DNA of 64,000 nucleotides from Methanococcoides sp. LMO-2 (GTDB taxonomy: Archaea; Halobacteriota; Methanosarcinia; Methanosarcinales; Methanosarcinaceae): contig NZ_JBCAUS010000003.1 of NCBI RefSeq assembly GCF_038432375.1, positions 124,001-188,000 on the forward strand, written 5' to 3'. Made by a program: the position numbers and the translations under genes. Positions 1 to 64,000 of the stretch are shown piece by piece (the first letter of the stretch is position 1; the number at the start of each line of letters is the position of its first letter). The notes beneath the pieces are model-generated. The model was not told where the DNA came from. It saw nothing but the letters and a program-made list of their open reading frames with translations, and ran no database searches.

Positions 1-326
1 TCGACCTGGTTTGCCATATCAAAGCTGCGTACAGCCTTTTTGTTGCCTTCCTTTTCTGCTTCCTCGATGAAGGCAGGGTACATCTCGCTGAATTCCATGG
101 TCTCTCCGGCAATTGCTTCCTGAAGGTTCTCCTCAGTGCTCTTTACCTCTCCCAGTACCCTCAGGTGATTGTGAGCATGTACTGTTTCTGCATATGCTGC
201 AGCCCTGAACAGTTTGGCGATCTTCGTGAAACCTTCCTTGTCAGCCATTTTTGCAAAAGCAAGGTACTTCCTGTTTGCCATTGATTCACCTGCAAACGCT
301 TCTTTCAGATTTTCGGTTGTACTCAT
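1..326 (-). CDS. Rubrerythrin, C-terminal part outside the window
   Basis: The reading frame runs off the left edge, so only about the first 108 residues are present. It begins MSTTENLKEAFAGESMANRKY and continues with a second helix pair (AAAYAETVHAHNHL, then AIAGETMEFSEMYPAF). This is the ferritin-like di-iron domain of rubrerythrin, with the expected Glu residues in AGES, YAETVHAH and AGETMEFSEM. Rubrerythrins are cytoplasmic peroxide reductases of anaerobes; a C-terminal rubredoxin-like Cys4 domain would lie beyond the edge and cannot be confirmed. The start is set by a strong ribosome binding site, GGAGGAAT, just upstream of the ATG. It is divergent from carS, with a short AT-rich gap that can hold both promoters. 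Confidence 0.9.
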   Translation of the reverse strand, partial: MSTTENLKEAFAGESMANRKYLAFAKMADKEGFTKIAKLFRAAAYAETVHAHNHLRVLGEVKSTEENLQEAIAGETMEFSEMYPAFIEEAEKEGNKKAVRSFDMANQV

Positions 327-514
327 GAGATTCCTCCATTTTTTACGATATTGCAAGTTAACTGTGCACATATCTAATATATGATTAATGGAAGGAAGAA
401 TCGGAGGAAGAGCATGTTAGAGGGACTGCCTGGTGAAAAGAAGAAAGGCCGGAGTTTGAGTTGGTTTTATATATCAATGGAGCAGATTAAAGCAAAAAAC
501 ATTGAGTTGATAAC

Positions 515-1075
515 ACGATCGAGCTAATTGTTCTTGCAGTATGGTTAATGCTTCCGGCATACCTGCCGAATCCTTTTGCAGCTGTCTTTGGAGGCGGTCG
601 CCCCATAGACGGTGGAAAGACAATGTCTGACGGCAGGCGCATCCTCGGGGATGGAAAGACCTTCCGCGGATTCTTTGCCGGACTTATATGCGGTACCCTT
701 GCAGGACTATTGCAGATGAGGCTGATCGAAAGCTACCCTGTGATACTGGGAGCACAACTTCCGACATTCGGAACAGGCGGCCTGAACACTACCATCGTTG
801 TGTTCGCTCTTGCTTTTGGCTCTCTCTTCGGAGACATGTTCATGAGCTTCTTCAAGAGACGTATGGGACTGAAACGAGGAGCTCCACTGCCTGTTGTGGA
901 CCAGCTTGATTTCGTCATGGGAGCACTAATATTTGCTTACCTGGCATCACCATACTGGTTCTCCGAACAGTTCACGTTCAAGATCATACTGGTAATCCTG
1001 ATCATCACACCCCTGCTTCACCTTGTGACGAATATCATAGGTTACTTCATGGGTGTCAAGAAAGAACCATGGTAA
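515..1075 (+). CDS. carS: CDP-archaeol synthase (CarS), probable ACG start
   Basis: CarS is an integral membrane CTP-transferase that activates 2,3-di-geranylgeranylglyceryl phosphate in archaeal polar lipid synthesis. Family signatures are LPAYLPNPFAA near the N-terminus, the glycine-rich GDGKTFRGF, and a late PVVDQLDFVMG; four to five hydrophobic helices are evident. The only ATG in frame is at 548, but starting there cuts into the first membrane helix. The frame stays open upstream to a stop at 503-505 and has no ATG, GTG or TTG in that stretch. An ACG at 515 sits directly behind GAGTTGATAAC, the same 11 bases that precede the ATG of argF at 5593, and gives the N-terminus (M)IELIVLAVWLMLPAY expected of the family. 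I therefore start at 515; a sequencing error or strain-specific ATG-to-ACG change is the alternative. pyrE follows 31 bases downstream. Confidence 0.8.
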   Translation, partial: TIELIVLAVWLMLPAYLPNPFAAVFGGGRPIDGGKTMSDGRRILGDGKTFRGFFAGLICGTLAGLLQMRLIESYPVILGAQLPTFGTGGLNTTIVVFALAFGSLFGDMFMSFFKRRMGLKRGAPLPVVDQLDFVMGALIFAYLASPYWFSEQFTFKIILVILIITPLLHLVTNIIGYFMGVKKEPW

Positions 1076-1106
1076 ATACCTAGCATCATAAAAGGAACGG
1101 ATCACA

Positions 1107-1652
1107 ATGACAACATCATCAAATGAAAAGGAAGAACTTATAGAAGCGCTCAAGGCCTGCGGAGCTGTCAAGTTCGGTGAATTCACCCTGGCATCCGGCA
1201 AGAAGAGCAAATACTATATAGATATCAAGAAGGCCAGCTCAGACCCTGGCACATTGAAGATCATCGCAAAGCAGGCGGCTGCACTTATCAAGGAAATGGA
1301 CATCGACATTGTTGGCGGTGTTGCACTTGGTGGTGTACCAATTGCCACAGCAGTATCTCTTGAGACTAACATGCCACTCCTCCTAATACGCAAATCTGCC
1401 AAGGAATATGGAACCGGCGGAAGATTTGTAGGCGACGCGGAGGAAGGTGACAGGATCATCCTGCTGGAAGATGTGACCACCAGTGGCGGCTCTGTGCTGG
1501 AGGCTATCGGTGCAATAAGGGAGGCAGGATGCATCATTGACAAAGTGATCACCGTAGTGGACCGCGAGGACGGTGCAACTGAGAACCTCGGTGAGATCGA
1601 TGTGAAGCTTGTCCCGCTTGTGCGTGCAAGTGACCTCCTTGCTGACAAATAA
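1107..1652 (+). CDS. pyrE: Orotate phosphoribosyltransferase
   Basis: This 181-residue cytoplasmic enzyme transfers phosphoribosyl from PRPP to orotate, giving OMP in pyrimidine synthesis. The type I phosphoribosyltransferase PRPP loop is clear (ILLEDVTTSGGSVLEA, about residues 120-135). So are the N-terminal substrate-binding FTLASGKKSKYYID and the flexible-loop lysines in LIRKSAKEYGTGG. Length is normal for archaeal PyrE. It follows carS closely in the same direction and is probably cotranscribed. A hairpin with a U tract lies just after its stop. Confidence 0.95.
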   Translation: MTTSSNEKEELIEALKACGAVKFGEFTLASGKKSKYYIDIKKASSDPGTLKIIAKQAAALIKEMDIDIVGGVALGGVPIATAVSLETNMPLLLIRKSAKEYGTGGRFVGDAEEGDRIILLEDVTTSGGSVLEAIGAIREAGCIIDKVITVVDREDGATENLGEIDVKLVPLVRASDLLADK

Positions 1653-1660
1653 AACAATAG

Positions 1661-1702
1661 GATTGCAGCAGTAAAGTTATTCTGCTGCAATTGGCTTTTT
1701 TT
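1661..1702 (+). terminator. Hairpin and T tract after pyrE
   Basis: Arms ATTGCAGCAG (1662-1671) and CTGCTGCAAT (1682-1691) are perfectly complementary with a 10-base loop, followed by a T run. This is a typical 3' end for the carS-pyrE transcript. Confidence 0.75.
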
Positions 1703-1737
1703 AGTTTATTTCCACTTACGGATTTTTGCCGCTCGCA

Positions 1738-1747
1738 CTTTAAATAG
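1738..1747 (+). promoter_or_regulatory. Probable TATA box of hcp and its long leader
   Basis: CTTTAAATAG matches the archaeal box A pattern and would start transcription near 1770, leaving a leader of about 160 bases before hcp. The leader holds several paired motifs: TATAGAGG near 1765 against CCTCTATA near 1815, a repeated GTAGCATT, and GTGTT/AACAC around 1850. They may be regulator sites or RNA folds. Nothing here identifies the regulator. Confidence 0.4.
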
Positions 1748-1929
1748 TTTTAACGACATAGCCTATAGAGGAGTGGGTTAGTAGCATTCATTTTGAAGTA
1801 TCAAAGTGGAAACTGCCTCTATAAGTAGCATTATCCCTGATATAACAGTGTTAACTCTCGAACACAATTGTATTTCGGGCAGAGAGAGCCACATACCTAC
1901 ATACCATACCTAAAATTCAAGGTGATAAT

Positions 1930-3549
1930 ATGTTCTGTTACCAGTGTGAAGAAACAATGAACGGGGAAGGCTGCACAAAGAACGGCATGTGCGGCAAGAA
2001 AGGGGAGGTTGCAGACCTTCAGGACGATCTCATCTATGTACTTAAGAGCGTTGCATTCTATAACCAGAAAGCAAGGAAGGCTAAAATTTCTGAGGAGATC
2101 ACTGATGATTTCATGCTCGATGCACTGTTCTCAACAATAACAAATACCGATTTCAGAGCAACTGGTATCCAGGAACGCATTGACAGGGGATTTGAACTGC
2201 GTGATGAGATCAAACAGAAACTTCTGGACAACAATGCACTTGATGAAAGCGACCTTCCTGAGATCGCAACCGTAACACCGGAAAACCTCAAGGACAGGAA
2301 TACCGGCATACTTGCAACAGAGAACGAAGATATACGGTCATTAAGGGAACTGCTCATCTTTGGTATCAAAGGAATTGCAGCATACGGACATCATGCCATG
2401 GTGCTTGGCCAGACCAACAAGAAAGTGCTTTCATTCATAGAGGAAGGCCTTGTGGCAACCACGGATGACAGCCTGACCGATAAGAACCTCGTCTCACTTG
2501 TCCTGAGATGCGGGGAAAAGGGTTTCGATATAATGGCAGCACTTGATACGGCTAATACTGGTGCGTTCGGAAACCCTGAACCTACGGAGGTCAATATCGG
2601 AACAAGGGACAGACCGGGAATCCTCATCAGCGGACATGACCTGAATGACCTGAAACAACTACTTGACCAGACCGAGGGAACAGGTGTTGATGTCTATACT
2701 CACGGTGAGATGCTGCCTGCAAATTCATATCCGGAATTCAAAAAGTACGAACATCTTGTCGGCAACTACGGTGGATCCTGGTGGCACCAGAAGCAGGAAT
2801 TCGAAAGCTTCAACGGACCTATACTGATGACAAGCAACTGTATAGTCCCTCCAAAGAAGACCTACATGGACAGAATATATACTACCGGTTCTGTTGGTTT
2901 TGATGGCGTCACACACCTAGTAGCCAAAGATGGCAAGAAAGATTTCTCAGCCATCATCGAGCAGGCAAAGAAGTGTGAACCTCCGGTGCAACTGGAAGAA
3001 GGTAGCATTATGGGCGGCTTTGCTTACGACTCCGTACTGACCAATGCAGACAAGATCGTTGATGCGGTCAAATCAGGCAAGATAAAGAAGTTCATTGTCA
3101 TGGCAGGTTGTGACGGACGTCACAAGGACAGGCAGTACTACACGGATTTCGCAGAAGCTTTGCCAAAGGATACTGTCATACTGACCGCTGGCTGTGCAAA
3201 ATACCGCTACAATAAACTTGGTCTTGGAGACATCGACGGCATTCCAAGGGTACTGGATGCAGGACAGTGTAATGATTGTTTTTCACTGGTAATCATCGCA
3301 CAGGGACTTATGGCCAGACTTGGATTCATAGATGTTAACGAAGCACCTATCTCGTACAATATTGCATGGTACGAACAAAAGGCAGTCCTTGTGTTGCTTG
3401 CCCTCCTGAGGATGGGAATACAGGACATTGTACTTGGCCCGACACTTCCGGCATTTGTCTCACCAAATGTCCTGAAGGTATTGGTGGATGAGTTCAACAT
3501 ATCACCTAACACCAACGTAGAAGAGGACATGGAGAGACTCTTAAAATAA
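1930..3549 (+). CDS. hcp: Hybrid cluster protein (hydroxylamine reductase type)
   Basis: Hcp carries a cubane Fe-S cluster and a hybrid Fe-S-O cluster and reduces hydroxylamine or nitric oxide in vitro; in anaerobes it is linked to nitrosative stress. The N-terminal cluster Cys are C3, C6, C15 and C21, spacing CX2CX8CX5C, which is the strict-anaerobe class carrying a [4Fe-4S] cluster. Later Cys and Glu ligand regions are present ([57 protein letters not shown]). At 539 residues it is the usual length. The start follows AGGTGATAAT. A small cupin gene follows 27 bases downstream, suggesting a two-gene unit. Confidence 0.95.
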
Positions 3550-3576
3550 GCGCTTAACAATGGAGACGAGGAAATC

Positions 3577-3891
3577 ATGAAGATCATAGAATTAGATAAA
3601 GCACCTGAGAAAGAGAACCCTCACAAAGTACTTGCTAAAGGCCTTTTCGATACCGAGCAGGTCCAGGTCGTACACCTTGAGCTCAAACCCGGAGAGGCAC
3701 TTAAACTGCACAAGACACCAATGAACGTGTTCTTCTATGTACTCGAAGGTACCGGTATCGTTGTGATCGGAGACGAGGAAGAAACTGTCTCGAAGGACAC
3801 ACTTATCGAAAGTCCAAAGGCCATACCTCATTTACTGAGAAATGAGAGTGATAGCCTATTCCGTTTCCTCGTTGTGAAGCTGAAAGAGTAA
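3577..3891 (+). CDS. Small single-domain cupin protein
   Basis: A 104-residue cytoplasmic protein consisting of one cupin beta-barrel. The first motif is LKPGEALKLHKTPMNVFFYVLEG and the second is LIESPKAIPHLLRNES. The usual first-motif HxH is only H-K-T here, so metal binding, if any, uses a partial ligand set with the later His. It lies directly behind hcp and ends at a strong terminator, so it probably serves the same stress response, for example as a sensor or accessory; that is inference. The substrate cannot be read from sequence. Confidence 0.8.
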   Translation: MKIIELDKAPEKENPHKVLAKGLFDTEQVQVVHLELKPGEALKLHKTPMNVFFYVLEGTGIVVIGDEEETVSKDTLIESPKAIPHLLRNESDSLFRFLVVKLKE

Positions 3892-3908
3892 ATAAGCTAT
3901 AGTAAAGA

Positions 3909-3951
3909 GGTTGCATCCACAACAAGGATGCAACCAATATTTTTTTTCTTC
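3909..3951 (+). terminator. Strong terminator after the hcp-cupin unit
   Basis: Perfect 10-bp arms GGTTGCATCC (3909-3918) and GGATGCAACC (3926-3935) with a 7-base loop, followed by about ten T residues. Confidence 0.9.
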
Positions 3952-4268
3952 TTAATGGTAAGTTGTTCCTTCTTTTTTGATATGCTTATAATCAGAACGC
4001 TATCCAGCCTGTACACATACTTCAGGATATATTTTTACATTATGGCACTCTTTTTTTGAATGAAATTAAAATGCTATACAAAAAGACAAAATGTCACCGT
4101 TAACAAAGAGATCATGTCGGAAAGTATTTATTTAATACAAAGAGAATTAGCTCCCTTAACATATCTAAATAAACATATCAATATTACTTTTTCAATGATA
4201 TAATGAAAATAATAAAATAAATTTATTATTAACATCAATACATTTTTTATTCAAATGAGGTTATACAG
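3952..4268. other. AT-rich intergenic region upstream of purD
   Basis: About 320 bases without a credible gene. Composition is strongly AT-rich, especially from 4120 to 4250, with several TATA-like stretches (for example around 4128 TATTTATTTAATA). It probably carries the promoter of purD-argF. I see no conserved hairpin or tRNA. Confidence 0.5.
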
Positions 4269-5570
4269 ATGAATGTTCTAATCGTTGGTGGCGGCGGCAG
4301 AGAAAATGCAATCGCAGATGCTGTTGCAAGAAGTGAACGCAAACCTGCAATGTTCTCAGTAATGGCAAAGAAGAACCCCGGAATTGCCAGCTTGTGTGAA
4401 GACGTACTTCTGGTCAAGGAGACAGAGGTGGAAAAGGTAGTCGAATACGCAAGATCAAAGAACATAGAAGTTGCTTTTGTCGGACCGGAAGCACCTCTTG
4501 CAGCCGGTCTTGCAGATGCCCTTGAGGAAGCTGGCATCGGAGTTGTCGGCCCTAAGAAAGATGTCGCACGTATCGAGTTCGACAAGGCATGGGCCCGCAA
4601 TTTCATGAGGGACAACAACATCGATGGATGTCCTGCATTCAAAGTATTCTCAAGCGAGGAAGGACTTGAGGACTACATCGAGGAACTTGGCAACGTTGCC
4701 ATCAAGCCTGCAGGACTTACAGGTGGTAAAGGTGTCAAGGTCATGGGAGACCAGTTACCTGACACAAAGGCTGCTTTTGAATATTCAAGATCATTGCTCG
4801 ACGGCGACAATGTCGTTGTGGAAGAGAACCTTATCGGCGAGGAGTTCACATTACAGGCGTTCGTTGACGGAAAGAACCTTGCGTTCACACCATGCGTGCA
4901 GGACCACAAGCGTGCCTTTGAGAACGATCTGGGACCAAACACCGGCGGAATGGGATCATATTCCAGTGCCGACGAACTTCTTCCTTTCATGAACGTCGAT
5001 GACATCGAACCTGCAAGGGAGATCATGAAGGCAACCGTGAAAGCCCTGCATGAAGCAACCGGCACACCGTTCAAGGGAATCCTTTACGGCCAGTTCATCC
5101 TTACAAAGGCCGGACCAAAAGTAATTGAGTTTAATGCAAGGTTCGGCGACCCTGAAGCTATGAACGTGCTTCCACTGCTCGAGACCGATATGGTGGATGT
5201 CATGTCCGCAGTTGCCAATGGAACACTTGACGAGCTTGATGTAAAGTTCGCCCACAAGGCGACCGTCTGCAAGTATGCAGTACCTGCAGGATATCCTGAC
5301 GAGCCTACAAAGGACAAGGAGGTCGTTGTTGGAGATATCGGTGATGCAATATTGTTCTATTCAAGCGTATATGAGAAGGATGGAAAGGTCTACACAACCG
5401 GCTCCAGGGCTGTAGCTGTTGTGGGTATCGAGGAAACCATCGACAAGGCTGAGAAGATCGCGCAGAATGCACTGGAGAACATTATCGGAGACCTGCATTT
5501 CAGAAACGACATCGGAAAGCCGGAACTTATCCAGAGAAGGATAGACCACATGGAAGAGATCCGTGGTTAA
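4269..5570 (+). CDS. purD: Phosphoribosylamine-glycine ligase (GARS)
   Basis: This ATP-grasp enzyme joins glycine to 5-phosphoribosylamine, the second step of purine synthesis. The N-terminal Rossmann-like loop is [15 protein letters not shown]. The ATP-grasp segments are seen in [20 protein letters not shown]-like [19 protein letters not shown], and the metal-binding [20 protein letters not shown]. At 433 residues it is full length. argF follows after 22 bases. Confidence 0.97.
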
Positions 5571-5592
5571 CTATCGAACCTGAGTTGATAAC

Positions 5593-6498
5593 ATGAAACA
5601 TTTACTATCAATGACCGACCTTGCACCCGAAGAGATCATCGAGATCCTTGACATGGCAGAAGACCTCAAGGAGAAGAGGGTCCGCGGGAAGGTCACAGAC
5701 CTGCTTAAGAACAAGAGCCTTGCGATGATATTCGAAAAGTCATCCACAAGGACAAGGGTCTCGTTCGAGGTTGCAATGAGCGACCTTGGCGGACATTCCA
5801 TTTACCTTAATTCAAGGGACATTCAGATCGGACGCGGTGAAACAGTATCAGACACCGCAGAAGTGCTCTCACGCTACGTTGCAGGTATCACTGCAAGGGT
5901 GAACAGCCACAAGACCGTTGAGGATCTTGCTGCACACTCACAGGTACCGGTCATTAACGCACTTTCCGACCTTGAGCACCCATGCCAGATCCTGGCTGAT
6001 TTCCTGACAATCCGCGAGTACAAGAACCGCCTTAAGGGATTGAAGTTCGCATGGATAGGCGATGGTAACAACGTCTGTAACTCACTTATCCTCGGGTGTG
6101 CCCTCGTTGGTATGGAGATCGCTGTTGCATGTCCAGAAGGATATGAGCCAATGCCAGAGATCGTGACAAAGGGCAGGGAACTTGGTGGAGAGATCACTAT
6201 CACGAACGATCCACAAGAAGCTGCAAGGGATGCAGATGTACTCTATACTGACGTCTGGGTATCCATGGGCGATGAGGAAGAAAGGGACAAAAGGCTTAGC
6301 GATCTTGCAGACTACCAGATCAATTCCGAACTGGTGGCTGTTGCAAAGCACAATGTGATCGTCATGCACTGCCTGCCTGCACACAGGGGTGAGGAGATCT
6401 CAGCAGAGGTCATGGAAGGACCACATTCCGTTGTCTTCGACCAGGCAGAGAACCGTCTTCATGCGCAGAAGGCACTTATTCTGAAACTGATGGCATAA
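5593..6498 (+). CDS. argF: Ornithine carbamoyltransferase
   Basis: Transfers the carbamoyl group from carbamoyl phosphate to ornithine, giving citrulline in arginine synthesis. The carbamoyl-phosphate loop [10 protein letters not shown] is at about residue 53, HPCQILADF at about residue 128, and the ornithine-binding [12 protein letters not shown] near residue 258. The C-terminal [14 protein letters not shown] is the helix that packs back on the domain. At 301 residues it is the standard length. The ATG follows GAGTTGATAAC, the same leader seen before carS. It is probably cotranscribed with purD. Confidence 0.97.
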
Positions 6499-6520
6499 GA
6501 TGCCATCCATTTTCTTCTTT
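6491..6520 (+). terminator. Hairpin overlapping the argF stop
   Basis: TGGCAT (6491-6496) pairs with ATGCCA (6500-6505) across the stop codon and is followed by a pyrimidine/T-rich stretch. A second pair, CTTTTGAAG/CTTCAAAAG at 6517-6535, follows immediately. It is a plausible 3' end for purD-argF. Confidence 0.5.
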
Positions 6521-6644
6521 TGAAGCCTTCAAAAGGCCTGATACAATTTTAACGCCGTTATCCATTTTAAGGCTACGATACGTTTTGCACATCCGTCGCC
6601 AATTAAAGGTGGGTTAGGCTATATACGAACGAAGACAACCTATG

Positions 6645-6766
6645 TATTAGATCAAGAGTTCCTGTTTCTTCTACTCTTGATCGACTCCTTTAGATACTTT
6701 TTTTGAAGACCGGGATCTTCAAAACAACCTCCAAAACTCCTTTGAAAGGGGCCATTGGCCCTTTTT
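6645..6766 (+). ncRNA. Candidate structured small RNA
   Basis: A 399-base gap holds an ordered set of structures. There is a TATA-like GGCTATATACG near 6618; a 10-bp perfect stem GATCAAGAGT (6650-6659)/ACTCTTGATC (6673-6682); a second stem around GAAGACCGGGATCTTC (6703-6718); and a terminator-like GGGCC (6749-6753)/GGCCC (6757-6761) followed by five T. The spacing from the TATA-like motif to the first stem fits a start near 6645. No RNA family was recognised and no protein is encoded. It could instead be a long leader of the 71-residue gene at 6898, but the terminator argues for a separate transcript. Confidence 0.4.
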
Positions 6767-6897
6767 AACATTAAATGTATCCATTAATCTATTCATTCCT
6801 TATTCCATCCATTTGCAAGTGTTTTTGGATATAATAATGATGTTAACACTGATAACTTTTCAAAGAAAACATAAGACATATTAAGCATGGAGATAAT

Positions 6898-7113
6898 ATG
6901 CATAAAATGGTGATAGATATGTGGACATTCTCAAAATTAAGTAAAGAAAATATGGACGCAATTGGTGCAGCAGAAGAAAAACTAGGTGTGACCCTTATTG
7001 CTTTTTCAGAAGAGGGCACCAAATTTGCAGATCTCGGCGATGAAGCTGTCAAAGAAGTAAAGGCACTTGAAGAGAAATTAGGCCTTTCCCTTGTAGCTCT
7101 TGAGACAAAATAA
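6898..7113 (+). CDS. Small conserved-looking protein, 71 residues, function unknown
   Basis: The frame encodes a soluble, Lys/Glu-rich helical protein with no Cys and no signal peptide; I do not recognise a family. It shows an internal echo: EEKLGVTLIAFSEEG at about residues 24-38 resembles EEKLGLSLVALETK at the C-terminus, suggesting two related helix-strand units of about 30 residues. GGAGATAAT precedes the first ATG; a second ATG seven codons in is possible, as MWTFSKLSKEN looks like the ordered start. A weak hairpin and T-rich stretch follow at about 7117-7155. It stands alone between the candidate small RNA and tRNA-Leu. Confidence 0.7.
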   Translation: MHKMVIDMWTFSKLSKENMDAIGAAEEKLGVTLIAFSEEGTKFADLGDEAVKEVKALEEKLGLSLVALETK

Positions 7114-7266
7114 GATCGGATGTAACACCTTACACCCCTCTCATTCCTTTTTCTTTTTTCCTCTATTATCATTTTATCTTCATTTCCACATGACCTGACC
7201 ACATCAATCGAACCCCGGAACCACAACGCTTAATAATGAAAAACACTACTATTGGCTAGCCAAGGT

Positions 7267-7351
7267 GCGAGGGTTGCCCAGCCAGGCCAAAGGCGATAGG
7301 TTCAGGGCCTATTCTCGTAGGAGTTCGAGGGTTCGAATCCCTTCCCTCGCA
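7267..7351 (+). tRNA. tRNA-Leu (anticodon CAG)
   Basis: The acceptor strands GCGAGGG (7267-7273) and CCCTCGC (7344-7350) pair fully, with discriminator A at 7351 and no encoded CCA. The anticodon stem ATAGG/CCTAT encloses the loop TTCAGGG, giving anticodon CAG. The long variable arm is class II, and the T arm GAGGG-TTCGAAT-CCCTT is intact. A TATA-like TTAATAAT lies about 35 bases upstream and a T-rich stretch follows. The CCA end would be added by the enzyme encoded at 37.2-38.5 kb. Confidence 0.95.
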
Positions 7352-7509
7352 TCCATTCTTTTTTCAATTCACTACACATGGATACATGATATGGCGATAA
7401 TAAAAAGCAAATATAAGGCCATTATGAATTCAAAAAATGTCCATGTTCATATCAAGGAAGTATCAAAAAGAAAAGAAATTGGGTGGCTTTGAAAAGAATA
7501 GTATCGTAT

Positions 7510-8061
7510 TCAAAGGAAGAACGAAGCTCCAATTACAATAAACAGGACACCTGCTGCTGTTGAGATCGTCCTTTTGTTGATCTTCTCCATCATGAACTTG
7601 CCTACATAGATAGCCATACATGACAGGACGAACAATGCAAATACCACACCGATAAAGACCATAACCGGATTGTACTGAGTGGCAAAAAGAGCAGATGCAA
7701 GTTGTGTTTTATCACCCATCTCAGATACAAGGATAAGGCCAAATCCCGAGATAAAAGGATTTTTCAGGTCGTAGGAACCATCACTTTCATCATCTTCCCT
7801 GTTCAGCAAAGTCATTAATCCAAAAATTATGAACAGGATACCTGCACCTATACGTACATAGTCCATTGGGACCCTGTCAGCTATGAAGTTACCTAAAAGG
7901 ATTGCAAGACCATCTGTTAATATGAATGCAAGCATCACACCTGCAAGTAATGAAGCATGCTTTTTTGTCTTAGTAGATAAGACGAGAACTGCAAGCTGGG
8001 TCTTATCACCCATTTCAGCAAGTCCTACAAGAAGGAATGGAATCAGAAGATCCTGGATCAT
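7510..8061 (-). CDS. GDT1/TMEM165 (UPF0016) family divalent-cation transporter
   Basis: A 183-residue membrane protein with six predicted hydrophobic helices in two inverted halves. Each half carries the family hallmark E-x-G-D-K-T: LAEMGDKTQLA at about residue 15 and VSEMGDKTQLA at about residue 113. Family members export manganese or exchange Ca2+/Mn2+ for protons; the precise ion here is unknown. The two halves are joined by an acidic cytoplasmic loop (REDDESDG). It is monocistronic and divergent from the GNAT gene. Confidence 0.9.
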   Translation of the reverse strand: MIQDLLIPFLLVGLAEMGDKTQLAVLVLSTKTKKHASLLAGVMLAFILTDGLAILLGNFIADRVPMDYVRIGAGILFIIFGLMTLLNREDDESDGSYDLKNPFISGFGLILVSEMGDKTQLASALFATQYNPVMVFIGVVFALFVLSCMAIYVGKFMMEKINKRTISTAAGVLFIVIGASFFL

Positions 8062-8222
8062 TGGACAGTAATCGTAAGTATTATATTTATTCTATATGGT
8101 ACTTTAAAAATTCAGTATAAATTAAACTAAGATGATCTTGTAGAAAGTCGTTATTATAGAAATTCAGATGTTCAAATAACAAATATTGACAAACAAGATC
8201 ATCCTGATATGGAAGGTTACAA

Positions 8223-8813
8223 ATGAAGCTGGAGTGGAACAAAGACAACATTGTTTTCAGCTATTGCAAAGGAGCAGACCTGAAAGAGATAGCATTAATG
8301 CTTTCAAAGGAAAGTGTCTGCAAGTACATGTTCTTCGGACCAAACACAGAAGAAACTACGATGGCTTATTTCTCACCATTCATAAGTTCAATAGAGAATG
8401 ATCTGAAAGAAGAGAAGATACCAGATTTCAGTGTGTTCACGATCAGGGAAAAGGATTCCGGCAATTTCATAGGCCAATGTGCCCTGTTCCCGATAGAATT
8501 CACCAATGGCAACTATCTCATCGGATACCAGATAGACGATACCCAGTGGGAAAAAGGGTATGGAAGTGCTGCCTGTGAGTTCCTGGTGTATTACGCTTTT
8601 ACTATGCTTGATGCTTTCAGGCTTACCGGGGATTGTACAGAAGGAAATGTAGCTTCCGAAAAAACAATGACAAAGTCCGGTTTTCAGTCAGAAGGGAGAC
8701 AGAAAAGATACTGGCTTCATAATGGTAAATGGTATGACCGGCTCCTTTTTGGTTTGATGAAGGAGGATATTCCTGAGAAGAGACTGGAATCTTTGAGAGG
8801 AATCTACGGGTGA
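8223..8813 (+). CDS. GNAT family N-acetyltransferase
   Basis: A 196-residue soluble protein of the RimJ/RimL-type acetyltransferase fold. It shows the beta4 segment IGYQIDDTQWEKGYGSAACEFL, with the acetyl-CoA pyrophosphate-binding loop in WEKGYGSA, followed by LTGDCTEGNVASEKTMTKSGF, the usual N-x-x-S-x-x-x-x-x-K-x-G-F segment. The substrate may be a protein N-terminus or a small amine and cannot be told from sequence. It stands alone, starting with an ATG at 8223. Confidence 0.85.
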   Translation: MKLEWNKDNIVFSYCKGADLKEIALMLSKESVCKYMFFGPNTEETTMAYFSPFISSIENDLKEEKIPDFSVFTIREKDSGNFIGQCALFPIEFTNGNYLIGYQIDDTQWEKGYGSAACEFLVYYAFTMLDAFRLTGDCTEGNVASEKTMTKSGFQSEGRQKRYWLHNGKWYDRLLFGLMKEDIPEKRLESLRGIYG

Positions 8814-8959
8814 AATGAAATATTTCTGAAATCAAAACTATCAGATCACCCCACTTCATCCAACATTTGTATCGTTCTCTTTATATTACGGCAGGTTCTA
8901 ATAATTATCAGGGAGTTAAAAATAAAAGCTTTCAATCAACATAAAGGGGAGTATTAAAA

Positions 8960-9559
8960 TTGGTTTCATCCACAATTATCATTATTCTTTGCCTTGTGGC
9001 TTTTGCAGTGATTCACAGCATCACAGCAAGCCTGCCTTTTAAAAAAATGGTAGTGAATGCACTGGGTTCAAAGGTAGAGACATTCTACCTACCGGTATAC
9101 AGCCTGATCGCAGTGATAACGATACTTCCGGTGGTCTATCTGCTCTATCTGAACCCGGGACGTGTCCTCTACATAGTCCCATCCCCCTGGCGCTGGGTCA
9201 TGGTAGCCGGACAATTGATCGCTGCAGTGGTAGCACCTAGGGCCTTCCGTGATTCACCCCCGAGGTTCAAGTTGCATTTACAACTGTCTACCCCCGATAC
9301 CCCGGAATCAGAACCACTGAACATCAGAGGAATTTACCGATGGATAAGGGATCCATTCCTGCTGTCGGGTCTTGTCATTATATGGCTTACTCCCTTTATG
9401 ACCGTCAACCTGCTCATCGTCTATGTTATAACCACCATATACTTCTACATAGGATCTGTGCATGTGGAAAAAAGACTGATTTCACAGTTTGGTGATGAAT
9501 ACCTGGAGTACCAGAAGAAGGTTCACAGGTTTATTCCTTTCATAAAAGGGCACTACTGA
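8960..9559 (+). CDS. Membrane protein of the NnrU / isoprenylcysteine methyltransferase-like group
   Basis: A 199-residue protein with about five hydrophobic helices. The C-terminal half has the ICMT/PEMT-like signature: IRGIYRWIRDPFLLSGLVII followed by VEKRLISQFGDEYLEYQKKV, where the Arg/His-Pro loop and the E-x2-L-x3-F-G-x2-Y-x2-Y motif bind the methyl donor in characterised relatives. The usual loop is R-H-P; here it is R-D-P, so catalytic activity is uncertain. The start is TTG at 8960 behind GGGGAGT. Confidence 0.75.
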   Translation: MVSSTIIIILCLVAFAVIHSITASLPFKKMVVNALGSKVETFYLPVYSLIAVITILPVVYLLYLNPGRVLYIVPSPWRWVMVAGQLIAAVVAPRAFRDSPPRFKLHLQLSTPDTPESEPLNIRGIYRWIRDPFLLSGLVIIWLTPFMTVNLLIVYVITTIYFYIGSVHVEKRLISQFGDEYLEYQKKVHRFIPFIKGHY

Positions 9560-9592
9560 AAAGATCCCAATTCCGGATCTTTTGTCTTTTTC
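9559..9592 (+). terminator. Terminator after the ICMT-like gene
   Basis: Perfect arms AAAAGATCC (9559-9567) and GGATCTTTT (9575-9583), overlapping the stop codon, then a T-rich run. Confidence 0.8.
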
Positions 9593-9973
9593 GTGGAAAC
9601 CCATTGAGGAGACCTTTTCTTGAATTCAGCATAAACTAGTCCCTTATGGTTTTCTCAGCAGGTAAATATTGACATCTTCCAATAATTATATATTAAATAG
9701 AACACCTTTTTTTAGCGGGGAATGCAATTCGGGGTATTGCTGATCTTCTTATAAATGCAATATTGATGTCCATTTTATGCTGGAATTTTTCAAAGATCCA
9801 TGCAGAAATCAGGATAAAGAGAAGCAATACAGAAGATCATTATCTGGCAAAGCGGTTTTGAGGACCACTTCTGCTATTACCAACTATTGCACCCGGCAAC
9901 GAAACTAAATGGTAATTTCAATAAGATCAAACAAGATCAAATATCTCATAGATCACTGAGGGAGTGAAAATAA
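9593..9973. other. Intergenic region with one possible 43-residue ORF
   Basis: No recognised gene. An ATG-started frame runs 9777-9908 (MLEFFKDPCRNQDKE at its start, two Cys, basic) but has no ribosome binding site, so it is only a possibility. TATA-like sequence lies around 9685-9700. GATCAAACAAGATCAAA just before the next gene is a short direct repeat. Confidence 0.3.
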
Positions 9974-10315
9974 ATGGACAAGATGAAGAAAATGGGGTTG
10001 TTAGGTGCAACAGCTTTGATCGGTGCAGGACTGGCAGCATTATCCGAAGAGAAGATAAAAGAGTTCGTTAAGGAAAAGATCGAAGCAGGGCAAATGACCA
10101 AAGAGGAAGGAAAACTCCTTGTTGAAGAGCTTGTGGATGAGACCAAAAAGCAAAGGCTCAACCTTGAGAAGAACATTATCGAGAAGCTCCATGGTACTAT
10201 CCAGATGGCTGATAAGGAACTTGAGAACCTTTCCGACAAGATCGATGAGATGAAGATCAAGGAACTTGAATGCGAACTTGAGAAGATGAAAAGTCTCAGG
10301 AAAGCTAAAGACTAA
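9974..10315 (+). CDS. Phasin-like coiled-coil protein, function unknown
   Basis: A 113-residue protein with a short hydrophobic N-terminus (MGLLGATALIGAGLAAL) followed by a long charged helical region rich in Lys/Glu. The heptad-like pattern is consistent with a coiled coil. The shape, an apolar head, amphipathic middle and coiled-coil tail, resembles small phasin-like or membrane-surface proteins, but there is no diagnostic motif. The start follows GGGAGTGA. It sits alone, followed by a weak T-rich terminator near 10346-10382. Confidence 0.7.
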   Translation: MDKMKKMGLLGATALIGAGLAALSEEKIKEFVKEKIEAGQMTKEEGKLLVEELVDETKKQRLNLEKNIIEKLHGTIQMADKELENLSDKIDEMKIKELECELEKMKSLRKAKD

Positions 10316-10440
10316 GTTCCCTGCTGTTGGCAGTTTATTGTAATATGGTGGCTGCAGGCCATTTGATTTTTCTTTTTTTGATCTGTTTGTTTCAATATCA
10401 GACCTTGCATAATATCTATTTCAAAACCCGGAGGTAAACA

Positions 10441-11016
10441 ATGAAAGTTGTAGCATTCAATGGAAGTCCCAGAAAAGAAGGAAATACTTCACGCCTTATT
10501 GCCCATGTGATGGAAGTACTTGAGAAGGAAGGAATCGAGACAGAAGTTGTCCAGCTTGGAGGAAATTCAATTCACGGGTGTACAGCATGCATGAAGTGCT
10601 TTGACAAAAAAGACAATCGCTGTGTCATTGAGAAAGACATCATCAATGAATGTATAGAAAAGATGATGGAAGCCGATGGAATCATCATTGCCACGCCTAC
10701 ATATTTTGCAGACCTGAGCCCGGAAACAAAGGCACTTATCGATAGGGCTGGATTTGTGGGTAAAGCAAACGGGGAACTTTTCAAAAGGAAGGTCGGAGCA
10801 GCTGTTGTTGCTGTAAGAAGAGCAGGAGCAATACATGCTTTTGATTCTATCAATCATTTCTTCACCATCTCTGAGATGATCATTCCTGGTTCAAGCTACT
10901 GGAACGTTGGAATAGGACTCATGCCCGGAGATGTAGACTCCGATGGCGAAGGAATGCAGACAATGGAAACCCTTGGCCAGAACATGGCCTGGCTGATGGA
11001 AAAGATCAGGGACTGA
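10441..11016 (+). CDS. Iron-sulfur flavoprotein (Isf family)
   Basis: A 191-residue FMN-binding flavodoxin-fold protein. The phosphate loop is [12 protein letters not shown] (residues 5-16). A compact Cys motif, CX2CX2CX7C in [16 protein letters not shown] (about residues 48-62), binds a [4Fe-4S] cluster in the Methanosarcina Isf family, which takes electrons from ferredoxin and reduces O2 or peroxide. The flavin segment [19 protein letters not shown] is also typical. It is likely cytoplasmic and part of oxidant defence. It starts behind GGAGGTAAACA and is a single-gene unit. Confidence 0.9.
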
Positions 11017-11272
11017 GATACGAAAGAGCCTCATTAAAGGTATTTTTATCAGAGGGAAACCCCCCTTCATCTTTTTGTTATTGTGTTCATTTTCTATCTA
11101 CAGTCATCATGTTTATATGATACTAAATATATAAAAACAAACATTATATTCTAAATTGATAGGAAGTAGAACGGGGTACTTGCAATCGCTGTAATTTATC
11201 GTTTAAATTTTGGCCATACAGGAAATTTGCAGTGTATTCTGTTGATGTATTTTTAAACAGGAGGAAAATATT
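11017..11272. other. Intergenic region before the duplicated coiled-coil gene
   Basis: There is no gene. A weak G/C-rich pairing (GAGGGAAACCCCCC near 11055) with a following T run may end the Isf transcript. TATA-like AATATATAAAA near 11128 is a likely promoter for the gene at 11273. Confidence 0.35.
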
Positions 11273-13003
11273 ATGGGATGGGTTGATGTTGTCGCTGGTG
11301 TTTGTACAGGCGGCCTCTATACAATTGGAAAATCGATTTATCAGGCAGGCAATGCTGCGGAGTCTGCCGGGGATGCAGCAGAACAGGCAGGAATGGCTAT
11401 TGCAGTCATTGGTTCAACGATCGAAGCCGTTGGAGAACAGCTCGAATCAACGCTAAAGGAAGCAGAAGAACTGCTGGTGATCACAAGAATGACCCCAAGG
11501 GATGAGGATGATCTCTGGGACGAGGAAAAGGAAAGGCTTACCGGACTCCGACAGGAAGAGGCACGGCTTTTGAACAAGCTTTCCGAAATGGGAGTCCAGG
11601 ATGTTACCGATTTCAGTTTTGATTTCTGGGACATGCTGTCCGATATGCAGAATGTGATCAAGAAGTTCCAGATAATGGCAAGACTTGCTGCTGTCAGGAA
11701 AGAGATCCACGACATATTCTATCAGGAACCGGGTGTCCTTTCAAACACGATCTACAACGCCAAGGAATCACTTGAGCGGTTCAATACCATTGAGCAGCCA
11801 ATGATCGAGGACATACTGGATTCCCTTGATGACAACCTGGAAGTAAGTGAGGAGGTCCTTCAGGAGGTCAAGAAGCTCTTCGTCACTAAAAAGAAGGTTC
11901 CGATCGCCATCGCAGACCTCAGCCCGGAGATACAGGGCCATCTGGAGATGCTCCAAAAGGACAAACTGTATTACCAGGGCCTGATCGCAAGAAAGGACAC
12001 GCTAACTGCCCAGCTTGCAAATGTCATCGAGCAGTTCCCGGAGAAGAAGTTCGATATAAACATGGGAGCCGTAGGTATTGCCGGAGCACACCTCGATGTA
12101 GGGGATATCGTACATGGAGGAACACATGTTGGAAACCTTGGAGATATCGTGGCGGAAAAGCCCTACAAGGACGACATAGTCAGGGAAGAAGGCCGAACCG
12201 ATATTGAAAGACCGGGTAGCGATATCAGGCACGAAAGAATAACTGACAACGGTTTCATCGAAAAGGAAGAACCCCGCAGAGCCAGGATCGAAAGGGCAGA
12301 TGCTGCTATCAGGCATGAAAAGATCACTGACAATCACTTCATCAGCAAGGCTGAGAGCGAGATCGGAACTGACATTGACAGGGAGATCGCCAGGGACGTA
12401 GCCGTTGAGGAACGGGAGATGCGTTCAGCACCATCCACTTACAAACCGACGGCAGCATCAGAACCAGCTGCCTCAAAGGCCACCATGGCAAAAATGTCAA
12501 ACCTGAACATGGCCCTTGCCAAAGCTCCCAAACATTCCATGCTCACAATGCAGCCCCACGGTGCTAAGATATCCGCATCCCTGAGCACAAAGTTCGATGG
12601 CTACCAGAGGAACTACGACCTGCTCAAGGCCCAGAAGACCTTCTACTACAGGCAGTCCCTGAAGATGGAAAGGAAGTACGAGCTCCTGGCAAACAAGTGG
12701 GTGGAAGAGCCCGGAATAATCCCGAAGACGCTGGATGAGCTTCACGGAGTACTGAAGAACGTCAGGACAGAAGAGCAGCCACGCGTCGACGAGCTCCTTG
12801 ACAACCTGAACGCGAACCTGACCGAGACCCAGGAAACCCTTTCAAAAGCAAATGACACCATGGATTCCGTACAGAACGCCCTGTCCTTCCTGGACATGGA
12901 TACCGGAAAGATCAAGCTGGGTGTCATTGTGATCGGCGGGCTGGTCGTGCTCAACCTCTTCGTCGGACTGATAGTGCTGATCCGGATGGCACTTGGATAC
13001 TGA
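11273..13003 (+). CDS. Large coiled-coil membrane-anchored protein with internal duplication
   Basis: I do not recognise the family. The 576 residues divide into an Ala/Gly-rich amphipathic or hydrophobic head (about 5-55), a helical region (56-260), a polar middle, a second helical region (440-540) and a C-terminal membrane segment (about 548-572) ending RMALGY. Two segments are clear copies: residues 152-195, starting EPGVLSNTI, and 479-523, starting EPGIIPKTL; both contain EQP-x4-E/D-LD-x-L-x-x-NL. The middle holds a shorter repeat, IRHERITDNGFI at 318-329 and IRHEKITDNHFI at 346-357. There is no signal peptide, so most of the protein is probably cytoplasmic and tail-anchored. The gene starts behind AGGAGGAAAAT, stands alone and ends at a strong terminator. 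A structural or membrane-shaping role is possible but not shown. Confidence 0.75.
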   Translation: MGWVDVVAGVCTGGLYTIGKSIYQAGNAAESAGDAAEQAGMAIAVIGSTIEAVGEQLESTLKEAEELLVITRMTPRDEDDLWDEEKERLTGLRQEEARLLNKLSEMGVQDVTDFSFDFWDMLSDMQNVIKKFQIMARLAAVRKEIHDIFYQEPGVLSNTIYNAKESLERFNTIEQPMIEDILDSLDDNLEVSEEVLQEVKKLFVTKKKVPIAIADLSPEIQGHLEMLQKDKLYYQGLIARKDTLTAQLANVIEQFPEKKFDINMGAVGIAGAHLDVGDIVHGGTHVGNLGDIVAEKPYKDDIVREEGRTDIERPGSDIRHERITDNGFIEKEEPRRARIERADAAIRHEKITDNHFISKAESEIGTDIDREIARDVAVEEREMRSAPSTYKPTAASEPAASKATMAKMSNLNMALAKAPKHSMLTMQPHGAKISASLSTKFDGYQRNYDLLKAQKTFYYRQSLKMERKYELLANKWVEEPGIIPKTLDELHGVLKNVRTEEQPRVDELLDNLNANLTETQETLSKANDTMDSVQNALSFLDMDTGKIKLGVIVIGGLVVLNLFVGLIVLIRMALGY

Positions 13004-13044
13004 GAAGCTCTGGTTTGACGTTATTTCGACTTTGGATTACTGAT

Positions 13045-13078
13045 CGGATGGCATCTGGCCATCCGGTTTCTCTTTTTA
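13045..13078 (+). terminator. Terminator after the duplicated coiled-coil gene
   Basis: Arms CGGATGGC (13045-13052) and GCCATCCG (13058-13065) with a 5-base loop, then a T-rich tract. Confidence 0.85.
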
Positions 13079-13120
13079 TTTTCATTTTATTGGCTTACTA
13101 CTGAAGCAGACCGCCAGCCC

Positions 13121-13140
13121 GAACGAACGTTTTATATAAA
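13121..13140 (+). promoter_or_regulatory. Promoter of the YggS-family gene
   Basis: TTTATATAAA at 13131-13140 is a strong archaeal TATA box, preceded by a purine-containing BRE-like GAACGAACG. Predicted transcription start is near 13163, giving a leader of about 60 bases. Confidence 0.6.
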
Positions 13141-13223
13141 ATTCCCTGCACTTATTTCATGGAACCCATTACAGGGATCTCAAAAATTCATCGTATTTTC
13201 AAAAAACAGCACCGTGACCACCA

Positions 13224-13874
13224 ATGACAATCGAAGAGAACACAAAGGCAATACTTGAAGAGCTTGGAGAAGTAAAACTTGTCAGCGTCACCAAGACGGT
13301 GGACACAGACAGGATCAACCAATCCATCAGAGCCGGAGCCACCATCATAGGCGAGAACAGGGTCCAGGAATTCGATGAAAAATGCGATTGCATCCCGCCC
13401 TGTGAAAAGCACCTCATCGGCCACCTCCAGACAAACAAGGTAAGACGAGCCGTTGAACTCTTTGATGTGATCCAGTCGGTCGACTCCCTGAAGGTGGCAG
13501 AAGAGATCGACAAAAGAGCTGGAGAGCTCGGCAAGGTCCAGAAAGTATTTCTTCAGGTCAACATCGGCAACGAGCCACAAAAATACGGATTCGGCACCGA
13601 CGAGATCGCAGATGCAATAAAAGACATCCGAATACTCACCAATATTCACGTAATAGGACTCATGTGCATCCCCCCATATGTGTCCGCCGAAGAAGCCCGC
13701 CCGTACTTCAGGAAGATGAAAGCTATTTTTGATGAGCTGAAGCAGGAGAATCTGGGCAATATCGCTATCCAGGAGCTGTCCATGGGAATGTCCGGAGACT
13801 ATAAGGTTGCCATCGAGGAAGGGGCTACCATGGTGAGGATCGGGTCAGGGATATTCGGGAAGCGGGATTATTGA
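13224..13874 (+). CDS. YggS/PROSC family PLP homeostasis protein
   Basis: A 216-residue single-domain fold-type III PLP-binding protein, believed to buffer or deliver pyridoxal phosphate rather than catalyse. The PLP lysine is in LVSVTKTVD (K24). Also present are IGENRVQEF, HLIGHLQTNK, LSMGMSGDYKVAIEEGAT and RIGSGIFG, which form the phosphate site. Length is a little shorter than bacterial members, as is common in archaea. It is monocistronic; the AT-rich island begins shortly after its stop. Confidence 0.95.
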   Translation: MTIEENTKAILEELGEVKLVSVTKTVDTDRINQSIRAGATIIGENRVQEFDEKCDCIPPCEKHLIGHLQTNKVRRAVELFDVIQSVDSLKVAEEIDKRAGELGKVQKVFLQVNIGNEPQKYGFGTDEIADAIKDIRILTNIHVIGLMCIPPYVSAEEARPYFRKMKAIFDELKQENLGNIAIQELSMGMSGDYKVAIEEGATMVRIGSGIFGKRDY

Positions 13875-13904
13875 AGGTTAGATTAGTCATATCTATCAAT
13901 AATC

Positions 13905-13945
13905 AGAGCGATGTCAGAAGGGTTCGAATCTTATCCCCTTGTGAT
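13905..13945 (+). other. tRNA T-arm-like sequence at the island edge
   Basis: AGGGTTCGAATC (13918-13930) matches the T-loop consensus and is followed after seven bases by CCCCTTG, which could imitate an acceptor 3' strand. The T stem pairs poorly and no 5' acceptor partner exists, so this is no functional tRNA. It could be a decayed tRNA 3' end of the kind used as an integration site, since the composition drops sharply right after it. The evidence is weak and no matching right-end copy was found. Confidence 0.2.
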
Positions 13946-14039
13946 TTTTTTGGGATATAGCTAAGCTTGATTTTTGTACGCTATAACCTTCATAGCCCAC
14001 AATCGTCATATTTTGTAATTTATTACAATTGAGTACACA

Positions 14040-15074
14040 GTGATTCATTTAGAAAACTTTATCACAGTTAAATTCTTTTTACAGCAAATAATGTCTTCAA
14101 TTGTAACTACAAAATTTAAAAAATATTTTAAAAAAAATCTGACTATTTTATTTCATAATGTAGTTCTTCAATTGATTTTAACTATTATATTTGGAGCATC
14201 GATTTTACAATATATTGGAGTTCTGAATGATATATTATTGTATAAAATCCAAATTTGGAAAATAATAGTATTTTTGGTGTTATTCTGTTTGACCTCCTTT
14301 GTTATTTTATATGTTATATCAAAAAAGACATATGAAATTACTAGATTCGGATTACTTTGGAAAATTACCCTTATCAAAAACAAAATAATAAATCTAAGAG
14401 GTCCTTTTTGTTATTATTGTGACTGTGATATTTCACACACTTTAGAAAATATAACTCATTCTGGAGGCGCTCTAGTTTGTCCAAAATGTCAAAATAAATA
14501 TTCAATTAATGCCACCACTATAAAGAAAATAAAAAAAGATATAAAACAGATTATTGATTCCGATCTAAAATCAAACAAAGTACTAGATATAATGTGGCTT
14601 TTTTATAATTTTGATCATGGATCTTTTAGAATCAAAAACAAAGGAGTTTTTGGAATAACTGATCTCAACATTCATGTTAGTACAAATATTTCTCAAGAAA
14701 ATAAAGAGGTTGGAGAATACTATTTAGGAAATATAGCTCCCTTAGAATCAAAGACTCTTGAAGATAATATTGCAAAAGATCTAAAGGAATCCTTGGTATC
14801 TTCTAATTTAATTAGTATTTTTTCATTAGAAATACCTAAAATAATTGAAAATTATTATGGGGAGGAACAAACTGTTTATGACACATCTGAATATATTCGA
14901 GCTAAAAAAGACTTCGAATTAATTTTGTTTATTGATTTAACTTACAAATTGGAAAAAAAGCAAAAAAAGCAACGAAGCCGTTTTTTATTAAATTTTAGTT
15001 TAAAAGATTGGAAAGCTTATGACTATGACAAACTTGCTGATAATTGTTACTTTAAATTGCAGAAAATTGATTAA
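14040..15074 (+). CDS. AT-rich island membrane protein with zinc ribbon
   Basis: The family is not recognised. The 344 residues begin with two hydrophobic helices (about 40-65 and 75-100), followed by a Cys4 ribbon FCYYCDCDIS...LVCPKCQNKYS (about 122-160) and a long soluble alpha/beta region. Base composition and codon use (AAA, ATA, TTA, AAT preferred) are far more AT-rich than neighbouring genes, indicating recent acquisition. The start is uncertain: an ATG at 14091 (MSSIVTTKF) is also plausible. It lies upstream of the DUF262 gene in the same direction, separated by 287 bases, so they may have arrived together; whether they act together is unknown. Confidence 0.65.
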   Translation: MIHLENFITVKFFLQQIMSSIVTTKFKKYFKKNLTILFHNVVLQLILTIIFGASILQYIGVLNDILLYKIQIWKIIVFLVLFCLTSFVILYVISKKTYEITRFGLLWKITLIKNKIINLRGPFCYYCDCDISHTLENITHSGGALVCPKCQNKYSINATTIKKIKKDIKQIIDSDLKSNKVLDIMWLFYNFDHGSFRIKNKGVFGITDLNIHVSTNISQENKEVGEYYLGNIAPLESKTLEDNIAKDLKESLVSSNLISIFSLEIPKIIENYYGEEQTVYDTSEYIRAKKDFELILFIDLTYKLEKKQKKQRSRFLLNFSLKDWKAYDYDKLADNCYFKLQKID

Positions 15075-15361
15075 TTATCATCATATAAACCACGACATGT
15101 TCTCTTAATATACCTTAACTTAAAATATAAATTCCTAGTCACTGCTTTTATCTTCAAACAAGCTAACGAACTTCTATACTTAATTCCAATATATCTTGAC
15201 TTTCTTGTCCTTATAGATAAAAAATTAGTATTTTGTAAAAGATGGATTTGGTTGAATCTGTATCCCCAATTGGGAAACATATTTTCTTATTACTTTAATT
15301 TTCTTAAAGAATTAATTAGAAAATTATTTATATGCATATTTTTCTTATTACCTTGATAAAA
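15075..15361. other. AT-rich gap within the island
   Basis: No convincing gene. TATA-like TTATTTATATGC at about 15324 probably belongs to the DUF262 gene, which would then have a short leader. Confidence 0.4.
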
Positions 15362-16957
15362 ATGTCTGTAGAGATAACTCCGGCTCCAGAACCTAAAATT
15401 GAGAGAATTGCAAATCTTGTTAACAGAATTGGAAGTGGGGACATAAAAGTACCTAAATTCCAACGCGGATTTATTTGGGATAAGTCACAGATCATTCACT
15501 TACTGGAAAGTATTTATCAAGGATATCCAATTGGAAGCGTCTTATTTTGGTTAAGTGAAGAGCAAATGAAAAGTGAAAAAGAGATTGGTGATTTTGCTTT
15601 ACCCATAACCCCTGATAAATACCCACGTAACTACATTTTGGATGGACAGCAGAGATTGACAAGTATTTATGGAGTTTTGAAATGGGACAAACCTGATGTC
15701 GAAAATAAACTAAATGTTTATTTTGACCTACAAAAGAAAAAATTTAGTCATTACACGGGGAAGGAAAGTAGTATACATGTCCCTATGAGTATATTATTTG
15801 ATACCTCAAACTCCCTTTCATTCCGATACATGCTATCAGAGCATTCTAATTCAGAAGAATTACTAAAACAATTTGATATATTATATGAAACTTTCAGAGA
15901 ATACTTAATACCAGTGGTTACAATCAAAGAGAAAACAGTTGAAAGTGTATGTCCTATTTTTGAAAGAATCAATAGTACGGGTACACAACTTGATGTTTTT
16001 GACTTAATGGTAGCTGCTACTTGGGACAATGACTTTGATCTAAATGATAGAATTGATGAAATTCAATCATCGACATCACTGAAAAATTTTGACAATATAA
16101 AGAAATCTACCTATCTTAAAATGATGTCTGCAATAGCAGGTAATGGAATAAAAAGAAGTGGAATTTTTAAGTTAAGAAGTATGGATACTGTTGAGCTTCA
16201 AGACTTGACAATAAAGACAAAAATAGCTATTGAAAGAGCAGTTGACTTTTTATCCACTGATTTAAACATTCCTTCCGATGCGTTTTTACCATACGAAGAT
16301 CAACTAATTATTTTCACTTATTTCTTTTCAAAGGTAAAGTATCCATCTCAAATTCAATTAGAATCACTTAGAAAATGGTTCTGGCAAACTGGATTTTCTG
16401 AGCATTTCAGAGGAGCCGCTGAAGGTACTGCTCAGAAGCATATTTCTTCAATTGATTCTCTTATTGATGGAGACAACACTTCACTTCATGTTCGAGTATC
16501 CTTAGTTGAAAATGATTTGTTGAAAAGACAGTTTATAAAAAATAGTGCCTTTTGTAAAACTTTAGTATTAATGTTCATTACAAAAGATCCAAGAAATATC
16601 ACAAATGGAGAAAAAATAGATTCACGCATAGCTTTAAGTTTTTATAATAAAAAGGAATTCCATCACATATTCCCACAGGATTTCTTAAAAGAAATGGGTC
16701 TCTCTCGTGAAAAGATAAACAATCTTTGTAACATATGTTTATTGTCATCATCACAGAACAAATTTGTATCCAATGATGCACCGAGTGAATATTTAAGTGA
16801 AAGTATTGTTAATTTGAATTCGGATGCAGAACAAATTTTTAAATCAAATTTAATTCCAATTGATGAAAGTGCAGGGTGGAGAACTGATGACTATGATGTA
16901 TTTTTGAATCAAAGAGCTGGATTGATTATACAAGAGATCGAAAAATTGTGTGAATAA
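15362..16957 (+). CDS. DUF262/HNH (GmrSD-like) protein, probable nuclease
   Basis: A 531-residue protein with two modules. The N-terminal DUF262 (ParB/sulfiredoxin-like) domain shows VPKFQRGFIWDKSQIIHLLESIYQ, YPIGSVLFW, ILDGQQRLTSIYG and FERINSTGTQLDVFDLM. In GmrSD-type enzymes this domain binds and hydrolyses NTP to control cleavage. The C-terminal DUF1524/HNH module has FHHIFPQDFLKEMG followed by NNLCNICLLSSSQNK, giving the H-H and N residues of the fold. Relatives restrict modified phage DNA, so a defence role is likely but not proven. I choose ATG 15362 (MSVEITPAP) over the ATG ten codons earlier. Composition is AT-rich, as in the rest of the island. Confidence 0.85.
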   Translation: MSVEITPAPEPKIERIANLVNRIGSGDIKVPKFQRGFIWDKSQIIHLLESIYQGYPIGSVLFWLSEEQMKSEKEIGDFALPITPDKYPRNYILDGQQRLTSIYGVLKWDKPDVENKLNVYFDLQKKKFSHYTGKESSIHVPMSILFDTSNSLSFRYMLSEHSNSEELLKQFDILYETFREYLIPVVTIKEKTVESVCPIFERINSTGTQLDVFDLMVAATWDNDFDLNDRIDEIQSSTSLKNFDNIKKSTYLKMMSAIAGNGIKRSGIFKLRSMDTVELQDLTIKTKIAIERAVDFLSTDLNIPSDAFLPYEDQLIIFTYFFSKVKYPSQIQLESLRKWFWQTGFSEHFRGAAEGTAQKHISSIDSLIDGDNTSLHVRVSLVENDLLKRQFIKNSAFCKTLVLMFITKDPRNITNGEKIDSRIALSFYNKKEFHHIFPQDFLKEMGLSREKINNLCNICLLSSSQNKFVSNDAPSEYLSESIVNLNSDAEQIFKSNLIPIDESAGWRTDDYDVFLNQRAGLIIQEIEKLCE

Positions 16958-17313
16958 CATTTCCCTTTATTTTTTTTATGAATTGCACTTAAATGAAGAA
17001 AAATCTTTGTTCTTTTGGAAAGTAGCTTAAACTGGCATAAAGAAGATGATTCTAACAGCATTCTGAAAAACGTCTTTTTCTTATATACTATCTTGGATTA
17101 AGCAAAAAATTTCTAGCTTAGAGGGATATTCTCCTATATGTATGTATAATCGGAAATATCTTAATCTAGAGTATTTGAAGTCCTGCCATTCTTGAAATGC
17201 ATTTTAGTACTACTAACAAGCATGTTAATTCACTAAATATTTAGAATCAATTGTTTCATTAGATTATCTCTATAAGTGTTTATTTCAACTTCACGAAATC
17301 TATTCTCAGTTTC
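16958..17313. other. AT-rich gap after the DUF262 gene
   Basis: No gene or strong structure was seen. A T-rich run follows the DUF262 stop (16965-16980) and may end that transcript. The stretch holds multiple stops in all frames. Confidence 0.4.
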
Positions 17314-17481
17314 CTACTGTGGCATCTCAATAATCTTCCTCTTTATCTCTTCTGCATCAACAAAATCCCAATCTTGCGTTACTTCCAATCCTTGCTTATC
17401 AATATTGTTAGCTTCCTTGCTAATGTATACCACACCATCAGCATGAACATGCTTCCTCTCAAGAACTCCACCACCACAGAA
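17314..17481 (-). pseudogene. C-terminal fragment of an unidentified protein
   Basis: On the minus strand an uninterrupted frame of about 55 codons reads CGGGVLERKHVHADGVVY and continues to end KRKIIEMPQ with a TAG stop at 17316-17314. It has normal amino-acid composition but no proper start: upstream it enters a TAG within the promoter region of the DUF134 gene. It looks like the tail of a gene cut when the neighbouring sequence was rearranged, and it marks the right edge of the AT-rich island. A TTG-started 58-residue peptide is a less likely reading. Family not recognised. Confidence 0.4.
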
Positions 17482-17504
17482 AAAAATCAAAAGCTTTATC
17501 TACA

Positions 17505-17524
17505 TTATGCATTATAATGCATAA
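17505..17524. promoter_or_regulatory. Perfect 20-bp palindrome, probable operator of the DUF134 gene
   Basis: TTATGCATTATAATGCATAA reads identically on both strands. It ends two bases before the ATG at 17527 and lies between a TATA-like CTTTATC (17494-17500) and the expected transcription start at about 17524. There is no ribosome binding site, so the transcript is probably leaderless. A protein bound here would block initiation, which suggests autoregulation by the DNA-binding protein encoded immediately downstream; that last step is inference. Confidence 0.7.
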
Positions 17525-17526
17525 CT

Positions 17527-18042
17527 ATGGGACGCCCGAGAAAAAGGAGAATGGTAAATTTCGAGCACAATGTACGACATTTCAAGCCTTCAGGCACACG
17601 CCTGAGCGAGCTGGAAGAGATCAACATTACCATTGATGAACTGGAATCATTGAGACTCAGCTATCTTGAAAAAATGAAGCAGGATGCTGCGGCAGAGAAA
17701 ATGCAGATCCACCAGTCCACCTTCCAGAGGACGCTCCAGAGAACGGTGCAGAAGATAGCGGATGCGCTTGTACATGGAAAAGCAATACGAGTAGAAGGAG
17801 GAGATTACACAATGCCAGGAAAGGACGGAACCGGGCCAATGGGCCAGGGACCAGTCGGAGGACAGAATCAGGGACAGGGGCGTGGACAGAGAGGACTCCG
17901 CGGAGGAAGAGGTGCAGGAACTGCCGGACCAGGCGGAGTTTGCGTTTGCACCGGCTGTGGTCATGAAGAGACTCACCAGCCCGGGGTTCCCTGTGCCCAG
18001 ATGACCTGTTCCAAATGCGGCAAGCCCATGGTCAGGAAATGA
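17527..18042 (+). CDS. DUF134 (UPF0251) HTH protein with C-terminal zinc ribbon
   Basis: A 171-residue fusion. Residues 1-95 form the DUF134 DNA-binding domain: MGRPRKRR, then ITIDELESLRLSYLEKMKQ, then AAAEKMQIHQSTFQRTLQRT, a sigma70-like HTH. Residues 98-145 form a Gly/Gln-rich segment beginning MPGKDGTGPMGQGP, the signature that usually starts small separate proteins (DUF5320-like) near Mo/nitrogenase-type cofactor genes. The tail CTGCGHEETHQPGVPCAQMTCSKCGKP provides a Cys-rich metal site. It is probably a transcription regulator with a metal- or redox-responsive tail. The start is fixed by the palindrome just upstream. A radical SAM gene follows after 54 bases and may be cotranscribed. Confidence 0.85.
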   Translation: MGRPRKRRMVNFEHNVRHFKPSGTRLSELEEINITIDELESLRLSYLEKMKQDAAAEKMQIHQSTFQRTLQRTVQKIADALVHGKAIRVEGGDYTMPGKDGTGPMGQGPVGGQNQGQGRGQRGLRGGRGAGTAGPGGVCVCTGCGHEETHQPGVPCAQMTCSKCGKPMVRK

Positions 18043-18096
18043 CCTGTATCGGGAAATAAGAGACTGACTTAAAACTGAATAAAAAATGTGATATAA

Positions 18097-19077
18097 ATGA
18101 AATCAAGGATCATCTACGGACCGATCCTCTCAAGGAGACTTGGGAGGTCGCTTGGAATTGATGTCATCAGGAAGGGCGACTACAGGAAGAACTGCAACTA
18201 CGACTGCGTCTACTGCCAGCTTGGGCATGTGGACTGGAAGATATCGGATCCATCGGAAGTTGCAGACCCTGTCACCACCGAAGAGGTGATCGATGGCATC
18301 ACCAACTATCACAAGAAGGTGGATGACCTTGATTACATCACGTTCTCAGGAACATGTGAACCCACACTGAACCTTCAGATCGGGGACATGATCGACCATA
18401 TACGGGAGATCAGTGATATCCCCATCTGTGTTATCACCAACTCATCCCTCGTGGGCAGGGAGGATGTCAGGAAGAACCTTTCAAAAGCAGACCTCGTGGT
18501 CGCTACCCTGGTCTCAGGGAATGAAGAAACCTTCCGGGCCATCCACAGACCAGCTGAGGGAATCGAGCTTCAGGATATCATCGATGGGCTACGCGAACTG
18601 CAGAAGATGAACGGAGCAAAGCTCTCCATCGAAGTAATGCTTCTGGACTCCAACAACAACTATCCTGTCAATTCCAGCGATGAGGAGGTCGAAAAGCTGA
18701 TCGAAGTCCTAAAGTACATCGACCCGGATGAGATCGAAGTGCTGACCACCAGCCGACCTCCGGCTGAGAAATTTATCGAACCTGTTCCTGAAGCAAGGCT
18801 CAAGGAGATTGCACAAAGGTTCGATGAAGAGCTTGGAAGGGAGAGGGTCAGGCTTGTGCTTAAGGGCCTCAAGAGAAAGCGGTCGAACATAAAGCACGAG
18901 AACCTTGTGGACGAGGTCTATGACCTTATACTCCGCAGGCCGTGTACATTTGAGCAGGTGGTCCAGTCTCTGGATATCGATAAGGAGGAGCTGAGCCCGA
19001 TAATCGGGGGTCTGGTCGGAGAGAAGAAGATCACCGAGATCATGGCTGAGAATGGGACATACTATCGTCCCACATGA
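18097..19077 (+). CDS. Radical SAM protein (COG0731 type) with C-terminal wHTH
   Basis: A 326-residue protein. The radical SAM cluster motif is CNYDCVYCQLG (residues 33-43, CX3CX2C), preceded by GPILSRRLGRSLGID, which is characteristic of the COG0731 group. FSGTCEPTLN is the usual S-adenosylmethionine-binding GGE-like segment. Residues from about 265 (IKHENLVDEVYDLILRRPCTFEQV) form a winged-helix-like domain. The group's substrates are largely unknown; Twy1 of wyosine synthesis is a relative but has extra domains. It probably forms a unit with the DUF134 gene. A terminator overlaps the stop. Confidence 0.85.
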   Translation: MKSRIIYGPILSRRLGRSLGIDVIRKGDYRKNCNYDCVYCQLGHVDWKISDPSEVADPVTTEEVIDGITNYHKKVDDLDYITFSGTCEPTLNLQIGDMIDHIREISDIPICVITNSSLVGREDVRKNLSKADLVVATLVSGNEETFRAIHRPAEGIELQDIIDGLRELQKMNGAKLSIEVMLLDSNNNYPVNSSDEEVEKLIEVLKYIDPDEIEVLTTSRPPAEKFIEPVPEARLKEIAQRFDEELGRERVRLVLKGLKRKRSNIKHENLVDEVYDLILRRPCTFEQVVQSLDIDKEELSPIIGGLVGEKKITEIMAENGTYYRPT

Positions 19078-19092
19078 CTTTTTGTTTTTTTT
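19053..19092 (+). terminator. Terminator overlapping the radical SAM gene end
   Basis: TGGGAC (19053-19058) pairs with GTCCCA (19067-19072), followed by a long T-rich tract. Confidence 0.7.
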
Positions 19093-19101
19093 ACAATTAT
19101 T

Positions 19102-19179
19102 CGGGAGATATGTGTTCCTCCGGGTAAATTGCACTCATCACACTCCATGCAATGAACCTATTAGTCACAATATCTCCCG
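19102..19179. repeat. 78-base nested inverted repeat
   Basis: CGGGAGATAT (19102-19111) pairs with ATATCTCCCG (19170-19179), and with one bulge the arms extend into GTG/CAC. Inside, ATTGCA (19128-19133) pairs with TGCAAT (19148-19153) around a 14-base loop. It encodes no protein. It could be a structured RNA, a small mobile-element relic with terminal repeats, or an operator pair. Confidence 0.5.
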
Positions 19180-19188
19180 TTCATTCTA

Positions 19189-19209
19189 AATTTCCAAAAA
19201 TTGGAAATT
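19189..19209. promoter_or_regulatory. Palindrome AATTTCCAA-AAA-TTGGAAATT
   Basis: Perfect 9-bp arms around AAA, directly after the 78-base inverted repeat and about 140 bases upstream of the gamma carbonic anhydrase gene. It may be a regulator site or a hairpin; nothing shows which protein binds. Confidence 0.45.
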
Positions 19210-19350
19210 GTTTCATAGATCAGAATTCATAAACTCATAAATTCATATATTGCTCATATATAATTCGTCAGACTAATTTGATGCTATCCATAGGACTAAA
19301 TAGCCCGGCATACCACAAATAAAACAGAAATAACTAAGCAGGTGAGACAC

Positions 19351-19866
19351 ATGCTATTAAAATTCAAGGACAAGGAACCGATAGTTGCTGAAACTGCTTT
19401 CATTGCAGATTCCGCAGACATCATCGGAGAGGTGGTCGTAGGTGAGAACTCAAGCATATGGTTCAATGCGGTCCTCAGGGCAGACATGGACAGAATAAAG
19501 ATCGGAAACCGTACAAGCATCCAGGACAATTCAGTTATCCACACTGACCCCTCAACTCCAACCGAGATCGGGGATGATGTGACCGTAGGTCACGGGGCAG
19601 TCCTGCACAGCTGCAGGATCGGAAACAACGTCCTCATAGGAATGAACTCCACAGTGCTTGACGGGGTCGAGATCGGAGATAATTCCATCGTTGGTGCCAA
19701 TGCACTCGTTCCGCCGGGAAAAAAGTTCCCACCCAACAGTGTGATCACAGGAGTGCCGGGGAAGGTACGAAGGGAAGCCACACCTGAGGATGCTGCCATG
19801 ATCAGGGAAAATGCAGCAGAATATGTGGAACTGGCAGCGGAATATAAGAAGCAGCAGAAGAGCTGA
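19351..19866 (+). CDS. Gamma-class carbonic anhydrase family protein
   Basis: A 171-residue left-handed beta-helix protein with hexapeptide repeats (IIGEVV, VGENSSI, IKIGNRTSI, IGNNVLIGM, IGDNSIVGA). The three zinc histidines of the family are present in SVIHTD, VGHGAVLH and LHSCRIG. Members interconvert CO2 and bicarbonate; this short form lacks the acidic loop of Methanosarcina Cam and resembles the CamH/YrdA group, so activity is not certain. I start at ATG 19351 behind AGGTGA rather than at the GTG at 19342. The Fe-S protein gene follows after 45 bases. Confidence 0.85.
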   Translation: MLLKFKDKEPIVAETAFIADSADIIGEVVVGENSSIWFNAVLRADMDRIKIGNRTSIQDNSVIHTDPSTPTEIGDDVTVGHGAVLHSCRIGNNVLIGMNSTVLDGVEIGDNSIVGANALVPPGKKFPPNSVITGVPGKVRREATPEDAAMIRENAAEYVELAAEYKKQQKS

Positions 19867-19911
19867 TCGATCACCACATCTCCGTTAATTGATCAAAAGG
19901 ATTGAGGTTAC

Positions 19912-20715
19912 ATGGAAAAACAACTCAAAGAAGCCCTTCTGGAAAAATGCAGGGAAATGGAGATCCCGCTGGTCGGGGTGGCCAACGTAGAACGCTGGGA
20001 AGAGCCACTGTTCCAGCCCTGGATACCTGAAGAGTTCCACCCCCAGTCCATCTACCCGGAAGCAATGTCTGCCATAGTCATCGGACTGCCTGTCACCCTC
20101 CCAATACTGGAGACCTCCCCGTCTATATATTACAGAGAGCTCTACAGGACGGTGAACAGCCTGCTGGACCAGTACACTTACCGCCTGTCCAACTTCCTTA
20201 CTGAGAAAGGCCACCCGTCCATCTTCGTTCCGAGGGACGGATACGGGTCCATCAAGGTACTTCTGGACAATCCCGTAGCTTTCTTTTCACACCGGCATGC
20301 TGCTTTCCTTGCCGGGCTCGGGAACTTCGGTGTCAACAACACCATCCTTACCCCGGAATACGGACCAAGGGTGCGCTTTGCCACAATCCTCACATCTGCT
20401 GAGCTCGAACCTGATGACATCATGGAAGAGCAGTTGTGCAACCATTGCATGCGTTGTGTCAGGATGTGTCCGTCAAATGCACTGGTGGAAAAGGACTATC
20501 CGGAAGGGATCACCTACAAGAAAGCCTGTGCATCGTTTAGTGATGAGCTGAACAAACGATATATTTCACCCTGCGGGATATGCATAAAGGTCTGCCCGAT
20601 AGGGGAGGACCGCAGGATCTACGGAAGGGAAAATGCTTCGATGTATGAAAAGAAGGACAAGTTCAGGAAATACCACGATGCATGGGAACATGTCCGTTCT
20701 TATGGTGGAAAATGA
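19912..20715 (+). CDS. QueG-like 4Fe-4S double-cluster protein
   Basis: A 267-residue protein related to epoxyqueuosine reductase. Two cluster-binding motifs lie in the C-terminal third: CNHCMRCVRMCPSNAL and, after a spacer, CGICIKVCPIG. The N-terminal part carries FVPRDGYGSIKVLLDNP and LAGLGNFGVNNTILTPEYGP, which match the QueG core. Archaea make archaeosine rather than queuosine, so the true substrate is unlikely to be epoxyqueuosine; related methanogen proteins act as electron carriers or reductive activators. It may be cotranscribed with the carbonic anhydrase-like gene upstream. Confidence 0.8.
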   Translation: MEKQLKEALLEKCREMEIPLVGVANVERWEEPLFQPWIPEEFHPQSIYPEAMSAIVIGLPVTLPILETSPSIYYRELYRTVNSLLDQYTYRLSNFLTEKGHPSIFVPRDGYGSIKVLLDNPVAFFSHRHAAFLAGLGNFGVNNTILTPEYGPRVRFATILTSAELEPDDIMEEQLCNHCMRCVRMCPSNALVEKDYPEGITYKKACASFSDELNKRYISPCGICIKVCPIGEDRRIYGRENASMYEKKDKFRKYHDAWEHVRSYGGK

Positions 20716-20772
20716 ACGGTAAAGAAAAGCTCATTTGAAAATTGAAAATTGAAAATAAAAATGAAAAAAGGA

Positions 20773-21072
20773 TCAAAGTACATCCTTTAAAGCAGCTGCA
20801 GCAGTATAGACACTGCCAACACCACATATGTAATGGGTGACCTTTATTGCCTGCATGACCTCTTCTTTTGTGGCTCCTGCTTCCATTGCCTGTATTGCAA
20901 GGGAAGTTACGCCGTTCACTGCGCCTTTTGATGCATCAAGTGCCATTGCCATAAGGAGCTTGTATTTTAATGGGATGCCATCTTCTTCGAAGGAAGTTAC
21001 ACGTGTCTCCTCAAGAAGCTGGAAAAAGTCTGCATCGGAATCGATAATTACCTGAAGTGGATTTTCTGACAT
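20773..21072 (-). CDS. Carboxymuconolactone decarboxylase (AhpD-like fold) protein
   Basis: A 99-residue helical protein with the CMD core: LLMAMALDASKGAVNGVTSLAIQAMEAGATKEEVMQAI. The position that carries CxxC in peroxidase-active AhpD is ASKGA here, so thiol peroxidase activity is unlikely. Function unknown. It is divergent from the M23-like gene, with 64 bases between starts. A second CMD protein lies behind ferritin at 40950. Confidence 0.8.
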   Translation of the reverse strand: MSENPLQVIIDSDADFFQLLEETRVTSFEEDGIPLKYKLLMAMALDASKGAVNGVTSLAIQAMEAGATKEEVMQAIKVTHYICGVGSVYTAAAALKDVL

Positions 21073-21136
21073 ATTCTGATCACCTTTATTTTAAGACTGA
21101 CAGGAATATATATGAATTTGTTCATAATCAAAATGG

Positions 21137-21688
21137 ATGAGAGCATTCCCATTACCTGAAAAGACAGATAACATTCTCCGGGAGAAAGGTCAAAGCGGCT
21201 CATTCTGGGAGGACAGGAAAGACCGGCACCATTGCGGTATCGACCTTTATGCACCAGAAGGTGAACCTATTCTTGCCATAGAGGAAGGGGAAGTTATCGA
21301 CGTCGATATAATGACATCTCCTGAAATGATCTCTTACTGGAATGAAACATATCATATTATAATCAGGAACCAGTCCGGACTTTTCTGCAAATACGGGGAG
21401 CTTGCTGCCTACAATGTAAAGATCGGGGATACTGTTGAAGCCGGCCAGATAATTGGTCATGTCGGTACTGTGCTGAACAACGAAAAGATAGATTGCAATG
21501 CTCCTGAATACATACAAAAGCTGAAGGACAATAATCCCAGCATGCTCCACTTTGAACTCTGGGAATCCGAGCCTATCGTAGAAGACAGGAATTATCTCGG
21601 TGGGAACTGGTTCGGAGATGAACGACCAGAAAAGCTCCTTGATCCTACTGAATATCTCAAAGACATCGAGTCGAGTAAAAATAAATAA
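21137..21688 (+). CDS. M23-fold protein lacking catalytic histidines
   Basis: A 183-residue LytM/M23-type beta-sheet domain. Zinc ligands are retained: H32 and D36 in HCGID, and H138 in MLHFEL. The two catalytic histidines are not: the usual YAHL segment reads YGEL (E88) and the usual HxH reads M136-L-H138. The middle also has the usual GEVIDVD, IRNQSGLFCKYG and VKIGDTVEAGQIIGHVG. No signal peptide is seen, so it is probably cytoplasmic or leaderless-exported. Archaea of this group lack murein, so a hydrolase role is unlikely; it may be a binding module. It converges on the chagasin-domain regulator with only six bases between stops. Confidence 0.75.
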   Translation: MRAFPLPEKTDNILREKGQSGSFWEDRKDRHHCGIDLYAPEGEPILAIEEGEVIDVDIMTSPEMISYWNETYHIIIRNQSGLFCKYGELAAYNVKIGDTVEAGQIIGHVGTVLNNEKIDCNAPEYIQKLKDNNPSMLHFELWESEPIVEDRNYLGGNWFGDERPEKLLDPTEYLKDIESSKNK

Positions 21689-21694
21689 AAAAGA

Positions 21695-23209
21695 TCACAG
21701 GACCCTGACCGTGAGGTCAAGGGCCTGCTCATATCCTGTGAGGTTCATCCCCGGTTGCATGTATACAGCAGAGATGTTCTGCTCGCCTGCTGCAACCGCT
21801 TCGATCTCCCATTCATGCTGTCCATAAAGGGAGCCTTCTGATTGCAGGATGAACTCTTCCCCTCTTATCTGGAGACCGTCCGTCAGGGTCATGTTCCAGA
21901 CATAGGTATCGGCTCTGGACTCGAACATTCTGATAAGCATCCAGTCGCCTTCTTTTATCTCAATGGCATCACCGTGATAGTAGCCGTCAACAATGAATGC
22001 CGGATATAGCTCACTATCGCCTTCCACAATCAGGGTAATTTCGAAATTCTCTGGCACAGCAGCCTCACCGTTCCAGGAATTATATTCTGCCAATATTGAT
22101 TTCTCACCAGTGGACAGTGCCTCAAAGGTCCAGCCATAGACTGAATCATCATCCGCAGTGCTGTATACCGAGTAGTACCCATAGCCGTCTTCCTTTACGG
22201 ACAGGTCACCTCTTTCTGAAAGAGACCAGTGCCCATCCGACGGTGCATCAAGGTCGATACGTACAATGCTTCCGGCTTTGACAGATACCGTGCTGCCACT
22301 ATCCTCTTCCGTGAAAACATGGTCTGCAGGCATCTTCTCGATCTCAGGGAAAGCGAACTGGTCGTCTTCCGTCGGGGCCATGCCGATGGAAATTGCAGCT
22401 ATCACCACACCGACAAGCATCACCGGTAAAAGGTAGCGTTTCACGGACCTCTTTGTTGAATCGCTGGCGTTGTCATAGTAGCGTCCTTTGAGCATCATCA
22501 AAAGGACAGCGAAGAGACATCCCAGGAAGAACCAGAGAGCAATGTTATCGGAAAAGTTCGAGAAGAATGTATGAATGCTGTCCATTAGATGGGGAGCAGC
22601 TTCCTCTGGAACTGTTTTTGCAACTTCCCCTGCAGCCTCATCAGCAGCAAGCTGTGGAGCCATGTCCATTGGAGCTTCACGCATAACTTCATCTTCAACA
22701 GCAGCTTCCATCATTGCAGGTGCTGAAAGCATGCCTCCATTTTGTATGTCAACTGGTCTTGACAGGTACTGAAGCCCGGCAGCACCAAGAAATGCAGCAC
22801 CGATAACACCAATGTATTGCTGTAGCATGCTGATTATGGAAGCCCTGTTGACATTCATGCTTCCCGGAGCTACAACGATCAGTTTCTGCACCGGCTCGTA
22901 TATCTTGACCTCACGGCCCTTCTCACTCCACTTGATCCTGTGAACCTTGATAAGATCAGCTTCAAGCAGGCTATCAATATTGTACTTGATGGTTGTAATG
23001 GAAAGACCGAGCTTTTTAGAAATATCCGTTGCAGACATCGGTTCTTCGGAAAGAAGGTCCAGGATCTTCAGGGACTTCTCATTGGAAAGCGTCTGTGTGA
23101 TCTTCTTTGAATCCTCATTGAGCGGAAGTACAACTACATTGTCCGAACTGTCCTGATCAGTATCCTCAGGTTCACCCTTGTTCTTTTTATCAACATCATT
23201 AGCGGCCAT
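21695..23209 (-). CDS. Membrane-bound wHTH regulator with two chagasin-like domains
   Basis: A 504-residue, apparently three-helix membrane sensor. Residues 35-115 form an ArsR-type winged helix (LKILDLLSEEPMSATDISKK, then TTIKYNIDSLLEADLIKVH). Hydrophobic helices lie at about 130-150, 222-241 and 258-278, so the HTH faces the cytoplasm and the C-terminus faces outward. Residues 295-395 and 405-504 look like two chagasin (inhibitor I42) folds: an NPTTG-like APSDGHWSL, then YGWTFEALSTGEKSILAEYNSW; and YGQHEWEIEAVAAGEQNISAVY. Chagasins inhibit papain-like peptidases, and archaeal versions may instead bind peptides. The gene is last in a lipoprotein-wHTH-sensor operon, 20 bases after the shorter wHTH gene, whose sequence resembles its N-terminus. 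DNA targets are unknown. Confidence 0.75.
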   Translation of the reverse strand: MAANDVDKKNKGEPEDTDQDSSDNVVVLPLNEDSKKITQTLSNEKSLKILDLLSEEPMSATDISKKLGLSITTIKYNIDSLLEADLIKVHRIKWSEKGREVKIYEPVQKLIVVAPGSMNVNRASIISMLQQYIGVIGAAFLGAAGLQYLSRPVDIQNGGMLSAPAMMEAAVEDEVMREAPMDMAPQLAADEAAGEVAKTVPEEAAPHLMDSIHTFFSNFSDNIALWFFLGCLFAVLLMMLKGRYYDNASDSTKRSVKRYLLPVMLVGVVIAAISIGMAPTEDDQFAFPEIEKMPADHVFTEEDSGSTVSVKAGSIVRIDLDAPSDGHWSLSERGDLSVKEDGYGYYSVYSTADDDSVYGWTFEALSTGEKSILAEYNSWNGEAAVPENFEITLIVEGDSELYPAFIVDGYYHGDAIEIKEGDWMLIRMFESRADTYVWNMTLTDGLQIRGEEFILQSEGSLYGQHEWEIEAVAAGEQNISAVYMQPGMNLTGYEQALDLTVRVL

Positions 23210-23229
23210 GTTCGCACCAGAAGGTTGAT

Positions 23230-23559
23230 TTATACAACCATGTTTTTGTCTTCAGAAGAGAATGCAACGACCTTTTTGGCAGGGCCATAGATATTCTCAT
23301 CCCTCTCCAGACCGGAGGATCTGCTCTTTATCTCCACAAGATCGGAATCCATAAGGGCCCTGACCTTGTCTTCAACTTCCACAAAAGGAAGACCTGTCCT
23401 TTGGGAGATCTCACTGACAGAAAGCGGATCTTCAGAAAGCACTTCCAGTATCCTGAAGGAACCCTCTTTTGAAAGCACTTCAGTTACAGTCCTGGACCCT
23501 TCCGAAATGGGAAGGATCAGGAACTTATCAACATTTATGGCATCCGACGCACATTCCAT
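23230..23559 (-). CDS. ArsR-type wHTH protein, paralogue of the sensor's DNA-binding domain
   Basis: A 109-residue soluble protein. RILEVLSEDPLSVSEISQRT and KVRALMDSDLVEIKSR are the winged-helix core, and the segments before (ILPISEGSRTVTEVLSKEGS) and after (IYGPAKKVVAFSSEDKNMVV) align with residues 25-120 of the downstream sensor. It therefore looks like a duplicated cytoplasmic copy without the membrane and outer domains. It may pair with or compete against the sensor for DNA. It is placed in the same operon, between the lipoprotein and the sensor. Confidence 0.8.
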   Translation of the reverse strand: MECASDAINVDKFLILPISEGSRTVTEVLSKEGSFRILEVLSEDPLSVSEISQRTGLPFVEVEDKVRALMDSDLVEIKSRSSGLERDENIYGPAKKVVAFSSEDKNMVV

Positions 23560-23619
23560 AACAATAGTCCCCTTTTTCTCAATTGTAATTATCGATTAGC
23601 TCATCAAATTATCAGATAA

Positions 23620-24123
23620 TCAGATCATTTCCACATGGACATCGAGCTCATGCATTCCGGGATCCGTAGGTACCGGGTTATGCCAGGTACTGTAATAATC
23701 CCCACTTGAAAGGCTTCCATCGCCATCCACATCCACATGAACTGAAAGTGAATATGTCATTCTTTCGTCAAGCTCAGGATGATAGATCATGTATTCCACC
23801 AGCTGAATGTTGTCAGCATCCATGGAAACATCATCAATGGTATCTTCTGAAATAACAACGGATGCAACATCCTGAAGACTTACATCCTCAACTTCCAGAT
23901 AGATAGTAGCATTGGAGAAAGACTCCACAGGTTCGTCAAAGATGATCATTCCATGAACACCGTTTTCTCCCAGTGCCATATCTCCATTATCTTCACCTGC
24001 TGTTCCATCAGCTTCGCCAGTATCATCTGCCTGCCCATCTGAACCGTTTTCAGTGCAGCCCATTGAAAATGCAGCGGCAGTTACTAACAAAAGCGTCAGG
24101 CCTAATACGAAATATTTTTTCAT
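23620..24123 (-). CDS. Secreted lipoprotein, first gene of the sensor operon
   Basis: A 167-residue precursor. MKKYFVLGLTLLLVTAAAFS is a signal peptide ending in lipobox SMGC, followed by an acidic Gly/Asp-rich linker and a beta-rich domain of about 110 residues (ATIYLEVEDVSLQDVAS, then SLSVHVDVDGDGSLSSGDYY). That domain resembles the YbaY/YscW-like beta-sandwich seen in lipoproteins; GDGSLSSGDY could bind calcium. I start at the second ATG because GAGG is ten bases upstream of it and only one base from the first. A good TATA box lies at 24164-24173. It may be the ligand-binding partner of the chagasin-domain sensor; inference from position. Confidence 0.75.
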   Translation of the reverse strand: MKKYFVLGLTLLLVTAAAFSMGCTENGSDGQADDTGEADGTAGEDNGDMALGENGVHGMIIFDEPVESFSNATIYLEVEDVSLQDVASVVISEDTIDDVSMDADNIQLVEYMIYHPELDERMTYSLSVHVDVDGDGSLSSGDYYSTWHNPVPTDPGMHELDVHVEMI

Positions 24124-24163
24124 TTTTGTCATTCCTCATTATTAACTAAATGAACAAATGATC

Positions 24164-24173
24164 CGTAGATATA
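24164..24173 (-). promoter_or_regulatory. TATA box of the lipoprotein-wHTH-sensor operon
   Basis: GATATATATC on the minus strand, about 40 bases upstream of the chosen start, is a good archaeal TATA element and itself palindromic. The 60- and 20-base gaps that follow in the operon hold no obvious second promoter. Confidence 0.55.
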
Positions 24174-24253
24174 TATCATTTATTTAAGCTACAAAATAAT
24201 TCGTAGTCTTCTGAGCAGGAAATATCGTGAAAAAAAAGAAAATTATGGGTTGA

Positions 24254-25051
24254 TCAGGAACTTGTTGACTTGAAAACATCTTCCTTAAGGATGCCATAAT
24301 CATCAAAACTAAAACGCATGGTCATGAAGATACCAATGGCCACCGTCATCACAGTGGATACATAGATACCAACCATAATAGCCATCTGGTACTTGATCGC
24401 AAGGATAGGACTGGAACCTGCGATGATCTGACCGGTCATCATTCCAGGTAATGCAACCAAACCGATCGTTGACATGCTTGCAATTGAAGGTTTCAGTGCA
24501 AGATTGAGACTTTTTCTGGCATAGGGAAGAATTGCTTCATGCTTTTTTGCACCCAGTGACAGGCTGTACAAGTAACGGTTCTCGTTCCTCCTGATCGTAT
24601 CATAGAAGTTACTGATACTCACGATGTTCCCCCTCAGAGAATTACCAAGGAACATACCGAATATAGGGATCAGGTATCTGGCATCAAAGAGGTGGTCAAG
24701 GTTTACCACGAAAGCATTGAAGTAAAGTATCACCAGGAAATTACCTATTATAAACGAAGCAAGTGTCGGTAATAATAGTTTCCTGAGGTCAAGACCGACA
24801 TCATTAATGGTGGAATGGGTTGCTGCAAGAACCATTACCAATAGCCATAGAAGATTTACGATCGAATTGTTAAGGTCAAAGAGCACTGTAAGGAAAACTC
24901 CCACAAAAGCAAGTTGTACGATCATCCTTGAAGCTGAAACGATCGTCTCATGGATTATGCCAAGCTTAAGGTAGTGGCTCACAAGAAGAGGAATCACGAG
25001 CAACAGGAAACAGGCTACAAGGGACAGGTAACCAATGTCAACAGCATCCAT
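24254..25051 (-). CDS. fetB: UPF0014 / FetB-type ABC transporter permease
   Basis: A 265-residue integral membrane protein with about seven hydrophobic helices. Family signatures are SASRMIVQLAFVGVFL, IFGMFLGNSLRGN, LSLGAKKHEAILPYARKSL and GLVALPGMMTGQIIAGSSP. Characterised FetAB in bacteria exports iron and raises oxidative-stress resistance; whether that is the substrate here is unknown. It begins one base after the stop of fetA, so the two are translationally linked. No binding protein is nearby, as is normal for this family. Confidence 0.88.
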   Translation of the reverse strand: MDAVDIGYLSLVACFLLLVIPLLVSHYLKLGIIHETIVSASRMIVQLAFVGVFLTVLFDLNNSIVNLLWLLVMVLAATHSTINDVGLDLRKLLLPTLASFIIGNFLVILYFNAFVVNLDHLFDARYLIPIFGMFLGNSLRGNIVSISNFYDTIRRNENRYLYSLSLGAKKHEAILPYARKSLNLALKPSIASMSTIGLVALPGMMTGQIIAGSSPILAIKYQMAIMVGIYVSTVMTVAIGIFMTMRFSFDDYGILKEDVFKSTSS

Positions 25052-25681
25052 TCAAACACCCACCGGTACGACCTTTACATCTTTATTATCCCATACATCA
25101 TCGTGGGAAATGATCACAAGTGTCCATTCCTTGCGCTCAAGGAAATAATTGGCAACCTTTTCCTTCAGTGCAGCGTCAAGGGATGAAGTGATCTCATCGA
25201 GGAGATAGATGTCCTTTCCGATAAGCACTGACATGATGATACCTATCCTCTGCTTCTCACCCCCTGAAAGGTCCTCGAAATCCATTTCAAGAACATCTTT
25301 CTCAAATCCCAGATAGACAAGAAGCCTTCTGAGCTTGGTCCTGTCCAGTTTTCCTTCATTAAAAGAGTAGGAGAACACCTCCTCGATAAATTCGTTCACT
25401 GAACCTTCATAGATATCAAGATCCTGGGAAACATAAGCTATCCTTTTCCTCGCATCCCAAACGGTATTGCTGTCAAGCAGTCGGTTGTTAAAATAGAGTC
25501 TTCCACTTGTGGGATGAGCAAAACCCATCGGCATCTTCAAAAGTGTGGACTTCCCTGAACCGGACCTGCCTTTAAGCAGTATACGGTCACCTTTGTTGAT
25601 ATCAAGATCAAAGTGAGACAGTACTTCCTTCTCACCATAACGAATAGAGATATCTTCATACTTCAAGAGTTCCTGTCTCAT
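25052..25681 (-). CDS. fetA: FetA-type ABC transporter ATP-binding protein
   Basis: A 209-residue ATPase. Walker A is LKGRSGSGKSTLLK (about residues 36-49), Q-loop YVSQDLDIYE, signature LSGGEKQRIGI and Walker B IYLLDEITSSLD, with switch His in IISHDD. It is shorter than average import ATPases, as FetA proteins are. It is the first gene of the fetA-fetB pair. Confidence 0.88.
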   Translation of the reverse strand: MRQELLKYEDISIRYGEKEVLSHFDLDINKGDRILLKGRSGSGKSTLLKMPMGFAHPTSGRLYFNNRLLDSNTVWDARKRIAYVSQDLDIYEGSVNEFIEEVFSYSFNEGKLDRTKLRRLLVYLGFEKDVLEMDFEDLSGGEKQRIGIIMSVLIGKDIYLLDEITSSLDAALKEKVANYFLERKEWTLVIISHDDVWDNKDVKVVPVGV

Positions 25682-25876
25682 GAGCTTTTTTTCACCTTAT
25701 TGTTTAGACATTTTATAGTAGGATCCATATTATTCAAATTGACAATATTTCAGTTATTATTGAAATACTATTTAAAATCTAATGCATCTGAATCATATAT
25801 GAAAGTTTTTATCCAAAACGAACTTATTTTACATATCCAATAATACCTATTTCAAATTTCATGTTATTTTATTTGG

Positions 25877-26329
25877 ATGAAAATTATACTCGTAACATGT
25901 GACAAAAACGATAGCGATCTGATACAAATGAAGAACAATATACTCAACCTGACACTGCTGAAAAACAAATTTGGTGTTTGCCGCCTCGAAGGAGACAACT
26001 CCATACCTGAATGGGCAGATAGTAATGAAATTTGTTCCATTACCAGAACAGCAGAGGAACTATCGATCGTCTGCCCGGAGGAGAACATACCATCCGGCAT
26101 CATCTGCGAAAAGGACTGGAAATGTCTCAAGGTCGAAGGTCCCCTGGATTTCTCCCTGATCGGGATACTGGCACGTATCAGCAATCTTCTTGCAGAAGAA
26201 AAGATCAGCATCTTTGTGATCTCCACCTACAACACTGACTATATACTTGTCAGAGAAGCTGATGTAAAAGCAACAATTGAAAAGCTGTCAGCAAACGGGT
26301 ATATGGTATCGGATGAGAAAGAGAACTGA
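25877..26329 (+). CDS. ACT-domain protein (COG3603 type)
   Basis: A 150-residue cytoplasmic protein with tandem ACT-like folds. The segments CRLEGDNSIPEWADSNEICSI and TRTAEELSIVCPE form the first half; WKCLKVEGPLDFSLIGILARISNLLAEEKISIFVISTYNTDYILV is a typical second ACT domain for amino acid sensing (split here into short motifs). The ligand is unknown. Upstream AT-rich sequence to 25682 holds its promoter. The TfoX-like gene follows after 70 bases. Confidence 0.8.
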   Translation: MKIILVTCDKNDSDLIQMKNNILNLTLLKNKFGVCRLEGDNSIPEWADSNEICSITRTAEELSIVCPEENIPSGIICEKDWKCLKVEGPLDFSLIGILARISNLLAEEKISIFVISTYNTDYILVREADVKATIEKLSANGYMVSDEKEN

Positions 26330-26399
26330 TTACATATATAGTTCTGAAATTACCATTCTGACGTTACTTATATATCCCATCTTCTCAATACTTTTTAGT

Positions 26400-26798
26400 A
26401 TGACAAAATGGAAGAAAGCTTCAGAGGAACTTGGGGAACTGATAGGGGAATCCGTATCCGACTATGAAGTTGAATTCCGGAAGATGTTCGGCAGCCCTGT
26501 CTACTTCGTGAACGGAAACATGTTCATCGGTGTTCATGGCAACGGTATCATGCTTCGCCTGCAGGAAGAAGACCAGCAGAAGCTCTACGATGAGTACGAC
26601 GAAGCAGCACCTTTTACACCAAACGGCAGGCGCATGAGGGAATATGCCCTGATACCTCCGGCAGTGTACGATGATGGGATCGAGTTAAGGAAATGGCTGG
26701 ACATATCGTATAGCTATGTGAGTTCCCTGCCGAAGAAAGAGAAAAAGGAAAAGAAGAAAAAGGCAGCTTCTAAGAAAACAAAGAAAAGCGAGAAATGA
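26400..26798 (+). CDS. TfoX N-terminal domain protein with basic tail
   Basis: A 132-residue protein. EVEFRKMFGSPVYFVNGNMF followed by IGVHGNGIMLRL matches the TfoX/Sxy N-terminal fold. The last 25 residues are almost all Lys with Ser/Glu, suggesting nucleic acid binding. I start at ATG 26400, where the fold begins; the longer upstream frame reads through the previous promoter region (CTTATATATCC near 26370), which would make the mRNA nearly leaderless. Confidence 0.8.
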   Translation: MTKWKKASEELGELIGESVSDYEVEFRKMFGSPVYFVNGNMFIGVHGNGIMLRLQEEDQQKLYDEYDEAAPFTPNGRRMREYALIPPAVYDDGIELRKWLDISYSYVSSLPKKEKKEKKKKAASKKTKKSEK

Positions 26799-26836
26799 TT
26801 CACTTATCGCACCTTCTCTTTTTCAGGTGATATCAG

Positions 26837-27541
26837 ATGCTTCAAGCTCTTAGAACTCGAAAAAGATTATCCATACTATTTTTACTGTCACTGTTAGCTG
26901 TTTCCATCTATGTAGCATCCACATATCTTATAATTGGCCCGGGATTGGCACCTGCTGAGATCATGAAGGAATGGTATCTGCCGGGTGGAGCTGGAGATAA
27001 TGAAGCAGATCTTTCTTTATTCCCGGCTATTTCCGAATACTCAGCATCCAGTCGCTACTCAAATTCCACTATCATTTGTGTGTGGTATTTCGAAAAGAAA
27101 TCTTCTTTTCTGGAAGGAGAGAACAATTTATCAGAATACTTAAAGGAATCCGGACAGGTAGAGATTCTAGAAATAAATATCACAAACGAACTGGATGAAG
27201 TCATCAACAGTCGCGGTAAAAATTGGCAACCTACCAATGGACCACGGGTATTTGATGCGACCAAATACGAAGGAACAGAAACATCCGGCTACTTCATCGT
27301 CTATGAAAACCCGTTCCTTGAAACGAGCGAGGATTATTTCATAACATATTACGGTACAAAAGACACGACCAATTTTAACGATAAAAAGAACGACCTTATG
27401 TATCTGATAGCACGATCATATTATCTCGGAGAAGGAAATGTAACATCTCTGGATTTCGAAAATAGCGAGGACAGGAAAAACTCCCTCCTGCCCTCTTTAA
27501 AAGACTTTATTGGCTGGTACTATTGCCCTATTGCAACCTGA
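26837..27541 (+). CDS. Membrane-anchored protein with external domain, function unknown
   Basis: A 234-residue protein with a basic start (MLQALRTRKRL) and one hydrophobic helix (about 13-35), leaving an outward-facing domain of about 200 residues. It has a mixed alpha/beta look and a few potential N-glycosylation sites (NST, NIT, NVT). I recognise no family. It follows the TfoX-like gene after 38 bases behind AGGTGATATC and converges on the large oxidoreductase gene with only 11 bases between stops. Confidence 0.65.
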   Translation: MLQALRTRKRLSILFLLSLLAVSIYVASTYLIIGPGLAPAEIMKEWYLPGGAGDNEADLSLFPAISEYSASSRYSNSTIICVWYFEKKSSFLEGENNLSEYLKESGQVEILEINITNELDEVINSRGKNWQPTNGPRVFDATKYEGTETSGYFIVYENPFLETSEDYFITYYGTKDTTNFNDKKNDLMYLIARSYYLGEGNVTSLDFENSEDRKNSLLPSLKDFIGWYYCPIAT

Positions 27542-27552
27542 TCCTGTCTGTT

Positions 27553-30500
27553 TCACATAGCTTCCTTGATGTACTTGATCATCCTCGGCGTCAGCAGTGG
27601 AATGATCTGTGGAAGCATGTTAGGCATCAGGTTCCCCATAGCCTCTGGCATAAGATCAGGCATCTGCTCTCTCAGGTCGTCAGACATCTGAACACGCCTG
27701 CCAACTGCTTCGAGCATGTCGGGCATGACCTTTGGCATTATGCCTGGCAGGAGCATTGGCATCATGACCGGCATCATTGGCTTCATCATGAGGTCCATTC
27801 CCGGTACATACTTGACCATCTTCATCATACCACGTAGCGGAGCAGGCATTGCGGCCATCATCTGTGGGAGGAGTTCCACCATCAGATCGGTCATGTTCTC
27901 AGGCTTGAGCAGGTGGATCATCTGGTCGAATGTGATCCATGCAGTAAGCGCAGTGTTCGTAGTATCAGGAATATCGTATCCCATACTGCGGGCTACTGTT
28001 GCTGAAAGATCCTGGACATCAACCGGACTTCCGCTCTTCTCTGCAGCGATCCTCAACTGTACCTGACAGCACGGACATGCAGCTACCATGATGTCAGCAC
28101 CGATATCCTCGGCTTCCTTCAGCCTCATGTTACCGACGACGTTAGCAACATCCGGATCTGCGACCAGTGTCAGGACTGAACCACAGCAGTGACCTTCGTC
28201 CCTGTTGTGCTCCATTTCACGCAGCTCAACGCCCGGAACTGATTTGATGAGGTCTCTTGGTGGTTCATAGATACCACCGGCACGGCCCATATGACATGCA
28301 TCGTGGACTGTGACAACCTTGTCAAGAGGTGTGACGAACTTCTCGGAGAGCACATCGAGCTTGTCCTGAAGGACCTGTGAATAGTGCTTTGCCTCGAAAT
28401 CGTACTCGATGCCCAGCTTCTCAGCCCACTGGCGATAGAAAGTGTCCCATACCAGCCAGCATGCAGGACAGGATGTGATAACGGTCTTTACACCCTTCTT
28501 CCTCATGTTCTCGATGTTCATTCTCATGATCTTCTCGAAAACATCCCACTTACCGGCAGCAAGCATAGGAATACCACAGCAGGACTCTTCCTTGCCTAGA
28601 TAGGTGATCTCCATTCCTGCATCGGTCAGCAGACGAACTGAAGCTTCTGCGATATCCTTCTCGACAAATGATGCAGTACATCCAGCAAAGTAAGCATATT
28701 CAGCCTTGTCCTTGATCTTTGGCTTGAGGTCCTCAGGCATCCATTCTTCCCTGTTCTTGAGATACTCTCCCCAGATGTTCCTTTCCTTGAGCAGGCTGGA
28801 AGCCATGATCTCGAACGGAGGGATTGTCATCATGCCACGTTCCACGACCAGTTCTTCCCTCATTGTCATCCAGGAATCATTGATCGGAAGGTCGAGCTGG
28901 CATCTGTGGTCACAGAGCTCGCAGGTCGTACAGGCAAGGAAAGTGTCCACCTGTTCCTGTGTCATCTTGTCCCTGCCGGCAAGGTATTCCTTGATAAAGA
29001 ACCACTTGCCTCTGGGGGACTGGGATTCCCAACCGCGACCGTAGTACTGGTCACACTCTTCAACACAGTAACCACACTGGGCACAGGTGTATGCATGGGA
29101 TACGATGTCTGCGGGGATGTCCTTCTGCTTTTTGAAGGTCTCCTCACCTACACCGCTTCTGTTCCCGACGAACCTCATGATCGGCTCGAATGCCTTGGAC
29201 ATTGAGATACCGGCCTTGAGGATTCCTTTACCTGAGATGGTCTCAGGGTTCATGATGTCATCCGGATCGACCTGTTGTTTCAGGGCGAGCATCTTCTTCA
29301 GGCGGTCGCCGTAGACCTTCTCTGCCTCCTTTGCGAAGTAGAGACCTGAAGCATAGATCCTTCCGCCATTCTCCTCGGCGATCTTGATAATGCTGATACC
29401 GAGTGTGAATGCAAGGTTGAACTTGAAGGATCTCTCGGAGTGAGGAATGAAACAAAGGAGGATCACGTTTCCTTCCTTTTCAACCATACCTTCTATTAGT
29501 ACAGGGAGATCGACCTTAGCTTTGATCTCATTGAAGACCTTGCCAACCTTGTCCACAGGGATAATGATCTCTGCAGGGATGAACGAAGGACCAAGTCTCT
29601 TGACCTTCATGGAGCGGAACCATTCCCCAGCCTCGTGTTTGGATATATCTTCAGAAAGAACCTTGCCACCATTGCTGGTTATGATATTTTCAAGGGCACT
29701 AACATCCCTTGACTCAGGATAAATAAAGTTACAAATATATGACTTAGGCAATTCCGGACGGTCCTCGACCACCGGTTCGCCGTGGTGGGTTGAAAATGGC
29801 ATTTCATTCTTCATGCCTGCCCAATCGGGATTTATAAATGATATTGACCATAGTGGCACTTTTTCTGCAGCTACTGCCAGAAGGGCCTTCTGCAGGGATT
29901 CTGAATCCGCGAATTCAGCTGAGATGGATGCTGTGTCTTCCAGTTTGCGGATCTTCAGGGTGATCTGTGTGATGATACCAACAGTTCCCATGCTTCCGAT
30001 AAGGCTGTCCATTTCATCGCCTGTGAAATCCCTGACCTCACCGTTTGGCAGTACTGCCCTTGCAGATACCATGGTGTCCTGGGACCAGCCGTATTCATAA
30101 CTGCCGTAACCGATACCGTTCTGTGCAAGCCACCCACCCACTGTTGCTGCAGGGGCACTTGAAGGCATGGCACACACGGAAAAGTCCTTTTCGTTCAGCT
30201 TTTTCTCAAGGCGCTCCCATACGATACCTGCACCGACTGTGACTGTCATGTTCTCAGCATCGATGGATATGATGTCATTCAAAAGGTTGACATCTGCAAT
30301 GATACCGCCTTTTGTGGGAATGACACCACCGTAACCGGATGATGCTCCTGCACGGGGAACAACAGGAATAGAATGTTTGCGGGCAAAGCCCATGAGCTTG
30401 ACAATATCATCCTCTGTGCGAAGTTTTACTATCGCTGCAGGGTCGGTGTTTCCTAACATCATCTTTGCCATTGACGGAAGTGCTCCGACATCATGACAAT

Positions 30501-30600
30501 AGAAGTGTCTTTCACGTTTGCTGAAATTCACCCGGTCGCCGAATATGCCACCGAGCTCTTCCTCCTGAGATGAGGTGAGGTTTGCTGTGTTTTTTGCCAT
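27553..30600 (-). CDS. FAD-binding/CCG Fe-S oxidoreductase (GlcD-GlcF fusion type) with Met-rich tail
   Basis: A 1015-residue cytoplasmic enzyme. The PCMH flavin domain is at the N-terminus (VVPRAGASSGYGG, ADVNLLNDIISID). Two Fe-S motifs lie in the middle (CAQCGYCVEECDQYYG and CTTCELCDHRCQLD). CCG-type heterodisulfide-reductase-like domains follow (YFAGCTASF, EESCCGIP, TSCPACW, DEGHCCGS, AACPCCQ). Such fusions oxidise 2-hydroxyacids such as D-lactate or pass electrons to disulfides. Unusually, the last 113 residues hold 27 Met and many Pro with little else but Leu (for example MMPVMMPML), coded by 27553-27894. I start at ATG 30600 behind GGGGG rather than twelve codons earlier. It is third in the operon after a wHTH and a membrane polyferredoxin, its likely electron partner. 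Confidence 0.85.
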   Translation of the reverse strand: MAKNTANLTSSQEEELGGIFGDRVNFSKRERHFYCHDVGALPSMAKMMLGNTDPAAIVKLRTEDDIVKLMGFARKHSIPVVPRAGASSGYGGVIPTKGGIIADVNLLNDIISIDAENMTVTVGAGIVWERLEKKLNEKDFSVCAMPSSAPAATVGGWLAQNGIGYGSYEYGWSQDTMVSARAVLPNGEVRDFTGDEMDSLIGSMGTVGIITQITLKIRKLEDTASISAEFADSESLQKALLAVAAEKVPLWSISFINPDWAGMKNEMPFSTHHGEPVVEDRPELPKSYICNFIYPESRDVSALENIITSNGGKVLSEDISKHEAGEWFRSMKVKRLGPSFIPAEIIIPVDKVGKVFNEIKAKVDLPVLIEGMVEKEGNVILLCFIPHSERSFKFNLAFTLGISIIKIAEENGGRIYASGLYFAKEAEKVYGDRLKKMLALKQQVDPDDIMNPETISGKGILKAGISMSKAFEPIMRFVGNRSGVGEETFKKQKDIPADIVSHAYTCAQCGYCVEECDQYYGRGWESQSPRGKWFFIKEYLAGRDKMTQEQVDTFLACTTCELCDHRCQLDLPINDSWMTMREELVVERGMMTIPPFEIMASSLLKERNIWGEYLKNREEWMPEDLKPKIKDKAEYAYFAGCTASFVEKDIAEASVRLLTDAGMEITYLGKEESCCGIPMLAAGKWDVFEKIMRMNIENMRKKGVKTVITSCPACWLVWDTFYRQWAEKLGIEYDFEAKHYSQVLQDKLDVLSEKFVTPLDKVVTVHDACHMGRAGGIYEPPRDLIKSVPGVELREMEHNRDEGHCCGSVLTLVADPDVANVVGNMRLKEAEDIGADIMVAACPCCQVQLRIAAEKSGSPVDVQDLSATVARSMGYDIPDTTNTALTAWITFDQMIHLLKPENMTDLMVELLPQMMAAMPAPLRGMMKMVKYVPGMDLMMKPMMPVMMPMLLPGIMPKVMPDMLEAVGRRVQMSDDLREQMPDLMPEAMGNLMPNMLPQIIPLLTPRMIKYIKEAM

Positions 30601-30708
30601 ACGATCTTCCCCCTTAATACTTGGGTCGTTTTTCAATATAAACTTTTAAGTTATTTTTTGAGATTAATCCAATTTAAAAAAGAAAAATTGGAAAATATGC
30701 TCTTCATT

Positions 30709-31347
30709 TTAGAATGAAAGTGAATCCTTCGGACATTTGTCAACACATTTTCCGCACTTGATACAGTCCGGGTTGTTGCCGATATCACGGACCTTGAGTT
30801 CCATCGGGCAGGCCTTCTCACAGAGCTTGCAGTCAACACATGTGTCATGGTCCATCTGAAGCTGGTACTTGTTACCGCCAATGAACCTCTGCATTGTTCC
30901 CATTGGACAAACATTACACCAGGATCTTGTATTGAACTGGGCTCCAAGCATTGTACCGATAATGGTTGTCATAAGGCACATCGAGACAAAGATGGTACCA
31001 ATGAGATCAAAGGTGTTCTGTGCAGCAAATGTGACCGAGATACGGTACATCATGAGAGTGATCATTGCTGTGAAGACAGGAACCCTGAGCCACATGCTTG
31101 ACAGGATCTTAGGTATCTTCCTTTTCTTTGAGATCTTGATGATGCCGTAATCGAAGTAGCTGCCACGTGGACAGAGGTTCCCGCAGAACCAGCGACCTCT
31201 GAAGATGCTGGTTATGAACAGTGTACCCATGACGACGAGCATGAAGTAACCAAGGATCGGATACCAGAGACCTCCAAGGGAGACTATGATAACCAGTGAG
31301 CCAAGATAAGGCCTGATCTTATCGAGATATGGTTTTGTGTTAAACAT
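30709..31347 (-). CDS. NapH-like membrane polyferredoxin
   Basis: A 212-residue protein with four to five hydrophobic helices and Cys-rich loops. CGNLCPRG and CNVCPMGTM are the cytoplasmic Cys-Pro motifs of the NapH/CcoG/RnfA-like group. The C-terminus has two classical [4Fe-4S] motifs, CVDCKLCEKACP and CIKCGKCVDKCP. Such proteins shuttle electrons between the membrane pool and soluble ferredoxin-dependent enzymes. It starts one base after the stop of the regulator gene, and 108 bases separate its stop from the start of the flavin oxidoreductase. Confidence 0.85.
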   Translation of the reverse strand: MFNTKPYLDKIRPYLGSLVIIVSLGGLWYPILGYFMLVVMGTLFITSIFRGRWFCGNLCPRGSYFDYGIIKISKKRKIPKILSSMWLRVPVFTAMITLMMYRISVTFAAQNTFDLIGTIFVSMCLMTTIIGTMLGAQFNTRSWCNVCPMGTMQRFIGGNKYQLQMDHDTCVDCKLCEKACPMELKVRDIGNNPDCIKCGKCVDKCPKDSLSF

Positions 31348-31695
31348 TCACCAGTCCTCCAGTTCCTGTTCGACCTTTGCAACCCATTTGCTGACAATGC
31401 CCATAATCAGCTCTTTGATCTCTGCTTTGTTGTTGATCCTGTAAATGAATGAATATCCGCCTCCATCAAGGTTGTTCTGTGATTTTGTGAGTATGCCTTT
31501 TTCATGCAGCTTTTTGACAGACCTCTGGACAGTTGAAAGGTCCAGTTCTGTCAGGTTTGCTATATGTTCCGTTTTGCTCCAAATATCAGGCTCTTCAAAG
31601 AAGTACTCCAGCACTTTCATGTCAGCCCGTGTCAGGTTCAGAGCACATTTGATAACATCTTTAATTTTGAATTCCTTACATGCGAAGTCTATCAT
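31348..31695 (-). CDS. TrmB/MarR-like wHTH regulator
   Basis: A 115-residue DNA-binding protein. The winged helix runs TRADMKVLEYFFEEPDIWSK, then HIANLTELDLSTVQRSVKKLHEKGILTKSQ, with the wing in DGGGYSFIYRI. A single Cys (C6) near the N-terminus could be redox-sensitive but has no partner. It is the first gene of the regulator-polyferredoxin-oxidoreductase operon. The promoter upstream carries a strong TATA and four CAGTA-type repeats, which suggests autoregulation. Confidence 0.8.
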   Translation of the reverse strand: MIDFACKEFKIKDVIKCALNLTRADMKVLEYFFEEPDIWSKTEHIANLTELDLSTVQRSVKKLHEKGILTKSQNNLDGGGYSFIYRINNKAEIKELIMGIVSKWVAKVEQELEDW

Positions 31696-31716
31696 CGAAT
31701 CACCGTCGTTATTTGT

Positions 31717-31819
31717 CAGTACTGCTACATTCTCGCAGCAATATATAAACGTGGTTAAGTACTGGAAAAAGAAGGATGGTTTTGGCAGTACCGTGGATAA
31801 CTGCTTGGATGTGGCAGTA
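31717..31819 (-). promoter_or_regulatory. Promoter and repeated CAGTA motif upstream of the wHTH operon
   Basis: A TATA box (GTTTATATATTG on the minus strand, about 31741-31752) drives the regulator operon. Around it lie CAGTAC at 31717-31722, its complement GTACTG at 31759-31764, CAGTAC at 31786-31791 and a near copy CAGTAA at 31815-31820. Two of these flank the TATA box symmetrically. The set looks like repeated regulator sites, probably for the downstream wHTH protein; this is inference. Confidence 0.5.
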
Positions 31820-32099
31820 ATACAATGTATAACTAAAACTCAGAAAATATTATATAAGAAATATTCAATTGCAGATTTTTTAATTTAATGGCAACTATCA
31901 AATTCTATTGGGTTAAAATCGAATTGTCACCCATAAGGAAATCCGTTTCAAAATGGATATCGTACATTTCTCCTAAATTCGACCATCATTTTGTGAAAAA
32001 AGAATCTAAATATTATGATCATGTAGTCAACAGGGTCTTTTTCAGTTCGATGATATGGACACAAAATATTAATATTGTGTCTTAGTTAGAATATAATAC
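31820..32099. other. AT-rich intergenic region, no supported gene
   Basis: A 65-codon frame at 31888-32085 (plus strand) begins ATG but has no ribosome binding site and atypical composition, so I do not call it. A near-perfect 24-base palindrome (GACACAA...TTGTGTC) lies at 32058-32081 and may end or separate transcripts. Confidence 0.35.
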
Positions 32100-32232
32100 A
32101 ACATCGCAAAGATGTTAGTGGGGTTCAGCCAGTCTTGACGGAATAACTGAAACCCCAAGCCAAAAGGCAAGGTTAGCTTTTGAAGTTTGCAATGATATAG
32201 CAGAGCTTTGCTTTCTGATATAAGAGCACGGT
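32100..32232 (+). ncRNA. Structured element, possibly a tnpB/omegaRNA right-end relic
   Basis: Four hairpins follow each other. AACATC/GATGTT lies at 32100-32116. GGGGTT-CAG pairs with CTG-A-AACCCC at 32120-32156. CAAAAG/CTTTTG lies at 32161-32182. ATAT-AGCAGA pairs with TCTG-ATAT near 32195-32222. Frame reading gives GVQPVLTE, a stop, then LKPQAKRQG, which is reminiscent of the low-complexity C-terminus of IS200/IS605 TnpB proteins, whose 3' end overlaps a structured guide RNA. The resemblance is weak and no transposase body is present. A riboswitch or a free small RNA is the alternative. Confidence 0.35.
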
Positions 32233-32296
32233 AAAAATTAGAAAGTGAAACATTGTTTCACTTTTATCTTTATCAATGCAAATATAGGATGTAGTC

Positions 32297-32830
32297 ATGA
32301 AACTTAGAAGCATAAATTTCCCGCTGAAAAGAACCCTTATTGGTTTAGGCATTCTGACAGTAATGTCTTTGATCGTGATCGTCGCCTGGTACTTCCCGTT
32401 TGAGTCTGATCTACCTGGAAGCAATGTTTACATTGAAAACACAGAGACTAATGCTATTAAAATAAACGAAACGCATTCAAGAGTTACTCTGTCAATGGAT
32501 CTCACTTACTTGTACAAGGACTCCTTTCTTCACACCAATAAAGGTGATATGACAGATAGCTTACCTGTTATTATCCAGATAAAATCCTCGTCTCCAATTA
32601 ATGGAACATATATTGATAGAAATGCTCATCTGGAATTCGAAGAAGAGACCGTTTTACACTATCAGGAAACTGACTCATATGAATGTACCTTCGATCTGGA
32701 ATCTGGAAAGGATTATTACATATCGATCGATGTATTGATTAAAGAAGAATTTGACAATCCACATCCATATTATGGAGAATCCAGATTGGATTTGTTAGGT
32801 GGCCTCCTGATTGAAACTGACTTAAAGTGA
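32297..32830 (+). CDS. Membrane-anchored protein, function unknown
   Basis: A 177-residue protein with a basic N-terminus and one hydrophobic helix (about 10-33), then an outward beta-rich domain with several N-x-S/T sites. No family recognised. It stands alone; the base composition is somewhat AT-rich, like the structured element just upstream, so both may belong to one acquired patch. Confidence 0.65.
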   Translation: MKLRSINFPLKRTLIGLGILTVMSLIVIVAWYFPFESDLPGSNVYIENTETNAIKINETHSRVTLSMDLTYLYKDSFLHTNKGDMTDSLPVIIQIKSSSPINGTYIDRNAHLEFEEETVLHYQETDSYECTFDLESGKDYYISIDVLIKEEFDNPHPYYGESRLDLLGGLLIETDLK

Positions 32831-33017
32831 TAAGCAAGATCGATTATGTTAATTGATGGTTGGAAAATCGGATCATGAAGAAGCTGAACAATCGCGAGAA
32901 TAGCCAATACCCATACACCAACGTACAACAACAAACATTCCAAAAAAGAATCGCCTGCCGGATTTTACCTACATATTTATCAATGATGGACTATTATCAA
33001 AACGGCAGGAGATTAAC

Positions 33018-34823
33018 ATGAGCACACGCGAGTATATGCTTGGAAACGTGGCGATCGCACGCGGTATCGTGGAAGGAGGAGGTAAAGTTATCTCCGGGTA
33101 TCCCGGTACGCCTTCTTCTGAGATCGTTGACACGTTATCTGCAATGAAAGAACGTGATTTCTACGTTGAATGGTCCGTTAATGAAAAAGTTGCTATGGAG
33201 GTTGCTGCAGGAGCTGCCATGACAGGTGTGCGTTCTGTGGTAACAATGAAACACGTCGGTCTAAACGTTGCAGCAGACCCTCTTATGACACTGGCCTACA
33301 TGGGTGTCAAGGGCGGAATGATCATCATTGTCGCTGATGATCCTGCATGTCATTCATCACAAAATGAACAGGACACACGTAAGTATTCCGAATTCTCACT
33401 TATGCCATGTCTCGACCCTTCCACACCACAGGAAGCAAAGGACATGATACCATACGCATTCGAGCTTTCCGAGAAGTTCGAGATCCCTGTGATCTTCAGG
33501 CCAACAACAAGGATATCACACGGTAAGTCCGAGATCGAGCTTGGAACTATCACCGATCACAAGGCAGAGGCAAAGTTCGAAAAGGACACCTCACGCTGGG
33601 TAATGGTACCTGCCAATGCAGTAATTCGTCACCCGCACCTTCTTGGAATACAGGAAGGAATCATGGAGGAGCTTGAGAACTCACCATGGAACGAGCTTAC
33701 CATAAACGAGAACTCAAAGATCGGTGTCATCGCATCCGGTCTAGCCTCAGTATATGCCAAGGAAGCAATGGAGGAACTCGGTCTGGAAGCATCATTCCTG
33801 AAGATCGGAGCATATCCTGTTCCTGAAGGTCTTATCAAGAAGATGTACGAACAGTGCGAGACAGTGCTTGTCATCGAAGAGCTTGAGCCGATAGTCGAAG
33901 ACCGCTGCAAGGTCATAGCAAAGGACATCGAAAGCCCTGTGAAGATCCTCGGAAAGACCGGCGGATACGTCCCAAGGGTCAGCGAGCTCAACATCGATAA
34001 ATGTACAAAAGCAATGGGAGAAGCATTCGGCATCGAAGTCGATGTTCCGGAAATAGCTGAACCGGAACTTGAACTTCCACCAAGGCCACCAGCACTATGT
34101 GCAGGATGTTCACACCGTGCTACCTACCATGCAATGCTGAAGGTATTCGGCAAGAGAGCTGTGTTCCCAAGTGATATCGGATGTTACACGCTCGGTGTAC
34201 AGAACGGAACCGTCGATACAACACTCTGTATGGGTGGAAGCATCACCGTTGCATCAGGAATCTACGATGCAGGTGAGAAGCAGCCGATCTGCTGTTCAAT
34301 CGGAGACTCAACATTCTTCCACACAGGTATCAACGGACTGCTCAACGCTGTCTACAACAAGTCCAACATCACAATTACCATCCTTGACAACCGTATCACC
34401 GCAATGACAGGCCACCAGCCAAACCCTGGCATGGGACTCACATCCACAGGCGAGCCTACAAAGGAGATCGACATGGAACTCCTCTGCCGCGGACTCGGTG
34501 CCGAATTCGTGGAAACCGTTGACCCATACGATGTCAAGGCAACCGAAGAAGTGTTCAAGCGTGCAAAGGACTTTGAAGGTCCAGCTGTTGTCATCACAAG
34601 ACAGGCATGTGTTATCCACGCTCGCAGAGCTGGTGTCAGACGTGTACCTTTCAAGGTAGATACAGAGAAATGTATCGGATGTAGAATGTGTGTCAACCTC
34701 GGATGTCCTGCAATCGAGTTCGATAAGGAAACAAAGAAAGCACATATCAATGCAATGTGCACAGGCTGTGGACTCTGCAGTGCGACCTGCAAGTTCGATG
34801 CTATCGTGGAGGTGCAGAAATGA
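33018..34823 (+). CDS. iorA: Indolepyruvate:ferredoxin oxidoreductase, alpha subunit
   Basis: A 601-residue thiamine-diphosphate enzyme that oxidatively decarboxylates aryl pyruvates, reducing ferredoxin; in methanogens it works in aromatic amino acid metabolism. The N-terminal pyrimidine-binding domain has SGYPGTPSSEIVD and VVTMKHVGLNVAADP. The ThDP/Mg site is DIGCYTLG and SIGDSTFFHTG with LDNRITAMTGHQPNPG. The C-terminus has two [4Fe-4S] motifs (CIGCRMCVNLGCP and CTGCGLCSATC). Its stop overlaps the iorB start (ATGA). Confidence 0.96.
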   Translation: MSTREYMLGNVAIARGIVEGGGKVISGYPGTPSSEIVDTLSAMKERDFYVEWSVNEKVAMEVAAGAAMTGVRSVVTMKHVGLNVAADPLMTLAYMGVKGGMIIIVADDPACHSSQNEQDTRKYSEFSLMPCLDPSTPQEAKDMIPYAFELSEKFEIPVIFRPTTRISHGKSEIELGTITDHKAEAKFEKDTSRWVMVPANAVIRHPHLLGIQEGIMEELENSPWNELTINENSKIGVIASGLASVYAKEAMEELGLEASFLKIGAYPVPEGLIKKMYEQCETVLVIEELEPIVEDRCKVIAKDIESPVKILGKTGGYVPRVSELNIDKCTKAMGEAFGIEVDVPEIAEPELELPPRPPALCAGCSHRATYHAMLKVFGKRAVFPSDIGCYTLGVQNGTVDTTLCMGGSITVASGIYDAGEKQPICCSIGDSTFFHTGINGLLNAVYNKSNITITILDNRITAMTGHQPNPGMGLTSTGEPTKEIDMELLCRGLGAEFVETVDPYDVKATEEVFKRAKDFEGPAVVITRQACVIHARRAGVRRVPFKVDTEKCIGCRMCVNLGCPAIEFDKETKKAHINAMCTGCGLCSATCKFDAIVEVQK

Positions 34824-35410
34824 GCAGCAAAGCTTCTGAATTCGATCTTGTGATCTCAGGTGTCGGTGGTCAGGGAACCATCCTTGCATCTGACATCATC
34901 GGCAGGTCAGCAGTCCTTGAAGGAAAAGGCGTAAGGGCAGCAGAAACTCACGGAATGGCACAGCGTGGCGGTTCAGTGGTCAACCACGTACGTATTGGAT
35001 GCGAGCTTGGTTCCATGATCCCTCTCAAGGGAGCAGATTGCCTCCTGGCACTTGAGCCGGTGGAAGCCCTGCGTTACATCGAGTTCCTCGCAGATGACGG
35101 TGTCATTATCATGAACACCGAATCAGTCTACCCGGTAACTGTAACAACAGGAAAGGCACCATACCCTTCCGTTGACAGCATCGTGGAAAAGCTGAAGGAA
35201 ACACACCGTGTCATCGCTTTCAACGCTACCGAGATGGCAGCAGAGGCCGGAAGCAGGCAGGCAATGAACGTCGTGCTTGTGGGAGCAGTTTCCAACTTCC
35301 TGCCGGTCAAGACAGAAACCCTGCTTGAGCGCGTTAAGGAAATGGTTCCTCCAAAGACCATCGATACCAACGTAAAGGCTTTCGAGACAGGAAGAAGCAT
35401 GGTCGAATAA
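34820..35410 (+). CDS. iorB: Indolepyruvate:ferredoxin oxidoreductase, beta subunit
   Basis: A 196-residue gamma-domain-type subunit. GVGGQGTILASDIIG near the N-terminus and THGMAQRGGSVVNHVRIG are the hallmark segments of the ketoacid oxidoreductase gamma fold. The start is fixed at 34820 by the four-base overlap with iorA; the open frame extends further upstream but inside iorA. The ogg gene follows 40 bases downstream. Confidence 0.95.
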   Translation: MSSKASEFDLVISGVGGQGTILASDIIGRSAVLEGKGVRAAETHGMAQRGGSVVNHVRIGCELGSMIPLKGADCLLALEPVEALRYIEFLADDGVIIMNTESVYPVTVTTGKAPYPSVDSIVEKLKETHRVIAFNATEMAAEAGSRQAMNVVLVGAVSNFLPVKTETLLERVKEMVPPKTIDTNVKAFETGRSMVE

Positions 35411-35450
35411 GACCATACTTCAATTTCTTTTCTTTTTGATCTGACCAGAG

Positions 35451-36290
35451 ATGTACACCATCAGCACAGAGGATTTCGACCTGGACTATACGCTTGACTG
35501 CGGCCAGGTGTTCCGCTGGGACAAGGACGGTGACTGGTGGACAGGCGTGGTCAACAATGCCGTTGCCCGCATAAGCCAGAACCCAAAGACAGGTGAACTT
35601 CTGGTCGATTCATCCCTCGATGAAGATTTCTTTTATCAGTATTTCCGACTCGACGACGACCTGCCCGCGATATTCGAGCAGATCAACAAAGACGAGCACA
35701 TGGATATTGCCATCAACAAGTATCGCGGATTACGCCTGATACGCCAGGAACCCTGGGAATGCCTTATCTCCTACATGCTCGCCACCGCATCCAATATCCC
35801 CAGGATCAAGAAGAACATATCCATGCTTTCAGCAATGTTCGGGGAAAAACTGGAAGACGACCTTTACAGCTTCCCGAAAGCAGAAGACCTTGCATCAACC
35901 TGCTGCGATGATCTCTGTGAATGCAAGATGGGATTCAGGACGGCCAGAATAATCAAAGCAGCAAACGCAGTAGTCACCGAGGACATTGTCCTTGATGAAC
36001 TGTTCCAGCTTGACTATCATGACGCAAAGAAAGAACTGATGTCACTGGAGGGTATCGGTGAGAAGGTCGCTGACTGCATCGTGCTGTTCGCATTCGATAA
36101 GATGGAAGGTTTCCCTGTGGATACCCACGTGGAGAAGATCGTCAGGACCTATTACGGCGACGATCCGTTTTTTGAAGGAAAGGCTACCAAGACAAAAATA
36201 GGGAACTGGGGCAGGCACTACTTCGGGAAGTATTGCGGGTATGCCCAGCAATATCTGTTCTATCAGAAGCGGCTTGAAGGGCTTGTCTAA
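35451..36290 (+). CDS. ogg: 8-oxoguanine DNA glycosylase/AP lyase (OGG1 type)
   Basis: A 279-residue repair enzyme that removes 8-oxoguanine opposite cytosine. The helix-hairpin-helix is SLEGIGEKVADCIVLFAF, with the catalytic Lys in EKVADC and the Asp in FPVDTHVEKI about 20 residues later. The N-terminal TATA-binding-like domain starts FDLDYTLDCGQVFRW, typical of OGG1/AlkA members. The start at 35451 lacks a clear purine-rich site, but the frame and family length fit. Confidence 0.93.
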   Translation: MYTISTEDFDLDYTLDCGQVFRWDKDGDWWTGVVNNAVARISQNPKTGELLVDSSLDEDFFYQYFRLDDDLPAIFEQINKDEHMDIAINKYRGLRLIRQEPWECLISYMLATASNIPRIKKNISMLSAMFGEKLEDDLYSFPKAEDLASTCCDDLCECKMGFRTARIIKAANAVVTEDIVLDELFQLDYHDAKKELMSLEGIGEKVADCIVLFAFDKMEGFPVDTHVEKIVRTYYGDDPFFEGKATKTKIGNWGRHYFGKYCGYAQQYLFYQKRLEGLV

Positions 36291-36383
36291 TTATAATTGG
36301 CATATCATTCCACATACTGTGATATTGTCCTGCTCAATGACTTGAAATAACATACCCCTTGCTTCATCTCTCCAGTCTCATAT

Positions 36384-36782
36384 TCATAATCTTTCATGTG
36401 GGAACATCAAAGTAAAATTATCATCCTCATACATTTCCATGTCCACAGTTCTCATTTTTCCATCCGGGAACTCGACCTCGCCGATATAACTCGATTCAAC
36501 TGGATCCTCAAAGCCATGGCTTAATGTTCTCACAAGCAAACTACAATTTCGAATCAGGTCCAAAAATTTTGGCATATTCACCGTCTCTCCATCCCCTTCG
36601 AACATTCCTGCTTCCATTATTCCCCTGCTCACATAACCAAAGAAAGGAGGAGCCAATCGATTCCCATCAGGACTTAAAACCTTACCAAGGTCAATGAATT
36701 TGCCATCTCTCACTGCATCCTGAATAGTATAAACCTCTCCGGACAAGTCCTCAATACCTTTATTTTCATCTGACATTTTCAT
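36384..36782 (-). CDS. Soluble protein of unknown function
   Basis: A 132-residue acidic protein with no Cys, no membrane helix and no recognised motif. Patches such as LAPPFFGYVSRGIMEAGMFEG and PVESSYIGEVEFPDGKMR suggest a compact alpha/beta domain, perhaps a chaperone- or stress-type fold, but nothing is diagnostic. The start is behind GGGGAGAA. It is convergent with ogg and stands alone. Confidence 0.6.
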   Translation of the reverse strand: MKMSDENKGIEDLSGEVYTIQDAVRDGKFIDLGKVLSPDGNRLAPPFFGYVSRGIMEAGMFEGDGETVNMPKFLDLIRNCSLLVRTLSHGFEDPVESSYIGEVEFPDGKMRTVDMEMYEDDNFTLMFPHERL

Positions 36783-36971
36783 TTCTCCCCATACTTACAT
36801 GAGAATTGAGAGTTAATGGGTTATCTCCCTTTTGCAAACTTCTTCATACAATGTAACTTACCTTTAGAAAAAACGATCTTCTTCAACAAATTCGATCAAC
36901 ACCAGCTTTTAATCTTAATAAAGCATTGATATAAATGTAATTCATTATTTTTAAAATTGCATTGTCAGGAG

Positions 36972-37133
36972 ATGTTATGTGTGCCAAGAAACATGTGTAC
37001 ATGGAAAAAAGAGGACATCAGAGAAAGGGAAGATGAATTCAAAGAACTTGTCACAGGTGCAAAATTCTATTGCAAAAACTGTGGAAGGGTATCAAATGAT
37101 ATGAAGTACCTTTGCAGACCGGGGAAACTCTAA
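36972..37133 (+). CDS. Small Cys4 zinc-finger-like protein, 53 residues
   Basis: The frame reads MLCVPRNMCTWKKEDIRE and ends CRPGKL. Four Cys can form a metal site: C9 in NMCTW, the pair CKNC near residue 34, and C48 in KYLCRP. The charged helix between (DIREREDEFKELV) separates the halves. AGGAG lies directly before the ATG at 36972, which is too close, so a GTG at 36981 (nine bases from AGGAG) is the more likely start. No family was recognised, but spacing and composition look like a real zinc-ribbon protein. Confidence 0.6.
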   Translation: MLCVPRNMCTWKKEDIREREDEFKELVTGAKFYCKNCGRVSNDMKYLCRPGKL

Positions 37134-37189
37134 ATCGATCATGACATTCAACGTTCCTATCATTTCCACGGGATATTTACAGATGACTC

Positions 37190-38530
37190 TCAGAGCCATC
37201 CGTTGAGGAAACTTCGCAATCCCTCATCCTTGAGATCAAGGATCTGCTCGCCCTCAAGAACGGTGAAACCTTCTTTTACGCTTTTAGAGATGTGCTTTCC
37301 AAGAGAACATCCTGCAACCTCGGATTCCAGCAGATTTACTGCATCAGTATATCTTCTAGGGATCTCAGCAACATAGAAACCGTCCTGAATGGTCAGTGAG
37401 TAAGCGTCCGGGTTGTCCACATATTTTCTCCTGAAAGCCTCGGCATGAGCTCGCACCCATACAGGTGGACCCCTGTGCCTTTTCACATCAGGCAGCGTCT
37501 TTGAGATCAGCTCAAGGAAGACGACGGAATCTTCGCCACTCCACTTGCCTGCTTTCAGGACAGTGAATTCGTTCTTCTCAAGCAGTGGTATGATAGAGTG
37601 TTCCATCTTAGCGAACTGAGGGTAGAAGATGTCATCCACCACATCCGGCGTCTTGAAAACGATTGCTACCAGTGATGTTCCACGGAGGTCCATCCTGTCC
37701 AGCAGCTCAGCATCGGATAGTGGAGGTTCCTGAGAAGCGAAGAACATGCTTTCATCGGAATCCTCAAGGAAGCTTCTGGAAGCATCAATGAATGTGCAGA
37801 ACTTATCCAGTGAGAGTGCTGCAGCCACATTCCTTCTGGGGTCTGTGGGGTCGATAACAACAAGAGGGTCCTCAAACTTCTGGGCACCATGCTCCATAAG
37901 GTCAAGAAGCAGACCCGGACGCCACTCAGAAGCAGCCTCCAGCACTTTTTCGAAAGAACCGTAACTGATCACCAGAAGCTCTGTGAGATAACCTGAGAAT
38001 CCTTCGGTCTTAAGCTCGGAACCATAGACACCGGTCCCTTTCATGAACTGCTTGAGCAGCAGCACATCGTCCTCGCGACCACTGAGATTTGCTTTTATGA
38101 ACTCGTTGTGGAATGGTGTCCTGTCCACTGCGGAAAGGATGCATTCTGCACTGGAAACGCTGTAACATGGAACAAGATCGACATCAAAGCCACCGTACTT
38201 CATCTTGACATACGGATGCTCAGCATAGTGCTCGTCCCACTCCTGCGCCTCTTTTGCTATCTGGCGACCAACGGAGAGACCATAGCTTTCAAGGTCCTCG
38301 CGGCTTGTGTCATCGGGGAACATGATGAATATATCGAGATCGTGGGTTCCGGATATCCAGGTGCCCCGGGCAGCCGAGCCTACAAGCTGGGTCTTCACAC
38401 CCATCAGGCCGACCTTGAAGGTGATGCTATCGATCTTGTACATCAGCTCATTTGCCACTTTTGTAAGGTACTCCCTTTCTTCATCTGATGGCTTGATCTT
38501 ATTCAGGATTCTTTTTTTGATATCTTCCAT
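37190..38530 (-). CDS. cca: CCA-adding enzyme, class I (archaeal)
   Basis: A 446-residue tRNA nucleotidyltransferase that adds CCA to tRNA 3' ends without a template. The class I catalytic motif is VGSAARGTWISGTHDLDIFI, giving the GSxxRGT and DLD acidic pair. The middle carries FSGYLTELLVISYGSFEKV and RNVAAALSLDKFCTFIDASRSFL, and the tail domain resembles a ferredoxin fold that measures the tRNA. tRNA-Leu in this window lacks an encoded CCA, consistent with its need. Confidence 0.96.
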   Translation of the reverse strand: MEDIKKRILNKIKPSDEEREYLTKVANELMYKIDSITFKVGLMGVKTQLVGSAARGTWISGTHDLDIFIMFPDDTSREDLESYGLSVGRQIAKEAQEWDEHYAEHPYVKMKYGGFDVDLVPCYSVSSAECILSAVDRTPFHNEFIKANLSGREDDVLLLKQFMKGTGVYGSELKTEGFSGYLTELLVISYGSFEKVLEAASEWRPGLLLDLMEHGAQKFEDPLVVIDPTDPRRNVAAALSLDKFCTFIDASRSFLEDSDESMFFASQEPPLSDAELLDRMDLRGTSLVAIVFKTPDVVDDIFYPQFAKMEHSIIPLLEKNEFTVLKAGKWSGEDSVVFLELISKTLPDVKRHRGPPVWVRAHAEAFRRKYVDNPDAYSLTIQDGFYVAEIPRRYTDAVNLLESEVAGCSLGKHISKSVKEGFTVLEGEQILDLKDEGLRSFLNGWL

Positions 38531-38775
38531 GTTCGCTCTCTCAATGGTAGTTCTTGTATGTACTACTCCTCAAAAGTATAAAACCATTTGAGATGAGCAG
38601 TGAAGGATCACAGCCAGTTGATAAAAGTCCGTTAGCTCCCATCCTCATATTCTATATTTATCGAGTAAATACGACTATGGTTCAACCCCTATACCCCACA
38701 CAGTTAACATATTTGCGCGATGTCTTAATATACAACTTCATTGAAATATATTGACAATGTTGGGCGTGGGAATAA

Positions 38776-40209
38776 ATGCAAATGAAATCAGGTAACACCT
38801 TCTATATTGCAATAACAATTATCTTTTTGATAGTAACATCGAATAGTGTAGCAGCGAGTACGATTATTGTTGGCGATAGTGGGAATGCAGATTATACTAC
38901 TATACAGGCAGCCATCGACGCTGCAAACAATGGTGATACGATCCTTGTTTATCCTGGAAAGTATTCCGAAAATATTGATGTGGACAAGGAGTTAGCAATA
39001 ATAGCAGAATCTGGAAATCCAGATGATACGACTGTTCAAGCCGCAGACCCAAATGATCACGTATTTCATGTAACTGCAAATAATGTGACAATTAGTGGAT
39101 TTAATATAACAGGTACCAATATTACAGAAAGTGTAATCGAAGCATCGGGAATATACATTGATGGAGCTCCTGAATTTGTAATTACTAATGACAGTGAAGT
39201 TTACAATAGTATCATTACAAATAATAAGTTGTATAACAACAGCGTCGGTATCCTTCTGTTGCTCTCCAACAACAATAAATTGGAAAATAATTCGGTATTA
39301 GGTAATCATTTTCCCATAATGATGGCATTTTCCAACAATAGCAAAATCAACAACAACGTTGTGTTAAACAGTGAAGCTGGAATTCTTATTTTTGAAGGCA
39401 ATAACAACTTGATTGGCAATAACAATGTTTCGAACAGTGGTTTTGGTATTGGTACGAACTATTACTGCAACAACAATACCTTCATCAATAACATGGTTTC
39501 CAACAATGAAAATGGCATAGGTATCGTAAATTCTGAGAATAATACACTGATTAATAACACTGCAAACTCAAACAAACGTAAGGGTATCTATCTTGATTCT
39601 TCCCATTACAACCTTCTGGAAGACAACACAGCAAATTCAAACGGAGAACATGGAATCTACCTTGACCATTTTTCCAGTGGAAATTATCTGGGAAACAACA
39701 CTGCTTCGAACAATAACCATGGGATCATGTTGTATTATTACAGCGACCATAATTCATTGATCAATAATACTGCAAATTCGAACGAACAATATGGTATCTA
39801 TCTGAATGAAACCAGTAACAACAGAATAGAGGGAAACACTGCAAACTCGAACAAACTGCATGGGATATATCTGAAATCTTCCACCTTCAACACAATTATT
39901 AACAATACTGCAAACCTGAACGACCACCACGGCATCAGCCTCAATCAATCCAATAATAAGACAGTGAACACCGATATCATAACACATGATTTAAAATATT
40001 GCAAGTTCCTTGAAGATTCCAGCAATAACAATACCGTAAGTGGAAATCATCTATTCGACAATGGCAAAGGTCTCGTTGCAAATATTTCTGAAAATAACAT
40101 CTGTATCAACTACATAAACGATAGGGGAATTACCGAGATACCTTTTGTCGGCTCCTTGCTGACATTGATCATGCTGGGAATTGCATTTATGTTCATGAGA
40201 AGAGAATGA
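38776..40209 (+). CDS. Surface right-handed beta-helix protein (NosD-like)
   Basis: A 477-residue secreted protein. MQMKSGNTFYIAITIIFLIV is a signal peptide. The body is a parallel beta-helix of about 22-residue turns with N-x-I/T-x-x-N-x-x-N-x-x-G-I patterns, preceded by YTTIQAAIDAANNGDTI, the usual NosD cap. The last 25 residues are a membrane helix with a basic end (IPFVGSLLTLIML then FMRRE), resembling a PEF-CTERM sorting signal for an archaeosortase. It is richly N-glycosylatable (N-x-S/T). Probably a cell-surface carbohydrate-binding or adhesion protein. Confidence 0.8.
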   Translation: MQMKSGNTFYIAITIIFLIVTSNSVAASTIIVGDSGNADYTTIQAAIDAANNGDTILVYPGKYSENIDVDKELAIIAESGNPDDTTVQAADPNDHVFHVTANNVTISGFNITGTNITESVIEASGIYIDGAPEFVITNDSEVYNSIITNNKLYNNSVGILLLLSNNNKLENNSVLGNHFPIMMAFSNNSKINNNVVLNSEAGILIFEGNNNLIGNNNVSNSGFGIGTNYYCNNNTFINNMVSNNENGIGIVNSENNTLINNTANSNKRKGIYLDSSHYNLLEDNTANSNGEHGIYLDHFSSGNYLGNNTASNNNHGIMLYYYSDHNSLINNTANSNEQYGIYLNETSNNRIEGNTANSNKLHGIYLKSSTFNTIINNTANLNDHHGISLNQSNNKTVNTDIITHDLKYCKFLEDSSNNNTVSGNHLFDNGKGLVANISENNICINYINDRGITEIPFVGSLLTLIMLGIAFMFMRRE

Positions 40210-40280
40210 GATGCAACGGGGTAAACTAAAAGACTGTTGAGACGGTGGAAGTCAAAGCAGCCAATACAGATAACCATTTA

Positions 40281-40307
40281 TACAGTTTGAAACCATATTT
40301 CACTGTA
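40281..40307. promoter_or_regulatory. Near-palindrome just downstream of the ferritin TATA box
   Basis: TACAGT-tt-GAAA and TTTC-ACTGTA form a 27-base dyad with two unpaired bases in one arm, beginning at the end of a TATA-like ATTTATA (40275-40282). A wider TTTGAAA/TTTCAAA pair spans 40286-40315. The position between TATA and transcription start suits a repressor site for ferritin, perhaps iron-linked, but no regulator gene is adjacent. Confidence 0.5.
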
Positions 40308-40413
40308 CTTTCAAAACAAAAATCCCATTCGAAAGGCTCAAGGGGAAAGGGAATTATCGGGGAGCCTGTGCTGAAATGGAACTACAGTAAATCACTACGG
40401 AGGAGTCTCTAAA

Positions 40414-40944
40414 ATGATAAGTGAAAAGATGACAGATGCGCTTAACACGCAGATAAACAAGGAAATGTATTCCGCATATCTTTACATGGCAATGTCAGCT
40501 TACAGCTCTAACATCGGGCTTAACGGATTTGCGAACTGGTTCATGGTCCAGTACCAGGAAGAGATGTTGCATGCCATGAAGCTCTACAACTATGTTAGCG
40601 ATCAGGGAGCACCTGTCAAACTCATGCAGATCGACGAACCACCACAGGAGTTCGGCACTGCACTGGACATGCTCTATGCAACACTTGAACATGAGCAGTT
40701 CATCACAAAGTCAATCAATGATCTCGTGGACCTTGCCATCGAAGAGAAAGACCATGCAACCCACATCTTCCTCCAGTGGTACATCACCGAGCAGATCGAG
40801 GAAGAGGGCAATGACAATGAGATCATCGACAAGCTCAAACTTGCAGGCGAGGAAGGTAACGGCCTGTTCATTATCGACAAGGAACTCTCAGCAAGGGTAT
40901 TCAACCCGCCTGCAGCAGTGACCGACTGGACACAGATCAGGTGA
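40414..40944 (+). CDS. ftnA: Ferritin (bacterial non-heme type)
   Basis: A 176-residue four-helix iron storage protein. Ferroxidase ligands sit in QINKEMYSAYLYMAM (E17), QYQEEMLHAMKLY (E50, H53), TLEHEQFITKSINDL and HIFLQWYITEQIEEE (Q127, E130). The start follows GGAGGAGTCTCT. The CMD protein gene overlaps its stop region, so the two are cotranscribed, suggesting iron or redox stress as their shared context. Confidence 0.95.
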   Translation: MISEKMTDALNTQINKEMYSAYLYMAMSAYSSNIGLNGFANWFMVQYQEEMLHAMKLYNYVSDQGAPVKLMQIDEPPQEFGTALDMLYATLEHEQFITKSINDLVDLAIEEKDHATHIFLQWYITEQIEEEGNDNEIIDKLKLAGEEGNGLFIIDKELSARVFNPPAAVTDWTQIR

Positions 40945-40949
40945 TATTC

Positions 40950-41306
40950 ATGACAGACACAGAAGAGATCAAACAGGTCAAAGGCTCCATGCCAAAGGCC
41001 ATCAGGATGGCAAAGGAAATGGACGATGACTTCGGCCAGGGACTCGCAGGATTCTACAAGGCTATCTGGAAGGACAGGGAAGACGGCCTTTCAATGAAGA
41101 ACAAGCACCTGATGGTCTTCGCCATAGCATGTTCAAAGAACAACACCAACAGTGCCAAGAAGATCCTTGTGAAGCTCAAGAAACACGGTGCCACAAGGGC
41201 AGAAGTACTGGACGCAATGATGATGGCAGCATGGACTGGCGGCATCCAGAACTTTACAGACATTAGCACCGATGTGCTGCCTGAAATGGATAAACTTGGT
41301 TACTAA
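40950..41306 (+). CDS. Carboxymuconolactone decarboxylase family protein behind ferritin
   Basis: A 118-residue helical protein with the CMD core LMVFAIACSKNNTNSAKKIL and KKHGATRAEVLDAMMMAAWTGG. One Cys is at the position used by AhpD thiol chemistry, but the second Cys of CxxC is missing, so it is not a standard AhpD. I start at ATG 40950 behind AGGTGA; an earlier GTG overlaps the ferritin stop. It may remove peroxides or a toxic quinone, but that is family analogy only. Confidence 0.85.
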   Translation: MTDTEEIKQVKGSMPKAIRMAKEMDDDFGQGLAGFYKAIWKDREDGLSMKNKHLMVFAIACSKNNTNSAKKILVKLKKHGATRAEVLDAMMMAAWTGGIQNFTDISTDVLPEMDKLGY

Positions 41307-41525
41307 GACCTGATTATCGGGTCTTTACTTCTTTTTTGCCGGATCGATTCCAACCTGTAGCCAGAAGTATTGCTAATAGCAAAGCATGGTTATATTTTTC
41401 ACTGGTATGCTAACGCGCTTAAGCTGAAATGTTCCACTCCCGAACACATCCATAAAGGGTGACCTCCAGTGCCAGCAAATAACAGGACTGAGTGAAGGAT
41501 TTATCCCGTGTTATAAATTGTCAGT
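41307..41525. other. Intergenic region before the hairpins, no gene seen
   Basis: About 220 bases between the ferritin-CMD unit and the ahbC hairpins. One stem (TTGCT/AGCAA near 41372-41384) is present. TCCCGAACAC resembles a 5S rRNA loop, but the surrounding helices do not form, so no RNA gene is called. Confidence 0.4.
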
Positions 41526-41582
41526 GAGGTGTTGAGCGTAGCTCATCACCTCGGTCCGCGCTCCAGAAGCGAGATCTGGAGC
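41526..41582. terminator. Two hairpins at the 3' end of ahbC
   Basis: GAGGTG (41526-41531)/CACCTC (41547-41552) encloses GAGC/GCTC, and GCTCCAG (41560-41566) pairs perfectly with CTGGAGC (41576-41582), directly abutting the ahbC stop codon. They can end transcripts arriving from the heme operon and, on the other strand, from the ferritin unit. Confidence 0.6.
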
Positions 41583-42788
41583 TCACTCTTCGTCGTCGTA
41601 ATAACCGATCTCTTCCTTTGTCAGGTAGCATGCAGGGTCATCCGCCCAGACATTGCCATAAACAGCCTCGGCCCGTACACGGAAATTACCGTTGCAGACA
41701 TCGAACCATTTGCACTTTGCACACCTGTCGGCATTTGCTTTGATGAGAGGCTTCCTGTCCTTAAGACCTGCCATAAGCTCATCGTCAAGGTCGGTCCAGA
41801 TCTCGCTGAACTTTCTTTCCTTCACATTACCAAAGGTGTAGTGTCTCCAGAACTGGTCAGGGTGTACTGAACCGTCCCATGAAACGCAGCCAAAACCGAT
41901 ACCTGTGGAATTACCGCGGTTCATCTGCAGGAGTTCGTAAACCTCATCTGCACGTTCAGGGTTCTCCTCTGCCAGTCGCATGTAGATGTACGGACCATCA
42001 CAGTGGTTATCCACTGTCAGGACCTCAACAGGCAATCCCTTGTCATGAAGCTGCTTTGTGCGGTCCATGATCAGGTCCACCGTCTTGCGGCTGTCTTCCA
42101 GTGAGAGGTCATCATCGATGATCTTGGTACCCCTTCCGGCATAGACCAGATGGTAGAAGCAGATACGTGGAATGTTCTCTTCTTCAAGCATATCGAATAT
42201 CGCAGGAATGTCAGCTACATTCTGCTTGTTAATGGTAAAACGCAGTCCCACCTTGATGCCCTCTCTCTGGCAATTGCGAAGACCTGCCATTGCAGCATCG
42301 AAAGCACCTTTCATGCCACGGAACTTATCGTTGGTCTCACGCACACCGTCAATAGAAATGCCCACATAGGAAAGACCGATCTTCTTGAGCGTCTTTGCCA
42401 TTTCCTCGTCGATGAGAGTACCGTTGGTTGAGATAACCGCACGCAGTCCTTTGGAGATTGCGTATTCGGCAAGCTCAGGAAGATCCTTGCGCATCAGGGG
42501 TTCTCCGCCTGAGAAAAGGACCACGGGTGAGCCGAACTCTGCAAGGTCATCGATCAGTTCCTTGCCCTGCTCGGCGGTAAGTTCGTCCTTGTAATCAATG
42601 TCCTTTGATTGTGCATAGCAGTGAACGCAGCGAAGGTTGCAGCGTCTGGTCACGTTCCAGACTACAACAGGCTTCTTGTCCTTTGCAAATTGCAGCAGGT
42701 GTGACGGAAGACGTTTTGAATCCCGCCCGTAACGAAGGGCGTCTGATGGTTCAACGGTTCCGCAATAGAGTTTTGAGATTCCTATCAT
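41583..42788 (-). CDS. ahbC: 12,18-didecarboxysiroheme deacetylase (radical SAM)
   Basis: A 401-residue radical SAM/SPASM protein of the alternative heme pathway, removing two acetate side chains from didecarboxysiroheme to give Fe-coproporphyrin. The start MIGISKLYCGTVEPSDALRYG is the family signature. The SAM cluster is NVTRRCNLRCVHCYA; FSGGEP and STNGT follow. The C-terminal SPASM-like Cys are in CVSWDGSVHPD, CAKCKWFDVC and PACYL. It is last in the operon DUF1699-cobA-hemD-ahbC; in cytochrome-bearing methanogens the heme goes to membrane cytochromes. Confidence 0.9.
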   Translation of the reverse strand: MIGISKLYCGTVEPSDALRYGRDSKRLPSHLLQFAKDKKPVVVWNVTRRCNLRCVHCYAQSKDIDYKDELTAEQGKELIDDLAEFGSPVVLFSGGEPLMRKDLPELAEYAISKGLRAVISTNGTLIDEEMAKTLKKIGLSYVGISIDGVRETNDKFRGMKGAFDAAMAGLRNCQREGIKVGLRFTINKQNVADIPAIFDMLEEENIPRICFYHLVYAGRGTKIIDDDLSLEDSRKTVDLIMDRTKQLHDKGLPVEVLTVDNHCDGPYIYMRLAEENPERADEVYELLQMNRGNSTGIGFGCVSWDGSVHPDQFWRHYTFGNVKERKFSEIWTDLDDELMAGLKDRKPLIKANADRCAKCKWFDVCNGNFRVRAEAVYGNVWADDPACYLTKEEIGYYDDEE

Positions 42789-42859
42789 TGTGATCCTCCT
42801 GCAATATTAGTCAATTGATCAATTTTTTTGATTTCCGTTTTTCGTTTTTAAAATTTCAC

Positions 42860-43663
42860 TTAGTTGTTCTCAAGTGCTTCCTTAGCAACCCTGAGAATTT
42901 CCTTGAAAGTGTATTCATCAGGTGTGACGTTCACTTCAACCCCATGTTCCTTCAGGGTATTGGCAGTTGGAATGCCGATGGCAGCCACAAGTGAATCTGC
43001 AAGGACTTTCCTGATCTCCTCGCCTGCTCCCATTGATGCTGCCTGGTCAAAGAAACTGCGCACCATCATGGAGCTTGTAAATGCAAAGACATCGATCTCC
43101 CTGTTGAGGCTTCTGGTAATAAGCTCCTCCTGAAGTGGTCCCTTTGGCATGGTCAGGGTGTAGACCTTTGTCTCAAGCACGTTAGCACCGCAATCCCTGA
43201 GGCCGGTGATCAGCAGTGTTGAACCGTAAGCACTCCTTGCAGTATCGATGTTCTTGCCTTTCACATCAGGACAGAGGTATTCCACCAATCCTTCCGAGCT
43301 GTAGACTCCAGGCATGCCCAGAACATCCACACCAAGCTTTTCCAGCTGTTTGCGGGTGGTCGGGCCGATTGCGATCACTTTGGTCTCGTTGAGAGCTTCG
43401 ATGAATTCATCACGCCTGTCCTCCGGGATCTTGTCCAGAGTGAAATCAATGCCATTGGCACTTGTAAATATCACATAATCGGACCTGCGTGAGAATACAT
43501 TCTCTGTGAACTCGTCGAAGTACTCATCCTTCATGGCCTCAAGCTCGATCATGGGAACGGCCACTACATCGAAACCAAATGATTCCGCAAGTTTCCGGGA
43601 ACCTGACACATATCCCTGAGGTCTCATGATTGCAATTACAGGCTTACGATCAGTTGCATCCAT
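42860..43663 (-). CDS. hemD: Uroporphyrinogen-III synthase
   Basis: A 267-residue enzyme that closes hydroxymethylbilane to uroporphyrinogen III. The two-domain fold shows VIFTSANGIDFTLDKI, VIAIGPTTRKQLEKLG, DVFAFTSSMMVRSFFDQA and VAAIGIPTANTLKEHG, the usual paired segments. Sequence conservation in this family is low, but order and context (between cobA and ahbC) support the call strongly. It sits 72 bases before the ahbC start. Confidence 0.92.
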   Translation of the reverse strand: MDATDRKPVIAIMRPQGYVSGSRKLAESFGFDVVAVPMIELEAMKDEYFDEFTENVFSRRSDYVIFTSANGIDFTLDKIPEDRRDEFIEALNETKVIAIGPTTRKQLEKLGVDVLGMPGVYSSEGLVEYLCPDVKGKNIDTARSAYGSTLLITGLRDCGANVLETKVYTLTMPKGPLQEELITRSLNREIDVFAFTSSMMVRSFFDQAASMGAGEEIRKVLADSLVAAIGIPTANTLKEHGVEVNVTPDEYTFKEILRVAKEALENN

Positions 43664-43741
43664 ATGAACATCTCTTAATTATCAAATATAAATTATCGAA
43701 TATCACTTAAATTTACTATCAGGTAGCAATTTGCGAACTCT

Positions 43742-44494
43742 TCAGATCATGGAACCGAGTATCTCATGCAGCTTGACAACATCACCAATTACGGTAAGTG
43801 CCGGTGCCTTTACATTCTGCTCCTTTGAGATCTGTGCGATGGTACCGACTGTTCCGACTGTCACGCGCTGGTCAGGACGTGTTCCCCTCTCAACCATTGC
43901 AACAGGTGTCTCGGGATCCTTTCCGAATTTCATGAGCTCGTTCATGTTACGCTCAAGCATCTTGACGCCCATGAAGATTACAATTGTACCGCCAAAAGCT
44001 GCAAGTGTCTCCCAGTCAAGGGCTGTCTCTTCCTTGGTAGGGTCCTCGTGTCCTGTTATGAAGGTCACCATTGAAGCATGGTCCCTGTGGGTTACCGGAA
44101 TGCCTGCATAGGCTGTGGCTGCAAGTGCAGATGTGATACCGGGTACTACTTCGAACTCAATGCCTGCTTTGACAAGTTCCTCAGCCTCTTCTCCACCACG
44201 ACCGAACATGTACGGGTCGCCGCCCTTAAGACGAAGCACATTCTTGCCTTCCTTTGCCTTCTCAACGATCACATCGTTGATCTCGCTCTGGGTCAGTGTA
44301 TGATCGCCTGCATGTTTGCCGGCATCTATCTTTTCAGCTTCTTCAGGCATGGTGTCCAGGATCTGCTTTCCAGGAAGCTGGTCATAAACGATAACATCAG
44401 CTGTGTCCATAAGTCTGCGTGCCTTCAGGGTCATCAGTTCAGGGTCACCGGGACCTGAGCCTACAAGATATACTTTTCCGTATTTTTGAGCCAT
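43742..44494 (-). CDS. cobA: Uroporphyrinogen-III C-methyltransferase
   Basis: A 250-residue SAM-dependent enzyme making precorrin-2, the branch point to siroheme, heme (ahb route), cobamides and F430. Motifs are VYLVGSGPGDPELMT, IVYDQLP, RLKGGDPYMFGRGGEE and VVPGITSALAATAYAGIPVTHR. I start at ATG 44494 (MAQKYGKVY), where the family begins; a TTG six codons earlier is open. Gap to hemD is 78 bases. Confidence 0.95.
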   Translation of the reverse strand: MAQKYGKVYLVGSGPGDPELMTLKARRLMDTADVIVYDQLPGKQILDTMPEEAEKIDAGKHAGDHTLTQSEINDVIVEKAKEGKNVLRLKGGDPYMFGRGGEEAEELVKAGIEFEVVPGITSALAATAYAGIPVTHRDHASMVTFITGHEDPTKEETALDWETLAAFGGTIVIFMGVKMLERNMNELMKFGKDPETPVAMVERGTRPDQRVTVGTVGTIAQISKEQNVKAPALTVIGDVVKLHEILGSMI

Positions 44495-44692
44495 ATTACC
44501 AGATATCCTCAATTTCTATTTTCTGATGGTAAGAACTTGATACAATAAATAGATTGATACTATATTCCAAGGGGTGGCAACGAAACATTAAGAACAAAAG
44601 CCCTTCAGCATTTGCAAGTATTAAGATCTGAAGAAAAAGGCCGGAGAAAGAAAACAGGAAGTTACCCAAAAAAACGGGCAACATGAAAGCGA

Positions 44693-45091
44693 TCAGTCCT
44701 TTTCCAGAATATAAAGAAGCATTTCCTTGTTAAGCTTGCTTTCGCGTGAAAGTCTCTCTGCGACCTCATCGTCTGCGATTCCTTCAGATTTCATCTCCTT
44801 TATCCTCTCAATGACGGCAGGAGATATACTGTAGTACTCATTGATGTCCTTCCTGTGACCCCATACATCGCCTTCAACAAGTCTTATACCCTGCATATCC
44901 AGGAACATCTCTATGGATTTGGACACGGTACGGCGATATGATGTCGGGATCTGGATGACCTCCACATCCTTGCACCGTTTTATAAGGGTGAAAATATCTT
45001 CGTTGGATGGTCTGAATGCAAGATGGATGACCTTTTCACCGGCATCTAGATTTGGAATTTCGTCTCTTTTACTTACGACTCTGATTTTCAT
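44693..45091 (-). CDS. DUF1699 protein
   Basis: A 132-residue soluble protein of the DUF1699 group, which as far as I know is confined to methanogens of this lineage. It begins MKIRVVSKRDEIPNLDAG, with a helical C-terminus that looks like an HTH (SEGIADDEVAERLSRESKLN). It is encoded 198 bases upstream of cobA on the same strand, behind GGGGTGCTTAT, so it may belong to or precede the heme operon. Function unknown; a regulator role is a guess. Confidence 0.8.
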   Translation of the reverse strand: MKIRVVSKRDEIPNLDAGEKVIHLAFRPSNEDIFTLIKRCKDVEVIQIPTSYRRTVSKSIEMFLDMQGIRLVEGDVWGHRKDINEYYSISPAVIERIKEMKSEGIADDEVAERLSRESKLNKEMLLYILEKD

Positions 45092-45194
45092 ATAAGCACC
45101 CCATTATATTCAAACTGTTAGAAATAACTTAGTAAATTAATTGTTGGGGCTAACCTATTAAATAAGTAACGATTGAAAAGTTATTTAGGAACTT

Positions 45195-46475
45195 TCAATC
45201 GTTGAGCCTGAGCTTTACTGAATCAGCATGAGCCTGCAGCCCTTCCTTTTCAGCAAGAGCAATGATGGTTTCACCAATTGAACCAAGACCTTCCTTTGTG
45301 ATCTTCTGTATGGTGGAATACTTCAGGAAGTGGTGGATGTTAAGACCGGAGTAAAGCTTTGGATAACCGGCTGTCGGGAGCACGTGGTTGGTACCTGATG
45401 CATAATCACCTGCTGCAACAGGAGCATAATTGCCGACAAAGATGGAACCTGCGTTCTCGATCCTTTCAAGTACTGCATCATCATCTTCTACCATTATCTC
45501 AAGGTGCTCAGGTGCGAAATCATTGGAAATAGAGATGCACTCATCCATGGTATCGGTCACGATAATAGCTGCATTCTCAAGGGAAGAATCAACGATCTCC
45601 TTACGTACAGCAGCATCTGCCTGCTTTTTGACCTCGGCGTTCGTCTGCTCTGCCAGTTCAGCAGAAGTTGTCACAAGAACTGAAACAGACTTCGGATCGT
45701 GCTCTGCCTGTGCAAGGATATCGGATGCGATCATACCAGCATCAGCAGAATCATCTGCAATGATAAGGACTTCACTTGGACCGGCAGGGAAATCGATCTC
45801 TGCCTTGTCACGCACCATCATCTTGGCAACGGTAACAAAGACGTTTCCTGGACCCACGATCTTGGCGACCTTCAATACGGATTCCGTACCATAGGCCATT
45901 GCTGCGATCGCCTGGACTCCGCCAAGCTTGTAAATGTGATCTGCACCTGCAACCTTGCCTGCTGCAAGTGTAAGTGGGTTGACCTTTCCGTCAGGCCCGG
46001 GTGGTGTGCACATTACAACACTCTTGACCCCTGCAACCTTTGCAGGAATTATCGTCATGAGCGCAGTGGAAGGATAGGAAGCCCTGCCTCCCGGCACATA
46101 GGCACCAACCGATGCAAGAGGTGTTGCCATCTGGCCAAGTTTGATACCAGGAGTAGGTTCGATGAACCATGTCTTCTCCGGAAGTTGTGCTGCATGGAAG
46201 TTCCTGATGTTCTCCGCTGCGATCTCGAGGTGCCTGATAAGCTCAGCATCAACAAGACCCATTGCCTCTTCCATCTCTTCAGGAGTAACTTCAATGGCCT
46301 GGATATCTGCTTTATCAAACTTCTTTGTGTATTCACGCAGTCCGTCGTCGCCTTTTTCCTGCACGTCATGGAGTATTGATGAAACGGTCTCAGATACGTC
46401 CATCAGCTCTCCTGTGCGGTCAAGAAGCTTATCCAGCTCTTCTTCGGTGACATCGGATAGGTGTTTGTACAGCAT
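45195..46475 (-). CDS. hisD: Histidinol dehydrogenase
   Basis: A 426-residue NAD-dependent enzyme completing histidine synthesis in two oxidations. Motifs are [68 protein letters not shown] and FAPEHLEIM with the zinc and catalytic His/Glu residues. Full length. It is in the same direction as hel308 upstream but separated by about 80 bases. Confidence 0.96.
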
Positions 46476-46557
46476 GTGATCATCTCATTATTAATCTAAG
46501 AAAGGACAGGAACCGCACCACATATCGCAGGTTCAGGTCCGTTGGATTGTTAAAACA

Positions 46558-48777
46558 TTACTGGAAATCACTGAATGTTTTCTGCTCTTTGTCCAGTAAT
46601 GTATCTAGAGTATTTGAATTTATAGGTGTGCTCTTACCGACTTTCTCCTTAACACGAACACCGATGTTCGAAAGGATATTTGCAGCCACCTTTGGGCCCA
46701 CCAGTTTGGATAGCACAGAATATTCTGCCTTTTTGAGCTCTGCCAGTGACACGAATCCGGCCTCATAGAGCTTACGTGCACGCACACGTCCCACACCCCT
46801 GATACTAACCAGCTGCATGAGCTCAGGACTGGCACCGTAATGTATCCTCTTCTCAAGGCCGTGGGCATGGGAAGAATGTTCAACCTTCAGAAGTTCTGCA
46901 AGCTTCGTGGTCGCATGCATCAGCCACTCAGCAGTATCCGCAAGAGCATGGATATCACCCTCACCAACATTGAAGTGCTGCGTGATATCGTCTGCAGGGA
47001 TCTCGCGGATCCACTCATCCAGCAGCATTGCGGTCTTCACCTCACCCAGGAACCACTCATAATCGATAGCCTTGAACTCATTCGGGATCTCGATGAAATC
47101 ATCACTATGTGACATCACGAAATCATTGACCCTTGTATAATCAGCGCTTCGCATGTACAACTGCCTCATATCCGGCGTACTGCATACAAGGTGAAGCAGC
47201 GTCATATCGTTCACATTAACAGCCTTTTTCAGCCCGTCCACGATCTTTGCCCCTGACATCGGATCGATATAGAGCATGGAAACAAGTTTCCCAAGCTGGG
47301 TCGAGCTAAGGGAGACAGGATCCAGGGTTTCATTCATTAAGACCATTTCGTGTTCTGCCAGGTATTCGATACAATCGTCAATAACTTCCTCAAGGCTCCA
47401 GGTATCCTGCTGGAAAGCAAAGAACGTCGAACCCATGAACTCCATCATCTGCTTCCGGTCAGATGCAAATCCGTTCACAATTGTTGAAAGAACGTGTGTC
47501 CTCAGTGCATTCTCGGTACCAAGCTTCGACCAGATATCCTCAGCATCAGCTTCAACATAGTTCTCCAGCAACTGCTCGAATTCCGCATATTCCTTGGCAA
47601 GCAGCACAGATTCTCCGTAAGGGTCAAGATGGGGACGCCCTGCCCTTCCTGCCATCTGCTTGTATTCGAGTACAGGTATCGGCTGCATCCCGAAATTCGC
47701 ATCGAACCTTCGGTAGTTCCTAATGATAACTCTCCTTGCAGGCAGGTTCAGCCCGGCTGCAAGTGTTGGAGTACTGGATATCACCTTGATTAGGTTCTGC
47801 CTGAAACCATCTTCAACTATCTTTCGGTGGGATGAATTAAGCCCTGCGTGATGGAAAGCAACACCTTTCCTTATGCAATTTGCAAGCACCTTTGCCGTAT
47901 CAGTCTCACCGGTGGATTCCACCTCTTCTGCCATCACTGCCAGTTTCCCGAGAACCTCGCGGTCAAGCAGCTTAACAACCTTGTTGGATGCAGTCTTAGC
48001 AAATCCGGTACAATTTCGGCGGCTGCTCTCAAAGACAAGGCACTGGCCGCCTTCGCTGATCGTGTCAAGAACAAGATTTGTGGCATTATCCTTGTCCCGG
48101 CGCCCTATTTTCTTCTGCTTGCCCGGGAAGTTGATAGCCTCACCAAAGAAAACACCTTCATGCAGGTCGGTGGGCCTCCATTCGCTTAAGACAAGCGATG
48201 CATCCAGCCAGTCTGCCATCTCACGAGCATTTCCAACTGTAGCAGAAAGAGCAATTATCTGGCAATCCGGATTCAGTCGCATAAGTTTTGTTATCGTGAC
48301 CTCAAGTGTGGGACCCCTGTTCTTGGAATCCAGCAGGTGCACCTCGTCAACGACGATGGTTGTGATCTCCTCCATCCATGAGGTCCCGTTACGCAGAAGG
48401 GAATCGGTCTTTTCCGAGGTTGCCACGATGATGTCATTCGAACCCAGCCATTCGTCCCTTGAATCAAAATCCCCTGTGGAGATTCCAACTTTGATACCAA
48501 AAGGTGCAAGTTCCCTGAAACGATCGAACTTCTCAGAGGCAAGTGCCCGAAGCGGAACTATGTATAGCGCTTTACCGCCGTTGCGGATAGCTTTGAGCAT
48601 TGCAAGCTCTGCCAGGAGTGTCTTTCCTGAAGCTGTGGGTATCGCAGCAAGAAGGTTCTTTCCTTCAAGAAGACCATTATCAACAGCTTCAGCCTGGGGA
48701 GGATACAACTCCTTGATGCCTGAATCTTCATAAAAACGGATGATATCTTCGGGAATGTCAAGCTCTTTTATCAGCAT
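46558..48777 (-). CDS. hel308: Hel308 (Hjm) superfamily 2 DNA helicase
   Basis: A 739-residue 3'-5' helicase that acts on stalled forks and Holliday-like junctions. Walker A is [16 protein letters not shown], motif II DEVHLLD, motif III SATVGN, motif [11 protein letters not shown]. The C-terminal ratchet and HhH domain ends with [17 protein letters not shown], and the tail holds a short auto-regulatory helix. Normal length. A 286-codon antisense frame within it is a shadow. Confidence 0.96.
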
Positions 48778-48893
48778 GGAAATTTCACATCACTTTACAG
48801 CGATTGTTCATGTATCGTATAAGTTAATTTCGTAGGATCGTGGACAGGTATCTGTTACAAAAGACTAAATAACTCAGGGTTCTACATCTTTTG

Positions 48894-49505
48894 ATGTATG
48901 TTGAAGAGATCATTTCCCGGCTTAAAGAACTATATCCTGAAGGTTATTTCCATATCAACCGTGACCCTTTCTATCTTCTGATCTCCACGGTACTATCCCA
49001 GCGTACCCGGGATGAGGTAACAATACCTACAAGCCAGAGGCTCTTTTCTGTTCTTGACACACCTGAGAAGATGGCAACTGCCGACGTGGATGAAATTCAG
49101 GAACTCATAAAGGACGTCGGGTTCTATAAGGTCAAGTCACAGCGCCTGATCAACATCTCCCGCATGCTTCTGGATGAATACGACGGGATCGTTCCGGATG
49201 ACATCAACGAGCTTGTAAAGCTTCCGGGAGTTGGCAGGAAAACAGCCAATTGTGTCCTGAACTATGCTTTTGACAGAGATGTCATTGCCGTGGACACTCA
49301 TGTACATCGCATATCCAACAGGATGGGACTTGTAGAGACTGAGACTCCTGAGGAAACGGAGATCGAACTTGAAAAAGTGGTCCCAAAGGATATGTGGAAA
49401 GAGATCAACGGCCTGATGGTACTATTTGGGAAGACCATCTGTAAGCCGGTATCACCGAAGTGTGATAAGTGTGTTATGAATGATATCTGTCCGAAGCTGA
49501 TCTGA
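48894..49505 (+). CDS. nth: Endonuclease III
   Basis: A 203-residue DNA glycosylase/AP lyase for oxidised pyrimidines. The HhH is VKLPGVGRKTANCVLNYAFD, with catalytic Lys in GRKTAN and Asp in IAVDTHVHR. The C-terminal [4Fe-4S] cluster Cys are in CKPVSPKCDKCVMNDIC (CX6CX2CX5C). I use ATG 48894. It is divergent from hel308, forming a small repair cluster. Confidence 0.95.
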   Translation: MYVEEIISRLKELYPEGYFHINRDPFYLLISTVLSQRTRDEVTIPTSQRLFSVLDTPEKMATADVDEIQELIKDVGFYKVKSQRLINISRMLLDEYDGIVPDDINELVKLPGVGRKTANCVLNYAFDRDVIAVDTHVHRISNRMGLVETETPEETEIELEKVVPKDMWKEINGLMVLFGKTICKPVSPKCDKCVMNDICPKLI

Positions 49506-49601
49506 AGATCAGATATTGAAAAGAGATGTTTCTGCAATGCGATTGCAAAACGAAGAAAAAAGAAAGTAAAGGAACACGGCCGTTAAAGCCGCTTTCCGGA
49601 A

Positions 49602-50906
49602 TTAATCGTTGCTAAGCTCGCCGCTGAAGTACTTGTCGTATGAGTACATATCGAAGTGACCGTGTCCGCTGAGACAGAACAGGATGGTCTTTTCTTTGCC
49701 GGTCTGCTTGCACTTGAGTGCCTCATCGATAGCGCATTTGATAGCGTGGGTGGACTCCGGTGCAGGTGGGATACCTTCACTGCGGGCGAACATGACACCT
49801 GCTTCGAATACTTCTACCTGGTGATATGTTGTTGCATCCATAAGCCCGTCAGCAACAAGCTGGCTGATGATAGGAGAACATCCATGATATCTCAGGCCGC
49901 CTGCATGAATGGCAGGTGGAATGAAATCATAACCAAGTGAGTACATCTTAATGAGTGGTGTGAGCTTTGCCATGTCACCGTAGTCGTACTCGAACTTACC
50001 GTCATTGAGTGTTGGACATGCGGATGGTTCCACAGCGATGATACGTGGATCATGGGTGCCTTCGATCTTGTCCTTCATGTATGGAAGGGCAATACCTCCA
50101 AGGTTACTTCCGCCACCACAGCATCCGATGACAACGTCAGGATAATCCTCTACCTTGTCAAGCTGCTTCTGTGCCTCAATACCGATCACGGTCTGGTGAA
50201 GCAGGACGTGGTTAAGCACACTGCCAAGTGCATATTTGGTGTTATCGTTCATCACGGCATCCTCTACAGCTTCACCAATAGCAATACCAAGGCTGCCTGA
50301 TGTGTCCGGATATTTCTCAAGGATCTGCCTTCCAAACGCTGTGTCAGGGCTTGGGGAAGGAACTACATTTGCTCCCCAGAGATTGATCAGGGACTTCCTG
50401 TATGGTTTCTGCTCGAAGCTGGAGCGGACCATGTAGACTTTACATTCAACGTCAAAATAATTACAGCTAAGTGAAAGTGCACTTCCCCACTGACCAGCTC
50501 CGGTCTCGGTGGAAATTCTCTCAGTGCCTTCCTTAACATTATAATAGACCTGCGCAACTGAAGTGTTCGGCTTATGGCTGCCTGCAGGGCTTACACCTTC
50601 ATATTTATAGTAGATCTTTGCAGGAGTGTCGAGAAGCTTCTCAAGCCTGTGTGCACGGTATAAAGGAGCAGGTCTCCAGAGCTTGTAGATCTCAAGGACT
50701 TCCTCAGGAATATCAATATACCTATCACTGCTCATTTCCTGTTTGATAAGCTCCATAGGGAAAAGAGGTGCAAGGTCCTCTGGGTTCAATGGTTCTTTTG
50801 TTTCAGGGTTTAGTGGAGGAGCCAGTGGAGTGGGCATATCCGGGAGGATATTATACCATTTTTTTGGCATCTCGTTTTCATCAAGTAAGATCTTAGTCTG
50901 TTCCAT
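49602..50906 (-). CDS. trpB2: TrpB2-type tryptophan synthase beta chain
   Basis: A 434-residue PLP enzyme of the TrpB2 group, which condenses serine with indole and is often encoded away from the trp operon. The PLP lysine is in [14 protein letters not shown]; the phosphate loop is [25 protein letters not shown] and [11 protein letters not shown] are group signatures. The longer N-terminus ([16 protein letters not shown]) distinguishes it from TrpB1. It is monocistronic, consistent with an indole-salvage role. Confidence 0.95.
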
Positions 50907-51097
50907 AAATATTCCTCACATATAAAATGAACAAATCAGTACTATGATGTAGACAAAACTATATTATAAATTTGTTGTGTCCTACATTGTTCATATATTT
51001 TCGAGAAATAGAACTTTATCCGGACAAAAATTTGATGAAAATTTACAGATGTATCTAAATTGGATCAAAAAACCTGATCTCCAAAAGTATAGTTCGA

Positions 51098-51661
51098 TTA
51101 TGGTTTGCAACCCAGTGAGATACGCTCTTCCGGAGAAAGCGACAGATAGAAATCAATTATCTGAAAATCGTTGAATTCCCTTTCATGTAATGAGTCAAAG
51201 AACCTGTCGAGTGTGGAAATTGTCCTCTTTTCCATCGGTTTCGCTGAAGCGAGCTCTTCCGCCTCTTTTGCAAGCCCGATCTTGCTCAGGCTATTTGTAA
51301 TGCGCTCGATGGCCTCTTTGTCATGCTTGATGAATTCCTGCCTGATCCTGTCAAGGTCACTACTTCCTGGAGAAATAGCAAAGTCTGAACTGGATTTACT
51401 AAATTCCATCTCCCTGCAGTCCCTTGCAGTTATATCAGAATAAAGATTGTTATATCTGCGCGTCAGATCATTATGCTTTTCAAGATACCAGGCCCAGAAC
51501 CCATTGTTAGTACTACAATCGGTCATCTCTTTATAGGTCTCTAACTGCCTGGATTTCGCATTTTCAACAAGCCATTCTTTGCGCCATTTGTTGAACTCCT
51601 CTTTCGAACTGGAATTCAATCTGGCAACATGATGTCCTGTAAGACTGTTCGAATCAATCAT
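51098..51661 (-). CDS. Helical protein of unknown function
   Basis: A 187-residue charged, mainly helical protein without membrane segments. NNGFWAWYLEKHNDLTRRYN is its most ordered segment. I recognise no family. Composition is close to average for the window. It stands alone between trpB2 and hmgA with no operon partner; the promoter region lies in the 356-base gap to its right. Confidence 0.6.
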   Translation of the reverse strand: MIDSNSLTGHHVARLNSSSKEEFNKWRKEWLVENAKSRQLETYKEMTDCSTNNGFWAWYLEKHNDLTRRYNNLYSDITARDCREMEFSKSSSDFAISPGSSDLDRIRQEFIKHDKEAIERITNSLSKIGLAKEAEELASAKPMEKRTISTLDRFFDSLHEREFNDFQIIDFYLSLSPEERISLGCKP

Positions 51662-52017
51662 TCAATACCACCTATGTAACCACCTGCCTGAAACCTGTTA
51701 CAAAGTCCTTGGTAGGCAAGTGCAATCAAACTTGAATGATACCAACCTAACCGTCGTACAACGGTTTGTTTCATCCCTCTCTTGCAGCCATATCTGTGAT
51801 ATGGCCCACCATTAAAATATTGCCAGTCTGATATTTAACTTTATCTCCAGTAAAGACTATAGTTATGATAATGATGATGCCGACTGAAACCCTTTTCCCG
51901 GAAAGGCCTACATAAAAAGGATAATGAGTTGCATGATAGCGTTTTAATACATATCAAAATATAAATAACATCAAAACCTATGACCAATAATCCAGCATTA
52001 TATGACAGGGGAATATC
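51662..52017. other. Divergent promoter region between the helical protein and hmgA
   Basis: No gene. A perfect hairpin GCCATATC-TGT-GATATGGC lies at 51787-51805 and a smaller CCGT/ACGG pair near 51754. TATA-like TTTTAATAC near 51942 and AAAATATAAATAAC near 51956 suit hmgA. The hairpin could be an operator or a small RNA end. Confidence 0.45.
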
Positions 52018-53262
52018 ATGGCATCAAATACCGAACCTACATTTAGCGAAGAGGAATTGCTTGAGAAGCTTGTTTCAGGAGAGATCCCTCTAAGGAAGAT
52101 CGATGCATACACGGACAAAGACACCGCCATCAGGTTGAGGAAATCTGCAATTGAGAAGCTGGAAGGTGTCGAGTTCGAACACATCCACAATTACACTATT
52201 GATGCCGAGTCAGCTACAAAACGCAACATAGAGAACATGATCGGTGCCATACAGATACCCCTCGGTATCGCAGGCGGCATCAAAATAAATGGGGAATATG
52301 CCAACGATGAGTTCATTCTCCCCCTTGCAACCACAGAAGGTGCCCTTGTTGCCAGCACGAACCGCGGATGTTCTGCAATCACAGCATCCGGAGGAGCAAA
52401 CGTAAGGATATTCCAGGACCAGATGACCCGTGCACCTGTTTTTAAGATGGATAACGTTGCTCACGCAAGAAAGTTCGTTGACTGGATAAGGAAGCCTGAA
52501 ACCTTCGAAGAGATGAAGGAAAAAGCAGGTGAGACCACACGCTTCGGCGAGCTCATCAGCGTTGAACCATACGTCACTGGAAACACCGTTTTCTTAAGGT
52601 TCGCCTACGACACAAAGGACGCAATGGGAATGAACATGGTCACCATTGCAACCGATGCGATACTCAATCTGATCTCCGATGAGTTCGGAGCTTATCCTAT
52701 ATCCCTTTCCGGGAACATGTGCACAGACAAGAAACCTGCAGCCATCAATAACATCCTCGGCAGGGGAAAGACCGTTGCAGCTGACGTGACCATTCCAAAG
52801 GAAATTGTCGAAAAGAAGCTGAAGACAACCCCTGAGATGATGGAGGAGGTTAACTACAGGAAGAACCTGCTCGGCTCAGCAAGAGCAGGAGCCCTTGGAT
52901 TCAATGCACATGCAGCCAACATCGTTGCAGCATTGTACCTTGCATGCGGACAGGATGCAGCCCATGTGGTGGAAGGCAGTACCGCCATCACCACAATGGA
53001 AGTGACCGAGTACGGCGACCTCTATTGTGCAGTTACAATGCCATCAGTACAGGTAGGTACTGTGGGCGGAGGAACAAGTATCGGCACCCAGAGAGATTGC
53101 CTTAACCTGCTGGGAGTTGCAGGGGCCGGCGAGGTTCCGGGCGAGAACTCAAAGAAACTGGCAGAAATAGTTGCAGCAGCAGTCCTCGCAGGTGAGATCT
53201 CACTGATAGGTGCACAGGCTGCCGGTCATCTGGCAAGAGCTCATGCCGAGCTCGGCAGATAA
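52018..53262 (+). CDS. hmgA: HMG-CoA reductase (class I, soluble)
   Basis: A 414-residue NADPH enzyme making mevalonate, the precursor of archaeal isoprenoid lipids. Family motifs are IENMIGAIQIPLGIAGGI, TTEGALVASTNRGCSAI, DAMGMNMVTIATDA and the C-terminal GTVGGGTSIGTQRDCLNLLG. The catalytic Glu, Lys, Asp and His regions are present (TTEGAL, the CTDKKPAA segment, DAMGMN, GHLARAH). There is no membrane domain, as in other archaea. The start follows GGGGAATATC. Confidence 0.96.
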   Translation: MASNTEPTFSEEELLEKLVSGEIPLRKIDAYTDKDTAIRLRKSAIEKLEGVEFEHIHNYTIDAESATKRNIENMIGAIQIPLGIAGGIKINGEYANDEFILPLATTEGALVASTNRGCSAITASGGANVRIFQDQMTRAPVFKMDNVAHARKFVDWIRKPETFEEMKEKAGETTRFGELISVEPYVTGNTVFLRFAYDTKDAMGMNMVTIATDAILNLISDEFGAYPISLSGNMCTDKKPAAINNILGRGKTVAADVTIPKEIVEKKLKTTPEMMEEVNYRKNLLGSARAGALGFNAHAANIVAALYLACGQDAAHVVEGSTAITTMEVTEYGDLYCAVTMPSVQVGTVGGGTSIGTQRDCLNLLGVAGAGEVPGENSKKLAEIVAAAVLAGEISLIGAQAAGHLARAHAELGR

Positions 53263-53286
53263 TCGTTTTTAAATATTAAAAAGAGT

Positions 53287-53320
53287 TTTGATCTTAACTT
53301 AAGATCAAACTTTATTTTAA
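53287..53320. terminator. Convergent terminator between hmgA and lig
   Basis: TTTGATCTT (53287-53295) and AAGATCAAA (53301-53309) pair perfectly, flanked by A-rich sequence on the left and T-rich on the right, so it can act in both directions. Confidence 0.8.
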
Positions 53321-53332
53321 TTTAATCTGAAT

Positions 53333-55018
53333 TCAACTTCTCTGCGAGAGATAAATGCTCTCAATACGCTCAAGGGTCTCGGCTTCTTCAGGGGACTTGT
53401 CGTCCCTGACATTCACAAGCCTTGGGAACCTTAGTGCATATCCGGATTCGTAATTGGTACTTTTCTGGATCTCCTCGAAAGCAACCTCGAAAACAACCTC
53501 GGGTTTTAGTTCGATCTCTCTTCCTGATTCCACAACGATCAGGTCGGACAGAAGGTCAGTAAGTTCTGCAAGCTGCTCATCTGAAAAACCGGTGGCTACC
53601 TTTCCAATAGGAAGGAAATCGCCGGCATCCGGGTCAAAGCATGCCAGAGCATAAGAGCCGATAAGGTTTGCACGCCTGCCATAACCCCATTCCGCACCGA
53701 CTACAACAAGGTCGAGGGTCTCCATGATAGGCTTCTTCTTCAACCAGTTCTTGCCCCTTTTTCCAGGAGAATATGGTGCATCGGGATTCTTGATCATTAC
53801 ACCTTCATGCCCTGCAGCCAGTGCTGCGGAGTAGATCTCATTCACTTTTTCCGGATCTTTGGTAAGCACCTGTTCATCGACCCTGATACCATTGGTATTT
53901 TCCACACAATCTACCAAGGCATCTCTCCTGTCGGTAAGTGGCATGTCTATCAGGATCTCATCGTTAAGATAGAGAAGATCAAAAAGATTCAGTGTCAGCG
54001 GGATCTCACGGACCGTGGTCTCCACATCATACTTTCTCCTGAAACGCTTAAGGATGTCCTGGAAAGCCCTCGGGTTACCGTGCTCGTCCACAGCAACTGC
54101 CTCACCTTCGAGAATTGCAGTATCTGCTTTTACATGATCTTTCACGGCCTGGACTATATCAGGCAGTGAGCCTGTCACGTTCTCAAGGCGTCTTGAGAAG
54201 ATGTTGATGTTGTCCCCGTCCTTATGTATCTGGACCCTGGCACCATCGAACTTCCATTCAACCGCCACAACACCAAGATCACTGATAGCAGTTTCAATTG
54301 TCGGAGTGACCTGAGCCAGCATCATCTTGATAGGACGGTTCAGTTCCATGCCAAGTTGTGAAACAGCTTCCACACCTCCCTCTTTTGCAGCAACTGCCAC
54401 AAGGCCGAGATCGTTGGTAAGCATGAAACCGCGTTCTACATCCCCGGCAGGGACACCGAAAGCTTTGGCGATAGCATCCCTTACGATACCTTCACCAACA
54501 CCGATACGAAGGTCCTCTATTGCCAGCCTTGCAAGATAACGGGCCTCCTCAGGAGTTGCTGAATTGAAAAGATACTGCAGGTTCTTGATCTTGGTCGTCT
54601 GTGAACCTTTACCGGTCGTCCCTGAGATGTTGTTGAACCTCTCAAATACTTCCATGATGGAAAGAGACGGAGTCTCATCCATAAAAGCAGAGAATGTAGC
54701 CTGGTTACGAGTTTCCTTTTTCAGTGCTGCAATAGCAGTTTCACCGATGTCACCGGTGTTCCTTACAAGGGTCTCGATCTCCTTGAGCGGAAGACCTGAT
54801 GACCTGGAAAGAGCTGTGTAGAGAAGACTTGGACCGACTCCCAGTTGTTCAGTGCTCCATGCAGGGAAAACATCACCCATGACGAAATGTGCAACAATCG
54901 GAAGTTCTTCAGTAGATACTGAGTGGAACATCTTTGAGACGATGTCCGTCATATCCAGTGAACCTGAAGTATGTTCTATTCTCTTGCACACATCAGCGAA
55001 TTCTTTGAAATCGGTCAT
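53333..55018 (-). CDS. lig: ATP-dependent DNA ligase
   Basis: A 561-residue archaeal replication/repair ligase. The adenylated Lys is in [14 protein letters not shown]; motif III is [12 protein letters not shown], motif [20 protein letters not shown] with KKK nearby. An N-terminal DNA-binding domain ([28 protein letters not shown]) precedes the nucleotidyltransferase and OB domains. Normal length and order. Confidence 0.97.
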
Positions 55019-55066
55019 GCAGATAACTTCCTTTAGATCTTCTCTAATAGCACCACTGAGAGAGGC

Positions 55067-56062
55067 TTATTCCCTGTAGATGGATACTACATCACTCAAT
55101 ATCGCACTTGCAGTCTCAATTGAACCGGCACCTCTTCCGGTAACGGTTACCGTGCCTGCAAGATCGGTGTGCACTGATGCAACGTTAAGTGTCCCGCCAA
55201 CTGCCAGAGGATGGGAAGCAGGCACAAGACGTGGGGATACCCGGAGACGGTCCTTCTTTACCTCTCCTATCAGTTTGATAACATAACCATCGTCGTATGC
55301 AAGAGCAAGTGATTCCGGTGTGATCTTGGTAATACCGGTCACCTCAACATCCTGGAAAGTGGCATTCTGCCCGAAGATAGAATTTGCAAGGATCACAAGC
55401 TTGCATGCAGCATCGATACCTTCCACATCGTAGGTAGGATCTGTCTCCGCAATACCCAGCTCCTTGGATTCAGCAAGCATTTGCTCGTATGAAGCTTTCT
55501 CCTCCATCATACGCGTAAGGATGTAATTGCAGGTTCCGTTCAGGATACCCTCTATGCTCTTGATCTCGTTACCTGCAAGTGTGCTTTTAATAAGATTGAT
55601 GATAGGCATTGCACCGCCAACGGTAGCTTCGAACCTGAACTTGCAATCGGATCCTTCGGCAGCCTGCATGAGTTCCTGGTATTTTAGTGTAAGAGGACCC
55701 TTGTTCGAGGTTACGACATCCCTGCCGTTCTCAAAAGCAGCAAGCATATTGACAAGCCCTGTTCCGCCGGTCTCGATGTCGGTAGGTGTTGTCTCGATAA
55801 CAACGTCGTGTTCAACGTTCCTGATGACGTATTCGCCTGTGAGATCTTCAACGGCCACTGTGCCGGACTCACGTTTTCTTTCAATAGCAGCTTTCAGGTC
55901 AATTCCTTCGGTGTTGACCTCAGATCCCCTTGAATCTGATATTGCCACTACATCAATGTCAATTCCAAGAGACTTGAGCTCATCGTCCTTTTTCAGCAAG
56001 ACCTCTGCAACGCCCTGACCTACTGAACCAAATCCAATAATGGATGCGCGTACTTTTCTCAT
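55067..56062 (-). CDS. hom: Homoserine dehydrogenase
   Basis: A 331-residue monofunctional enzyme giving homoserine for threonine and methionine. The Rossmann loop is [51 protein letters not shown] and [15 protein letters not shown] are the catalytic segments. No aspartokinase or ACT domain is fused; instead a free ACT protein is encoded directly upstream. I start at ATG 56062, behind AGGTGAT, rather than seven codons earlier. Confidence 0.95.
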
Positions 56063-56075
56063 TGAAACATCACCT

Positions 56076-56582
56076 TTATGCAAAATCGGCCTCTATGGGC
56101 TCTACTACCAGCAGGTCCTTCTTCTGTGCCACTTCCCTTAACACGGACATTGCCTCATGAAGTTCTTTCCTTCCAACAGCATCTATCTTCAGTGAAGCAG
56201 ATGATTGCGTGTCAATGTGAGGCATGGAAAGACAGATGTCCACTACTTCTGCAAAGCCGGTCTTGTCAATAGTATCGATCGTATCCTGTATGTCAGTATG
56301 AACAATATGACCTATCAGGATGACCGCACCATGTTCCATAAAGCGTTTTTCATCTACCCTGGCAACACCGATACCATTCTCTTCAAGACGTGAAATAATA
56401 AGATCGAGGTTCTCAGGTTCCACCTCGAACACTACCTGTACCGGAATGGTACTTCTTGGAGTTCGTTCTTCATGGTGGTGTACGATGGACTTAAGGTTCC
56501 CTTTCAGCTCTGAGATCGGATTCAGAGCCAGAAGCAACTGTCCGGGAGCATCTTTCAGTTCGATATCCATTGAAACTCTCAT
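56076..56582 (-). CDS. ACT-domain regulatory protein paired with homoserine dehydrogenase
   Basis: A 168-residue protein with ACT-type folds: [21 protein letters not shown] and [21 protein letters not shown], then [21 protein letters not shown]. It is encoded 13 bases before hom on the same strand. Because hom here lacks its own ACT domain, this protein probably provides amino-acid feedback in trans; this is inference from position and fold. Confidence 0.85.
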
Positions 56583-56691
56583 GCCTTTCCTCTTAGTTAT
56601 TCTTCATATAAATGTATTGATAGAAAGGCCCATAGATTAAGAAAAATAAAGAGAACTGTTCAAGGGAACAGGCTAAGATACAACATCACAA

Positions 56692-57537
56692 TTATCGATG
56701 CTCATCGGGAATTAGAATGACATTTCCCCTACCCTTCTTGAACTTCTCCACAAGTCCCCGGTTCTCAAGATCTGAAACTATCAGGCTGACCTTTGCTTCG
56801 GAATAGCTGAGTTTCGAACGGAGGTCCTTCTGAGTGATCCTTCCACCACCGGACCTGATAATATCAAGTACTTCCTGCAGGTCTGAAGGCAAAGGGGCCT
56901 GCTCCTCCACTTCAACATCTTCAGTAGCTACTGACTCTTTACTGACCTCAGGATCTTCAGGTGATGCCGCCTCCGACCTATCTTCTACAACAGAAGCTAT
57001 TTGCATCCCTTCATCGACATCTTTCTTCCTTTTCTTCCCAGAGAACAGATAGAAACCGGACCCTGCTACTATAAGGATAACAAGACCCGCGATATAGATC
57101 AAAGTACGATCATCGGATTCACCTTCAATTGCTTCTGCGTCTTCTTCCAGTGAAGCGCTGATATTCAAAAGATCAAGGTCCTCTGAAAGATCGCTGTCAT
57201 ATGAGGGAAGAAGGATCAGGTCTATAATATAGTCACCATCATCGGCGATGGTTATGGTTTCCTGAGTGGAAGCCGTAAGCGTGTTGTTCTCGTAATAAGT
57301 TGCGGTGATCAGGTATTCTCCCGGAGCAAGGTTCATGGAATACACACCATATTTCGCCACGATAGACTGTGGCGGTGTGGAGTTCACTTCGATGATCACA
57401 TTCTCCATCAACTGGAAGGTATCCCACTCATAGATAGCACCGTGGATGGTAGCTGTTTCTTCAGCACTTACCGGAACTGCTGAAAAGAGGCATGTTAAGA
57501 CGCATATACTGAGAACAAATAGACTCCTGATCTTCAC
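56692..57537 (-). CDS. Membrane-bound wHTH sensor with external carboxypeptidase-like domain
   Basis: A 281-residue protein with a signal peptide (KIRSLFVLSICVLTCLFSA), an external beta-sandwich of the carboxypeptidase-regulatory type (TIHGAIYEWDTFQLMENVII, then YSMNLAPGEYLITATYY), a membrane helix (about 145-167, IYIAGLVILIVAGSGFYLF) and a cytoplasmic acidic linker. It ends in a winged helix: VLDIIRSGGGRITQKDLRSK, then KVSLIVSDLENRGLVEKFKKG. The layout is the mirror image of the 21.7-kb chagasin sensor: the sensor domain comes first, the DNA-binding domain last. It is divergent from the coiled-coil surface gene at 57908, a possible target. Confidence 0.8.
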   Translation of the reverse strand: MKIRSLFVLSICVLTCLFSAVPVSAEETATIHGAIYEWDTFQLMENVIIEVNSTPPQSIVAKYGVYSMNLAPGEYLITATYYENNTLTASTQETITIADDGDYIIDLILLPSYDSDLSEDLDLLNISASLEEDAEAIEGESDDRTLIYIAGLVILIVAGSGFYLFSGKKRKKDVDEGMQIASVVEDRSEAASPEDPEVSKESVATEDVEVEEQAPLPSDLQEVLDIIRSGGGRITQKDLRSKLSYSEAKVSLIVSDLENRGLVEKFKKGRGNVILIPDEHR

Positions 57538-57907
57538 AGTGCAATATTATGAGAGATAACTATAATAGTTTATTGTTACTCCCAAAGCCATTTTTCAGAT
57601 CTTTTTGACCAGTGATACCAGATTACCTGATGCAAGTCACATATTTTCGGCAAGCATGACAGAGGAAAATACAGCTAATTACAGAAAAATCGGATATTAA
57701 AGTTTTAATTTAAAATAAAAAGATTTTCAAAACTTCTTTTTTACAAATATGCGACCATCAAGTTTTAATGAAATTATAATGCCTGTAAACACCCTCATTA
57801 TTCACGAATGTGAGAGGATGAGTGATCAAGTTCTAAAGTAAGTATATATTCAAATATCCCGAATATTGCTTTGTAAGTTTATTCCATGACTAATGGAGGA
57901 ATCTGAA
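57538..57907. other. Divergent promoter region for the sensor and surface protein
   Basis: About 370 bases without a gene. TATA-like AAGTATATATTCAAA near 57839 suits the gene at 57908, leaving a short leader. Long AT-rich runs (57695-57780) may hold upstream control sites. No hairpin terminator. Confidence 0.45.
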
Positions 57908-59416
57908 ATGAAAAGAGGAACGATGAAATGTTTTGCAATTATCGCTGCTGTACTGATGGTGGTCAGTCTTCTGCCCATCAGTGCACTTGCAGCAAATGGG
58001 GATGGGTTTGAGACTGCTCCGGGACAATTGAAGAAAAATCTTACCGATGATGACTTCGATCCTGCACAGGACAGGGACAGGTTAAGAACAAATTTCCAGG
58101 AAGCTAAGAATGACTATAATAAAATGACATCTGAATTCCAGAATGTCAAGGCTAAGCAGGCAAGAGGTCAGCTTACTTCTGAGGAAATGATCAATGAATC
58201 CAAAGATTATCTCAATGGGACCATTGATTACATGATCATACGCCTTGACAATATCAAGGAAGAGCAGCAGAATGACGATGTGAATGCAACCATTAACGAT
58301 TACATCGCAGAGCTCGAAGAGATTAGGGGAGATGTTGAAGACGCTGAAACAAGAAAAGACCTCTCAAATGCACTGAAAGATATCAGGAAGGTCTGGAAGG
58401 ATGCAATAAAGGATATAAGGGGATTCACTGCACTGAGAGTAGGAGAACATCTCGATGATCACATTGCCAACGCCAATCGCATAGCTGAACGCCTGCAGAA
58501 CGAAATAAATGAAATGGAGCAGAACGGACAGGATGTTGAAGAACTTCAGGAAATGCTTGATGAGTATAACGAACTGATCGCTGAAGCTGAATCACTCCGG
58601 GAAGAGGGAAAGATCGAGGATGCTATCGATAAGACCAGGGAAGCTAACGAAAAGATCAGAGAACTCCTTCAGGAAATGAAGCAAAACAGGAAAGGATTTG
58701 TCCACATGGAAGGCGAGGGACCTCTCAATGCAGAGGGTGACGGAACCATCGTCCTTTCCGGACAGCTTAATGTTACCATCAACGCAACAGATGCAATGCT
58801 TGTGATCAAGGATCTTGAAGGGGATGCATACATCAATGTCACCGGAGAATATGACCTGGTGAATGAAGAAAGAGCAGACGAAGGAGATCATGCACTTGTA
58901 TACCATGACTTCACCGGCGATGCTATCATTAACGGAACCAGGCTCACCATCATGGTACGCGGAGAAGATATGACAGTCTTCGCAGAAGGCTCTGGAAGTG
59001 CTTCACTCTCAGGAGAGGGAAAATACAGGATTGGCGAAGGTAACGAAGCATTTGTAACCGAGTTTGCAGGAGATGCTACAGAAGCTGAAGAAGTTGATGA
59101 TGAAGAAGACGTTGACGATGAAGAGGAAGATGAACAAGAGATCGAGATCGAAGTAAAGATCTTTGAAAATAACGCATCTGCCATAGTGGAAATCGATGAT
59201 ACAGTGGATGAATTTGATCTCAACATGACTGATGAAGAAGAGATCATTTCAGAGATTGAGAACAGAACCTCATTAACAAATGAGCAGATCACTGGTAACA
59301 TCGAGTTTGATTATGAGGACGAAGAGGAGTCTGAAGCTTCTGGAACTGAAAGTGAGGGAACAGAAACAGAAACTTCAGGCCACAATGGAGATGAGAATGG
59401 AAATCAGGAGGACTAA
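57908..59416 (+). CDS. Secreted coiled-coil protein with beta domain and acidic tail
   Basis: A 502-residue precursor, no family recognised. MKRGTMKCFAIIAAVLMVV opens a signal peptide ending near ISALAANG. Residues about 40-265 form long helices rich in Glu/Lys with coiled-coil character (LQNEINEMEQNGQDVEELQE). A beta-rich domain of about 120 residues follows (GEGPLNAEGDGTIVLSG, then FAEGSGSASLSGEGKYRIG), then a highly acidic stretch (DDEEDVDDEEEDEQE) and a Ser/Thr/Glu end. It has several N-glycosylation sites. I start at the sixth codon because GGAGGA is seven bases before it. The lipoprotein gene begins three bases after the stop, so they are co-expressed. Confidence 0.75.
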   Translation: MKRGTMKCFAIIAAVLMVVSLLPISALAANGDGFETAPGQLKKNLTDDDFDPAQDRDRLRTNFQEAKNDYNKMTSEFQNVKAKQARGQLTSEEMINESKDYLNGTIDYMIIRLDNIKEEQQNDDVNATINDYIAELEEIRGDVEDAETRKDLSNALKDIRKVWKDAIKDIRGFTALRVGEHLDDHIANANRIAERLQNEINEMEQNGQDVEELQEMLDEYNELIAEAESLREEGKIEDAIDKTREANEKIRELLQEMKQNRKGFVHMEGEGPLNAEGDGTIVLSGQLNVTINATDAMLVIKDLEGDAYINVTGEYDLVNEERADEGDHALVYHDFTGDAIINGTRLTIMVRGEDMTVFAEGSGSASLSGEGKYRIGEGNEAFVTEFAGDATEAEEVDDEEDVDDEEEDEQEIEIEVKIFENNASAIVEIDDTVDEFDLNMTDEEEIISEIENRTSLTNEQITGNIEFDYEDEEESEASGTESEGTETETSGHNGDENGNQED

Positions 59417-59418
59417 TA

Positions 59419-59670
59419 GTGGCCAGCTTTAAGCACATTGGAATTATCGCAATCCTCCTGATCGGACTCGCTTTCTCCGGTTGTGTGGGTGACCAGCCTG
59501 CAGATGATGAGGTTGATGCCGAAGCACCAACAGCAGATGAGATTCTTGCAGAAGAAGGAGTCGGGCTGACAGATTCAGAGATCGAGGACCTTGAAAGCGA
59601 CCTTGACGAACTGGAAGCCACACTTTCAGAGCTTGATGAGGACGAAAATCTAACCATCGAAGAGGTCTGA
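59419..59670 (+). CDS. Small acidic lipoprotein paired with the coiled-coil surface protein
   Basis: An 83-residue precursor starting at GTG behind AGGAGG. ASFKHIGIIAILLIGLAFSG is a signal peptide ending in lipobox FSGC, so the mature form is about 63 residues, very acidic and helical (EIEDLESDLDELEATLSEL). It overlaps the ribosome-binding region of the preceding gene's stop and is translationally coupled. It may anchor or chaperone the secreted coiled-coil protein; inference. Confidence 0.8.
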   Translation: MASFKHIGIIAILLIGLAFSGCVGDQPADDEVDAEAPTADEILAEEGVGLTDSEIEDLESDLDELEATLSELDEDENLTIEEV

Positions 59671-59911
59671 ACTGTTCGCAGTTCATTCTTCTTTTTCTTT
59701 TTCTACTTCTTACTTTTTTCTTGTTCCTTTTTTGTCTTGTGATATTTTGAAATGGCAGAATTAAGCTGGAATTATAATCCTTTCTTTAAATAAGATGGCA
59801 CAATGTTTATATAGAACTACAATGCAATGGATTACAGGGTATGTGTGGATATATTGAAATGGTAGTTGATCCAATCAACTAAATGAAATCCACCCCAAAA
59901 TGAGGTAGAAA

Positions 59912-60769
59912 ATGAAGAATATGTTTAAGACCACATTATTGCTGGCATCCCTGACCGGACTTCTGGTCATCGTGGGCCGTCTTGTTGGAGGCCCTACCGG
60001 AATGCTCATAGCATTTGCTTTTGCTATTGTCCTGAACTTCGGGAGCTACTGGTACAGTGACAAGATCGTCCTGAGGATGTACCATGCAAAAGAGGTCACA
60101 GAATCTGAAAGTCCGAAACTGTACGAGATCGTACGCAAACTTGCAATGCGTGCAGACCTCCCAATGCCTAAGGTCTACATTGTTGAAACGTCCATGCCAA
60201 ACGCATTTGCAACAGGAAGAGACCCTAAACATGCAGCAGTTGCAGCCACGACCGGCATCCTTAACCTTCTGACACCGGAAGAGATCGAGGGTGTTCTGGC
60301 ACACGAGCTTGCACACGTAAAGAACCGTGACACGCTTATCAGTGCAGTTGCAGCGACCATTGCAGGTGTTATCACAATGATAGCAACCTGGGCAAGATGG
60401 GCTGCGATCTTTGGAGGTATCGGTGGCAGGGACGATAACGGAGGAAGCAATATCGTAGGATTCATTGCACTTGCAATTGTAGCACCTCTCGCTGCGACCA
60501 TAATCCAGCTTGCAATTTCCCGTTCACGTGAATTCGCAGCCGATGCGGAAGGAGCACGTATCTCACAGAAACCATGGGCACTTGCCAGCGCACTTTCCAA
60601 ACTGGAATCCGGCGCACAGCACTATCAGCCACGCAGGAACGATGTACAGCCAAATGAGAACACGGCACATATGTTCATCGTCAACCCTCTGAGAGGCAGT
60701 TCACTGATGAAACTTTTCAGGACACACCCGTCCACAGAAGAAAGGATACGCAGATTGAACTCAATGTGA
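59912..60769 (+). CDS. htpX: HtpX membrane zinc metalloprotease (M48)
   Basis: A 285-residue membrane protease for misfolded membrane proteins. The zinc motif is [17 protein letters not shown] (HExxH), with the third Glu ligand in [11 protein letters not shown]. Four hydrophobic helices are seen, two before and two after the active site. The C-terminus [16 protein letters not shown] is a family signature. Monocistronic; a TATA-like TTTATATAG lies near 59805. Confidence 0.95.
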
Positions 60770-60789
60770 GCAAGATCATAATAGATAAA

Positions 60790-61236
60790 TTAGAAACTGA
60801 AAAGATCTGCCTGGCCCGGATCGGTCAGGTGGATTACTCTTATTCCACTGCCCTCAAGTTCATTTGAAAGCTTGTAGCGGTGGCATCCTTTAGGATTTTT
60901 CTCAGCACACATCAACACGATGCCGGAGTTGTTGCTATTTACTTCTTTTATCTTGTCGATCAGTTTTGTGAAATACCCACGAAACTTATCTGTACGCATA
61001 TAATCAGTATAGCTCTCTTCCCTCAAACCGCCAAGACCGGGACAATGGGAATAGATAATATTGTACTTAGGCAGCATTAACTCAAGGTTCTCTTTATTGA
61101 ACTCCTCACGTACCGAATGCGGATAGCTGCGAACATCAATAAGGCAGGAAAGGTTATACTGCTGCAAAATCCCGATAAATTCATCCAGGGACCTGTTACC
61201 ATAGCCAATGGTGTAGCACCGGTTATCTTCATCCAT
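60790..61236 (-). CDS. DUF488 family protein
   Basis: A 148-residue protein with the DUF488 signatures YTIGYGNRSLDEFIGIL, LIDVRSYPHS and LMCAEKNPKGCHRYKLSNEL. The conserved Cys/Arg residues of the last motif suggest a redox or nucleotide role, but the family has no agreed function. It converges on htpX with 20 bases between stops. Confidence 0.9.
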   Translation of the reverse strand: MDEDNRCYTIGYGNRSLDEFIGILQQYNLSCLIDVRSYPHSVREEFNKENLELMLPKYNIIYSHCPGLGGLREESYTDYMRTDKFRGYFTKLIDKIKEVNSNNSGIVLMCAEKNPKGCHRYKLSNELEGSGIRVIHLTDPGQADLFSF

Positions 61237-61425
61237 CGGGATGACTGAATGGATGTGAAGTTTATTATCTTTTCTGTGATATATACCAGCAAAGAATCGC
61301 TGGTAAAAAGATAGGGGAACTATGTTTGCCCTACTTTTGATCTCCCGATTATTTTTAAATAGATAGCTATATTACATGATAATGCTTATTTCAGTACATT
61401 ATAGTCATAATAGGGAGAATTTGTC

Positions 61426-62079
61426 ATGACGCAGGATGCGGCAATTGGAAGGATCATAAAAGCTCAGACCATCAGTGATGCATGGTACCGCGGACTCAAT
61501 GTAATATGGAATCACGGTAAGGTCATTACGGATGAAAGAGGAAGCCAGATACGAGAGTTCATGAACCTGATGGTCGTGATAGATGACCCGTACAGGAATG
61601 AGATCCCTGCTGATATCGCCTGGAACCAGGAAAGGCTGGAAGAATATGCAAAACAGCTTATCACAGGTGAAAATGCACAGGATTTCGAATACACATACGG
61701 ACAAAGGCTTCGAAACTGGGATGATAAGACAGACCAGATCGCCTATGTCATTGAAAAGCTGAAAAACAACACAACGACCAGAAGGGCTACGGCCGTCACA
61801 TGGATCCCTGACGTGGATACCAAAGTTGATGAAGTACCCTGTATGATAATCGATGATTTCAAGATCAGGGATGGAAAGGTCCACCTTACAACTGTTTTCC
61901 GCAGCCATGATTTTGCAGGAGCATATCCTGCCAATCTCTATGGCCTTTCAAAACTTCTGGAATACGTTGCAGACAATGTGGGACTCTCAGCCGGAACCAT
62001 CACCACTGTCAGCATCTCCGCACACATATATGACCATGACTGGGACAAGATCGAGAAAATTGTAAAAGGGGTGCAGTAA
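61426..62079 (+). CDS. thyA: Archaeal thymidylate synthase (ThyA fold)
   Basis: A 217-residue short archaeal form converting dUMP to dTMP. The catalytic Cys is in DEVPCMIIDDF; the phosphate-binding Arg is in TVFRSHDFAGAYPANLYGLS. The long insertions of bacterial ThyA are missing, as in methanogen enzymes that may use tetrahydromethanopterin-type folates. It abuts aroA without a gap, so the two are cotranscribed. Confidence 0.9.
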   Translation: MTQDAAIGRIIKAQTISDAWYRGLNVIWNHGKVITDERGSQIREFMNLMVVIDDPYRNEIPADIAWNQERLEEYAKQLITGENAQDFEYTYGQRLRNWDDKTDQIAYVIEKLKNNTTTRRATAVTWIPDVDTKVDEVPCMIIDDFKIRDGKVHLTTVFRSHDFAGAYPANLYGLSKLLEYVADNVGLSAGTITTVSISAHIYDHDWDKIEKIVKGVQ

Positions 62080-63363
62080 ATGAAAGTAACAGTCGGAAAA
62101 TCAGGTGTACACGGGGAAGTGTTCGCACCACCCTCAAAGAGCTATACACACAGGGCCATCACCATAGCCGGCCTTTCAAAAGATTCAACTATCCACAGGC
62201 CACTCCTGTCTGCAGATACACAGTCCACCATCCGCGCCTGTGAGATGTTCGGCGCATACATCGAAAAGGAAGGAGAAGATCTTTTGATCAGCGGTGTGGA
62301 AGGTGCTCCGGAAGTTCCGGAAGATGTCATCGACGTCGCTAATTCAGGAACAACTCTCAGGTTCATGACCGCCATCTCTGCACTTACAGAAGGAACCACC
62401 GTGCTTACCGGCGATAATTCAATAAGGTCAAGGCCAAACGACCCGCTCCTCAGGGTCCTTAACGACCTTGGTGTTGAAGCCTATTCCACACGTAACAACG
62501 GCTGTGCACCGATCGTTGTCAACGGAGGGCTTAAAGGTGCCATCGTCAAGATCGACGGGTCCATCAGTTCACAGTTCATATCCGCATTGCTTCTTGCATG
62601 CCCGCTCACAAAGAACAGCACTACCCTTTCCATTAAAGGTGAGCTGAAATCCAAACCATATATCGATGTCACACTGGATGTCATTGAAAAAGCAGGTGTT
62701 GAGATCCTCGTTGAGGACAATAACAACCCCAAGTTCATTATTCCCGGAAACCAGAGTTACAAACTTGAAGAATACACAGTCCCCGGGGACTTTTCATCAG
62801 CATCCTACCTTCTTGCAGCCGCTGCAATGACAAATTCAAGCGTGACCGTCAAGAATCTCTTCCCTTCAATGCAGGGCGATATTGCGATCATAAACATACT
62901 TAAGGAGATGGGAGCAAACATTTTCTGGGATATGGAAGCAGGAACTGCAACTGTAAATGGAGGAGAGCTTCACGGAATCACCATGGATGCAGGAGCCACA
63001 CCCGACCTTGTTCCGACAGTTGCAGTCCTTGGGGCCATGGCAAAAGGTGAGACCACCATAAACAATGCTGAGCATGTACGCTATAAAGAAACAGACAGGC
63101 TTCATGCAATGGCAGTGGAACTTGAGAAGATGGGAATCTTCTGCAAAGAAGAAAAGGACAGCCTAACCATAAGGGGAGGAGAATTCAAGGGTGCGGAAGT
63201 ACACGGCTGGCACGATCACAGGATCGTAATGGCCCTGACACTTGCCGGAATGGTTGCAGGAGATACAATCATCGATACCGCAGAATCCATTTTCATCTCA
63301 TATCCTAACTTCTTCGACGCAATGCGTTCAATAGGCGCTGACGTTGTCCTTAGTGAACAATGA
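62080..63363 (+). CDS. aroA: 3-phosphoshikimate 1-carboxyvinyltransferase (EPSP synthase)
   Basis: A 427-residue shikimate-pathway enzyme. Substrate-binding segments are FAPPSKSYTHRAITIAGL, ANSGTTLRFM, LTGDNSIRSRP, SSQFISALLLA, PGDFSSASYLL, RYKETDRLHAMAVEL and HGWHDHRIVMAL. Length and order are complete. It begins right after the thyA stop and ends at a strong terminator. Confidence 0.97.
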   Translation: MKVTVGKSGVHGEVFAPPSKSYTHRAITIAGLSKDSTIHRPLLSADTQSTIRACEMFGAYIEKEGEDLLISGVEGAPEVPEDVIDVANSGTTLRFMTAISALTEGTTVLTGDNSIRSRPNDPLLRVLNDLGVEAYSTRNNGCAPIVVNGGLKGAIVKIDGSISSQFISALLLACPLTKNSTTLSIKGELKSKPYIDVTLDVIEKAGVEILVEDNNNPKFIIPGNQSYKLEEYTVPGDFSSASYLLAAAAMTNSSVTVKNLFPSMQGDIAIINILKEMGANIFWDMEAGTATVNGGELHGITMDAGATPDLVPTVAVLGAMAKGETTINNAEHVRYKETDRLHAMAVELEKMGIFCKEEKDSLTIRGGEFKGAEVHGWHDHRIVMALTLAGMVAGDTIIDTAESIFISYPNFFDAMRSIGADVVLSEQ

Positions 63364-63390
63364 AAAAACCATTGTTCATTTTATTTTTCT
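63354..63390 (+). terminator. Terminator overlapping the aroA stop
   Basis: TGAACAATG (63354-63362) and CATTGTTCA (63370-63378) are perfectly complementary with a 7-base loop, then a T-rich tract. Confidence 0.85.
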
Positions 63391-63409
63391 TCCTTTTTGA
63401 GCTGTTCTC

Positions 63410-64000
63410 ATGATCTATGATGTCGTTGTTGTCGGAGCCGGACCCACGGGATCCACAGCTGCACGCTATGCTGCCAGTTATGGTGCGAAAGTTCTCATGA
63501 TAGAGGAACACGCCTCCATAGGGACACCTGTAGAATGCACCGGCCTCTTAAGCACACGTGCTGTGGCAGAATGTGACATTGCCCCTGATGATGAGTTCGT
63601 GCTAAACAGCGTACGTGGTGCTTTTGTGCACTCGCCGAACGGAACATGTCTTCCCATAGATGGCAGGAAGACAAAGGCGTATGTCGTTTCCAGGAAGATC
63701 TTTGACCGCAGGCTGGTTTCAATGGCAGTGAACGAAGGTGCGGAACTGCTGCTTAAGGGACAAGTTACAGGACTGGAAGAGAAGGAAGGATTACAGGTCC
63801 TTTCAGTGATGCATATGGGAAAGCCGGTCACGATCAGGGCAAGGGTCGTCATCGGAGCTGATGGTGTTAAGAGCACAGTCGCCAGATTCGCAGGCCTCGG
63901 AAAGGTCAAAAGGGTCCTTTCAGGAATTCAGATAGAAGCTCCTTACAGGTCTGAGAACGATGATTTTGTAGAACTGTTCGTAGGTTCGAGAGCACCGGGA
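63410..64000 (+). CDS. Geranylgeranyl reductase family flavoprotein, C-terminus outside the window
   Basis: The first 197 residues are present. The FAD-binding loop is VVVGAGPTGSTAARYAA, followed by CTGLLSTRAV and a Rossmann-type region ending IGADGVKSTVARFAG, typical of the archaeal geranylgeranyl reductase/digeranylgeranylglycerophospholipid reductase family. It saturates archaeal lipid chains in characterised members, but the family also has quinone-related branches; the specific reaction is not certain. It starts 47 bases after aroA, beyond its terminator. Confidence 0.9.
   Translation, partial: MIYDVVVVGAGPTGSTAARYAASYGAKVLMIEEHASIGTPVECTGLLSTRAVAECDIAPDDEFVLNSVRGAFVHSPNGTCLPIDGRKTKAYVVSRKIFDRRLVSMAVNEGAELLLKGQVTGLEEKEGLQVLSVMHMGKPVTIRARVVIGADGVKSTVARFAGLGKVKRVLSGIQIEAPYRSENDDFVELFVGSRAPG

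Follow-up and report, generated by a model that had tools for sequence, protein, structure and literature searches.

A three-gene operon of Methanococcoides sp. LMO-2 appears to encode a membrane-tethered regulator of exported antiprotease and envelope lipoproteins. In the reading that we favor and regard as reasonably probable, a membrane winged-helix protein (SENSOR) bound to a 20-bp dyad activates these genes, its ectodomain of loop-less chagasin-like domains senses, and a short winged-helix (wHTH) paralogue encoded beside it (SHORT) damps the response. We infer that SENSOR binds this operator and activates from it, given the operator's conservation and distribution; we infer also the signal and the roles of SHORT and of the lipoprotein encoded in the operon (LIPO).

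A conserved three-gene operon and its promoter

The window is the whole 64,000-nucleotide stretch of DNA that was analyzed; features lie on its minus strand unless stated otherwise. In the list of open reading frames, the operon consists of LIPO (a lipoprotein of 170 aa with the lipobox FSMGC; 23620-24132), SHORT (a short soluble wHTH protein of 109 aa; 23230-23559) and SENSOR (a membrane wHTH protein with two chagasin-like domains, 504 aa; 21695-23209). This gene order is kept in 11/11 Methanococcoides genomes searched, among which the SHORT and SENSOR frames usually overlap by four bases, and the single operon of three genes proposed in the original prediction is thereby borne out. Two details of that proposal had to be moved: the LIPO frame begins at 24132, the start given at 24123 being its second in-frame ATG, and the TATA box placed at 24164 does exist, but reads directly as TATATAT at 24169-24175, preceded by TTAAATAAATGA. 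The core of the box, TATAT, is kept in the alignment of the 11 operon promoters.

Directly upstream of the TATA box lies a 20-bp dyad, ACTACGAATTATTTTGTAGC (24188-24207), which precedes the operon in 11/11 Methanococcoides genomes. In the promoter alignment the dyad ACTACGAATTAYTTTGTAGC is conserved beside TTAAATAAA and TATA, with its first base differing in one species; the consensus is ACTWCRAA-N4-WTYGWAGY.

As to the neighborhood, LIPO and SHORT stand directly upstream of SENSOR and a fetB-like gene stands before LIPO in all 11 genomes; in the window this gene is part of a FetAB-like (UPF0014) ABC transporter pair (24254-25681, minus strand). Convergent with SENSOR is a gene for an M23-family peptidase (21137-21688, plus strand), unusual for an archaeon without murein. 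In one Methanococcoides genome the operon's lipoprotein gene carries an in-frame TAA (L112, G022:C11:52250-52741).

SENSOR is the Methanococcoides form of a widespread membrane wHTH protein

Residues 41-90 of SENSOR match the Pfam family HTH_20 (7e-11). AlphaFold2, run on residues 1-290 with 33 sequences in the alignment, models the wHTH domain (residues about 28-116; 22862-23128) with a pLDDT of about 90, and places the recognition helix at 71-83 and the wing at 87-106, with strands 87-94 and 100-106. The nearest solved folds are ArsR-type regulators, archaeal and bacterial (Phr, PH1932 and CzrA, with SmtB also close). SENSOR does not reach the curated cut-off of HTH_metalloreg (26.1 bits vs 55), and it has no cysteine before residue 231. 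The membrane part (22382-22846) is predicted to consist of TM1 (about 122-149), an outer loop, TM2 (223-247) and TM3 (250-276). With HTH_20 and predicted TM helices in one protein, SENSOR is by its anatomy a transmembrane transcription regulator, as the one-component reading of the original prediction supposed. Between species, SENSOR orthologues are 98% identical in the wHTH, 73% in the outer loop and 83% in the chagasin domains; comparison of the core family shows the recognition helix to be invariant across genera.

A relative of SENSOR is present in 107/112 Methanosarcinaceae genomes. The full-length protein occurs in 11/11 Methanococcoides genomes (78-100% identity); in other genera the membrane form measures about 230-430 aa and shares its wHTH with SENSOR, followed by TM1, a loop that varies and TM2. 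In this wHTH-2TM form of the other Methanosarcinaceae genera no chagasin was found. TM1 and TM2 are common to the family core and TM3 is a Methanococcoides addition. Judged by these alignments, SENSOR is the Methanococcoides form of the two-TM membrane wHTH protein of nearly all Methanosarcinaceae.

Elsewhere in the Methanosarcinaceae the core gene sits between purP and truA. In the genome studied here (L149, contig 7, 5195-7284) truA and purP are direct neighbors, separated by 191 bases in which there is no core gene. Since this slot is vacant and SENSOR stands behind LIPO, the core gene appears to have moved and to have gained TM3 and two chagasin domains. Extended frames in Methanohalophilus-like G032 and G037 were considered as fusions and rejected, the extension stopping before truA. 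Natural deletions of the core gene from the purP-truA site are seen in two Methanosarcina-type genomes (L266 in G081; L269 in G091).

The three-gene unit is intact within the genus and restricted to it, while in other genera the wHTH core and members of the lipoprotein family are found separately; at the level of the Methanosarcinaceae the distribution is thus independent, a pattern that the original prediction would have counted against itself. Core and LIPO family, though apart outside Methanococcoides, would nevertheless stay linked by a common operator.

The operator precedes unlinked genes for exported proteins

In Methanolobus-like and Methanomethylovorans-like genomes, a dyad of this type stands before the core gene. 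In the genome of LMO-2 a relaxed pattern is matched exactly at four sites, all before exported proteins: upstream of this operon, of the canonical chagasin lipoprotein, of an alpha-2-macroglobulin lipoprotein and of a secreted protein of 442 aa (for the last three at distances of 62, 76 and 119 bp, respectively). The alpha-2-macroglobulin gene under the operator (L209, contig 7, 2-2986, minus strand) encodes MG, bait-region and TED domains. Strong-scoring sites with one mismatch lie before the genes of three lipoproteins (META, DUF4349 and one of 203 aa) and of an exported protein of 253 aa. The one-mismatch pattern is not commoner in this genome than its reversed control (16 vs 14-15), and the weight therefore rests on the scored sites only; the other one-mismatch sites examined, which are part of the set, score 12 or less.

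For scoring, a matrix was trained only on the core promoters and the promoters of this operon and then applied to unlinked families, with scores of 15 or more taken as hits. The dyad of the operon scores 27.1 and is the only site of at least 12 within the window; among the core gene windows, which belong to the training set, 28/33 scored have the dyad. Outside this set, alpha-2-macroglobulin genes gave hits in 29/30 cases, the exception being a truncated frame, and DUF4349 genes in 30/30, with the site some 45-93 bp from the start in all but one, whose start call is overlong. The chagasin lipoprotein was hit in 24/24 core-bearing Methanosarcina-type genomes, a count that leaves aside the core-bearing G082, whose entry in the set is another paralogue, of 184 aa, that has no site; in a mixed set 19/33 reached the threshold and 22 beat all 200 shuffles. 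YscW-type lipoprotein loci gave 14/19. Control genes gave 0/260 and Markov windows 3/6460, while the 9/29 for purP arise because purP shares its intergenic dyad with the core gene. Many of the scored loci are orthologues and their counts are not independent events, so the strength lies in the several unlinked gene families over several genera rather than in the counts.

The operator's place upstream of unlinked exported lipoproteins across genera suggests that SENSOR is probably the membrane-tethered activator of an antiprotease and envelope-lipoprotein regulon. Neither the operator nor the regulon figured in the original prediction. By its operator, LIPO itself is a member of this predicted regulon, which would explain how a wHTH gene that moved behind LIPO kept its autoregulation.

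The dyad could instead be owned by another transcription factor, with the membrane wHTH gene and the three-gene operon merely among its targets. Sites that outlast the core would fit this: in the complete genome G081, which has no core, a chagasin site survives half degraded (score 17.5), and the MAG G101, in which no core was found, keeps a site as well (20.1); the MAG G093 has neither core nor site. The dyad is also absent upstream of the Methanosarcina core genes checked, where the chagasin gene keeps it. Yet in most genera the dyad precedes the regulator's own gene, and it follows that gene to its new place in Methanococcoides; moreover, after loss of the core the sites could be sustained by soluble Methanosarcina paralogues, whose recognition helix is similar. 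We consider ownership by another factor rather unlikely.

Alternatively, with the same operator and regulon, the membrane wHTH protein could be a repressor that an outside signal frees, the lipoproteins being derepressed under stress. Its fold relatives Phr, CzrA and SmtB act as repressors, and the dyad is only a few bases from the BRE. However, in the promoters inspected the whole dyad lies upstream of TATA, without overlap. This is the position from which archaeal TrmB-type regulators activate, TrmB models placing an activator-like operator upstream of BRE/TATA (PMC4158304), and ArnR, a described archaeal membrane wHTH protein, is an activator (PMC6396743). Repression is thus in our view unlikely, and activation by SENSOR is the reading followed below.

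Both outer domains are chagasin homologues without the inhibitory loops

The Pfam family Inhibitor_I42 (chagasin) matches SENSOR in two stretches, with 2.3e-14 for the protein as a whole, and matches the ectodomain of 11/11 orthologues. In the genome search, domain 1 (22034-22282) scores 24 bits, alone under the Pfam cut-off, and domain 2 (21707-21958) 38 bits, over it. In hhalign comparisons with 18 aligned canonical chagasins from Methanosarcinaceae, domain 1 matches at E 1.2e-12 and domain 2 at E 2.1e-23, and this canonical alignment in turn matches solved chagasin and amoebiasin structures (E down to 1.9e-18). Set directly against the PDB, the ectodomain profile finds only a marginal match, to amoebiasin-1 (E 0.26), so that the link is made by hhalign through the canonical chagasins; AlphaFold2 on the ectodomain, from two sequences only, gives a pLDDT of 31, and the chagasin fold consequently rests on homology. 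The match of the two domains to each other is weak (E 0.005, probability 7%), so that their origin by tandem duplication is no more than a possibility. By these profile comparisons both outer domains are chagasin (I42) homologues, and the membrane wHTH protein with two chagasin-like domains outside, as first described, is upheld by the HTH_20 and I42 matches and the predicted TM helices.

Canonical chagasins of the family, including the lipoprotein of this genome (contig 5; L071 7502-8347), keep NPTTG, GAGG and RPW. The inhibitory motifs NPTTG, GxGG and RPW are absent from both SENSOR domains, which read APSDG, DSVYG and YNSW at these sites in domain 1 and ESRADTY, SLYGQ and YMQPG in domain 2. 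In addition, no PF00112 match, that is, no C1A (papain-family) peptidase, was found in the genome of LMO-2. With the three loops lost and no such peptidase found, direct inhibition or capture of a papain-like enzyme by the SENSOR domains is unlikely, though they may have some role in binding, and the idea that an inhibitor fold here detects an external peptidase in the classical papain-type manner does not hold up well.

One distant chagasin was seen on viral contigs. In G085 a wHTH paralogue has a chagasin gene in its neighborhood, but the two are not adjacent and a link was rejected.

SHORT has lost the residues expected to contact DNA

The hydrophobic core and N-terminal region of the wHTH are preserved in SHORT, with 50% identity to SENSOR at 28-57, but the recognition helix is only 17% and the wing 25% identical. 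T72, T73, K75, Y76, N77, D79, W94, S95, K97, R99 and K102 are near-invariant in the family, and all are replaced in the Methanococcoides SHORT consensus. The mean charge of helix plus wing is -3.7 in SHORT, +3.0 in the cores and +4.4 in the soluble Methanosarcina paralogues, which keep most DNA-contact residues. In the tree, the SHORT sequences group in a single clade whose branch is very long (2.2), and a median dN/dS of 0.31 shows that SHORT is under purifying selection. SHORT had been taken for a duplicate of the DNA-binding part of SENSOR: it does belong to the family, but with its DNA-contact residues lost it is not a simple copy. Lacking the residues of recognition helix and wing, it is more likely a DNA-binding-dead partner, and a dimer partner of this kind would be the simplest reading. 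Several short soluble wHTH paralogues occur in Methanosarcina-type genomes (L153-L172), where they form one well-supported clade with intact recognition helices.

These features bear on a further possibility, that the chagasin domains directly capture an external peptidase or peptide while free SHORT, as a second DNA-binding regulator, tunes the response. The chagasin homology is firm, the genes are laid out for co-transcription and SHORT is maintained by selection, all of which would suit it; set against this are the loss of all three inhibitory loops from both domains, the C1A search just described and the missing DNA contacts of SHORT. We regard this possibility as quite improbable.

LIPO may act together with chagasin domains

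LIPO contains a YscW/YbaY-type domain (PF09619) that barely exceeds the Pfam cut-off (2.7e-5; 24.9 bits vs 22.6). Its lipobox is conserved in orthologues, as is an EF-hand-like calcium loop, DVDGDG (23698-23733, DVDGDGSLSSGD), nearly invariant in 11 of them. In four Methanomethylovorans-like genomes (L129, L130, L131, L132) a single lipoprotein combines the YscW-type domain with a canonical chagasin, and these fusions suggest that LIPO and chagasin domains work together outside the cell. A domain without a Pfam name that follows chagasin in L071 recurs in Methanosarcina-like YscW-type lipoproteins (L136-L143).

A model for the regulon and its relation to known systems

We propose that the cytoplasmic wHTH of SENSOR, probably as a dimer, binds the 20-bp dyad just upstream of BRE/TATA and would thereby switch on alpha-2-macroglobulin, canonical chagasin, META, DUF4349 and YscW-type lipoproteins along with its own operon. 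In Methanococcoides the core gene would have left its ancestral purP-truA site, landed behind the operator-bearing LIPO gene, and there acquired its third TM helix as well as the two chagasin domains that lack inhibitory loops. The latter are probably the sensing surface, with LIPO as their likeliest partner, and SHORT, in which the typical contacts with DNA are missing, is probably a partner of the SENSOR wHTH that dampens the response.

Like transmembrane transcription regulators of the ToxR/CadC type, surveyed in archaea (PMC10269533), SENSOR joins a DNA-binding domain and a TM segment in one polypeptide for sensing at the membrane. It differs in its chagasin-derived ectodomain without inhibitory loops, its predicted antiprotease and envelope-lipoprotein regulon and its co-encoded, putatively DNA-binding-dead wHTH paralogue; chagasin is not mentioned in that survey. 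In layout the nearest archaeal analogue is ArnR/ArnR1 of Sulfolobus (PMC6396743), with an N-terminal HTH and two TM helices, of which ArnR activates surface-structure genes. ArnR, however, carries HAMP and cytoplasmic sensing domains ahead of its TM helices and has other targets, and it is not a family match, SENSOR scoring 12.3 bits against the cut-off of 400 of the ArnR NCBIfam equivalog. HdrR of M. barkeri (PMC11218639) was considered, by description, as a possible relative. With the ArsR/SmtB regulators CzrA, SmtB and Phr, SENSOR has the wHTH fold in common, but it is anchored in the membrane and falls under the metalloregulator cut-off; with chagasin family I42 its outer domains share homology, but they are loop-less and fused to a regulator. 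Bacterial envelope-stress systems of the sigma-E/ECF type exert membrane-linked control over envelope and lipoprotein genes; here, by contrast, a membrane protein would probably bind DNA directly at archaeal BRE/TATA promoters, with no sigma or anti-sigma factor.

The class of regulator is thus already known, while for the architecture, ectodomain and regulon of SENSOR we found no description in open-access full texts on chagasin, alpha-2-macroglobulin, archaeal envelope stress and membrane regulators; in the same literature the three-gene layout is, as originally supposed, without a described counterpart. More tentatively, the operon may represent an undescribed archaeal antiprotease and envelope-stress regulon run directly from the membrane, its sensor rebuilt with loop-less copies of its own product, chagasin, and restrained by a DNA-binding-dead wHTH brake; sensor and effector may then compete for ligand.

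Envelope stress sensing in archaea is poorly known, and here it gains a candidate regulator family, a 20-bp operator and a short list of predicted targets. This list (alpha-2-macroglobulin, chagasin, META, DUF4349 and YscW-type lipoproteins) is testable in Methanosarcina, a genetically tractable genus in which the core gene occupies the purP-truA site and the dyad is present in the promoter of the chagasin lipoprotein. The Methanococcoides operon may be a case in which the sensor of a regulator was made from a copy of its own effector.

Follow-up and report, generated by a model that had tools for sequence, protein, structure and literature searches.

To our knowledge, little is known about how archaea detect problems outside the membrane and tune their exported proteins in response. 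In Escherichia coli, the Cpx envelope stress response, which includes CpxA, CpxR, CpxP, and Spy and has HtpX in its regulon, combines transmembrane sensing with secreted helical partners. Among archaea, ArnR and ArnR1 of Sulfolobus are described in the available text of PMC6396743 as membrane-bound one-component regulators that control surface structures, ArnR being composed of an N-terminal helix-turn-helix (HTH), HAMP, a sensor domain, and two C-terminal transmembrane (TM) helices. According to the available text of PMC3729527, MsvR of methanogens is a winged-helix regulator whose sites overlap the BRE/TATA elements and block them.

Here we analyse a locus of Methanococcoides sp. LMO-2 (genome size 2.31 Mb) within a stretch of 64 kb, hereafter the window, in which a sensor gene on the minus strand and a secreted-protein gene on the plus strand are divergently arranged, with a lipoprotein gene downstream of the latter on the same strand. 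We show the set of genes, how they co-occur and are arranged, and a promoter element that recurs across unlinked loci and families. We propose, with a probability of roughly 0.6, that the sensor acts as a membrane-tethered one-component regulator, governs an order-wide regulon of the envelope, and binds this element at its target promoters.

Comparison with known systems

As in ArnR and ArnR1, paralogs acting on several promoters in the available text of PMC6396743, the sensor is an archaeal protein combining a DNA-binding domain with a membrane anchor, whereas it differs from ArnR as described there in having a signal peptide, an outer domain, one TM helix, and a C-terminal winged helix. It has neither the N-terminal HTH, HAMP, nor the two C-terminal TM helices of ArnR, and no archaellum or pilus genes were found at the loci examined. 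With MsvR, as far as the available text of PMC3729527 describes it, the sensor would share a winged helix and a site placed over BRE/TATA, whereas MsvR is soluble, contains a V4R redox domain, and has the site TTCGTAN4TACGAA. The htpX gene adjoins our three genes, which recalls the Cpx response; however, it carries no element of its own here, its adjacency reflects general synteny, and neither a histidine kinase nor a response regulator was detected among the sensor, secreted protein, and lipoprotein in Pfam and NCBIfam searches. Archaeal membrane-bound one-component regulators (ArnR) and BRE-overlapping regulators are thus already known, and this comparison suggests that what is new here is the combination, the secreted partner, and the regulon. 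No description of the gene set or promoter element was found in the open-licence literature, a scope outside which most subscription papers fall, and the available part of a perchlorate transcriptome (PMC8196204) contains nothing on these genes.

Architecture of the three-gene locus

All three genes lie where the initial annotation had placed them according to open reading frame (ORF) calls. The sensor (56692..57537, minus strand; 281 aa, GTG start at 57537), supported by its ORF, a DUF7343 match, and a structural model, consists of a signal-peptide-like N-terminus, an outer domain, one TM helix, and a C-terminal winged helix. The AlphaFold2 model was built from a two-sequence alignment and is of modest quality, its overall mean pLDDT being 55.5; block means range from about 67 to 81 for most of the outer domain and from 56 to 77 for the winged helix. 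In the model and Foldseek searches the outer domain (about aa 29-111; 57205..57453, minus strand) resembles the transthyretin-like domain of carboxypeptidase D (5aq0; E 3.1e-4, TM 0.77 by target length) and also matches carboxypeptidases N and M, the confidence of the model being moderate. No Pfam carboxypeptidase-regulatory or transthyretin-like model matched the sensor up to E 1, so the carboxypeptidase-regulatory-like label rests on fold. The single TM helix (aa 144-164; 57046..57108, minus strand) is indicated by a model helix with block pLDDT below 50 and by hydrophobic sequence. Pfam, fold, and alignment agree on the cytoplasmic winged helix (aa 217-276; 56710..56889, minus strand), which scores 67.6 bits against DUF7343 (PF24034; curated cut-off 27.6) and whose putative recognition helix, judged from alignment, is YSEAKVSLIVSDL. 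A structure search of the model retrieved MarR-type folds for this region, and the Pfam scores for MarR_2 (24.3, cut-off 27) and MarR (18.7, cut-off 24.6) are below their thresholds. The external carboxypeptidase-regulatory-like domain and cytoplasmic winged helix of the initial annotation therefore stand, the former by fold and the latter by Pfam and fold, and so does its remark that the domain order is opposite to that of another sensor in the window (21695-23209, minus strand), where an HTH_20 winged helix is N-terminal (aa 40-89). At its C-terminus this other sensor carries a chagasin-type Inhibitor_I42 domain (E 2.3e-14), which places a protease-inhibitor fold on the outer side of the membrane.

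The sensor and secreted-protein genes are separated by a divergent intergenic region (57538..57907). A palindrome-like sequence, AACTATAATAGTT, is present at 57558-57570, approximately 20-33 nt upstream of the sensor start. A AACTATNATAGTT-like palindrome at the sensor start was considered as a family feature and rejected: only 6 of the 20 intergenic regions of locus A retain it, each of them from Methanococcoides.

The ORF of the secreted helical/beta protein opens at 57893 (507 aa, plus strand), and we place its start at ATG 57908 (57908..59416; 502 aa), which fits a GGAGG at 57895-57899. The model, although weak (mean pLDDT 51, two-sequence alignment), contains a helical region, either a coiled coil or a bundle (aa 57-265 of the 507-aa frame; 58061..58687, plus strand), a beta domain common to the paralog on C2 of the same genome (aa 270-391 of the same frame; 58700..59065, plus strand), and, after the beta strands, an acidic tail modelled at low confidence, in agreement with the secreted coiled-coil/beta protein of 502 residues annotated initially. 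No recognisable structural family emerged from Pfam, NCBIfam, a fold search, and a Pfam scan of relatives: the model had no PDB match with E <0.001, and the sequence profile matched only designed or generic helical bundles. Up to E 1, the protein had no match to the Spy/CpxP Pfam family, nor did Spy/CpxP appear for 26 relatives among the 25 of 33 Pfam families listed (up to E 0.05). Such a protein could serve as a feedback ligand, as a chaperone, or as a structural component of the envelope.

After a gap of 2 nt from the upstream stop, the small acidic lipoprotein gene follows (59419..59670, plus strand; 83 aa, GTG start at 59419), with AGGAGG at 59406-59411 and a lipobox-like FSGC recognised by eye, which agrees with the coupled 83-residue acidic lipoprotein proposed before.

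Conservation and co-occurrence of the gene set

Conservation of the gene set is far above chance. The sensor and secreted-protein profiles were found in 161 and 163 of the 237 genomes of the class, respectively, and together in 153 of them (99 in the family and 54 outside), with the sensor only in 8, the secreted protein only in 10, and neither in 66, counts that come from non-independent genomes of one class. Each of the window proteins was matched in 84 of 85 good-quality family genomes, some of these matches being paralogs. The divergent sensor/secreted pair is present in at least 79 of 111 family genomes, a lower bound, since 98 genomes contributed to this count and most second copies were left out. 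The lipoprotein gene, detected by a loose lipobox rule with homology judged by eye, follows the secreted gene in all 27 copies from 25 loci (window, L062-L081, L086, L087, L166, and L167) outside Methanosarcina-like genomes, locus-B copies being left out, and in 8 of 10 copies in other families. As to Methanosarcina-like loci, no lipoprotein was found after the secreted gene in L096, and one is located 431 nt away in L098. Co-occurrence of the trio, which the initial annotation had itself suggested as a test, is thus borne out by the pair in 153 of 237 genomes and by the lipoprotein in 27 of 27 copies.

It may be argued that the trio is kept passively, as part of an entire conserved block (ligase, homoserine dehydrogenase, ACT protein, and HtpX), and the flanks are indeed conserved in the family. 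However, the divergent pair occurs with different flanks in three genomes of two other families (G113, G153, and G162), which we regard as better evidence since the flanks are conserved too inside the family, and the secreted gene, element, and lipoprotein stay together even where the sensor sits elsewhere. Passive synteny is largely refuted by these other-family loci and strikes us as highly improbable. The htpX gene (59912..60769, plus strand), identified by NCBIfam PRK03001 (392.3 bits) and by synteny, belongs to this general conserved block of the family and is therefore not counted as a component of the trio. Its adjacency was considered as a sign of a Cpx-like unit and discarded: it was seen in 21 of 21 family neighbourhoods as well as the window, but other flanking genes are equally kept. 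HtpX was not labelled in the ten other-family loci, nor in L096 and L098.

A second locus with a MacB-like exporter

A paralogous set, unlinked to the window locus, is present on C2 of the same genome. One of its genes encodes a secreted lipoprotein that has the beta domain in common with the secreted protein of the window; a sensor paralog runs in the same direction, and an ABC ATPase, a CARDB/NEW3 membrane protein, and a MacB/FtsX permease are encoded as well. The set faces a gene for a secreted helical protein. The gene order is the same in the other Methanococcoides second loci examined and takes a varied form in other genera. The MacB_PCD/FtsX permease and ABC ATPase matches (E 2.4e-32, 1.2e-20, and 3.2e-34) assign the exporter to the MacAB type, with which the locus shares these two components, whereas a CARDB/NEW3 Ig-like membrane protein is found where MacA would be, and no MacA/HlyD-type adaptor was detected among the six second-locus proteins of L082 that were scanned.

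A promoter element shared by both loci

By aligning the divergent regions and the second locus, we found a shared block before the secreted genes. In the window, the 14-letter element AAGTAAGTATATAT (57836..57849, plus strand; extended form TAAAGTAAGTATATAT from 57834) overlaps the presumed BRE/TATA of the secreted gene, contains an imperfect dyad (AAG.AT.CTT), and is the sole site scoring >14 in the 64 kb. Conserved letters resembling TTGT.A were also observed close to where transcription is expected to begin, about +35 to +40 relative to the element. An initial pattern matched the genome exactly three times: once at the window locus and once ahead of each of the two divergent genes of the second locus. 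The pattern AAGTAWGYWTATAT, derived from two of the genome's own sites, has four exact sites in 2.3 Mb, the other two of which played no part in its derivation; all lie at the window locus or the C2 locus, the fourth preceding the exporter operon. When one mismatch was allowed in this genome, a related pattern gave 11 sites and its control 11, and these sites, which include a ribosomal protein promoter and coding sites, were treated as chance.

Across 11 genomes of the genus, AAGTAWGYWTATAT has 52 exact sites, whereas the reversed pattern has 3 and a permuted box 4; 38 of the 52 have a listed sensor or secreted gene at a distance of no more than 4 kb. In the remaining 100 genomes of the family there are 245 sites versus 59 for the reversed pattern, with 59 of 98, among those listed, near a listed sensor or secreted gene. 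Altogether, 97 of 150 sites among those listed (up to G063) lie no further than 4 kb from a listed match to the sensor or the secreted protein, and 53 are away from such genes, several inside coding sequence. Sensor-less genomes behave differently: 11 family genomes without a sensor match, mostly of two genera and often incomplete, have 1 site versus 4 in the control, compared with 296 versus 58 in the other 100. Of ten second loci from Methanococcoides, all have the exact element facing the helical gene, eight have it before the lipoprotein paralog, and seven before the exporter.

A scoring matrix was built from 48 sites and applied with a threshold of 8 or more, which 15 of 408 genes reached in the training-region background. 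Overall, 60 of 83 secreted genes are preceded by such a site; among held-out loci the element was found before 20 of 29 secreted genes but 0 of 198 other genes, and in four other families in 8 of 10, with just 75 nt available for scoring in one of the two negative cases. The remaining 23 of 83 upstream regions score below 8; they include entire groups (G065/G068, G073, and several Methanosarcina-like second loci) in which sensors are nevertheless present.

Since the element overlaps the place of BRE/TATA, it might be a core-promoter variant for exported proteins, a BRE/TATA class served by basal factors with no dedicated regulator. The conserved letters near the expected start and the excess of signal-peptide-like genes downstream of sites elsewhere (33 of 47, see below) are in line with this. 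However, four exact sites in 2.3 Mb are too few for a general promoter, and the element is concentrated at sensor loci. Moreover, in three of the ten other-family loci the TATAT end is broken (TTATCT) but AAAGTAT.. is retained, a pattern more in keeping with a protein site than with a core promoter. We consider a pure core-promoter variant quite improbable.

Another explanation is that a different regulator binds the element and that the sensor is a mere genomic neighbour or acts elsewhere. The element is found upstream of the sensor gene itself in no more than 3 of 73 cases, and small HTH genes are found upstream of the secreted lipoprotein (c24, in L095, L097, L100, and L101) or near the exporter (c35, in L082 and L088), which would favour it. 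Against this, neither c24 nor c35 is found in all of the loci examined, whereas the sensor tracks the secreted gene in 153 genomes and the element occurs at both sensor loci; we judge this explanation unlikely. The tethered winged helix, encoded at both loci, is the simplest candidate for the binder of the element.

As a side observation, six loci of one genus (L072, L073, L074, L166, L260, and L264) encode a CSEAK recognition helix, and the promoter variant AAGTATATTTATAT is present in all six. We do not take this covariation as proof of binding, because it is limited to one clade and the same one-letter variant also occurs with unchanged helices elsewhere.

Other genes preceded by the element

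Sites outside the two loci include coding-sequence and unclear ones, and several recur before genes for exported proteins. Extra copies of the secreted gene and lipoprotein with no sensor nearby carry the exact element in G020 (L086) or a one-letter variant in G018 (L087), and the exporter operon of G030, a genome with one sensor only, carries it as well. It also precedes the gene for a small secreted DADGDG-repeat protein in G016, G017, G032, G035, and G037, and a related one in G063. This protein (L148, L149, L171, L172, and L173) is about 100 aa long with possibly calcium-binding repeats, and that of L148 has no Pfam match. In Methanosarcina-like genomes the element is found before genes for PKD-like and helical secreted proteins. 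In L176, L181, L183, L184, and L186 it was observed before a predicted lipoprotein or a VTC-domain protein (E 1.2e-53 in L184), the downstream gene being resolved in L181 and L184. Sixty-two sites were examined for a downstream gene, 15 of which had no downstream ORF; exported-looking products were predicted for 33 of the other 47, versus 60 of 218 background genes (Fisher p 7e-8), with export called by a home-made hydrophobicity rule and some of the 47 belonging to the same helical and secreted families.

In G041 and G057, the element precedes S-layer genes (PF07752, E 2.3e-200 in G041; the G057 protein is 83% identical to it). S-layer control in Methanococcoides was considered and rejected: of 30 S-layer loci, 24 were scored, several with an internal called start, and 6 skipped, and none of the 24 upstream regions was near a site (best score 0.6, compared with about 19-25 for sites). 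As none of the 24 scored Methanococcoides S-layer upstream regions carries the element, the S-layer link is confined to G041 and G057.

A proposed model for envelope surveillance

In the mechanism that we propose, the sensor would be paired with the secreted coil/beta protein and the lipoprotein partner of that protein, its transthyretin-like domain facing outside and its DUF7343 winged helix facing DNA. The winged helix, probably as a dimer, would bind the AAGTATGCTT-like element overlapping the BRE/TATA of its targets, AAGTATGCTTATAT fragments being the predicted target DNA of the cytoplasmic domain. The predicted targets are the secreted/lipoprotein pair, the lipoprotein paralog, helical protein, and MacB-like exporter of the second locus, and further exported proteins elsewhere. 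The outer domain may read the state of the envelope, perhaps by touching the secreted protein or lipoprotein, and alter DNA binding.

Once bound, the sensor would block or, less likely, recruit basal factors, and repression is our first guess as the sign of control, with activation, as in ArnR, as the alternative. An activator would recruit TBP/TFB where the element replaces BRE. ArnR and ArnR1 are membrane-bound activators (available text of PMC6396743) and EarA of Methanococcus works upstream of a weak BRE (available text of PMC13286277), whereas an overlap with BRE/TATA is the geometry of a repressor such as MsvR (available text of PMC3729527). Activation is a realistic possibility, although somewhat short of even odds.

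A fuller form of the proposal is an archaeal circuit of envelope surveillance, present across the order, in which the secreted target and the lipoprotein would act back on the outer domain, providing feedback, and a single BRE/TATA-overlapping element would control the exporter, helical proteins, and, in some species, S-layer genes. We offer this extension tentatively, as less likely than not.

The initial annotation had suggested that the sensor controls the building of a surface structure. The shared promoter element lends indirect support to control of the secreted gene, whereas the surface structure gains none, given a secreted protein of no recognisable structural family and a MacB-like exporter in the paralogous set. 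Envelope maintenance accounts for the list of element-bearing genes no less well than the building of one structure does. If the proposed regulation by the tethered sensor is true, it would provide a regulator and a promoter element that are both defined, together with a short target list, in genera including the genetically workable Methanosarcina, and would thereby make archaeal envelope surveillance directly testable.
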